DNA of 26,653 nt from a virus (IMGVR_UViG_3300030419_005890:1-26653); one strand, 5' to 3'; numbered from the stretch's first letter, positions 1-26,653 are shown. The notes: generated by a model not told the origin, from the sequence alone. Numbers and translations are program-made.

Positions 1-2270
1 ATTTTTGCAAAGAGAACGATATACCCATCGGATTAGGTCGTGGGTCTGCGGCGGGTAGCTTCGTGCTATTCCTCTTAGGCATTACAAACCTAGACCCTAT
101 TAAGTATAGCTTGTTCTTCGAGCGGTTTATATCAAAGATTCGAGCTAAAAAGCAAGTAGTAGACGGGGTGACGTATCTTGACGGCAATCTCATGGTTGAT
201 ATTGACAACGATGTTTGTTATTATAACAGACATAAAGTCTTAGATTATATCGACAATAAGTTTAAAGGTAAGACCGCCAAGATACTAACCCTTAACACCC
301 TCAGCGGCAAACTCTTAATAAAAGAGTGCGGCAAGATTGTAGCCAGCAAGAGCGAAACAGAGATGAATACCGTATCTGGTCACATTCCTAAAATCTTTGG
401 TCAAGTAAAAGACTTAGAAGAGACTTATGACGAAGTAAAGGAGTTTAAGGAGTGGTGCGATGAGACAGAAAACAGGGAGGCGTATAAGATTGCATTAAAG
501 CTTCGCGGCTTGATTAAAAATAAGAGTGTTCATGCCTCTGGAGTTCTTTTGTCTTATGATCAGTTAGAGGATAGTTGCCCAGTCGAGCTCACAAGTGATA
601 AGTCGGTAGTATCGTCTTACGATATGAACTGGGTATCCCTATTTAACGTTAAGCTTGATATTCTAGGGCTACGTAGCGTATCTGTCGTACATGATGTATG
701 TCAGCAAGTAGGCTTAAAAGTCACAGAGATTGACCTTGATGACCCTAGTATATACAGAAACTTACAAGACCTAAAAACTCCTCACGGGCTTTTTCAAATA
801 GAAGCAGATACGAACTTTAGGGTTTGCCAAGATGTCAAACCAAAAAACCTAGAAGAGCTTAGCGCCGTTCTAGCCTTAGGTAGACCGGGGGCATTGGGTT
901 TTGTAAAGCAGTATGCTGATTACGCCAATCACGATACCTACGAACCAATTCATCCTTTGTTTGATGAAATCCTTAAGAGTACGGGTGGTGTCGCTTTGTA
1001 TCAAGAACAGTTAATGCAGATGGCGCACAAAATTGGCTTTACTCTTGATGAAGCGGAAATCTTAAGGCGTATCGTTGGCAAGAAGAAAGTCAAAGAAGTA
1101 AGAGAGTGGAAAAAGAAGATTGTCGACAAAGTAAAAGAGAATAAGCTCGGAGAAGAAGTAGGAGATGTTCTTTGGGGCGTACTTGAAGATTCAGCGAACT
1201 ACTCATTTAATAAATCTCATTCAATTTGTTACGCAGCACTCGCAGCGATTACAACATATTTAAAATTCACCTACCCAAAAGAATTCTTTCTTTCTCTACT
1301 CAAGATGACAAAGCATGAGCCAGATCCTCTAGCTGAAGTCAACAAAGTACAAACAGAGTTGGACTTATTTAATATCAAGTTGCTACCTCCCCATATTACA
1401 AAATCAAAAATGGATTTCAGTATTGAAGGAGAAAACATTCGCTACGGTTTAACATCTATTAAAGGTATATCAGATAAGACTATCGAAAAGCTAAACAACT
1501 TCAGAGCAGAGTTTAGCAATAAGTTTGAAGTGTTTCAATCCGCTAGTGAAGCCAAGGTAGGTATAGGTGTGCTATCCGCTTTAATACAAGCAGGAGCGTT
1601 CGAAGGCTTTCCTCAATCTAGAAGTAAAATTGTATTAGAAGCTCAGCTATGGAATCTATTAACACAAAGAGAAAAGAGAATAGCTTACAATTTAGGAGAA
1701 AAATATAATTTTGATTTAATAAATATTATTAAAGACTTGGTAGATAGAAAAGATGAGGACGGAAAGATTTACATAAAAGCCTCTAGGTTCGACACAATTA
1801 AAAAGAAGTACGCTCCCTACAGAGATATCTATAAGCAGAATAGTAAGTCAGAGAGCCTTGCAAACTGGTACTACGAGAAAAAGCTACTTGGTTATTCTCA
1901 TGCGAATTCCCTTAAGCAAGTCTACAGCACTAAAATCTCAGATCTTATCAGTATTAGAGATGTGAGCGATTCTAGGGTAGGTTCTAGAGTGCTGTTTATA
2001 TCAACTGTTGAAGACTATTACAAAGGCAAATCTAAGAAAGGGTCTCAGTATATTAGGCTGACCTGCTCAGATGAGACAGGCTCAATGACAGCACTACAAT
2101 TCAACGCTAAGATAGAGGAAAGCAAGTTAATAAATGGTAAACTGCCAAGCAAAGATGATATTGTCATCATTAAAGGTCTCAAGAAAGATGATGCGGTATT
2201 CATTGATGATATCGGGATTCAAAGTCAAAAAATATTCACAAAGTTATCAGAACTAAAGGATATTGCTTGA
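1..2270 (+). CDS. dnaE: DNA polymerase III alpha subunit (DnaE type), 5'-truncated by window
   Basis: This is the replicative C-family DNA polymerase catalytic subunit. The reading frame is open from base 3, so the gene begins upstream and about 755 residues are visible. The PHP domain and the first palm residues are missing. The frame opens with GLGRGSAAGS, the conserved DnaE palm motif, then LLGITNLDPIKYSLFFERF. The first two catalytic aspartates sit in MVDIDND (bases ~222-245) and the third in KLDILGL (~652-672). Downstream are the fingers motifs GRPGALGFV, YQEQLMQMA and FNKSHSICYAAL. An OB-fold (SRVLFISTVEDYYKGKSKKG onward) forms the last ~100 residues. A GTG at 63 is only an internal codon, since conserved sequence continues upstream of it. 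A DnaE polymerase is uncommon in phages, which mostly use A- or B-family enzymes. I saw no frameshift. Confidence 0.95.
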   Translation, partial: FCKENDIPIGLGRGSAAGSFVLFLLGITNLDPIKYSLFFERFISKIRAKKQVVDGVTYLDGNLMVDIDNDVCYYNRHKVLDYIDNKFKGKTAKILTLNTLSGKLLIKECGKIVASKSETEMNTVSGHIPKIFGQVKDLEETYDEVKEFKEWCDETENREAYKIALKLRGLIKNKSVHASGVLLSYDQLEDSCPVELTSDKSVVSSYDMNWVSLFNVKLDILGLRSVSVVHDVCQQVGLKVTEIDLDDPSIYRNLQDLKTPHGLFQIEADTNFRVCQDVKPKNLEELSAVLALGRPGALGFVKQYADYANHDTYEPIHPLFDEILKSTGGVALYQEQLMQMAHKIGFTLDEAEILRRIVGKKKVKEVREWKKKIVDKVKENKLGEEVGDVLWGVLEDSANYSFNKSHSICYAALAAITTYLKFTYPKEFFLSLLKMTKHEPDPLAEVNKVQTELDLFNIKLLPPHITKSKMDFSIEGENIRYGLTSIKGISDKTIEKLNNFRAEFSNKFEVFQSASEAKVGIGVLSALIQAGAFEGFPQSRSKIVLEAQLWNLLTQREKRIAYNLGEKYNFDLINIIKDLVDRKDEDGKIYIKASRFDTIKKKYAPYRDIYKQNSKSESLANWYYEKKLLGYSHANSLKQVYSTKISDLISIRDVSDSRVGSRVLFISTVEDYYKGKSKKGSQYIRLTCSDETGSMTALQFNAKIEESKLINGKLPSKDDIVIIKGLKKDDAVFIDDIGIQSQKIFTKLSELKDIA

Positions 2271-2295
2271 CCCAAATAAAAGTTTGTAATAGAAT
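2267..2295 (+). promoter_or_regulatory. sigma70-type promoter for the nrd operon
   Basis: TTGACC (2267-2272) and TAGAAT (2290-2295) are separated by exactly 17 bp. The -35 box overlaps the dnaE stop codon. The expected transcript start near 2302 gives a leader of about 33 nt before nrdA, the longest leader of any promoter in the window. Confidence 0.7.
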
Positions 2296-2334
2296 AGGTT
2301 TTAGGGCGTTAACTAAGTGTAATTTATATATCCA

Positions 2335-4776
2335 ATGCAGAGCATAAGAGTAAAGAAAAGAAACGGTAAATTAGAGGAATTCAACGTAGAAAAAATTAAC
2401 AAATGTGTGTATAGAGCCTGCCAAGGCATAGATGGCAACAGCGTCTCAGCAAGCGAGATCATCTTAGATGCTCAACTTCAACTTTATGATAAGATCACAA
2501 CTAAAGAAATTGATGATGCGCTTATCTTGTCAGCCCGAGCTAAAATAGAAAAAGAGCCTAATTATAGTAAAGTCGCTGGCGCGCTAGCTGCCAACGCTCT
2601 ATATAAGGAGGTATTTAGGGAGAGCGTCGACAGCGATACTTTTGAACTACAATATAGAAAAGCATTTGTACAAAATATAAAAAAATTAGTTAAAGCAGAA
2701 ATCCTATCTGCAAAACTTCTGGATTTTGATCTGAAGAAGATTTCAGAAGCAATGCAGCCAGAACGAGATTCTTTATTCAAATATTTAGGTCTTCAAATTT
2801 TAATTGATAGATACTTTACAAGACATAATAACAAAATAATGGAAACTCCGCAAGCCTTTTGGATGAGGGTTGCAATGGGTTTAGCAATAAATGAAGAAAA
2901 CAAAGAAGAACGAGCTATTGAATTCTACAATTTATTTAGCAATATGTTGTACACTCCATCCACTCCTACTCTTTTTAATAGTGGAACTACTCACTCTCAA
3001 TTAAGCTCATGTTATTTAAACACATTCGATGATAGTATTGACGGAATCTTTGAAGGGGTCTGGCAAGAGGCGCGTAAGAGTAAATACGCTGGAGGCCTTG
3101 GCTTTGATGTTACTAATTTTCGTGCTTCTGGGGCTTTTATCAAAGGCACAAACGGGATTTCTGGAGGCCTTGTCCCATGGCTCAAAATCCTCAACGACAC
3201 ACTCGTCGCAGTAAATCAAGGCGGTAAGAGGCCCGGTGCTGGATGTGCATATCTAGAACCTTGGCATCTTGATTTTGAAGATTTTCTCAATTTGCGCCGC
3301 AACACCGGTGATGACCGTTTGCGTTGTCACGATATGAATACTGCGTCTTGGGTGCCAGATTTGTTCATGCAGAAGGTAAAAAGCAATGAAGATTGGTATA
3401 TGTTTTGCCCATCTGACTGCCGCGATTTGCATGAAACTTTTGGTAAAGAGTTCGAAAAACTTTATAGCGAAATGTGCCAGAAGGCTGACGCAGGGGAATT
3501 ATCAAATTATCGCATCGTTAACGCTAAAGATCTCTGGAAAAAGATGTTAAAGGTGCTTTTTGAGACATCTCACCCATGGATTACCTTTAAAGATCCGTCA
3601 AATATTCGTTATAGCAACCAACATTTAGGTGTAGTACATAGTTCAAACCTTTGTACAGAGATACTTCTTCACACAAAGCCATCAACCTATGAAAACGGCA
3701 CTAAAACGGAGATTGGTGAAACTGCTGTATGTAATCTTGGGTCTGTCAATCTTAAGAATCATCTTAGAGTCCCTAGTGAAGCAAAGCAGCCAAGACTCGA
3801 CAAACAGCTTTTGGCCTCTACTGTTCGGACTGCTATAAGGATTCTTGATAATGTCATTGATCTAAACTTCTATCCAACAGAAGAAGCTAGGAACGCAAAT
3901 ATGCAGCACCGCCCAGTTGGCTTGGGTATGATGGCTACACACGATGTATTGCAGATTCTTGACATTCAGTATGACTCAGATAAAGCTGTAGAGTTTGTAG
4001 ATGATTTAACAGAGTTCTTTTCTTACAATGCTATCTTTGCTTCAAGTGAGCTGGCTAAAGAAAGAGGAGCTTACAAAACCTATTCTGGTTCATTATGGGA
4101 AAAGAATATTCTGCCCATAGATACTTACAACGCCTTAATGAGTGAGCGTGGAGTAAAGAAAACAGAAGTAGGCAGCGAAGACGTAGATTGGGAAGGACTC
4201 AGGGAACATATAACGAAATATGGAATGCGAAATAGTAACACTATGGCAATTGCTCCTACTGCCACTATTGGGTATATTAACGGTGTGGAGCAGAGCATCG
4301 AACCGAACTTCTCTGTGCTGTTCGTCTACGAGTGCAAAAGTGGAAACTTCTTCATCACAAACGAACAATTCGTGAATGACATGAAAAAAGAAGGGCTCTG
4401 GAGCTCTCAGTTTGCAGAAGCGGTTAAAGAAGTAGATGGCGACGTCTCGCTTCTGGATATACCAGATAAATACAAAGAGAAGTATAAGACAGCCTTTGAC
4501 CGCGATATGTTTAAACTAATTGAGTGTAATGCAGTAAGGCAAAAGTGGATAGACCAAGGGGTATCTTTTAACCTTTACAACAAAGGCACTTCATTAAAAT
4601 ATTTAAATGATATTTATATGATGGCATGGGAAAAAGGACTCAAGACCACATACTATCTACGGAATAGAGCCGCGTCTAAAGTTGAGAAGTCAACCACAGA
4701 CAAGAAAGAGTACACGGAAGAAGAAGCGATTGCCTGTTCTATCGCAAACCCAGAGGCTTGTGAGGCTTGCCAGTAA
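2335..4776 (+). CDS. nrdA: Ribonucleoside-diphosphate reductase, large (alpha) subunit, class I
   Basis: NrdA reduces ribonucleotides to deoxyribonucleotides together with NrdB (next gene). An N-terminal ATP-cone (residues ~1-95) provides allosteric activity control. The catalytic set is complete: C226 (SSCYL) and C466 (AVCNLGS) form the redox pair; N438, C440 and E442 (SNLCTEI) are the thiyl-radical and acid/base residues; and Y773-Y774 (TTYYLRN) form the radical-transfer dyad. The tail ends in CEACQ, the mobile CxxC (C809/C812) that is reloaded by thioredoxin or glutaredoxin. At 813 aa it is slightly longer than E. coli NrdA. The stop codon lies inside the nrdB Shine-Dalgarno, so the two genes are cotranscribed. 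The start is preceded by AAGTGTAATT rather than a clear SD. Confidence 0.96.
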   Translation: MQSIRVKKRNGKLEEFNVEKINKCVYRACQGIDGNSVSASEIILDAQLQLYDKITTKEIDDALILSARAKIEKEPNYSKVAGALAANALYKEVFRESVDSDTFELQYRKAFVQNIKKLVKAEILSAKLLDFDLKKISEAMQPERDSLFKYLGLQILIDRYFTRHNNKIMETPQAFWMRVAMGLAINEENKEERAIEFYNLFSNMLYTPSTPTLFNSGTTHSQLSSCYLNTFDDSIDGIFEGVWQEARKSKYAGGLGFDVTNFRASGAFIKGTNGISGGLVPWLKILNDTLVAVNQGGKRPGAGCAYLEPWHLDFEDFLNLRRNTGDDRLRCHDMNTASWVPDLFMQKVKSNEDWYMFCPSDCRDLHETFGKEFEKLYSEMCQKADAGELSNYRIVNAKDLWKKMLKVLFETSHPWITFKDPSNIRYSNQHLGVVHSSNLCTEILLHTKPSTYENGTKTEIGETAVCNLGSVNLKNHLRVPSEAKQPRLDKQLLASTVRTAIRILDNVIDLNFYPTEEARNANMQHRPVGLGMMATHDVLQILDIQYDSDKAVEFVDDLTEFFSYNAIFASSELAKERGAYKTYSGSLWEKNILPIDTYNALMSERGVKKTEVGSEDVDWEGLREHITKYGMRNSNTMAIAPTATIGYINGVEQSIEPNFSVLFVYECKSGNFFITNEQFVNDMKKEGLWSSQFAEAVKEVDGDVSLLDIPDKYKEKYKTAFDRDMFKLIECNAVRQKWIDQGVSFNLYNKGTSLKYLNDIYMMAWEKGLKTTYYLRNRAASKVEKSTTDKKEYTEEEAIACSIANPEACEACQ

Positions 4777-4785
4777 GGAGGATTT
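4774..4785 (+). promoter_or_regulatory. Strong Shine-Dalgarno of nrdB
   Basis: TAAGGAGG (4774-4781) lies four bases before the nrdB ATG and includes the nrdA stop codon. It is the closest match to the anti-SD consensus in the window. This suggests the small subunit is translated efficiently relative to genes that have only weak ribosome sites. Confidence 0.75.
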
Positions 4786-5793
4786 ATGAAGACAGGAGAT
4801 CTTATAAGTAAGAATATAGCAGGAGTAAATTGCATCCTGCCACATAAACACAAAACTGCATGGGATTTATTCCTAAAAGGATGCGCTAATAATTGGATGC
4901 CAACAGAAATATCTATGGCTGAAGATATCAAGCAATGGAAAAACGGAGATATAACAGACGATGAAAAACTTTTGGTCAAACGTTCGCTCGGCTTTTTCGC
5001 TGGCAGCGAGTCTCTTGTCGGTAATAATTTATTACTTACTGGTTTTAGGCACATCACTGACGCTGAGTGTCGCCAGTATATTCTACGACAAGCGTTTGAG
5101 GAGAGCCTTCATAATCTTACTATTGTCTACGTTTGTGATTCTTTGGATCTTAAAATAGATGAGGTATATCAAGCTTACCTAAACATTCCATCGATCAAGG
5201 CTAAAGATGACTTCTTGATGGAGATCACTACAGACATCAACAGACCAGACTTCACGGCGACTACGCTAGAGGGCAAGAAAGAGCTTCTAAGGAACTTTCT
5301 AACTTACTGGGTGGTATGCGAGGGCATATTCTTTTTCAGCGGCTTTGCAATGCTTCTGGCGCTAGGAAGGCAGAACAAGATGCAGGGTGTTGCTGACCAA
5401 ATTAAATATACTTTGCGAGATGAGAGTTCTCACATTAAGTTTGGAACTTACCTAATCAATACTTTAATTGAGCAGAATCCGAAGATTTGGACAAAAGCAA
5501 TACAAGAAGAGTTTACAGAACATATTAAGAAAGCAGTAGAATTGGAGATAGCTTATGCACATGACGTTTTACCTAGGGGTATTCTTGGTCTTAATGCTGA
5601 CATGTTTGTTGATTATATGCATTATATCGGTAATAGGAGACTTGAGGGAATTGGCCTCGAGTATAGATTCCCATCGGACAAAAACCCGTTCCCGTGGCTC
5701 GGCGAAGTCGTTGATGTGCAAGCAATGGGCAACTTTTTCGAGAGACGGGTTAGAGAATATCAACAAGCAGGATCATTAGAGGACGACTTTTAA
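4786..5793 (+). CDS. nrdB: Ribonucleotide reductase small (beta) subunit, class Ic-like
   Basis: R2 subunit that houses the dimetal cofactor which starts catalysis in NrdA. The six metal ligands are present: E75 (AGSESLVGNN), E106 and H109 (FEESLH), E179 (VVCEG), E213 and H216 (RDESSH). The first ligand is Glu where E. coli-type class Ia has Asp. The residue four after H109, where the radical tyrosine normally sits, is Ile113 (HNLTIVYV). Both traits match the Mn/Fe class Ic group typified by Chlamydia, except that Chlamydia has Phe there. Downstream stretches (KAKDDF, GIFFFSGF, LPRGILGL, NPFPW) also resemble the chlamydial protein as I remember it. The acidic C-terminal tail ending EDDF is the usual NrdA-docking peptide. 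Usual length, 335 aa. Confidence 0.95.
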   Translation: MKTGDLISKNIAGVNCILPHKHKTAWDLFLKGCANNWMPTEISMAEDIKQWKNGDITDDEKLLVKRSLGFFAGSESLVGNNLLLTGFRHITDAECRQYILRQAFEESLHNLTIVYVCDSLDLKIDEVYQAYLNIPSIKAKDDFLMEITTDINRPDFTATTLEGKKELLRNFLTYWVVCEGIFFFSGFAMLLALGRQNKMQGVADQIKYTLRDESSHIKFGTYLINTLIEQNPKIWTKAIQEEFTEHIKKAVELEIAYAHDVLPRGILGLNADMFVDYMHYIGNRRLEGIGLEYRFPSDKNPFPWLGEVVDVQAMGNFFERRVREYQQAGSLEDDF

Positions 5794-5794
5794 T

Positions 5795-6139
5795 ATGAAT
5801 AATGTAAAAATAGCAGAGAAATATTTCGAGCTCTTTTCGAATAAAGACTTGAATGCGCTCGGCGAAATGTTTGACGACAATATTACGCTGAGAGATTGGG
5901 AAATTGAAGCCTCGGGAAGAGAAAATGTCTTTATGGCAATTCATGAAGCGTTCAACTCAGTAGAGTCTATTAAAGTGATCCCGATAAACTTTGGCACTTG
6001 GCAAGAGTACGGTAAGCCTGTCACAGTTATAGCAGAGTTGGATGTTATTATTAACGAGAGCGAAAGAATTTGTGTTGTAGATATTATTGACTTCACAGAA
6101 GAAGGTAAAATACTTGGAGTCAGGGCTTTTAAAGGGTAA
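5795..6139 (+). CDS. NTF2/SnoaL-like small protein
   Basis: A 114-aa protein with the pattern of the nuclear-transport-factor-2-like (SnoaL) fold: an N-terminal helix pair (AEKYFELFSNKDLNALGEMF), then DDNITLRDWE, a GRENVFMAIHEAF helix, and beta strands ending in VVDIIDFTEEGKILGVRAF. Family members are cone-shaped scaffolds that act as isomerases, hydrolases or plain ligand binders, so no reaction can be assigned. It starts one base after the nrdB stop and is almost certainly translated from the nrd transcript. A role near nucleotide metabolism is only inferred from position. Confidence 0.8.
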   Translation: MNNVKIAEKYFELFSNKDLNALGEMFDDNITLRDWEIEASGRENVFMAIHEAFNSVESIKVIPINFGTWQEYGKPVTVIAELDVIINESERICVVDIIDFTEEGKILGVRAFKG

Positions 6140-6225
6140 TATTTCCCAGTAGCTTGGGGTCTATTACCCAGACTTTATATTAAAAAATAAATAAAACTCA
6201 CAAAATAACGAAAAATAAAGAAAAA

Positions 6226-6245
6226 GCAGGTGGCACAAAACCTGC
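6226..6245 (+). promoter_or_regulatory. Leader hairpin upstream of exported Lys-rich gene
   Basis: GCAGGT (6226-6231) and ACCTGC (6240-6245) form a perfect 6-bp stem with an 8-nt loop, 14 nt before the ATG at 6260. No T-run follows, so it is not an intrinsic terminator. It could stabilise the mRNA 5' end or control translation. It sits in the AT-rich 120-bp gap after the nrd operon. Confidence 0.4.
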
Positions 6246-6259
6246 AAGTGTAATTAGAT

Positions 6260-6781
6260 ATGAATATGAAAAACATTCTTAAAATCGGATTGGTAACTTT
6301 GTTTACAGTTTCGCTTACCACAGCAGAAGCTCGCCCGAACAAAGATAAAGAAAAACCAGAACGCCCTAAACCAGAAAAAAAGATTGATAGGGAAAAAATC
6401 AAAGAACGCCTAAAGGCAGCTTTTGAAAAGCGGAAAAAGCATCATAAGGATTCCAAAAAGAAAGGTCACAAACTTCACCTCAAAGGTAAGGCTTTCGGTA
6501 AGTTAGTTAGAGACGACGAAAAAATTAAAGAACTCAGAGAGTCTTTCGCTGCGGCAGCTAAAGAACACCATTCTAAAGTTAGAGATCTACATAAGCAGCT
6601 CAAGGATGCTTCTGATGAAGATAAAGATGGGCTAAGAGACCAGCTCAAGAACCTCCGTAAAGATTGGTTTGAGGGCATGAAAGATAACAGAGAAGAAGTC
6701 AGAACCCGCATCAAAGAAATTCGTGATGAGTTTAAAAACAAGAGAGACGAGGTAATTGACGGCAACAATCCCGGAGAATAA
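6260..6781 (+). CDS. Exported Lys/Glu-rich coiled-coil protein
   Basis: A 173-aa protein with a Sec signal peptide (MNMKNILKIGLVTLFTVSLT, likely cleavage after TAEA~24). The mature part is almost entirely charged: Lys/Pro/Glu-rich at first, then long helical coiled-coil heptads (residues ~85-165) rich in Lys, Arg, Asp and Glu. I do not recognise a family. The hydrophobic, Ala-rich signal peptide followed by a highly basic helical body resembles small exported proteins seen in Verrucomicrobiota/Planctomycetota. The second Met (6266) lies 10 nt after an AAGTGTAATT element, the same spacing as in nrdA, and may be the true start. It pairs with the next exported gene. Periplasmic or envelope binding, for example to anionic polymers, is a guess. 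Confidence 0.8.
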   Translation: MNMKNILKIGLVTLFTVSLTTAEARPNKDKEKPERPKPEKKIDREKIKERLKAAFEKRKKHHKDSKKKGHKLHLKGKAFGKLVRDDEKIKELRESFAAAAKEHHSKVRDLHKQLKDASDEDKDGLRDQLKNLRKDWFEGMKDNREEVRTRIKEIRDEFKNKRDEVIDGNNPGE

Positions 6782-6786
6782 TTTTT

Positions 6787-7218
6787 ATGAAACAATATGT
6801 ACAAATAATTATAGCGGCAGCTTTGCTACTCGGTACAACCGCAGTTCAAGCTGATCATCATAACAAAACGAATAAGGTAGCTGCGCCCAAGAAAGCCAGT
6901 AAAGCGAAACCTACTCCTAAGAAACCCAACCCAACTGAAGCCAGAAAGAAATACGCGGAAGCAGTAAAGAAGATAAGAGAAGCCGTAAAAGCTGGTAAGT
7001 TGACAGAGAAACAAGCCAAAGAAAAGTATGCGGCCCTAAGAAAGAAGATGGCTCCCCAAAGAGCTAGGGCTTCAAAAGCAGGCATCCTAAAGAGATTCGA
7101 TAAAAATAAAGACGGGAAGCTCTGCGATAACGAAAAAGCCGCTATGCGTAAAGCTATGGCAGAACGTAAGAGTAAGAGATCAAAGGGTCAAAAAGGCCGT
7201 AGACCTCGCAGGAAGTAA
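6787..7218 (+). CDS. Exported Lys/Ala-rich protein with one EF-hand
   Basis: A 143-aa protein starting with a clear signal peptide (MKQYVQIIIAAALLLGTTAV, cleavage near QA/DHH at residue 22). A Lys/Ala/Pro-rich region follows, then a helical segment (residues ~50-90). One EF-hand calcium loop follows, DKNKDGKLCDNE (residues ~105-116), with oxygen ligands at positions 1, 3, 5 and 12. The C-terminus is very basic (KSKRSKGQKGRRPRRK). It starts five bases after the previous stop, with a GGAGAA ribosome site. Single EF-hand exported proteins of this style are common in Planctomycetota/Verrucomicrobiota but unusual in a phage. The function is unknown; a calcium-dependent envelope role is inferred. 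Confidence 0.85.
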   Translation: MKQYVQIIIAAALLLGTTAVQADHHNKTNKVAAPKKASKAKPTPKKPNPTEARKKYAEAVKKIREAVKAGKLTEKQAKEKYAALRKKMAPQRARASKAGILKRFDKNKDGKLCDNEKAAMRKAMAERKSKRSKGQKGRRPRRK

Positions 7219-7242
7219 TGCGCGCAAAAGATATAAGCACCA

Positions 7243-7274
7243 AGGAGGGGGCATAAGCTCCCTCCTATTTTTTT
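7243..7274 (+). terminator. Intrinsic terminator ending the exported-protein transcript
   Basis: AGGAGGGGGC (7243-7252) pairs with GCTCCCTCCT (7257-7266) to give a 10-bp stem with one G-U pair and an ATAA tetraloop. An A and then a run of T residues follow (7268-7274). This is the strongest terminator in the window, and it separates the nrd/exported block from the thyX block. Confidence 0.9.
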
Positions 7275-7276
7275 AC

Positions 7277-7305
7277 TTGACTACATTTTAAGTACAATAT
7301 ATAAT
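7277..7305 (+). promoter_or_regulatory. Consensus sigma70 promoter for the thyX/purS block
   Basis: TTGACT (7277-7282) and TATAAT (7300-7305) are separated by 17 bp, immediately after the terminator. The predicted transcript start near 7312 leaves about 9 nt (AACAAGTTAA region) before the ATG at 7321, too short for a normal Shine-Dalgarno. Confidence 0.85.
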
Positions 7306-7320
7306 ATAAGAACAAGTTAA

Positions 7321-7794
7321 ATGATTGAGAATACATTTACCAACGACGAGAGAATTCAAGAAAATAAACAAATTCATAGTAAGATCGGCAAGACATGGTT
7401 CTTTGACCTAGATGGCACCTTACTTAAGAACACTTCAAACGAAAAGTTAGACCAAATTATAAACAGGCATGGCAAGACCTCGCACCGCCAAGAAGAAGCC
7501 TTAATGTCTAGCAAACAGTTTCTAAAAAATATACCTAAATGCGATAAAGTTGTACTAACAACTGCGAGAGCAAATAGGCACAAAGACCACACAATCAAAG
7601 TATTAGAATATGTAGGTATTAAATACGATCAAATTATTTTTGATATTCCATCTGGAGCTAGAATTTTAGTCAATGATATTAAACCGAAAGGCGCTGTCAA
7701 AAACGAGCATGAGATTAAGACAGCTTTTGCAATTAACGTAAAAAGAAACGAAGGGCTTAAAAAGGAACACCTTAATGAATATCTCAGAGTTTGA
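7321..7794 (+). CDS. HAD-superfamily phosphatase-like protein
   Basis: A 157-aa HAD hydrolase. Motif I is FFDLDGTLL (nucleophile D29, acid/base D31); motif II is VVLTTARAN with its Thr; and the C-terminal acidic motif is ILVNDIKPKG. The LTTAR motif and compact size (minimal cap) resemble polynucleotide 3'-phosphatase-like or capsule-type small HAD phosphatases. The substrate cannot be named. Its place at the head of the operon carrying thyX, purS and ppa fits nucleotide or sugar-phosphate dephosphorylation. It is the first gene after the promoter at 7277-7305, with almost no leader. Confidence 0.85.
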   Translation: MIENTFTNDERIQENKQIHSKIGKTWFFDLDGTLLKNTSNEKLDQIINRHGKTSHRQEEALMSSKQFLKNIPKCDKVVLTTARANRHKDHTIKVLEYVGIKYDQIIFDIPSGARILVNDIKPKGAVKNEHEIKTAFAINVKRNEGLKKEHLNEYLRV

Positions 7795-7969
7795 ACGAGG
7801 CAAACCCAAAAAGACAATGGCTTATATTAATAAGCTTATAAAAAAATATAAAAAAATTTGGCAGGAGATGGAAATGATGGATGACTATGATGCAGCTAAA
7901 GTGGAAATGGCTCATGACTTTGAAAGAGAATTACAAGAGTTGAAACAAATATTTAAGTCCGGAGAGTAA
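7775..7969 (+). CDS. Small charged helical protein, unknown
   Basis: A 64-aa, mostly helical, charged protein (KKTMAYINKLIKKYKKIWQE, then ELQELKQIFKSGE). It begins inside the end of the HAD gene (20-nt overlap) behind an AAGGA ribosome site. Its stop codon shares a base with the thyX start (TAATG), which ties it to thyX translation. No family recognised. Confidence 0.8.
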   Translation: MNISEFERGKPKKTMAYINKLIKKYKKIWQEMEMMDDYDAAKVEMAHDFERELQELKQIFKSGE

Positions 7970-8643
7970 TGAAAGTAAATTTAGTATCAGTAACTCAACC
8001 TTACCACGAAGCCATCTCGCTGCATCCAGAAGAACTAATAGCTTACTGTGCGCGTGTTAGTAATCCAGAAAACCAAAACAATACAAAAACAGCGCCGCGA
8101 CTTTTAAAGTTTTTAATCAAACATAAACATTGGTCACCATTTGAAATGGTGGACATGACCGTTGAGATTAAAACCAGCAGAGCTATTGCAGCGCAAATAC
8201 TTAGGCATAGGAGTTTCAGTTTTCAAGAGTTTAGTCAAAGGTATTCCGAGGCTCAGACATTAGAAGAGTTAGAACTCAGAGTCCAAGCTGAGAAAAATAG
8301 GCAGAGCAGTAGCGAAACATTTAGCAATGGTCACTTGTTAGCAAAAGTAAGAGAACACACCGCTAAAGGCGTAGCTCTTTACAATGAGTTGATCAGAGCT
8401 GGGGTGGCCAAAGAATCCGCCAGAATGATTCTGCCCCTCACAACAGAGACTACCATGTACATGAAAGGTAGTGTTAGAAGTTGGGTTCATTATATTGATC
8501 TACGCACAGAAGAAAATACTCAAAAAGAGCATAGAGACATAGCGAAAGAGTGTAAGAATATATTTATAGAGAACTTTCCTAATGTATCTGAGGCGTTGTG
8601 GTCGGTTGAACATAGAGACGACAGATGGAACCCAAAGCGTTAA
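7969..8643 (+). CDS. thyX: Flavin-dependent thymidylate synthase
   Basis: ThyX makes dTMP from dUMP using FAD, NADPH and methylene-tetrahydrofolate, and replaces the unrelated ThyA. The signature RHRx7S is at residues 79-89 (RHRSFSFQEFS), followed by QRYSE. The folate/dUMP region TTMYMKGSVRSWVHYIDLR is near residue 165. At 224 aa it is a normal single-domain ThyX. ThyX is frequent in marine phages and, with NrdAB upstream, completes a dNTP-supply set. The start overlaps the previous stop by one base, and the last 19 bases overlap purS. Confidence 0.97.
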   Translation: MKVNLVSVTQPYHEAISLHPEELIAYCARVSNPENQNNTKTAPRLLKFLIKHKHWSPFEMVDMTVEIKTSRAIAAQILRHRSFSFQEFSQRYSEAQTLEELELRVQAEKNRQSSSETFSNGHLLAKVREHTAKGVALYNELIRAGVAKESARMILPLTTETTMYMKGSVRSWVHYIDLRTEENTQKEHRDIAKECKNIFIENFPNVSEALWSVEHRDDRWNPKR

Positions 8644-8885
8644 AGAAAGCGCGAGTTATGACTCGGCCAAAGTCGAATACTCTTGACCCACAAGGAGTTG
8701 TAGTAAAGAGTAACCTTGAGAGAAGCCTAGGCATAAAGTATTTAAAGAAAGTTAGTATTGGTCGCTATATAGAAGTCGAGTTAGAAGAAGGGCCAGAAGA
8801 GGACGTAAAAAAGAATATACAAGAAGCAATAGACAAGCTGCTATATAATGAGATTATTGAAGACTACGAGGTTATGTATGAATAA
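8625..8885 (+). CDS. purS: Phosphoribosylformylglycinamidine synthase subunit PurS
   Basis: PurS is the small subunit of the PurSLQ complex that converts FGAR to FGAM in de novo purine synthesis, bridging PurL and PurQ. The 86-aa product has the family pattern: an N-terminal strand (KKARVMTRPKSN), TLDPQG (the invariant LDPQG, residues ~19-24), SIGRYIEVEL (cf. RxGKYxEL), a helix, and a closing strand NEIIEDYEV (cf. NxVIEDY). The first ATG, which overlaps thyX by 19 nt, is needed to keep the first strand. PurL and PurQ are not in the window, so the phage subunit may join host PurLQ or phage copies elsewhere. It complements purM at 21834. Confidence 0.93.
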   Translation: MEPKALKKARVMTRPKSNTLDPQGVVVKSNLERSLGIKYLKKVSIGRYIEVELEEGPEEDVKKNIQEAIDKLLYNEIIEDYEVMYE

Positions 8886-9225
8886 AAGGACTGTAATATA
8901 TGCAATTGCTTGTTTCTTGTTTGGATGGCTGCTAGTTACTACTGTATCTGGACAAAGCAAAGGAGTCTTTGACCCCGATGTCGAACTCAAAATACCGGGC
9001 TTAGTTTGTCCTTCTTGCGCTATCGGTATTAAAAATGGATTTAAAAAAACTAACTTAACTAAAACAATTAAGTTCGATGTTAAAAAAGAAATATGCTTAA
9101 TAGAATTTATAAGCATAGAAATTCATCCATCTCAGATGAGAAAAATTGTTAAAAATGCTGGCTACGAATTAAAATCTATAAAGTGGTTAAAAGACAAGAA
9201 ACCTAATAGATATAATAAGCCGTGA
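8878..9225 (+). CDS. Exported/membrane-anchored heavy-metal-associated (HMA) domain protein
   Basis: A 115-aa product from ATG 8878, which overlaps the purS stop by 8 nt. An upstream GTG at 8848 is possible but less likely. An N-terminal hydrophobic segment (VIYAIACFLFGWLLVTTVSG) acts as signal peptide or anchor. It is followed by an HMA-type ferredoxin-like domain with GLVCPSC (C44-P-S-C47), the soft-metal site of MerP/CopZ/Atx1, and the terminal pattern MRKIVKNAGYEL. The CxxC would bind Cu(I), Zn, Hg or similar outside the cytoplasm. A metal-handling gene between purS and ppa has no obvious metabolic link, so the cargo and partner are unknown. Confidence 0.8.
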   Translation: MNKRTVIYAIACFLFGWLLVTTVSGQSKGVFDPDVELKIPGLVCPSCAIGIKNGFKKTNLTKTIKFDVKKEICLIEFISIEIHPSQMRKIVKNAGYELKSIKWLKDKKPNRYNKP

Positions 9226-9758
9226 ATTTAGTTAACGATATACCAATAACAAACGACGATTTCCAACATATATCATGTGTTGTAGAAATACCAAAAGGAA
9301 CTAATACAAAATATGAGTACAATGAAAAGTATAATATTTTTGAATTAGAGAGATGTCTTGTTTCGTCATTACAGTACCCGATAAATTATGGATTTGTGAC
9401 TCAGACGTATGCACTAGACAACGATCCCCTTGATGTTCTGATATTTAATCATGACCCTATCGACAGAGGTAGTCTAGTGAGGTGTAGGCCACTTGGGGTA
9501 CTCGACTTCGTAGACGACGAAGAAATCGATTACAAGCTAATTGTGGCCCCGCATTGGTCACCTCTGGACAGGTATAGCACCTTGGATGGCATAGAAGATA
9601 GTCACCTAAAGATATTTAAACAGTTTTTTAGAATTTATAAAATAGATCGAAGTTCCTCTACTAAAGTAGGAGAATGGAAAAATGGAAAGAAAGCTATGTC
9701 AGTTGTAAAACACGCACACGATAGATGGAAGGAGAGAATGCCTTATGGGAATGTTTGA
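9222..9758 (+). CDS. ppa: Inorganic pyrophosphatase, family I
   Basis: Hydrolyses pyrophosphate to phosphate, which pulls polymerisation and activation reactions forward. It starts at GTG 9222 in a 4-nt GTGA overlap. Active-site residues match E. coli Ppa: E22, K30 and E32 (PKGTNTKYE), R44, the DNDPLD loop (D66, D68, D71), and D98/D103/K105 (VDDEEIDYK). YPINYGFV is also present. At 178 aa it is the normal bacterial size. A phage-borne pyrophosphatase is uncommon. Here it could remove pyrophosphate from DNA replication and from the NDP-sugar and cytidylyl-transfer reactions encoded at 17-21 kb. Confidence 0.96.
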   Translation: MNLVNDIPITNDDFQHISCVVEIPKGTNTKYEYNEKYNIFELERCLVSSLQYPINYGFVTQTYALDNDPLDVLIFNHDPIDRGSLVRCRPLGVLDFVDDEEIDYKLIVAPHWSPLDRYSTLDGIEDSHLKIFKQFFRIYKIDRSSSTKVGEWKNGKKAMSVVKHAHDRWKERMPYGNV

Positions 9759-10287
9759 TGATATAATTGTACCGAAGTCTTACCTAAAAGGCTTGTTAAC
9801 AAAAGAGCAGGAGAAGTTAGTTAAAAGTAGTGAATATCAGACTAAAAGTCTTGAAAATTTCTTAGGTCAATATAAAGTTTATAGACAAAAGCTCTTTGTA
9901 AAAGAGAATAAAGAGTGGGTTAAAGACACTCGCACCGCAAAAATTAATTTCTACATGTCTTTTTACGATAAAGATAAAAACATGTGGTGGTCTGAGTACG
10001 AATTTACCTTTAATTCCGGAGTCTTAGATACAAAAAAATTAATAAAATTTGAAATAGAAGAGACCGCCGAAGAAGCAGAGGCGCGAGATAAAGAATGGGA
10101 GAAAAAAGCCGAGGAAAGAAAATTTTTCGAAAACACTTTTAAATATAGATTCTTTTCTAAGCTTACTAAGCTCTTAAGAAAACTCTTGAGTTGGTCGGAG
10201 CAAAAGACTTATGTAAACTATATCTCAATGCCAGCAGAAAAGAGAGAGAAAGAAAAAGAAAAACTAAGTTTCTGGAAACACTCTTAA
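9745..10287 (+). CDS. Conserved phage protein (MGMFDDI family), unknown
   Basis: A 180-aa protein beginning MGMFDDIIVPKSYLKGLL, followed by EYQTKSLENFLGQYKV. This N-terminal pattern recurs in small uncharacterised proteins of tailed phages. The middle is a beta-rich stretch (KINFYMSFYDKDKNMWWSEY) and the C-terminal third is a charged helix (EAEARDKEWEKKAEERK). It overlaps ppa by 14 nt, and its stop overlaps the next start (TAATG). No enzymatic motif is visible. Confidence 0.85.
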   Translation: MGMFDDIIVPKSYLKGLLTKEQEKLVKSSEYQTKSLENFLGQYKVYRQKLFVKENKEWVKDTRTAKINFYMSFYDKDKNMWWSEYEFTFNSGVLDTKKLIKFEIEETAEEAEARDKEWEKKAEERKFFENTFKYRFFSKLTKLLRKLLSWSEQKTYVNYISMPAEKREKEKEKLSFWKHS

Positions 10288-10532
10288 TGGACTTCCCAGC
10301 AAAAGGATATAAAGAATTACGAGAAGATTGTCCAGATATACCAGCGGACACTTGCCCTCTAATCGACAAGACTCTTAAACATGTCACTGAGATTGAAATT
10401 AATTTAGAGCAACTTAGAGATCAAAACGAAGCTCTGCGTGATCTTGGCAAGTTTTGGAGGACTACGGCTATTCGATTGCTCGAAGAATGCTGTGAGTTAA
10501 ATAAGTATATAAAAAGGCTTGAGGATGAATAA
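10287..10532 (+). CDS. Small phage protein, unknown
   Basis: An 81-aa product from ATG 10287. A GTG 96 nt upstream in frame would run deep into the previous gene and is unlikely. Cysteines are at CPD and TCPL near the N-terminus and ECCEL near the C-terminus. The central part (KHVTEIEINLEQLRDQNEAL) is a likely short coiled coil. No family recognised. Overlaps of 1 nt upstream and 8 nt downstream show it belongs to the same translation-coupled string. Confidence 0.8.
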   Translation: MDFPAKGYKELREDCPDIPADTCPLIDKTLKHVTEIEINLEQLRDQNEALRDLGKFWRTTAIRLLEECCELNKYIKRLEDE

Positions 10533-10818
10533 ATCGGGCTATACTCTACTTGAGCTACTTCTTACTATAGTCATAATAGCCTTGATAACATCTATGTCTT
10601 TACAATCTTATCATCAAGCAAAGAGGCAAGCAGAAGCTGTTAGGTGTAAGACTTATAGGAAACAGATGGAGACAGTACGGTCTATGCCAGAATTTGACTA
10701 CACCACTCAATATGGAGAATTTTCTGACTACTCTTCTGTTATAGACGAAATGGTTTTCATGTATAATGAATGTTTTAGGTGTCACCCAAGCGTGACAAAT
10801 AACGAATGGCAAAAATGA
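10525..10818 (+). CDS. Type IV prepilin / pseudopilin-like protein
   Basis: A 97-aa protein with a class-III signal peptide: a short basic leader MNKSG, then YTLLE, then a 17-residue hydrophobic helix (LLLTIVIIALITSMSL). The Gly5 cleavage site and the Glu at mature position 5 are the prepilin-peptidase hallmarks. The remainder (~65 residues) holds Cys residues (VRCKTYRK, NECFRCH) that could form a disulfide or metal site. Minor pilins and T2SS pseudopilins share this form. ATG 10525 is chosen over TTG 10519 because it gives the canonical leader. The next gene is a GspC/PilP-like exported protein, so the two may act together at the host pilus or secretion machinery. Confidence 0.85.
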   Translation: MNKSGYTLLELLLTIVIIALITSMSLQSYHQAKRQAEAVRCKTYRKQMETVRSMPEFDYTTQYGEFSDYSSVIDEMVFMYNECFRCHPSVTNNEWQK

Positions 10819-11504
10819 AGAAATTATTATTACCCTTATTATTGGCTAGTTCTGTCAGCGCAGAGCAGAGAAATTACGATGCAATCACTGATAGAAATGC
10901 TTTCGCTTTGCTAGATAAAGTCCCAGCAAAAGTTGAGCTTCCAAAACTATTAGAGAAGCCGCCTGTTAAACTTAACTTGACTGGTATCATGAAATACAAA
11001 GGTCAGACAAATGTATATCTTTTCTCTCAAGACATATCAAAAAGATTTTTAATGCTGAATCAAAGCCGCCCAACAGACTCAGGGGTTACTTTAATAAGCG
11101 TTAGTAGAGGCTTGGTTAAAGTTAACAATAATGGAGTAACAGAGCTTCTCTCATTCGATACTCATAAACTACCAACCGTAGTAACTAAGCCAGTACTCTC
11201 TCAGCCGACAGTTATTAAAAAAGATAAAAAAGAAAGCTCCAAGAGAGAAAGCTCCAAGTCTGTTAAGATATTACCAACGCCACCGGAGCCAAGTGTAGTT
11301 AAAGTTCCATCCAGAAGACCTAAAATTGATCCTAGAATCATACAAAAAGGATTAGAATATATAGACAGAATAGACGATAAAGAAAAGAGAGAATATATTC
11401 TTAAAAGACTAGAAGGACTTCAAAACGGTCAAAATACTTTAAACAGAAAAATTGACACTAATGAAAGACGACGACAGTATGACGAACGCAGGAGAGATAA
11501 GTGA
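10815..11504 (+). CDS. Exported GspC/PilP-like protein
   Basis: About 229 aa from ATG 10815, which makes an ATGA overlap with the prepilin gene. An in-frame ATG at 10806 would add three residues. The signal peptide is MKKLLLPLLLASSVSA. Residues ~10-115 follow the periplasmic homology-region pattern of GspC/PilP: DRNAFALL, then PPVKLNLTGIMKYKG, then a beta series ending GLVKVNNNGVTELLSF. Comparable LTGI...VxVNNNG domains occur in type II secretion-like proteins of Verrucomicrobiota. The C-terminal half is a Ser/Lys/Pro linker and a charged coiled coil rich in RRR. The assignment rests on pattern, not alignment. Confidence 0.75.
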   Translation: MKKLLLPLLLASSVSAEQRNYDAITDRNAFALLDKVPAKVELPKLLEKPPVKLNLTGIMKYKGQTNVYLFSQDISKRFLMLNQSRPTDSGVTLISVSRGLVKVNNNGVTELLSFDTHKLPTVVTKPVLSQPTVIKKDKKESSKRESSKSVKILPTPPEPSVVKVPSRRPKIDPRIIQKGLEYIDRIDDKEKREYILKRLEGLQNGQNTLNRKIDTNERRRQYDERRRDK

Positions 11505-11713
11505 GAATAAGAAAAGATAATTTAATTGAATTTGTTAACTTAGTTAATGAATGTTGTGAAATGATGCCCCATGACAAAGTAGCCGACTGGCTACTGACCC
11601 CAAATAGAGACTTAAATATGGAAATGCCCATAGACTTAGCGGATTCAGACGTAGGTAGAGACAAAATCTATAGGCTTCTATATTTCATTGAAATAGGTGA
11701 AGCGGACTTATGA
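11501..11713 (+). CDS. Solo DUF2384 (MbcA/ParS/Xre toxin-binding domain) protein
   Basis: A 70-aa product from GTG 11501 (GTGA overlap, with AGGAG just upstream). The pattern VADWLLTPNRDLNMEMPIDL followed by ADSDVGRDKIYRLLYFIEIG matches the DUF2384 toxin-binding domain found at the C-terminus of ParS, MbcA and Xre antitoxins. That domain carries the WL-x-TPN and PL-DL motifs. The usual N-terminal DNA-binding part is absent. No RES/ParT-type toxin is adjacent. A free-standing domain could bind and neutralise a host RES-domain toxin, but that is inference. Confidence 0.75.
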   Translation: MRIRKDNLIEFVNLVNECCEMMPHDKVADWLLTPNRDLNMEMPIDLADSDVGRDKIYRLLYFIEIGEADL

Positions 11714-11832
11714 GCCCATGCTCTATATGCAAAAAGGTTTTTGAAGAAATAAACTTGACATGGAAGCAAGTTAGAGGTAAGATAAAACTATATTGTAATG
11801 AGTGCCTTAGCAAAAGCAAAAAAAGTAGATAA
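11710..11832 (+). CDS. Zinc-ribbon microprotein
   Basis: A 40-aa product with two CxxC knuckles, PCSIC (residues 4-7) and YCNEC (29-32), spaced like a treble-clef or zinc-ribbon fold, and a basic tail (SKSKKSR). It starts in an ATGA overlap with the DUF2384 gene, and its 3' end overlaps the cupin gene by 35 nt. A promoter for the cupin lies inside it. Its role is unknown; small phage zinc fingers often bind nucleic acid or host proteins. Confidence 0.75.
   Translation: MSPCSICKKVFEEINLTWKQVRGKIKLYCNECLSKSKKSR
11755..11783 (+). promoter_or_regulatory. Promoter inside the zinc-ribbon ORF, for the cupin gene
   Basis: A consensus TTGACA (11755-11760), a 17-bp spacer, and TAAGAT (11778-11783). 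The expected start near 11790 is about 8 nt before the cupin ATG at 11798. It lies entirely in the coding sequence of the preceding microgene. Confidence 0.55.
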
Positions 11833-12184
11833 AGATTGGGGCTATGAAATTTGGATGGCCAATAACGAAAAAGAGAATTATTGTGGAAAAATCTTATACA
11901 TTAAATTCGGTCATTCAACCTCAATGCACTTTCACCAGAAAAAGCATGAGACCTTTTACATCCTAGAAGGAGCTTTGGATGTAGAGATTATTGACACTAT
12001 CACTACGGATAAATACGTAAAGACTATCAATGAGGGAGAAGTATTTGTTCTAGATAGATTGATGCCTCACAGGCTAGTACCAAAAGGTGGAGATGTTAAA
12101 TTTGTAGAGATTAGTACTTTTCACGAAGATAGCGATAGTTACCGAGTTTATCGCGAAGCTCCTAAGCAACTTTCAGTTACATAA
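11798..12184 (+). CDS. Cupin-domain protein (sugar isomerase-like)
   Basis: A 128-aa single cupin barrel. It begins KDWGYEIWMANNE, as in mannose-6-phosphate isomerase-type cupins. The metal ligands are in motif 1 (HFHQKKHETF: H44, H46, E51) and motif 2 (MPHRLVP: H91), so a divalent metal is expected. Related stand-alone cupins act on phosphosugars or NDP-sugars. With the glycan genes further downstream, a sugar substrate is plausible but unproven. It has its own promoter inside the preceding ORF. Confidence 0.88.
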   Translation: MSALAKAKKVDKDWGYEIWMANNEKENYCGKILYIKFGHSTSMHFHQKKHETFYILEGALDVEIIDTITTDKYVKTINEGEVFVLDRLMPHRLVPKGGDVKFVEISTFHEDSDSYRVYREAPKQLSVT

Positions 12185-12185
12185 A

Positions 12186-12392
12186 ATGTTTATAGAATTC
12201 ACAGAAATAGTAATGAGAGATCGTCTCTCTACTCACATGAGTAAACCCAAACAAAGGAATGTGTCAGTCAATCCTTCTAAAATTCAAGCCTTTTGGAGTG
12301 ACACAAGTGGCACGATCCTACAAATGAGGAGAGACCAAATCAAAGTAACAGAAACCTACGAACAAGTAAGAGATGCCATTCAAAAGAACTAG
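12186..12392 (+). CDS. Small phage protein, unknown
   Basis: A 68-aa basic product (MFIEFTEIVMRDRLSTHMSK) with no recognised domain. The N-terminal strand, the NPSKIQAFWSD turn and the terminal helix (VTETYEQVRDAI) suggest a small beta/alpha fold. It starts two bases after the cupin stop and overlaps the next gene by 20 nt. Confidence 0.75.
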   Translation: MFIEFTEIVMRDRLSTHMSKPKQRNVSVNPSKIQAFWSDTSGTILQMRRDQIKVTETYEQVRDAIQKN

Positions 12393-12612
12393 CCCAATCC
12401 CAAAAGGAGCAACTCACATTAGACTTGTTACTCAAGAAGGAAAGTCCTCTGAGTCCGACGTTAAAAATATAGACTGGGTATTCAGTTATCCATTTAGATG
12501 CCCCGGTAAATTAGTCTTCTTAAAAAAAGACAGAAACGGTTTTAAAGAATTGGATTCGATTGAATTCGATGGTGTGTGGCCCCCAAAAGAAAAGCCACAA
12601 GTAATAACATAA
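12373..12612 (+). CDS. Small phage protein, unknown
   Basis: A 79-aa protein of likely beta structure (THIRLVTQEG, WVFSYPFRCPGKLVFLKK, LDSIEFDGVWPP). No motif allows a functional call. Its start lies inside the previous ORF, typical of this translation-coupled layout. Confidence 0.75.
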   Translation: MPFKRTSPIPKGATHIRLVTQEGKSSESDVKNIDWVFSYPFRCPGKLVFLKKDRNGFKELDSIEFDGVWPPKEKPQVIT

Positions 12613-12628
12613 TAAATAATAAAAGATC

Positions 12629-12859
12629 ATGAAAGATTTCTTAAATTATAAGAGCATGATAACGCCCGGAATCGTTAAGATTTTGAGCTATATTGGTATG
12701 GTCATTGCGTTTGTTGTGGGCCTTTTTGGCATCGCAGTTGAACCATTGACCGGAATTGGTACGGCCATCCTAGGCCCTGTTGCAGTTCGCATTTATGCGG
12801 AGATTCTATTGATTATCTTTGAGATTAACGATAATCTCAAGAAGATCGTAGACAAGTAA
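12629..12859 (+). CDS. DUF4282-family membrane protein
   Basis: A 76-aa integral membrane protein. It has FLNYKSMITPGIVKILSYIG at the N-terminus, two hydrophobic helices (about 18-37 and 42-65), and the ending LGPVAVRIYAEILLIIFEIN, which is the DUF4282 signature (F.MITP..IKI...GPxxxRIYxELLIxxFxIN). The family is widespread in bacteria and of unknown function. Here it precedes the tRNA gene. In a phage, a small two-helix inner-membrane protein could also serve in lysis or exclusion, but nothing here shows that. Confidence 0.85.
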   Translation: MKDFLNYKSMITPGIVKILSYIGMVIAFVVGLFGIAVEPLTGIGTAILGPVAVRIYAEILLIIFEINDNLKKIVDK

Positions 12860-12868
12860 ACATGGTTT

Positions 12869-12944
12869 GCCCCGATGGCCGAATGGATAAGGCAACAGCC
12901 TTCTAAGCTGTAGATTCTAGGTTCGAATCCTAGTCGGGGTACCA
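12869..12944 (+). tRNA. tRNA-Arg (anticodon UCU), CCA encoded
   Basis: A full cloverleaf can be folded. The acceptor is GCCCCGA/TCGGGGT (12869-12875 with 12934-12940, first pair G-U). The D stem is GCC/GGC. The anticodon stem ACAGC/GCTGT has loop CTTCTAA, giving TCT at 12902-12904. The T stem is CTAGG/CCTAG with loop TTCGAAT. The discriminator is A12941 and CCA follows at 12942-12944. It decodes AGA, a codon used freely in this AT-rich genome. The 5' leader CATGGT is complementary to the 3' ACCATG. Confidence 0.95.
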
Positions 12945-12995
12945 TGAATATTCTAGTACAAATAGAATTAACAAAGTTAAAGTCAACAATTAAAT

Positions 12996-13526
12996 ATGTA
13001 TATCAAAAAATATTTAAGCCTAGTAGCTCTATTTGCGATTGCCGCGTCTGCTCAAGCAGAAGAACTTAAGTTCCTAGGTCGTACCGTCATTCATGAAAAC
13101 GGTAGTTGGGTAAATCCCGATGAACCAAAGTTTGAGGCAAAGCAACCGTCCACTTGGTTCAAGAGGAATTACGTTCGTCACTATATGCAAGGCTCTCAAG
13201 AAATAACTGATTCAATCATTAAAATTGATTGGAAAAAGTTCAAAGAGGCCGGAAAAACTGGCGAGAAGGTTAAGCTTAATGAGGTCGTATCTTTATTTAA
13301 ATTTAAAAATACGATTAAAGCAGTTAAAGAACACCCAGAAGCGGTAGCGGTTCCTGTTGGTATGGCTGCTGGTTCTGCTGTTGAAGGAGGAAAGGGTACA
13401 GTAATAGCAACTGTCGGCTTAGCCAAAAACGTGCTAACGACTACCCTTAAAATCGTTAAGTTCGTAAGTACTCCTGTTAGAAAGATTCTACCAGTTAAAA
13501 TTGAGTCCTCACCTACTAATAACTAG
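12996..13526 (+). CDS. Exported protein with hydrophobic Gly/Ala segment, unknown
   Basis: A 176-aa product with a Sec signal peptide (MYIKKYLSLVALFAIAASAQ, cleavage near AQA/EE at 22). The mature part has a charged first half (WFKRNYVRHYMQGSQE, WKKFKEAGK). A Gly/Ala/Val-rich hydrophobic stretch follows (about residues 112-145, including PVGMAAGSAVEGGKG and VGLAKNVL) and could insert into or associate with a membrane. No family recognised. It follows the tRNA after a 51-bp gap that contains no convincing promoter. Confidence 0.8.
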   Translation: MYIKKYLSLVALFAIAASAQAEELKFLGRTVIHENGSWVNPDEPKFEAKQPSTWFKRNYVRHYMQGSQEITDSIIKIDWKKFKEAGKTGEKVKLNEVVSLFKFKNTIKAVKEHPEAVAVPVGMAAGSAVEGGKGTVIATVGLAKNVLTTTLKIVKFVSTPVRKILPVKIESSPTNN

Positions 13527-13530
13527 AGAG

Positions 13531-13959
13531 GTGTTAGATAGGCTAAAGAACAAAACTTATTGCAGAGTTCAGCCTTCTAAAACTCATGGAGTAGGGGTGT
13601 TTGCGATCAAGGAGATTCCCTCTGGGGTTTCTCCTTGGTCCACTCCTAATCACCATTTCTTTGGTGGTACTATTAGGCTAACCAGCCACGAAATAAGTAA
13701 GCTTGATGAGCCGGTGCGAAAGATGCTGCTGGACTATAACCTACTAAGCAACAGAGGTTTATTCGTCCATCCGTGCGAATTAGAAGTTTTACACATAACT
13801 CAGTTTTTGAACGCTTCCACCGATCCTAATCTAGAGTTAGACACAGAGAGAGAAGAGCCTTTTAAAACTATTAGAAAAATAAAAGCAGGAGAAGAATTAA
13901 CAGTAGACTATCAAAAAGATTTAAAAGACACTGATTGCAAGTATAACTATAAGTACTAA
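13531..13959 (+). CDS. SET-domain protein (lysine methyltransferase-like)
   Basis: A 142-aa minimal SET domain. Motifs in order are THGVGVFAIKEIP (residues ~18-30, the N-terminal SET strand), FLNASTDPN (92-100, the NHSxxPN cofactor knot), and GEELTVDY (120-127, with the catalytic Tyr). SET enzymes transfer methyl from S-adenosylmethionine to protein lysines. I take GTG 13531 as start because the conserved sequence begins just after it; a TTG at 13501 inside the previous gene is possible. The pre- and post-SET zinc clusters are absent, as in viral and bacterial SET proteins. The target is unknown. Confidence 0.85.
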   Translation: MLDRLKNKTYCRVQPSKTHGVGVFAIKEIPSGVSPWSTPNHHFFGGTIRLTSHEISKLDEPVRKMLLDYNLLSNRGLFVHPCELEVLHITQFLNASTDPNLELDTEREEPFKTIRKIKAGEELTVDYQKDLKDTDCKYNYKY

Positions 13960-14153
13960 TGTTAAAAAAGATTTGGTTGATTTGGTGCAGAACAGTAGAT
14001 CATCGGATAGGTAAGACAGATGAAGATGAGCCAGATATTCCTATTTTAACTTTAAGACAAGCTCAGTTTAGTTTGTTTTTGAGAACTTTCATAATTTTAG
14101 TAAATTTAATTACGTGTTTTTTCATTGTAGCGAATATAATACATAAATGGTGA
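13959..14153 (+). CDS. Small single-pass membrane protein, unknown
   Basis: A 64-aa protein with a Trp/Lys-rich N-terminus (MLKKIWLIWCRTVDHRIGK), an acidic middle and one C-terminal transmembrane helix (FIILVNLITCFFIVANII) ending HKW. It shares one base with the SET gene stop (TAATG). Topology is probably N-in. No function assigned. Confidence 0.75.
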   Translation: MLKKIWLIWCRTVDHRIGKTDEDEPDIPILTLRQAQFSLFLRTFIILVNLITCFFIVANIIHKW

Positions 14154-14154
14154 T

Positions 14155-14226
14155 ATGAAAAGAAAACAATACGACATCATCCCAACAGACGTAGAAGGCG
14201 GAGACTATATGGTCTGGTTCTGGTAA
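14155..14226 (+). CDS. 23-aa microprotein
   Basis: The ORF MKRKQYDIIPTDVEGGDYMV..., ending in WFW, exactly fills the space between two genes. It starts two bases after one stop, and its TAA shares a base with the next ATG. This tight fit, rather than homology, is the evidence that it is translated. The last residues are aromatic (MVWFW). Unknown function. Confidence 0.5.
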   Translation: MKRKQYDIIPTDVEGGDYMVWFW

Positions 14227-14717
14227 TGAAAATAGATTTAACAGAGTCTACTCAAGCCCATATAAATTTCGCGGGACACGCTAAAGTCTCTATAGTAGGC
14301 GACAGCGCCGAATACAATGTTCGTTGGTTTAGAAGGAGAAAGGTCTCAGAGGATTATGATGAGATCGGCAGAATGGATTTAACCAATGGCCGCTGGGGAT
14401 CTTTCCCCTTTGAGGACATAGAGCAATGGAAGATAGAGTTTTGGCATGGAGACGAGCAGCAAATCTTATTTGACAATCATTTAGCAAATAAACCAGTTAT
14501 ATTAATAGCTAAAACAAAAACAAATAAAGTAGGTAAGAGTGTAGACTTTGACAAAATAAAAGAATACTGCACAAGCAAAGTAAATGAATTTAATTGTGAT
14601 TTAAAAGTATACTTTAAAGAAAGTTGTAAGTTTGATTTTACTAATTTAAATTTTAGCCCACTCAGGCTTAATGACGACATACCAGACATGTACTACGGTT
14701 TAGAAAAGGAGTTTTAA
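14226..14717 (+). CDS. Phage protein, unknown
   Basis: A 163-aa product, beta-rich at the N-terminus (KVSIVGDSAEYNVRWFRRRK, GRWGSFPFEDIEQWKIEFWH) and alpha/beta afterwards (KPVILIAKTKTN, LKVYFKESCKFDFTNLNF). No recognised family or catalytic motif. Its stop overlaps the start of the 2OG-oxygenase gene, so it opens the surface-modification gene string and may be a partner of that enzyme. Confidence 0.8.
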   Translation: MKIDLTESTQAHINFAGHAKVSIVGDSAEYNVRWFRRRKVSEDYDEIGRMDLTNGRWGSFPFEDIEQWKIEFWHGDEQQILFDNHLANKPVILIAKTKTNKVGKSVDFDKIKEYCTSKVNEFNCDLKVYFKESCKFDFTNLNFSPLRLNDDIPDMYYGLEKEF

Positions 14718-15394
14718 TGGAGAATTTAATTTACAGCAGAGACGAAGCTTTACCAAAAGACTTTTGTAATTTTGTTATAAAAAAATTCGAAGAGTCTAAT
14801 AACCAAATGGATGGCATCTCAGGAGGTGGAGTCAATAGAAAAGTAAAAGATTCCAGAGACTTAATGTTGACTACTCAACTCAATGATAAAGACTGGCAAT
14901 ACATATACGATTACTTAAGAGAAGACTTGTTGCACTCGATGGTCGAATATATGCGTATGTATCCCTTTTTAGTAGGAACGCCAGAGCATGAATTCTCAAG
15001 CGAACTTAGCTTAGTTAGGACTTGTCAAGGCAGATTTGGTGCTACACATATAGGCAACCCTCACATGCAAATGCAAAGATATATCGACCAAGGGGGTTAT
15101 CATGCTTGGCATTATGAGAACGAAGTCACAGAAGAATCTATGAAAATGAGGCAGATGGCTTTTATGTGGTATCTTAATGACGTTTTTGATGGAGGAGAAA
15201 CAGAGTTCAAATACCAAGACATTAAAGTTGAGGCTAGAGCGGGCCGCGCTGTTATTTTCCCTGCGTTTTGGACTCATGTACATAAAGGTCACAAACCCAA
15301 TAAAGAACAGAGTAAATACATAGTTACTGGTTGGATTGAAAGAATTGAGCCAGAGAATGTTTCGAGAGAGCTTTCCGAAGATTTTTTTGTGTGA
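14717..15394 (+). CDS. 2-oxoglutarate/Fe(II) oxygenase (prolyl-4-hydroxylase-like)
   Basis: A 225-aa double-stranded beta-helix dioxygenase. The core motif YHAWHYENE gives the first metal ligands H132 and E134, a Glu variant of the usual HxD. The sequence MAFMWYLNDVFDGGETEF is the typical DxxGGETxF strand. FPAFWTHVHKG supplies the distal H187, and K200 (or nearby) would bind 2-oxoglutarate. The family hydroxylates proteins or small molecules. Such enzymes are common in marine phages, with mostly unknown substrates. Here it heads the glycan island, and a degenerate paralogue lies at 19344. Confidence 0.9.
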   Translation: MENLIYSRDEALPKDFCNFVIKKFEESNNQMDGISGGGVNRKVKDSRDLMLTTQLNDKDWQYIYDYLREDLLHSMVEYMRMYPFLVGTPEHEFSSELSLVRTCQGRFGATHIGNPHMQMQRYIDQGGYHAWHYENEVTEESMKMRQMAFMWYLNDVFDGGETEFKYQDIKVEARAGRAVIFPAFWTHVHKGHKPNKEQSKYIVTGWIERIEPENVSRELSEDFFV

Positions 15395-17049
15395 AGGTAT
15401 TAAAGCATAGTTCTCCTATAATAATTCCAGCCTCTAGGTTTAGCAACTTAGAGGATTATTTATCTTCATTATCTAAGTCTAGCAGGCAAGACTTAAAAAA
15501 GACATTAGATTTTAATAAAGATCTAAATTACAAAAAAGTTGATTTTAACCCAGAGCAATGTAGGAACTATATGGACTTATGGGCTAGATGCAACAACTGG
15601 AGTTGGGGAGATTGGTATTCAGACAGAGAGCTTCAAAGCTTGCACGACAGAGGTATACTACAGTGTTTTAGTTGTGGTATAGCATATCATTTTGTTTTAA
15701 AGTGGGACAACTACATATATTGTAATGCTCCGCTTTACGATACTGATTCTTGTAGGAGAGCAGAGGTTTCCAAATGGATGTGGGTTAAACTTATTGAGTA
15801 TTGTATTGAGAATCAATGGGTAGACTATATTGATTTAATGGGGCCGGAAAACCTCAAAACTTTCGGTGAAGTAATTTCAAATAGACAACACACAAGCGAG
15901 TCCGGAGACTTCGGCTATAAATGGAAGTTTGTCCCTAAAGCTATAAAAGAAGGACAGGACAAAAGTCTGAATCACCTAGAAATTGTTTCTGATGAAACTT
16001 TTGTCTGGAAAGGTATTCATCTTCCCCCTAGGCCTACTAAACTTTTAGTGGTAGCTCATCCAGATGACGAAGCTATATTTTTTGGCGACTGGTTACTTGA
16101 AAACGCACATGAAACTAAAGTGGTTTCGCTGACAGCCTCAATGGACTATGGTATATGGCACAAAGAAAGGCATGAGACTAGGTATTATGAGTTTCAAAAT
16201 TGCATGAAAAAAGCTGGAGTGAAATACTTCGAGTGTTTAGGTATGGAAACTCCTACTCTAAACCCTCTTCAATACAGAGATGATTATAAAAATGTTTTAA
16301 AAAGAGTTAGCTGGGAAACAGACTGGCGACAAATAGTGACTCACAATCGACATGGGGAATACGGACACATGCAGCATGTGGAAACACATGAGCTAGTAAG
16401 AGACATTTTCCCAAAAGATAAGATATATGTTTATAAAAATTCAAAAGAAAAATTATCAACAGAAAGAAAACAAATACTACTAGATGAGTATCCCAGTCAG
16501 CAAAAGTATTGCATAGATGAAATAAGAACTAGCGAGTGGACAGGTTCCGATTGGTACAAGCATACTGTTGGTAAAAACATGATTGACTACGAGTCTTTAG
16601 AAAAATTAACAGAGTCTAAAAATTCTTTACTAATAACTCTTTATTGGGGAGGTCCAGTAGACCATTATACTTTCGATATGATACAAGGGCTATCCAGCGA
16701 GCTAAAACATAGAGGCCACCAAGCTGTGATATCAAGAGTACTAGAGAGTTGGCCTTGGGAAAAAGATATATTAATGGTCTTTAGAAAAGAAGATGCTGTA
16801 GAATGTATTAACAAAGGCCTCCAATTCGTTTTCATGATTAACGATGAGGTCTTATTGAATGAACAAAACTTTGAAGAATACAGAGAAATTGTTGATAAAT
16901 CAGTAAAGAGTTTCACTCAAACTTGGAAGACAAGAAACTTAATAGGAGACAGAATAAATATAGCATGGATTCCTAGACATAGAGGTTGGTATACATTGAT
17001 TAGAAAAATAGAATCACATTTATTTATGGGGCTAGTTAGCAATGATTAA
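15391..17049 (+). CDS. Three-part protein: GNAT-like / PIG-L (LmbE) deacetylase / C-terminal unknown domain
   Basis: A 552-aa product from GTG 15391 (GTGA overlap). Residues ~1-205 resemble a FemAB/BioF2-type GNAT acyltransferase (SSRQDLKKTLDF, YHFVLKWDNYIYCNAPLYD, YIDLMGPENLKTFG). Residues ~215-385 are a PIG-L/LmbE zinc deacetylase: VVAHPDDEAIFFG (H223, D225, D226) and HNRHGEYGHMQH (distal ligand H326 or H329). That family removes acetyl from N-acetylglucosamine-type sugars. Residues ~410-552 (SLLITLYWGGPVDHYTFDMI onward) look like a Rossmann or glycosyltransferase-type half domain that I cannot name. Acyl transfer plus deacetylation in one chain suggests swapping of an N-acyl group on an amino sugar. 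Confidence 0.85.
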   Translation: MKVLKHSSPIIIPASRFSNLEDYLSSLSKSSRQDLKKTLDFNKDLNYKKVDFNPEQCRNYMDLWARCNNWSWGDWYSDRELQSLHDRGILQCFSCGIAYHFVLKWDNYIYCNAPLYDTDSCRRAEVSKWMWVKLIEYCIENQWVDYIDLMGPENLKTFGEVISNRQHTSESGDFGYKWKFVPKAIKEGQDKSLNHLEIVSDETFVWKGIHLPPRPTKLLVVAHPDDEAIFFGDWLLENAHETKVVSLTASMDYGIWHKERHETRYYEFQNCMKKAGVKYFECLGMETPTLNPLQYRDDYKNVLKRVSWETDWRQIVTHNRHGEYGHMQHVETHELVRDIFPKDKIYVYKNSKEKLSTERKQILLDEYPSQQKYCIDEIRTSEWTGSDWYKHTVGKNMIDYESLEKLTESKNSLLITLYWGGPVDHYTFDMIQGLSSELKHRGHQAVISRVLESWPWEKDILMVFRKEDAVECINKGLQFVFMINDEVLLNEQNFEEYREIVDKSVKSFTQTWKTRNLIGDRINIAWIPRHRGWYTLIRKIESHLFMGLVSND

Positions 17050-17920
17050 AATAGAAAAAAATAAAAAATATTTAGTGACAGGAGGTAGCGGATTCCTAGG
17101 TCAAGAGCTTATAAAGAGAATCTTAGATCAAGGAGGCAAGGTAGTTATAGTGGCCAGAAACGAAGGAGAGTTGATCAAAACTAAACAGAAGTTCTTGAGC
17201 GAAACCTGTCGTTGGCCAGATATAGAATACTACACAGGCGACATAGCTGACAAGTTTACGCTAAGGAGGTTTAGAGATATACAAGGCATTTTTCATTTAG
17301 CTGCGTTCAAGCACGTTGGACTAGCGGAAACTCAAGCCAGAGAATGCACCCTCTCCAATGTTTTAGGTTCACTAAACGTTTTAGAACATGCGGCGGAAAC
17401 AGGAGTAGAATTTGTATTGGGCATCAGCACTGACAAAGCAGCTCAAGTTAAGGGAGTTTATGGAGCCTCGAAGTTAATAATGGAAAGGCTTTTTGCTCAG
17501 TTTGAGAAAGATTTCCCAGAGATTAAGTTTCGCACAGTCCGATACGGTAATGTTTTATACTCAACAGGATCAGTTCTCTGTAAATGGAGAGAGCTACTTA
17601 AAGAAGGCAAGGAGGTCATAGTTACTGAGGCAGGAGCCACTAGGTTCTTTTGGACTATAGATCAAGCGGTTGACTTGATTTTCGATTGCATGGAAAACGC
17701 TATCGACTGTGTTCCTTATTTACCAGAGATGAAGTCAATGAGTATTGGTAATCTTCTAGAAGCAATGGCATCTAAGTATTTACCAAAAGGAGCTGAACTT
17801 AAAATCGAATCTATTGGTCTTCAACCGGGAGAGAATCTTCACGAAAGAATACTTGAAGATGGCCCAGCGTCCGACGAAGTTCAAGAGTTTACAGTAGAGG
17901 AGATAAAAGAGCTTATATGA
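17042..17920 (+). CDS. NAD(P)-dependent sugar-nucleotide 4,6-dehydratase (PseB/CapD-like)
   Basis: A 292-aa short-chain dehydrogenase/epimerase. It has a Rossmann loop TGGSGFLGQ (13-21), the catalytic motif STDKAAQVKGVYGASK (S129/T130, D131-K132, Y140, K144), VRYGNVLYSTGSV, TRFFWTIDQAVDLI and GLQPGENLHE. The last four are the signature of inverting UDP-GlcNAc 4,6-dehydratases (PseB, FlaA1, CapD) rather than of simple 4-epimerases. It would make a 4-keto-6-deoxy sugar nucleotide, the first step toward pseudaminic acid or bacillosamine-type sugars. It is somewhat shorter than PseB at the C-terminus. It overlaps its neighbours by 8 and 4 nt. Confidence 0.9.
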   Translation: MIKIEKNKKYLVTGGSGFLGQELIKRILDQGGKVVIVARNEGELIKTKQKFLSETCRWPDIEYYTGDIADKFTLRRFRDIQGIFHLAAFKHVGLAETQARECTLSNVLGSLNVLEHAAETGVEFVLGISTDKAAQVKGVYGASKLIMERLFAQFEKDFPEIKFRTVRYGNVLYSTGSVLCKWRELLKEGKEVIVTEAGATRFFWTIDQAVDLIFDCMENAIDCVPYLPEMKSMSIGNLLEAMASKYLPKGAELKIESIGLQPGENLHERILEDGPASDEVQEFTVEEIKELI

Positions 17921-18132
17921 GCAAAAAGAAACCAAAGACAAATAAGGGCTGGTATTATAAAAATGGTAAAAAAGTTTCCACTAAAGAGAAGCATAGCGAA
18001 ACTTATAGCAATGAAGTATATAAGTATGTTAAAGAAGGTGGAGATTTAGGTGGAGCAGGTAAAGGAGACGCAGATAGAACTTCCAACAGAAACGCTTACA
18101 GAGATAACTACGAGGAAATATTCAACAAATGA
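17917..18132 (+). CDS. Small basic phage protein with GKGD motif
   Basis: A 71-aa product, Lys-rich at the N-terminus (MSKKKPKTNKGWYYKNGKK). It ends in GGAGKGDADRTSNRNAYRDN followed by YEEIFNK. The GKGDxxR...Y..NYxxIF ending recurs in tiny T4-like phage ORFans. It is held by ATGA overlaps at both ends. Function unknown. Confidence 0.8.
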   Translation: MSKKKPKTNKGWYYKNGKKVSTKEKHSETYSNEVYKYVKEGGDLGGAGKGDADRTSNRNAYRDNYEEIFNK

Positions 18133-19133
18133 GAGTAGCCATCTGTTTTGCCGGTATGCCTTACTATATTAGGCAGAACAAAGATTATTGGCTAGAGCTT
18201 ATACATAGATACAGAGCTGATGTCTATGCTAGTCTTTGGGACGAAGAAAAAATTTACCAAGACGAAGACACTATAGATTATTTTAAAAAAGTTTATAACC
18301 CTGTTTCGATTGAAGCAGAAAACCAAAAAGCACTCATAAAAAGTTTCAGATTCTTAGCAGAAGAATACAAAAAATCTCCAGATTTTTTTGATGAACCAAA
18401 ACATTTTGCCCACATAAACTCCAGACTCTACTCTACTTTGTATAAAATATGGAGAGCAAATCTATTACCTTCTTTAGCTGGCAAGAAATATGATGTTATT
18501 GTTAGAGCAGAAACTTGCAGCTCATATCCCGATATGGAAATTGTTCAAGAAAATAATTTAAGCATACCTCATTGGCATCATATCTTCAATCTCGGAGGCT
18601 ATAACTCTAGCAATATAAATAATTGGTTAGCTTTTGGTCCTCCAGACATAATGGACTATTATAGTTCTTGCTTCTTAAAACTAAGGAAGTACTACGATGA
18701 GTGCTTCGCGCAGCCTGTAGAAAGCTTTCTAAACTATCATCTTTTTCAAAGGCCGAACATAGAACTCAGGCTATTTAACAGTAGGATATACAGAAAAGGA
18801 GTTTTGAATTGGAACGGCAAGCAGCAAGCCGACGACAACACCAACGAAGTATCTAAATCTGCTTGGTACATAGACGTAAAGAATCTAGGCAAAGACTTTG
18901 ATACATCCATATCCTCTCATGTAAATTCAAGAGATTTAGATTTACACGAGATGGAAACTGCTCCAATCGAAAATAGTTGGCCCAGAAAAGAAAACACTAA
19001 CAATCAAGAAGAGTCTGGATACCAAACAATTCACAAATTCTGCCCATACAACAAAGCTAAAAACGACAGCAACTGTGGGGTAGTTAAGCAGGATAAGTAT
19101 GGCAACTGGATACCAATATACTTGACTAAATAG
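18129..19133 (+). CDS. Glycosyltransferase-like protein
   Basis: A 334-aa product beginning MRVAICFAGMPYYIRQNKDY, then YRADVYASLWDEE. It continues with a helix (LYKIWRANLL) and a YDVIVRAETCSSYPDM stretch. This layout (AICxxGxPR, DVYxxxW, YDxVxRxRxD) is seen in uncharacterised viral and capsular glycosyltransferases with a GT-A-like fold. The usual acidic DxD is not obvious: the equivalent is ETCSSYPD. The last third is Asn-rich and includes a Cys-containing tail (FCPYNKAKNDSNCG). A surface-glycan role fits its neighbours. Activity is uncertain. Confidence 0.7.
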   Translation: MRVAICFAGMPYYIRQNKDYWLELIHRYRADVYASLWDEEKIYQDEDTIDYFKKVYNPVSIEAENQKALIKSFRFLAEEYKKSPDFFDEPKHFAHINSRLYSTLYKIWRANLLPSLAGKKYDVIVRAETCSSYPDMEIVQENNLSIPHWHHIFNLGGYNSSNINNWLAFGPPDIMDYYSSCFLKLRKYYDECFAQPVESFLNYHLFQRPNIELRLFNSRIYRKGVLNWNGKQQADDNTNEVSKSAWYIDVKNLGKDFDTSISSHVNSRDLDLHEMETAPIENSWPRKENTNNQEESGYQTIHKFCPYNKAKNDSNCGVVKQDKYGNWIPIYLTK

Positions 19134-19150
19134 CGAGTTTTTGTTATAAT
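19122..19150 (+). promoter_or_regulatory. Consensus sigma70 promoter giving a leaderless transcript
   Basis: TTGACT (19122-19127) and a perfect TATAAT (19145-19150) are separated by 17 bp, overlapping the end of the glycosyltransferase-like gene. Six bases follow before the ATG at 19157. With the usual 6-8 nt from -10 to start, transcription would begin at the ATG itself. Confidence 0.85.
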
Positions 19151-19156
19151 AAGTAT

Positions 19157-19342
19157 ATGCCGCGAAAGAAAAAGGTGAAGTCTAGTATGGGCAAAAGGTA
19201 CGAAGCAGCCTTTGAGAAGATTTACAAAGAATACCCCTTATGGAAAAAACAAGCAATAGAAGAAGATTGTCCTAAAGTAACCAAACAATTAGCTCAAGAA
19301 GTCATAGAGCTTGCAGAGTCAGAAGATACGGAAGAATGGTAG
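19157..19342 (+). CDS. Small charged protein, unknown; possibly leaderless
   Basis: A 61-aa product, basic at the start (MPRKKKVKSSMGKRYEAAFE) and acidic at the end (EVIELAESEDTEEW). No family recognised. Two starts are possible. ATG 19157 sits at the predicted transcription start. ATG 19187 has AAGGTG 9-12 nt upstream and would give 51 aa. It is the first gene after the promoter at 19122-19150. Confidence 0.75.
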   Translation: MPRKKKVKSSMGKRYEAAFEKIYKEYPLWKKQAIEEDCPKVTKQLAQEVIELAESEDTEEW

Positions 19343-19343
19343 T

Positions 19344-19889
19344 ATGTATTATTTAGCAGATATAGATTCATTAGACCAAGAAGATAATAATTTAAAATTA
19401 AATGATTATTATGTTTTTAATAAAGCATTCACAGAAGAAGAATGTCTAAAAATAATTAGAGAGAATGAGGAGTCTGGCCAAGTAAGTTTCACTGACAATA
19501 ATTTTTGGATTTATGACAGACTATGCGATTTCGCAAGAGAAGCAAATAATAACTCTTGGAAGTTTAACATAAATGGAATTTCCGAACCAGCCGCACTTGA
19601 GTCTTTTGTTGAGAGAAGCTCGTATGCTCCAAGATCAGACACAGCACAAAACTTCTTTGATGATCGTAAGCAATATAGTAAGATTAGTTTTCATGTCTGT
19701 CTGTCTAAGCCTGAAGATTATGAAGGCGGAGAACATCTTATACATAATAGCGGTACTCCTGTCTACGCAAATAAAGAGCTTGGAACTTGCATATTTTTCC
19801 CTTCGTATATGATAAGCGGAGTAACTCCACTTACAAAAGGCAACAAACATTGGCTACGAGGCTTCTTTTTTGGACCGCATTTTAAGTAA
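19344..19889 (+). CDS. Degenerate 2OG-Fe(II) oxygenase-fold protein
   Basis: A 181-aa product from ATG 19344. Its upstream in-frame TTG lies inside the previous gene. The fold pattern of PiuC/prolyl-hydroxylase-like enzymes is plain: WKFNINGISEPAALESF, RKQYSKISFHVCLSKPEDYE, GGEHLI, GTCIFFPSYMISGVTPLTKG. The iron site is altered. Where YxxHxD is expected the protein reads YAPRSD (R97, D99), and where FPSxxxHxV is expected it reads FPSYMISGV (S158). Two of the three metal ligands are therefore missing, and the protein is probably not an Fe(II) oxygenase. It may be a binding protein or a regulator of the intact homologue at 14717. Confidence 0.82.
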   Translation: MYYLADIDSLDQEDNNLKLNDYYVFNKAFTEEECLKIIRENEESGQVSFTDNNFWIYDRLCDFAREANNNSWKFNINGISEPAALESFVERSSYAPRSDTAQNFFDDRKQYSKISFHVCLSKPEDYEGGEHLIHNSGTPVYANKELGTCIFFPSYMISGVTPLTKGNKHWLRGFFFGPHFK

Positions 19890-20845
19890 TGGCTGATCTT
19901 ATAGAATTCATATCTCAATCACTAGGCGACAACATAGCGTGGTCGCCTTATTGTTATGAATACCACAAGATTACCGGAAGAAAGGTAGTAGTAAAAACTA
20001 GATGGGCAGAATTATTTGACGATATAGAGGATAAAGTTAGATTCTATCCTTGTCAGAGTATTAGGCAATTCAATGAAGGAAAATCACACCCAAATGGTAT
20101 CCCAAAAGTTTTAGGTTTAGACCCAACTGCGCAGCATGAAGTAGACTGGAGGCCTCAAATAGTTAAGTCCGGTATGGGGCATATAGATAATCTTAAAAAA
20201 GTAAACTTTCATTTAAATCGTCAAACTCCGATCCAAAAACAAATATGCGAGCAGCTACGAATACCGTTTAAACAAATAGTACCTACTATATCATCTAAAA
20301 AAACAGAAGGATATAGTGCGCCAAAATCTAAATATGTTTGCATATCAGTACAAAGCACAAGTAAATGTAAATTATGGACTGAATCTGGTTGGGATAAAGT
20401 TGTAAGATTTTTAAAAACAAAAGGATATAAAGTCTTATGTATTGATCAAGATGAGTCTTGGGGCTGGAAAAACGACTTTAACTTCATACCAAAAAAAGCC
20501 GTCAATGAGACAGGAGACTTTCCAATACAAAAAAGAATTAAGCAAATAATGGGTTGCGAGTTTTTTATAGGGCTTAGTTCTGGTTTAAGTTGGCTGGCTT
20601 GGGCATTGGGCAAAAAGGTCGTGATGATTACTGGCTCTACTCTTGAAGTAAACGAGTTCGACTGTTTTAGAGTTCAGAATAAATCAGTCTGTCATGGTTG
20701 CCTTAATGATGAAGACCTAGACTCCTTTGAAGAAATAGCATGGAACTGGGCATACTGTCCAAGAGGTAAGAAATTCGAATGCAGAACTAAAATTTCTTTT
20801 GATATGGTAAAAGCAAAGATACTGGAGGCCATTAAAAGTGAATAG
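19889..20845 (+). CDS. TibC/BAHT-like autotransporter-type O-heptosyltransferase
   Basis: A 318-aa GT-B glycosyltransferase. KYVCISVQSTSKCKLW (148-163), GWDKVVRFLKTKGYKVLCID (167-186) and FFIGLSSGLSWLAWALGKKV (225-244) are the diagnostic blocks of the bacterial autotransporter heptosyltransferase family (TibC). The terminal cysteines CHGC (C268, C271), YCPRGKKFEC (C290, C298) match that family's four-cysteine iron site. Known members move heptose from ADP-heptose onto serines of autotransporter adhesins. The N-terminal beta-barrel part looks shortened compared with TibC. A LicD/nucleotidyltransferase fusion follows directly (8-nt overlap), and an HldE-like kinase lies 2.8 kb on. Confidence 0.88.
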   Translation: MADLIEFISQSLGDNIAWSPYCYEYHKITGRKVVVKTRWAELFDDIEDKVRFYPCQSIRQFNEGKSHPNGIPKVLGLDPTAQHEVDWRPQIVKSGMGHIDNLKKVNFHLNRQTPIQKQICEQLRIPFKQIVPTISSKKTEGYSAPKSKYVCISVQSTSKCKLWTESGWDKVVRFLKTKGYKVLCIDQDESWGWKNDFNFIPKKAVNETGDFPIQKRIKQIMGCEFFIGLSSGLSWLAWALGKKVVMITGSTLEVNEFDCFRVQNKSVCHGCLNDEDLDSFEEIAWNWAYCPRGKKFECRTKISFDMVKAKILEAIKSE

Positions 20846-21830
20846 CAAAGCTGTAAATATATGTCATTATATTTCAAATAAACTTCGATCAAGAAATATA
20901 GACATCTGGCTCGAATACGGTTCTGCACTTGGAGCGATAAGGGATGGAGGCATACCAGATGGAGATGACGATATTGATCTTGCTATATGGGAGAAAGATT
21001 GGGAATCTTTAGAAGAACTCCTTAATGAGCCTATACCATATTCTTGTCACTTTAAGTTTATTGGTTGTTACTCAGGTGGCTATTATCTCCACATAAAAGA
21101 GTCAGAAGGTGATAAGCCGTTCAAGATAGATATTTGGTCTTTCAACACGAACGACAGTCATGGTTGGGGAGGATCAACACAAATAAGGAGCGGAGCCTCT
21201 AATTACAGAAGAGCTTTTCGTAGTAAAGCTTATTACCAACAAAACCTTAAGACTGTACAATTTGAAGGCTTTGAATTTCTAGTGTCTAAGTATGCAGAAA
21301 AATATTTAGATTACTTATATAAAGACACGGGAGGTATGGGAACAGATTGGAGAACTACAGTCGTAAAATCAGATGAGGTGAGCAGTTGGGAGGGAGGCTT
21401 GAAATCTTATTCTTATAAAGATTCTATAACTGGATGTGCCGAAGGAGTCTTTGATCTTTTCCACAAGGGCCATGTTCGTCTTTTTAGGAAGATGAGAGAT
21501 ATATTTGATGTTGTAGTTGTAGCTGTCACACCAGATGAGATAGTAAAATCTTACAAGGAAGAGCCTATATTTGATTTCGATGAGAGAGTAGAGATGCTTG
21601 AGTCATGCAAATACGTTGATAGGGTTATATTACCAGCGGAAAACTGCATAACAACAATCAACTGGATGGAATCAAACGATATAGATTACATGGTTCATGG
21701 AGACACGGACGCAGAGTTTTTACTAAGGTGGTATTCAGAACCCATGAGTGAAAAAAGATTAGTTTTATTAAGCGAAACTAAGGACTACCATACAGAGGAC
21801 ATTAAATTACGACTTCGGAACAAAGGATAA
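20838..21830 (+). CDS. LicD-type transferase fused to a cytidylyltransferase
   Basis: A 330-aa product from GTG 20838. Residues ~1-175 are LicD-like: WLEYGSALGAIRDGGIPDGD followed by DDIDLAI, with the metal-binding acidic cluster at 43-47. LicD proteins attach phosphocholine or similar phospho-alcohols to glycans. Residues ~195-330 are a nucleotidyltransferase of the cytidylyltransferase superfamily: GVFDLFHKGHVRLFRK (HxGH at 209-212), VVVAVTPDEIVKSYK, DFDERVEMLESCKYVDRV, and the closing YHTEDIKLRL, which recalls the TxxIxxRL end of CTP:phosphoethanolamine/phosphocholine enzymes. The fusion would activate and transfer one phospho-alcohol. An HldE2-like sugar adenylyltransferase role for the second domain is the alternative. 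Confidence 0.88.
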   Translation: MNSKAVNICHYISNKLRSRNIDIWLEYGSALGAIRDGGIPDGDDDIDLAIWEKDWESLEELLNEPIPYSCHFKFIGCYSGGYYLHIKESEGDKPFKIDIWSFNTNDSHGWGGSTQIRSGASNYRRAFRSKAYYQQNLKTVQFEGFEFLVSKYAEKYLDYLYKDTGGMGTDWRTTVVKSDEVSSWEGGLKSYSYKDSITGCAEGVFDLFHKGHVRLFRKMRDIFDVVVVAVTPDEIVKSYKEEPIFDFDERVEMLESCKYVDRVILPAENCITTINWMESNDIDYMVHGDTDAEFLLRWYSEPMSEKRLVLLSETKDYHTEDIKLRLRNKG

Positions 21831-21833
21831 AAA

Positions 21834-22805
21834 ATGTATAAATACAAAGAAGCAGGAGTAGATATAGCTAAAGCAGATAGACTTACAGAAAGTATTTCTG
21901 GCTTAGTCGATAACATAGGGGGCTTCGCTGGCTTATATGACTTATGTGAAGAAAATTATTTAGTAGCGTCTACTGATGGGGTTGGAACTAAAATTCTTCT
22001 AGCTCAGGAATACAATAAGCTAGACGGTATTGGTATTGACTGCGTTGCAATGTGCGTTAATGACATTATATGCACAGGAGCGAAACCACTTTTCTTTTTA
22101 GACTACTTTTCTTCTGGTGTTATAGATGAGTCTGATTTCTTACAAGTTATAAACTCAATCAAGAGTGGTTGTAGTAACTACGGTATACCGCTAATAGGCG
22201 GCGAAACAGCAGAGCTACCAGCATTGGTATCCAGTAAGACTTTTGATGTAGCTGGCTTTTGTGTAGGTATTGTCAAAAAGAAAGATCTTATTGATGGTAG
22301 TAGCATCGAAAGCGGAGATCATGTAATAGCTTTCCCAAGCAACGGTTTTCACAGTAATGGCTATACTTTGATAAGAAAGGTTGTGCAAATAAGAAAGCAG
22401 TATTGCGATTCGGGCGACCCAAGATCCGACCAACAAGATGTTCAAAAACATATTGATGACTTGTTAAAGCCTACTGAAATATATGTATACAGACTAAGGC
22501 ATCTTTTAAATAAGTTTAAAATAAAAGGAGTAGCTCACATAACTGGAGGAGGATACAGTAATTTAAATAGAATCCTCCCGCAAGGTTTAGATGTCGAATG
22601 GAGAGACAACATCCCTCGCGCCCCTATATTTGACTCGATTCAGAAGTGGGGAGAAATATCAGATGAAGAAATGAAGTCTGTTTTTAATAATGGCATAGGT
22701 ATGTGTATGGTGGTTAGCTCAAGCGAGAAGGATAAGATAGCATCTGAAATTCCTTTAGATGGAGAAGCTTACCCTCACATAATCGAAGTTGGCCAAATAA
22801 AATAA
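21834..22805 (+). CDS. purM: Phosphoribosylformylglycinamidine cyclo-ligase (AIR synthetase)
   Basis: PurM converts FGAM plus ATP to aminoimidazole ribonucleotide, the step after the PurSLQ reaction. The 323-aa product has VASTDGVGTKILLA (ATP/phosphate loop), GIDCVAMCVNDIICTGAKPL, PLIGGETAELPAL, FPSNGFHSNGYTLIRK and AHITGGGYSNLNRILP, all PurM family signatures in the right order. The overall length is slightly short of the bacterial ~345 aa. It starts four bases after the LicD-fusion stop. Together with purS at 8625 it shows that at least two successive steps of purine synthesis are phage-borne. Confidence 0.96.
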   Translation: MYKYKEAGVDIAKADRLTESISGLVDNIGGFAGLYDLCEENYLVASTDGVGTKILLAQEYNKLDGIGIDCVAMCVNDIICTGAKPLFFLDYFSSGVIDESDFLQVINSIKSGCSNYGIPLIGGETAELPALVSSKTFDVAGFCVGIVKKKDLIDGSSIESGDHVIAFPSNGFHSNGYTLIRKVVQIRKQYCDSGDPRSDQQDVQKHIDDLLKPTEIYVYRLRHLLNKFKIKGVAHITGGGYSNLNRILPQGLDVEWRDNIPRAPIFDSIQKWGEISDEEMKSVFNNGIGMCMVVSSSEKDKIASEIPLDGEAYPHIIEVGQIK

Positions 22806-22810
22806 TTATT

Positions 22811-23170
22811 ATGTATCAATACAAAGCAAAGTTAGTTAAAGTAGTAGACGGTGATACAGTAGATGCGCTAATTGACTGCGGGTTCAGCACCTTTAAGAAA
22901 GAGCGTATTCGTTTGTACGGTATCAATACTCCAGAGTGCAGAACTAGAGACAAAGAAGAAAAGAAGCGAGGCCTAGCAGCTAAAGCAAGACTCAAAGAAC
23001 TCATAAAAGAAAATAAGAATGAGTTTATAGTTGAGACTAGGATAGACAAGAAGGGTAAGTTTGGCAGACTACTCGGTACTCTATTTAAAGAGATTGACTC
23101 GTTTGATAGCTTCAATGATATCCTAGTCAAAGAAGGACACGCCACAGAATACTTTGGAGGCAAGAGATGA
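22811..23170 (+). CDS. Staphylococcal-nuclease-like (thermonuclease) protein
   Basis: A 119-aa SNase/OB-fold protein. VKVVDGDTVDALID (the DGDT calcium loop), KERIRLYGINTPECR (catalytic Arg and the GIxTPE motif, with Asn where Asp is common) and KFGRLLGTLF (second catalytic Arg) are in order. It ends HATEYFGG. There is no signal peptide, so it acts in the cytoplasm. Possible roles are host DNA/RNA degradation or recombination processing. The Asp-to-Asn change in the metal loop also occurs in active relatives, so activity is likely but not certain. Confidence 0.93.
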   Translation: MYQYKAKLVKVVDGDTVDALIDCGFSTFKKERIRLYGINTPECRTRDKEEKKRGLAAKARLKELIKENKNEFIVETRIDKKGKFGRLLGTLFKEIDSFDSFNDILVKEGHATEYFGGKR

Positions 23171-23346
23171 AATTAAAGAGAGAAATAATTGACATACTCA
23201 ATAAGATACAAAAAGAAAATAAGCAAATAAACTTTGATAGTGATGCTGCTAGAGAAGGTATTGCAGATATTATAGCAAGGGATTTAAGTAGAAGAAAGTC
23301 ACGCCCACAATACCGACAATCTGACGCAGGGAGCTTAATATTCTAA
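23167..23346 (+). CDS. Small basic helical protein, unknown
   Basis: A 59-aa product (MKLKREIIDILNKIQKENKQ to SDAGSLIF) that starts in an ATGA overlap with the nuclease gene and ends in a TAATG overlap with the next microgene. It has a charged helix followed by a basic patch (RDLSRRKSRPQYRQ) that could contact nucleic acid. No family recognised. Confidence 0.75.
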   Translation: MKLKREIIDILNKIQKENKQINFDSDAAREGIADIIARDLSRRKSRPQYRQSDAGSLIF

Positions 23347-23435
23347 TGACAAAGAACCAAATAATAGGAGTTTGGATTTTAATTTTTTTAATAGTTATTC
23401 TTAATTGTGTTTTGGCGGCGAAGTATTTAGTATGA
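23346..23435 (+). CDS. 29-aa single-pass membrane microprotein
   Basis: MTKNQIIGVWILIFLIVILN followed by CVLAAKYLV. Almost the whole peptide is one transmembrane helix. It overlaps the preceding stop by one base, and its own stop overlaps the next start (ATGA at 23432-23435), which is strong positional evidence for translation. The function is unknown; phage peptides of this type often act at the inner membrane. Confidence 0.6.
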   Translation: MTKNQIIGVWILIFLIVILNCVLAAKYLV

Positions 23436-23647
23436 CATATAAAGAGTTATTATTTAAAATGGCCAAACTAGGGATGCTTACCCTATCAAATGATAAAGAT
23501 GGTAGGGGTTTATTTTGGGCTGGCATGAATAATTTAGAAGCTCTTGACAAAGAATTTAATTTAAAAGATTTTAATGTAGAGCTTCCTCCAGATAAAGAAT
23601 TCTATATAGACAAGCAAGGTCGCAAACAAGAGAAGCATAAAAGTTAA
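23432..23647 (+). CDS. Small phage protein, unknown
   Basis: A 71-aa product from ATG 23432; a TTG 27 nt upstream lies inside the membrane microgene and is rejected. It begins MTYKELLFKMAKLGMLTLSN and ends with a charged tail (DKQGRKQEKHKS). No domain recognised. It precedes the sugar-kinase gene by 13 nt. Confidence 0.8.
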   Translation: MTYKELLFKMAKLGMLTLSNDKDGRGLFWAGMNNLEALDKEFNLKDFNVELPPDKEFYIDKQGRKQEKHKS

Positions 23648-23660
23648 GTTTACAATATCT

Positions 23661-24428
23661 ATGAGTAAAGTATTAGTAGTAGGAGAGATTTGCGATGACA
23701 TATTTATTTATGGCTCCGCGTCTAGGCTTTGTCCAGATGTCCCTGCTCCCGTTTTCAAAGCTAATAAAGAAGTAAGGAGCAAAGGCATGGCTGGAAATAC
23801 TATCCGCAACCTAGAAGCATTAGGTTGTGAGGTAGACTCTATTACTCAAATAAATTCTATAACAAAAACTAGGTACGTCGATGAGAAACTGAATTATACC
23901 TTCCTTCGCGTAGATAAGGGGGAAGATAACATTGATACTTTTTATGAATATGGTGCTAACCTAATCATGGATGAAGAAATAGCAAAGTTTGATGCGGTAG
24001 TTATTAGCGACTATAATAAAGGGTTCCTTTCTGAAGAAGATATTACTCGTTTTTGTACAAATAATACGAACACGTTTTTAGATACTAAAAAGTGCATAGG
24101 TAATTGGTGTAAAGATGCAGCTTATATAAAAATAAATAGCCCAGAGTTTGAAGCTATTAAAAAGGACATCAATCCTAGAGGATGGGTTGATAAACTCATC
24201 GTAACCCTTGGTGACCAAGGTTGCATGATGATGAAAGAGAATGGCTTCCACTACTACACTACTGACAAAGTACCCGTGTTCGACTTGTCTGGAGCGGGAG
24301 ACTCTTTTCTTGCTGCCCTAGTTGCTAAACAACTTGAGACAAATAATATAGACGAAGCAATAAAATATTCTAACCAAAAAGCCTCTGAGATAGTACAACA
24401 AAGAGGGGTAAGTGTAATTAGTAAATGA
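23661..24428 (+). CDS. PfkB-family sugar kinase, HldE/RfaE domain-I-like
   Basis: A 255-aa ribokinase-fold enzyme. The N-terminus VLVVGEICDDIFIYGSASRL, with CPDVPAPV after it, follows the HldE (heptose-7-phosphate kinase) pattern VLVVGDxxxDxYxxGxxxRxxPExPxPV. The family glycine region is MAGNTIRNLEALG. VVISDYNKGFLS and the catalytic DLSGAGDSFLAALV (base D214) complete the set. It would phosphorylate a sugar phosphate, by analogy D-glycero-D-manno-heptose-7-phosphate at C1. It is about 60 residues shorter than HldE domain I and lacks the nucleotidyltransferase half; a similar domain is in the LicD fusion at 20838. The substrate is inferred. Confidence 0.87.
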   Translation: MSKVLVVGEICDDIFIYGSASRLCPDVPAPVFKANKEVRSKGMAGNTIRNLEALGCEVDSITQINSITKTRYVDEKLNYTFLRVDKGEDNIDTFYEYGANLIMDEEIAKFDAVVISDYNKGFLSEEDITRFCTNNTNTFLDTKKCIGNWCKDAAYIKINSPEFEAIKKDINPRGWVDKLIVTLGDQGCMMMKENGFHYYTTDKVPVFDLSGAGDSFLAALVAKQLETNNIDEAIKYSNQKASEIVQQRGVSVISK

Positions 24429-24443
24429 AAAGAGCCAAATAAT
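24428..24443 (+). repeat. 16-bp direct repeat, copy 1
   Basis: AAAAGAGCCAAATAAT, identical to 24782-24797. Each copy lies just upstream of a gene start (7 and 21 nt). Shorter relatives, AAAAGCCAAATAA, occur at 24678-24690 and 24750-24762. Confidence 0.7.
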
Positions 24444-24450
24444 CATTGAT

Positions 24451-24675
24451 ATGGACTACGCAAAGCCACAAAAATTTACGAAAGATGACACGCCAGTAAG
24501 GAAGTATTCTCTTACTCTGAGTGATAGAGATATAAAGTCGCTAAACTCTTTAAAGTCAAGAAGCTTTTCGCCACTTATCCTACCTGTTGCTAATGAGTAT
24601 GCAGCAATTATCAAAATTGTCAATCAACTCCATGAGTTGAGTAATGAAGATGAAAACCTAGATAATTATGACTGA
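24451..24675 (+). CDS. Small phage protein, unknown
   Basis: A 74-aa product beginning MDYAKPQKFTKDDTPVRKYS, then LTLSDRDIKSLNSLKSR and an acidic end (SNEDENLDNYD). The central part could be a ribbon-helix-helix-like strand and helices, since KYSLTLSDRDIKSLNSL has that look, but this is only an impression. The start is preceded by the 16-bp repeat instead of a clear Shine-Dalgarno. Confidence 0.75.
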   Translation: MDYAKPQKFTKDDTPVRKYSLTLSDRDIKSLNSLKSRSFSPLILPVANEYAAIIKIVNQLHELSNEDENLDNYD

Positions 24676-24796
24676 AGAAAAGCCAAATAAAAATACATTA
24701 GAGTGGCCTCTTAATAGTGAGGTTGTAGATAGAGAATTTGTGAAAGAAAAAAAGCCAAATAACAAAAATAAAAAGGAAACAAAAAGAGCCAAATAA
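24668..24796 (+). CDS. 42-aa Lys/Asn-rich microprotein containing the repeat
   Basis: An ORF starting in an 8-nt overlap with the previous gene and ending in the second 16-bp repeat. It contains EEKPNKN and KKPNN and ends ETKRAK, because the AAGCCAAATAA repeats run through it in frame. It may be translated, or the repeats may be the functional element and the ORF incidental. No family recognised. Confidence 0.45.
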   Translation: MTEEKPNKNTLEWPLNSEVVDREFVKEKKPNNKNKKETKRAK

Positions 24797-24797
24797 T
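24782..24797 (+). repeat. 16-bp direct repeat, copy 2
   Basis: AAAAGAGCCAAATAAT, an exact copy of 24428-24443, lying 21 nt before the ATG at 24819. GGGGAGTGTAATT follows it, which also resembles sequence just before copy 1. Confidence 0.7.
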
Positions 24798-24818
24798 TTT
24801 AGGGGAGTGTAATTTAAT

Positions 24819-25019
24819 ATGGATAACATCGAGTTAGCAAACATAGAAGCGAAACTAAAAAACGCAAATAATTTACTTGACCAGATAATCGAAGGAGCCG
24901 AAGAACAGGACGAATACCTAAAAGATTATTGGATAAGTAAAGCCCAAGGTGAAAAAGCAATCGGAGAATCATTCGTACTTTTCCATCTCAAGGTTTTAAA
25001 AAAACTTTTAAATGAATAA
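24819..25019 (+). CDS. Small helical protein, unknown
   Basis: A 66-aa, almost entirely helical product (ANIEAKLKNANNLLDQIIEG onward). GGGGAG lies 12-17 nt before its ATG. It overlaps the next gene by 8 nt (ATGAATAA). It is probably a small coiled-coil or adaptor peptide; nothing more can be said. Confidence 0.78.
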   Translation: MDNIELANIEAKLKNANNLLDQIIEGAEEQDEYLKDYWISKAQGEKAIGESFVLFHLKVLKKLLNE

Positions 25020-25329
25020 AAAAAACAAAAAGCCTCGAAAGTCAATCAAAGAAGAACTACAAGAGAGTTCTCGTATGATTGACCAGAGTATCGCTTTTTG
25101 GGAAGAACAAATGGATGTAGTGATTAAGAAGATGGATGAAGCAGAAGAATATCCTGACTGGCATCCAGAAAAAACAGAAGAAACATATCATAAATTAAAT
25201 CTTGATATGCAGTTCATCCTAAAGCGACTACAAAATGAGGAAAGAGAGATTGATACGCTAGAAGAAAAAACAAATAGATTATTAGCTGATAGGATTTTTA
25301 AAAAGTTCAAGCGAGTAGATGGCAACTAA
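25012..25329 (+). CDS. Coiled-coil phage protein, unknown
   Basis: A 105-aa charged protein with a basic start (MNKKNKKPRKSIKEELQESS). Two long amphipathic helices follow (about 15-45 and 65-100, ILKRLQNEEREIDTLEEKTN), joined by the WHPEKTEET turn. It likely forms a helical hairpin or dimer. No domain recognised. Confidence 0.78.
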   Translation: MNKKNKKPRKSIKEELQESSRMIDQSIAFWEEQMDVVIKKMDEAEEYPDWHPEKTEETYHKLNLDMQFILKRLQNEEREIDTLEEKTNRLLADRIFKKFKRVDGN

Positions 25330-25498
25330 AAGAAAGACTAAAAGCAAAAGTTATAGAGTCTATTTGATTTTATCTAAAAAAGGCAATCGTCTTTTTGGTG
25401 CATTCCCTTACTCTGAGGAAGGTCTAGCCGATGCAGAGAAGTATGTAAGAAAAATCACCAGAGAACATAAGGAAAAATTCAAAATCGAACCTTCTTAA
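25319..25498 (+). CDS. Small basic phage protein, unknown
   Basis: A 59-aa product (MATKRKTKSKSYRVYLILSK to KEKFKIEPS) overlapping the previous gene by 11 nt. A basic N-terminus is followed by a beta-beta-alpha pattern (YRVYLILSKKGNRLFGAFPY, then a helix). This size and charge would suit a nucleic-acid-binding peptide, but there is no direct evidence. Confidence 0.75.
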   Translation: MATKRKTKSKSYRVYLILSKKGNRLFGAFPYSEEGLADAEKYVRKITREHKEKFKIEPS

Positions 25499-25507
25499 AA
25501 AAACTGC

Positions 25508-25536
25508 TTGACAAACGATGCAGTATGGGGTATGCT
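25508..25536 (+). promoter_or_regulatory. sigma70-type promoter for the rIIA-like gene
   Basis: A perfect TTGACA (25508-25513), a 17-bp spacer and TATGCT (25531-25536). The predicted start near 25543 would leave only about 5 nt before ATG 25548. Confidence 0.75.
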
Positions 25537-25547
25537 GAAAGAAGGTT

Positions 25548-26653
25548 ATGATTACGAAGCCAAACAAAAAGACAGTCAAGCAGTCCGAAGATTTCAAATC
25601 TTACTCTTTTGGAATCAAGAAGGAAGGACTCGCACACATTTTCAACGTACTACGCAATCAGTTATATTCTGATAAGGTACTAGCAGTTATCCGCGAGTAT
25701 TCTACTAATGCGGTTGACGCTCATGCAGAGGTAGGTAAACTTGATGAACCAATCAAGGTTACATTACCTAATCAACTTTCCCCATACTTCAAGGTACGAG
25801 ACTATGGTAGAGGTCTGACAGAAAAGCAAATCGGTCAGATTTATGCCATGTACGGTGAAAGCACAAAACGCGGGACAAACGAACAAATTGGACAACTAGG
25901 TCTGGGCAGCAAGAGTGCTTTCGCTTATGGGGATAATTTCGTTATCAACTCATTCGTTAAGGGAACCAAAACTTCCTACAACGCATTTATTGATGACACT
26001 CAGATTGGTCAAATCTCAAAGCTAACATCCGAGAAGTCAAAGGAGAAGGATGGCATTGAGATTGTCATACCAGCAAAAGAAGGAGACTTCGATTCCTTCA
26101 AGGAAAAAGCGTTATCTTTATTCACTCACTTTAAGGTTAGACCAAAAGTAGATGGTGTAGATGAGGGCAATTTCTACAAAGAAGATGCCAAATCCTTAAT
26201 ACACTCAGACGATTGGACTATCCGAAATTCTGGTGATTCGGTTGCGGTCATGGGCAACATTGCCTATCCATTAAGTACGAGTGCTTTGGACTTGCCTTAC
26301 GGCTCACCAGAATATCAACTTGTTAGTCATGTAGCATTGTGTCTGTATGTTAACATAGGAGACTTGGATATTTCTGCAAGTCGAGAGGCGTTGCAGTACA
26401 CCGACGAGACTAAAAAGGCTATCATTGATAAGCTCAAGTCTATACTCAAGCAAATTCCTCAGATGATTAGCGACGAGATGAAAGACTGTAAAAATCTTTG
26501 GGAAGCAAAGATGGTCTACGGTAAACTGTTTAGTCATGGAGGATTGGGTCATCAACTCAGAGGCATCCTTGAAAAGCAGCAACTCTTTTGGAGAGGCGTG
26601 AAGATAAGCGACAACCATTTCACTTTTGCTGACAAGTCGAAGGCAGTCCTCAA
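25548..26653 (+). CDS. rIIA: rIIA-like GHKL ATPase, 3'-truncated by window
   Basis: The first 368 residues of a protein resembling T4 RIIA, with the Bergerat ATP-binding fold in order: REYSTNAVDAH (N box, residues 49-59), VRDYGRGL (G1, 83-90) and GQLGLGSKSAF (G2, 115-125). A later GDLDISASREALQYT matches the conserved (P)SREALxY segment of RIIA proteins. The N-terminal SYSFGIKKEGLAHIFNVLRN fits as well. RIIA is a membrane-associated factor affecting lysis timing and exclusion by resident prophages. No stop codon occurs before the window ends. The gene has its own promoter immediately upstream. Confidence 0.93.
   Translation, partial: MITKPNKKTVKQSEDFKSYSFGIKKEGLAHIFNVLRNQLYSDKVLAVIREYSTNAVDAHAEVGKLDEPIKVTLPNQLSPYFKVRDYGRGLTEKQIGQIYAMYGESTKRGTNEQIGQLGLGSKSAFAYGDNFVINSFVKGTKTSYNAFIDDTQIGQISKLTSEKSKEKDGIEIVIPAKEGDFDSFKEKALSLFTHFKVRPKVDGVDEGNFYKEDAKSLIHSDDWTIRNSGDSVAVMGNIAYPLSTSALDLPYGSPEYQLVSHVALCLYVNIGDLDISASREALQYTDETKKAIIDKLKSILKQIPQMISDEMKDCKNLWEAKMVYGKLFSHGGLGHQLRGILEKQQLFWRGVKISDNHFTFADKSKAVL

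Follow-up and report, generated by a model that had tools for sequence, protein, structure and literature searches.

The virus record analysed here, a 26,653-base stretch from IMG/VR that is called the window in the following, probably carries a phage glycan-decoration cassette built of exchangeable genes. In this cassette, the product of gene 19889 would transfer heptose, the product of gene 20838 would transfer a phospho-alcohol, and the product of gene 23661 would be an HldA-like kinase without an HldC, with the heptose donor supplied from outside. The cassette, at about 14.2–24.4 kb, would re-decorate either a virion protein or a glycan on the host surface, and its BAHT would use ADP-heptose from the host or from a split pathway. 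From the family assignments, the conserved residues and the absence of genes seen by comparison, we infer the substrates, the acceptor and the biological role that are proposed here. The original prediction for this DNA had been a phage-encoded module for heptose activation and protein heptosylation, consisting of the same three genes. Its BAHT and its kinase hold, and the two are linked in other phages, while the pairing with 20838 is not upheld and HldC, HldD and GmhA are missing. Judged from the sequences, the module idea holds for some other phages and is incomplete in the window record.

Gene Order and Neighbouring Genes

The window contains, among others, genes for DNA polymerase, class I ribonucleotide reductase, thymidylate synthase and rIIA, and because of these it probably comes from a T4-like phage, whose genome it covers in part. 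Accessory genes, many of them for sugar chemistry, form a run at 14.2–24.4 kb that has replication genes on one side and rIIA on the other. Those discussed here are all on the + strand. A deacetylase of the PIG-L type, weakly GNAT-like in its N-terminal stretch (15391..17049; PF02585, 1.1e-13), is also kept in two related phage loci, L009 (86%) and L093. It is followed by a UDP-GlcNAc 4,6-dehydratase-like SDR of the PseB/FnlA type (17042..17920; PF02719, 1.7e-61) and by a phrog_13607 protein (18129..19133; 9.5e-12), likewise kept in L009 and L093, which from its context is possibly a glycosyltransferase. The SDR was considered as HldD and rejected, since it scores 27.1 bits against heptose_epim and 174.6 bits against TIGR03589 (PseB). 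Next comes a 2OG-Fe(II) oxygenase-like gene (19311..19889; phrog_61, 1.7e-9, and PKHD-type models), which is coupled to the start of 19889, whose ATG begins with the final base of the stop codon before it (taATG). The three open reading frames of the original prediction are present at 19889..20845, 20838..21830 and 23661..24428, and the first directly abuts the second as predicted, with an 8-base overlap into the GTG-started frame.

Two further genes lie upstream of the run, also on the + strand. One encodes a cupin (11798..12184; phrog_7851, T4-GC 307, 9.7e-28) of the family found in the phage HldA-HldC cassette, with 33–41% identity to cyanophage GC307. The other encodes a HAD-type phosphatase (7321..7794; Acid_phosphat_B, 1.5e-6) with a weak likeness to phrog_1238 (T4-GC 306; E 0.0011). 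Promoter and terminator scans gave nothing above chance, and a defence-system search left the cassette enzymes without assignment, its sole match being that of a 2OG oxygenase at 14717 to a generic model.

The BAHT-Like Core

The 318-residue product of 19889 matches the BAHT profile TIGR04414 with E 5e-54 and 183.6 bits, slightly below the curated cut-off of 200, while a BAHT relative in phage locus L011 reaches 305.6 bits. Its alignment to the TibC crystal structure (PDB 4rap, 123.8 bits) begins at about TibC residue 100, and in this alignment the residues whose roles have been worked out in TibC (PMC4358343) have counterparts throughout: the base Asp-110 in D14, the donor residues Thr-226, Lys-230, Arg-286 and Trp-305 in T157, K161, R216 and W235, and the iron-finger cysteines 339, 342, 358 and 370 in C268, C271, C290 and C298. 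Among 46 viral and bacterial homologues, the four cysteines are kept in every one, and the catalytic Asp and the donor residues are invariant or nearly so, with the Arg present in 38. The AlphaFold model (pLDDT 85.9, pTM 0.86) is poor in part of the N-lobe (residues 57–85), and when it is used in Foldseek, TibC ranks first (E 7e-22), followed by the ADP-heptose LPS transferases WaaC and WaaF. TibC is thus best both by sequence and by fold, and the TibC/BAHT-type assignment that had been predicted holds. Its most likely function is to use ADP-heptose, in the D,D or the L,D form, as the donor and to move the heptose to an acceptor by means of the TibC-type catalytic core.

The N-terminal beta-barrel (TibC residues 1–97) is absent, as the open reading frame begins at the core, and for this reason 19889 is classified from its sequence as a BAHT-like core and not as a full BAHT. 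Deletion of the barrel abolishes modification of TibA by TibC (PMC4358343), so that 19889 without a barrel could lack activity or work in another way; when the barrel is missing, the acceptor or the oligomer would also differ from that of TibC.

The chance is somewhat below even that 19889 is instead a glycan transferase which caps the LPS, capsule or O-antigen of the host, for example excluding other phages. The PIG-L, UDP-GlcNAc dehydratase and LicD genes of the cassette are typical of surface glycans, the pelagimyophage literature takes such genes as O-chain modification (PMC7029224), and the Foldseek runners-up are LPS heptosyltransferases, but the iron finger and the TibC-type signature distinguish 19889 from the latter.

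BAHT and HldA in Other Phages

An alignment-query scan found BAHT relatives at 438 viral loci, and a viral scan for close relatives with 19889 alone as query gave no match. Several phage BAHTs are flanked by tail or structural genes, and among isolates Microcystis phage Mel-JY01 carries a BAHT. HldA relatives occur at at least 577 viral loci. In three loci (L243, L251 and L256) BAHT, HldC and HldA follow in that order with overlapping ends as a gapless operon, with a GT4-like gene before it and terminase- and portal-like genes downstream, the GT4, terminase and portal genes being named by sequence inspection. In two others (L101 and L103) the HldA kinase abuts the BAHT.

Partners of the kinase were counted in 57 non-redundant viral HldA loci against a background of 34 NrdA loci. 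HldC is near HldA in 27 of the 57 and in none of the 34 (p 1.4e-7), and the same background value of 0/34 holds for cupin (26/57) and HAD (21/57). Within the HldA loci the cupin tracks HldC, being present in 23 of the 27 loci with HldC and in 3 of the 30 without. BAHT near HldA is not enriched (3/57 versus 0/34, p 0.24), and since this co-occurrence is not significant, only the gapless arrangements carry weight.

It is rather unlikely that the phage BAHT O-heptosylates virion proteins, tail-fibre or structural, with later transferases extending the sugar. In a 170 kb relative (G057) the BAHT begins on the stop codon of a 1526-residue tail-fibre gene, the BAHT-HldC-HldA operons lie beside structural and terminase/portal-like genes, the majority of the long phage BAHTs carry a fusion to a GT4, GT2 or FkbM domain, and TibC itself modifies protein Ser (PMC4358343). 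In the window, however, no structural genes adjoin the cassette and 19889 has no barrel, and neither AIDA repeats (PF16168) nor TIGR04415 acceptor repeats were found in any of the phage records tested, although the Pelosinus positive control was found. This last negative is weak evidence from a search of limited sensitivity, because the same search was negative also in the BAHT-bearing bacteria Pandoraea and Caballeronia.

In cyanophages, HldA occurs with HldC (T4-GC 304), a HAD phosphatase (306) and a cupin (307), and in P-SSM2 also with an SDR (308) that reaches 209.9 bits against ADP-heptose 6-epimerase. A search of 17 phage records for GmhA was negative in all of them, which makes the cupin, as a putative isomerase, an attractive candidate for a GmhA substitute in phage HldA loci. 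A wider generalization, which we regard as doubtful, would be that many phages have their own ADP-heptose supply (HldA, HldC, HAD, HldD and a cupin for GmhA), and that others O-heptosylate their own tail proteins by barrel-less or GT-fused BAHTs.

Phage TibC-like proteins as such are already known, since UniProt names one uncultured phage protein Aah/TibC. The literature searched mentions LPS-heptose genes for cyanophages (PMC7378029) and rfaE for pelagimyophages (PMC7029224), with nothing on phage protein heptosylation.

The Kinase and the Empty HldC Slot

In the favoured cassette of exchangeable genes, the kinase lacks its usual partner. The 255-residue product of 23661 (23661..24428, +) is a PfkB kinase of the HldE domain-I (HldA) type in a short phage form, about 60 residues short of the 315 positions of TIGR02198 (rfaE domain I), against which it scores 131.9 bits, with the equivalog cut-off of 345 not reached. 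Its score against ribokinase is 49.4 bits, and this lead of rfaE domain I rules out a ribokinase and bears out the HldE domain-I-like assignment predicted earlier. It also matches phrog_8133 (E 6e-77), whose members in cyanomyoviruses are 34–47% identical to it, and its GAGD, NxxE and KTR motifs are invariant over 10 phage homologues. Most likely it phosphorylates C1 of a heptose-7-phosphate-like sugar, as HldE/HldA do.

The place where relatives have a nucleotidyltransferase (23170..23660, +) holds just an 80-residue open reading frame (23405–23647) in the window. The DNA of L009 is 89.6% identical to that of the window from the SNase gene to the start of the L009 HldC, which lies 130 bases upstream of the L009 kinase, and the likeness resumes at the kinase. 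Phage locus L008 has the 80-residue frame and the kinase in common with the window and a different nucleotidyltransferase in between. L093, with a BAHT 74% identical to 19889 and the same upstream neighbours, has an HldC behind the SNase gene, cut by the contig end, and in L011 a second nucleotidyltransferase lies about 1.2 kb past the kinase. HldC, HldD and GmhA were not found in the 26.7 kb of the window, an absence that is provisional because the record is a fragment and the missing genes may lie elsewhere. Since these three are not in it, the window record, by its predicted gene content, does not alone encode heptose activation; and as HldC stands beside the kinase in relatives and is missing here, the activated sugar would have its source in the host, or else in phage genes beyond the ends of the fragment.

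The LicD-Cytidylyltransferase Fusion

Gene 20838 (20838..21830, +) encodes one fused protein with an N-terminal LicD-type phosphotransferase and a C-terminal CCT/ECT-like cytidylyltransferase, assigned by Pfam and PDB profiles. The LicD half, which is absent from the original prediction, matches PF04991 with 3e-9 and 37.7 bits (cut-off 22.6) over profile positions 3–53 of 227 only. The nucleotidyltransferase domain that had been predicted is confirmed at residues 202–293 (CTP_transf_like, 2.7e-20), but the ADP-heptose-forming role ascribed to it is not. In the profile search, glycerol-3-phosphate cytidylyltransferase (52.7 bits) and rfaE domain II (50.2 bits) score about equally. Among solved structures, ethanolamine-phosphate cytidylyltransferase (ECT) is best with 84.4 bits, a CTP:phosphoethanolamine-type match that the original prediction had itself named as evidence against its reading, and 20838 scores 23.5 bits to FKRP and 18.8 bits to 5x9q, which we take to be an HldC (its record title is putative cytidylyltransferase). 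For comparison, the HldC of L009 scores 97.5 bits to 5x9q and 163.5 bits to rfaE domain II. Neither the KGxxRPIN nor the GxDW motif that phage HldCs carry is present in 20838, which by the combined marks of HldE domain II/HldC (NGCFD..HxGH, KGxxRPIN and GxDW motifs and a specific score) falls outside that family; its AlphaFold model (pLDDT 52) is too poor for use. In L009, a copy of 20838 with 70% identity is followed after 0.5 kb by a separate rfaE domain II-type protein. An HldE domain II is therefore rejected on the ECT preference, the missing motifs, the LicD fusion and this coexistence.

Because L009 has both the copy and a separate true HldC, 20838 most likely works as an enzyme complete in itself, with both the activation and the transfer of a phospho-alcohol in one protein. 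It would form a CDP-alcohol of choline, ethanolamine or alditol type, put the phospho-alcohol on a sugar, and stand outside heptose activation. That ADP-heptose should be made by 23661 together with the C-terminal half of 20838, and put on protein by 19889, is improbable: L011 has all three genes as the window does, 20838 does have an rfaE domain II score, and BAHT-HldC-HldA operons exist, but the domain is nearer to the ethanolamine/choline-phosphate and glycerol-3-phosphate enzymes, L009 keeps its 20838 relative alongside the true HldC, and L011, too, has its second nucleotidyltransferase.

Significance

Should phage BAHTs modify virion or host proteins with ADP-heptose as the donor, protein O-heptosylation would reach beyond a group of bacterial adhesins to many environmental phages, and a phage ADP-heptose supply together with a BAHT would amount to virus-encoded protein O-glycosylation, possibly also in hosts with heptose-free LPS. 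In the BAHT-HldC-HldA operon, donor and enzyme can be tested together. Marine Synechococcus LPS has been reported to be without heptose (PMC4515613), yet phages infecting Synechococcus WH8102 carry HldA/HldC-type genes, so that what these genes are for in phages becomes a testable question.

Comparison with Known Systems

The cyanophage T4-GC 304–308 cluster (P-SSM2, S-CAM1, P-TIM68, S-SM2) has a homologous kinase (39–47% identity), a homologous cupin and a distant nucleotidyltransferase similarity to the window, but keeps HldC, HAD phosphatase, cupin and HldD together, whereas the set in the window is dispersed and incomplete. With HldE domain I/HldA, 23661 has in common the N-terminal R(I/L)xPxxPxP signature and the GAGD motif, and it differs in its shorter length, its sub-equivalog score and the lack of an HldC partner in the window. 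Both the GS...DxDxD region of LicD/FKRP and the HxGH region of CCT/ECT cytidylyltransferases are found in 20838, which differs from these enzymes as a fusion of the two in a phage. From LPS heptosyltransferases, 19889 is set apart by its iron finger and TibC-type signature. It differs from TibC and AAH (BAHT, TIGR04414) in the missing barrel, the lack of an adjoining autotransporter and the score below the curated cut-off, but it has the same GT-B core, catalytic Asp, Thr/Lys/Arg/Trp donor residues and four iron-binding Cys, and its predicted model also has the thumb-like hairpin. AAH, which accepts both ADP-D,D-heptose and ADP-L,D-heptose, has in common with 19889 the Ser at the stereoselectivity position.

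Heptose genes in related loci and other phages

In three other phage contigs, a gene for a relative of the TibC/AAH-type O-heptosyltransferases (BAHT) is followed without gaps by genes for an HldE domain-II-type nucleotidyltransferase (HldC) and an HldE domain-I-type kinase (HldA), at L243:6471-8744, L251:1483-3759 and L256:6459-8744. Each time, a gene that by inspection is GT4-like precedes this operon, and terminase/portal-like genes lie downstream. At L351:2988-8719, in the 170 kb relative G057, the BAHT gene has its start on the stop of a tail-fibre gene (1526 aa). BAHT relatives occur also in L043 and L082, from MAGs labelled Pacearchaeota and Nitrosotalea, possibly as phage or binning contamination.

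In the window, one 2OG-Fe(II) oxygenase-like gene (19311-19889) is coupled to the BAHT start and another spans 14717-15394. PurM (AIR synthase; 21834-22805, 327 bits, over cut-off) sits within the sugar cassette; the relative L008 has PurM too, with an SHMT-like gene close by. Outside the cassette, an inorganic pyrophosphatase (9222-9758; PF00719, E = 5.5e-44) could pull on nucleotidyltransferase reactions, and tRNA-Arg (tct) lies at 12869-12944.

Another phage cassette, with Zn-ADH, TPP-enzyme (E1/transketolase-like), HldA, HldD (ADP-heptose 6-epimerase), HldC, HAD phosphatase and cupin, recurs in records L195, L207, L227, L229, L230, L234, L236, L247 and L261, and in L002 and L004. Cupin presence tracks HldC, and GmhA (sedoheptulose-7-P isomerase step) was not found alongside this cassette in the records searched.

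HldA-type genes are present in the Synechococcus WH8102 phages Sf-CH5 (L006), Sf-CH8 and Sf-FS3, the first two of which carry HldC-type genes as well, whereas the LPS of their host is reportedly without heptose (PMC4515613).
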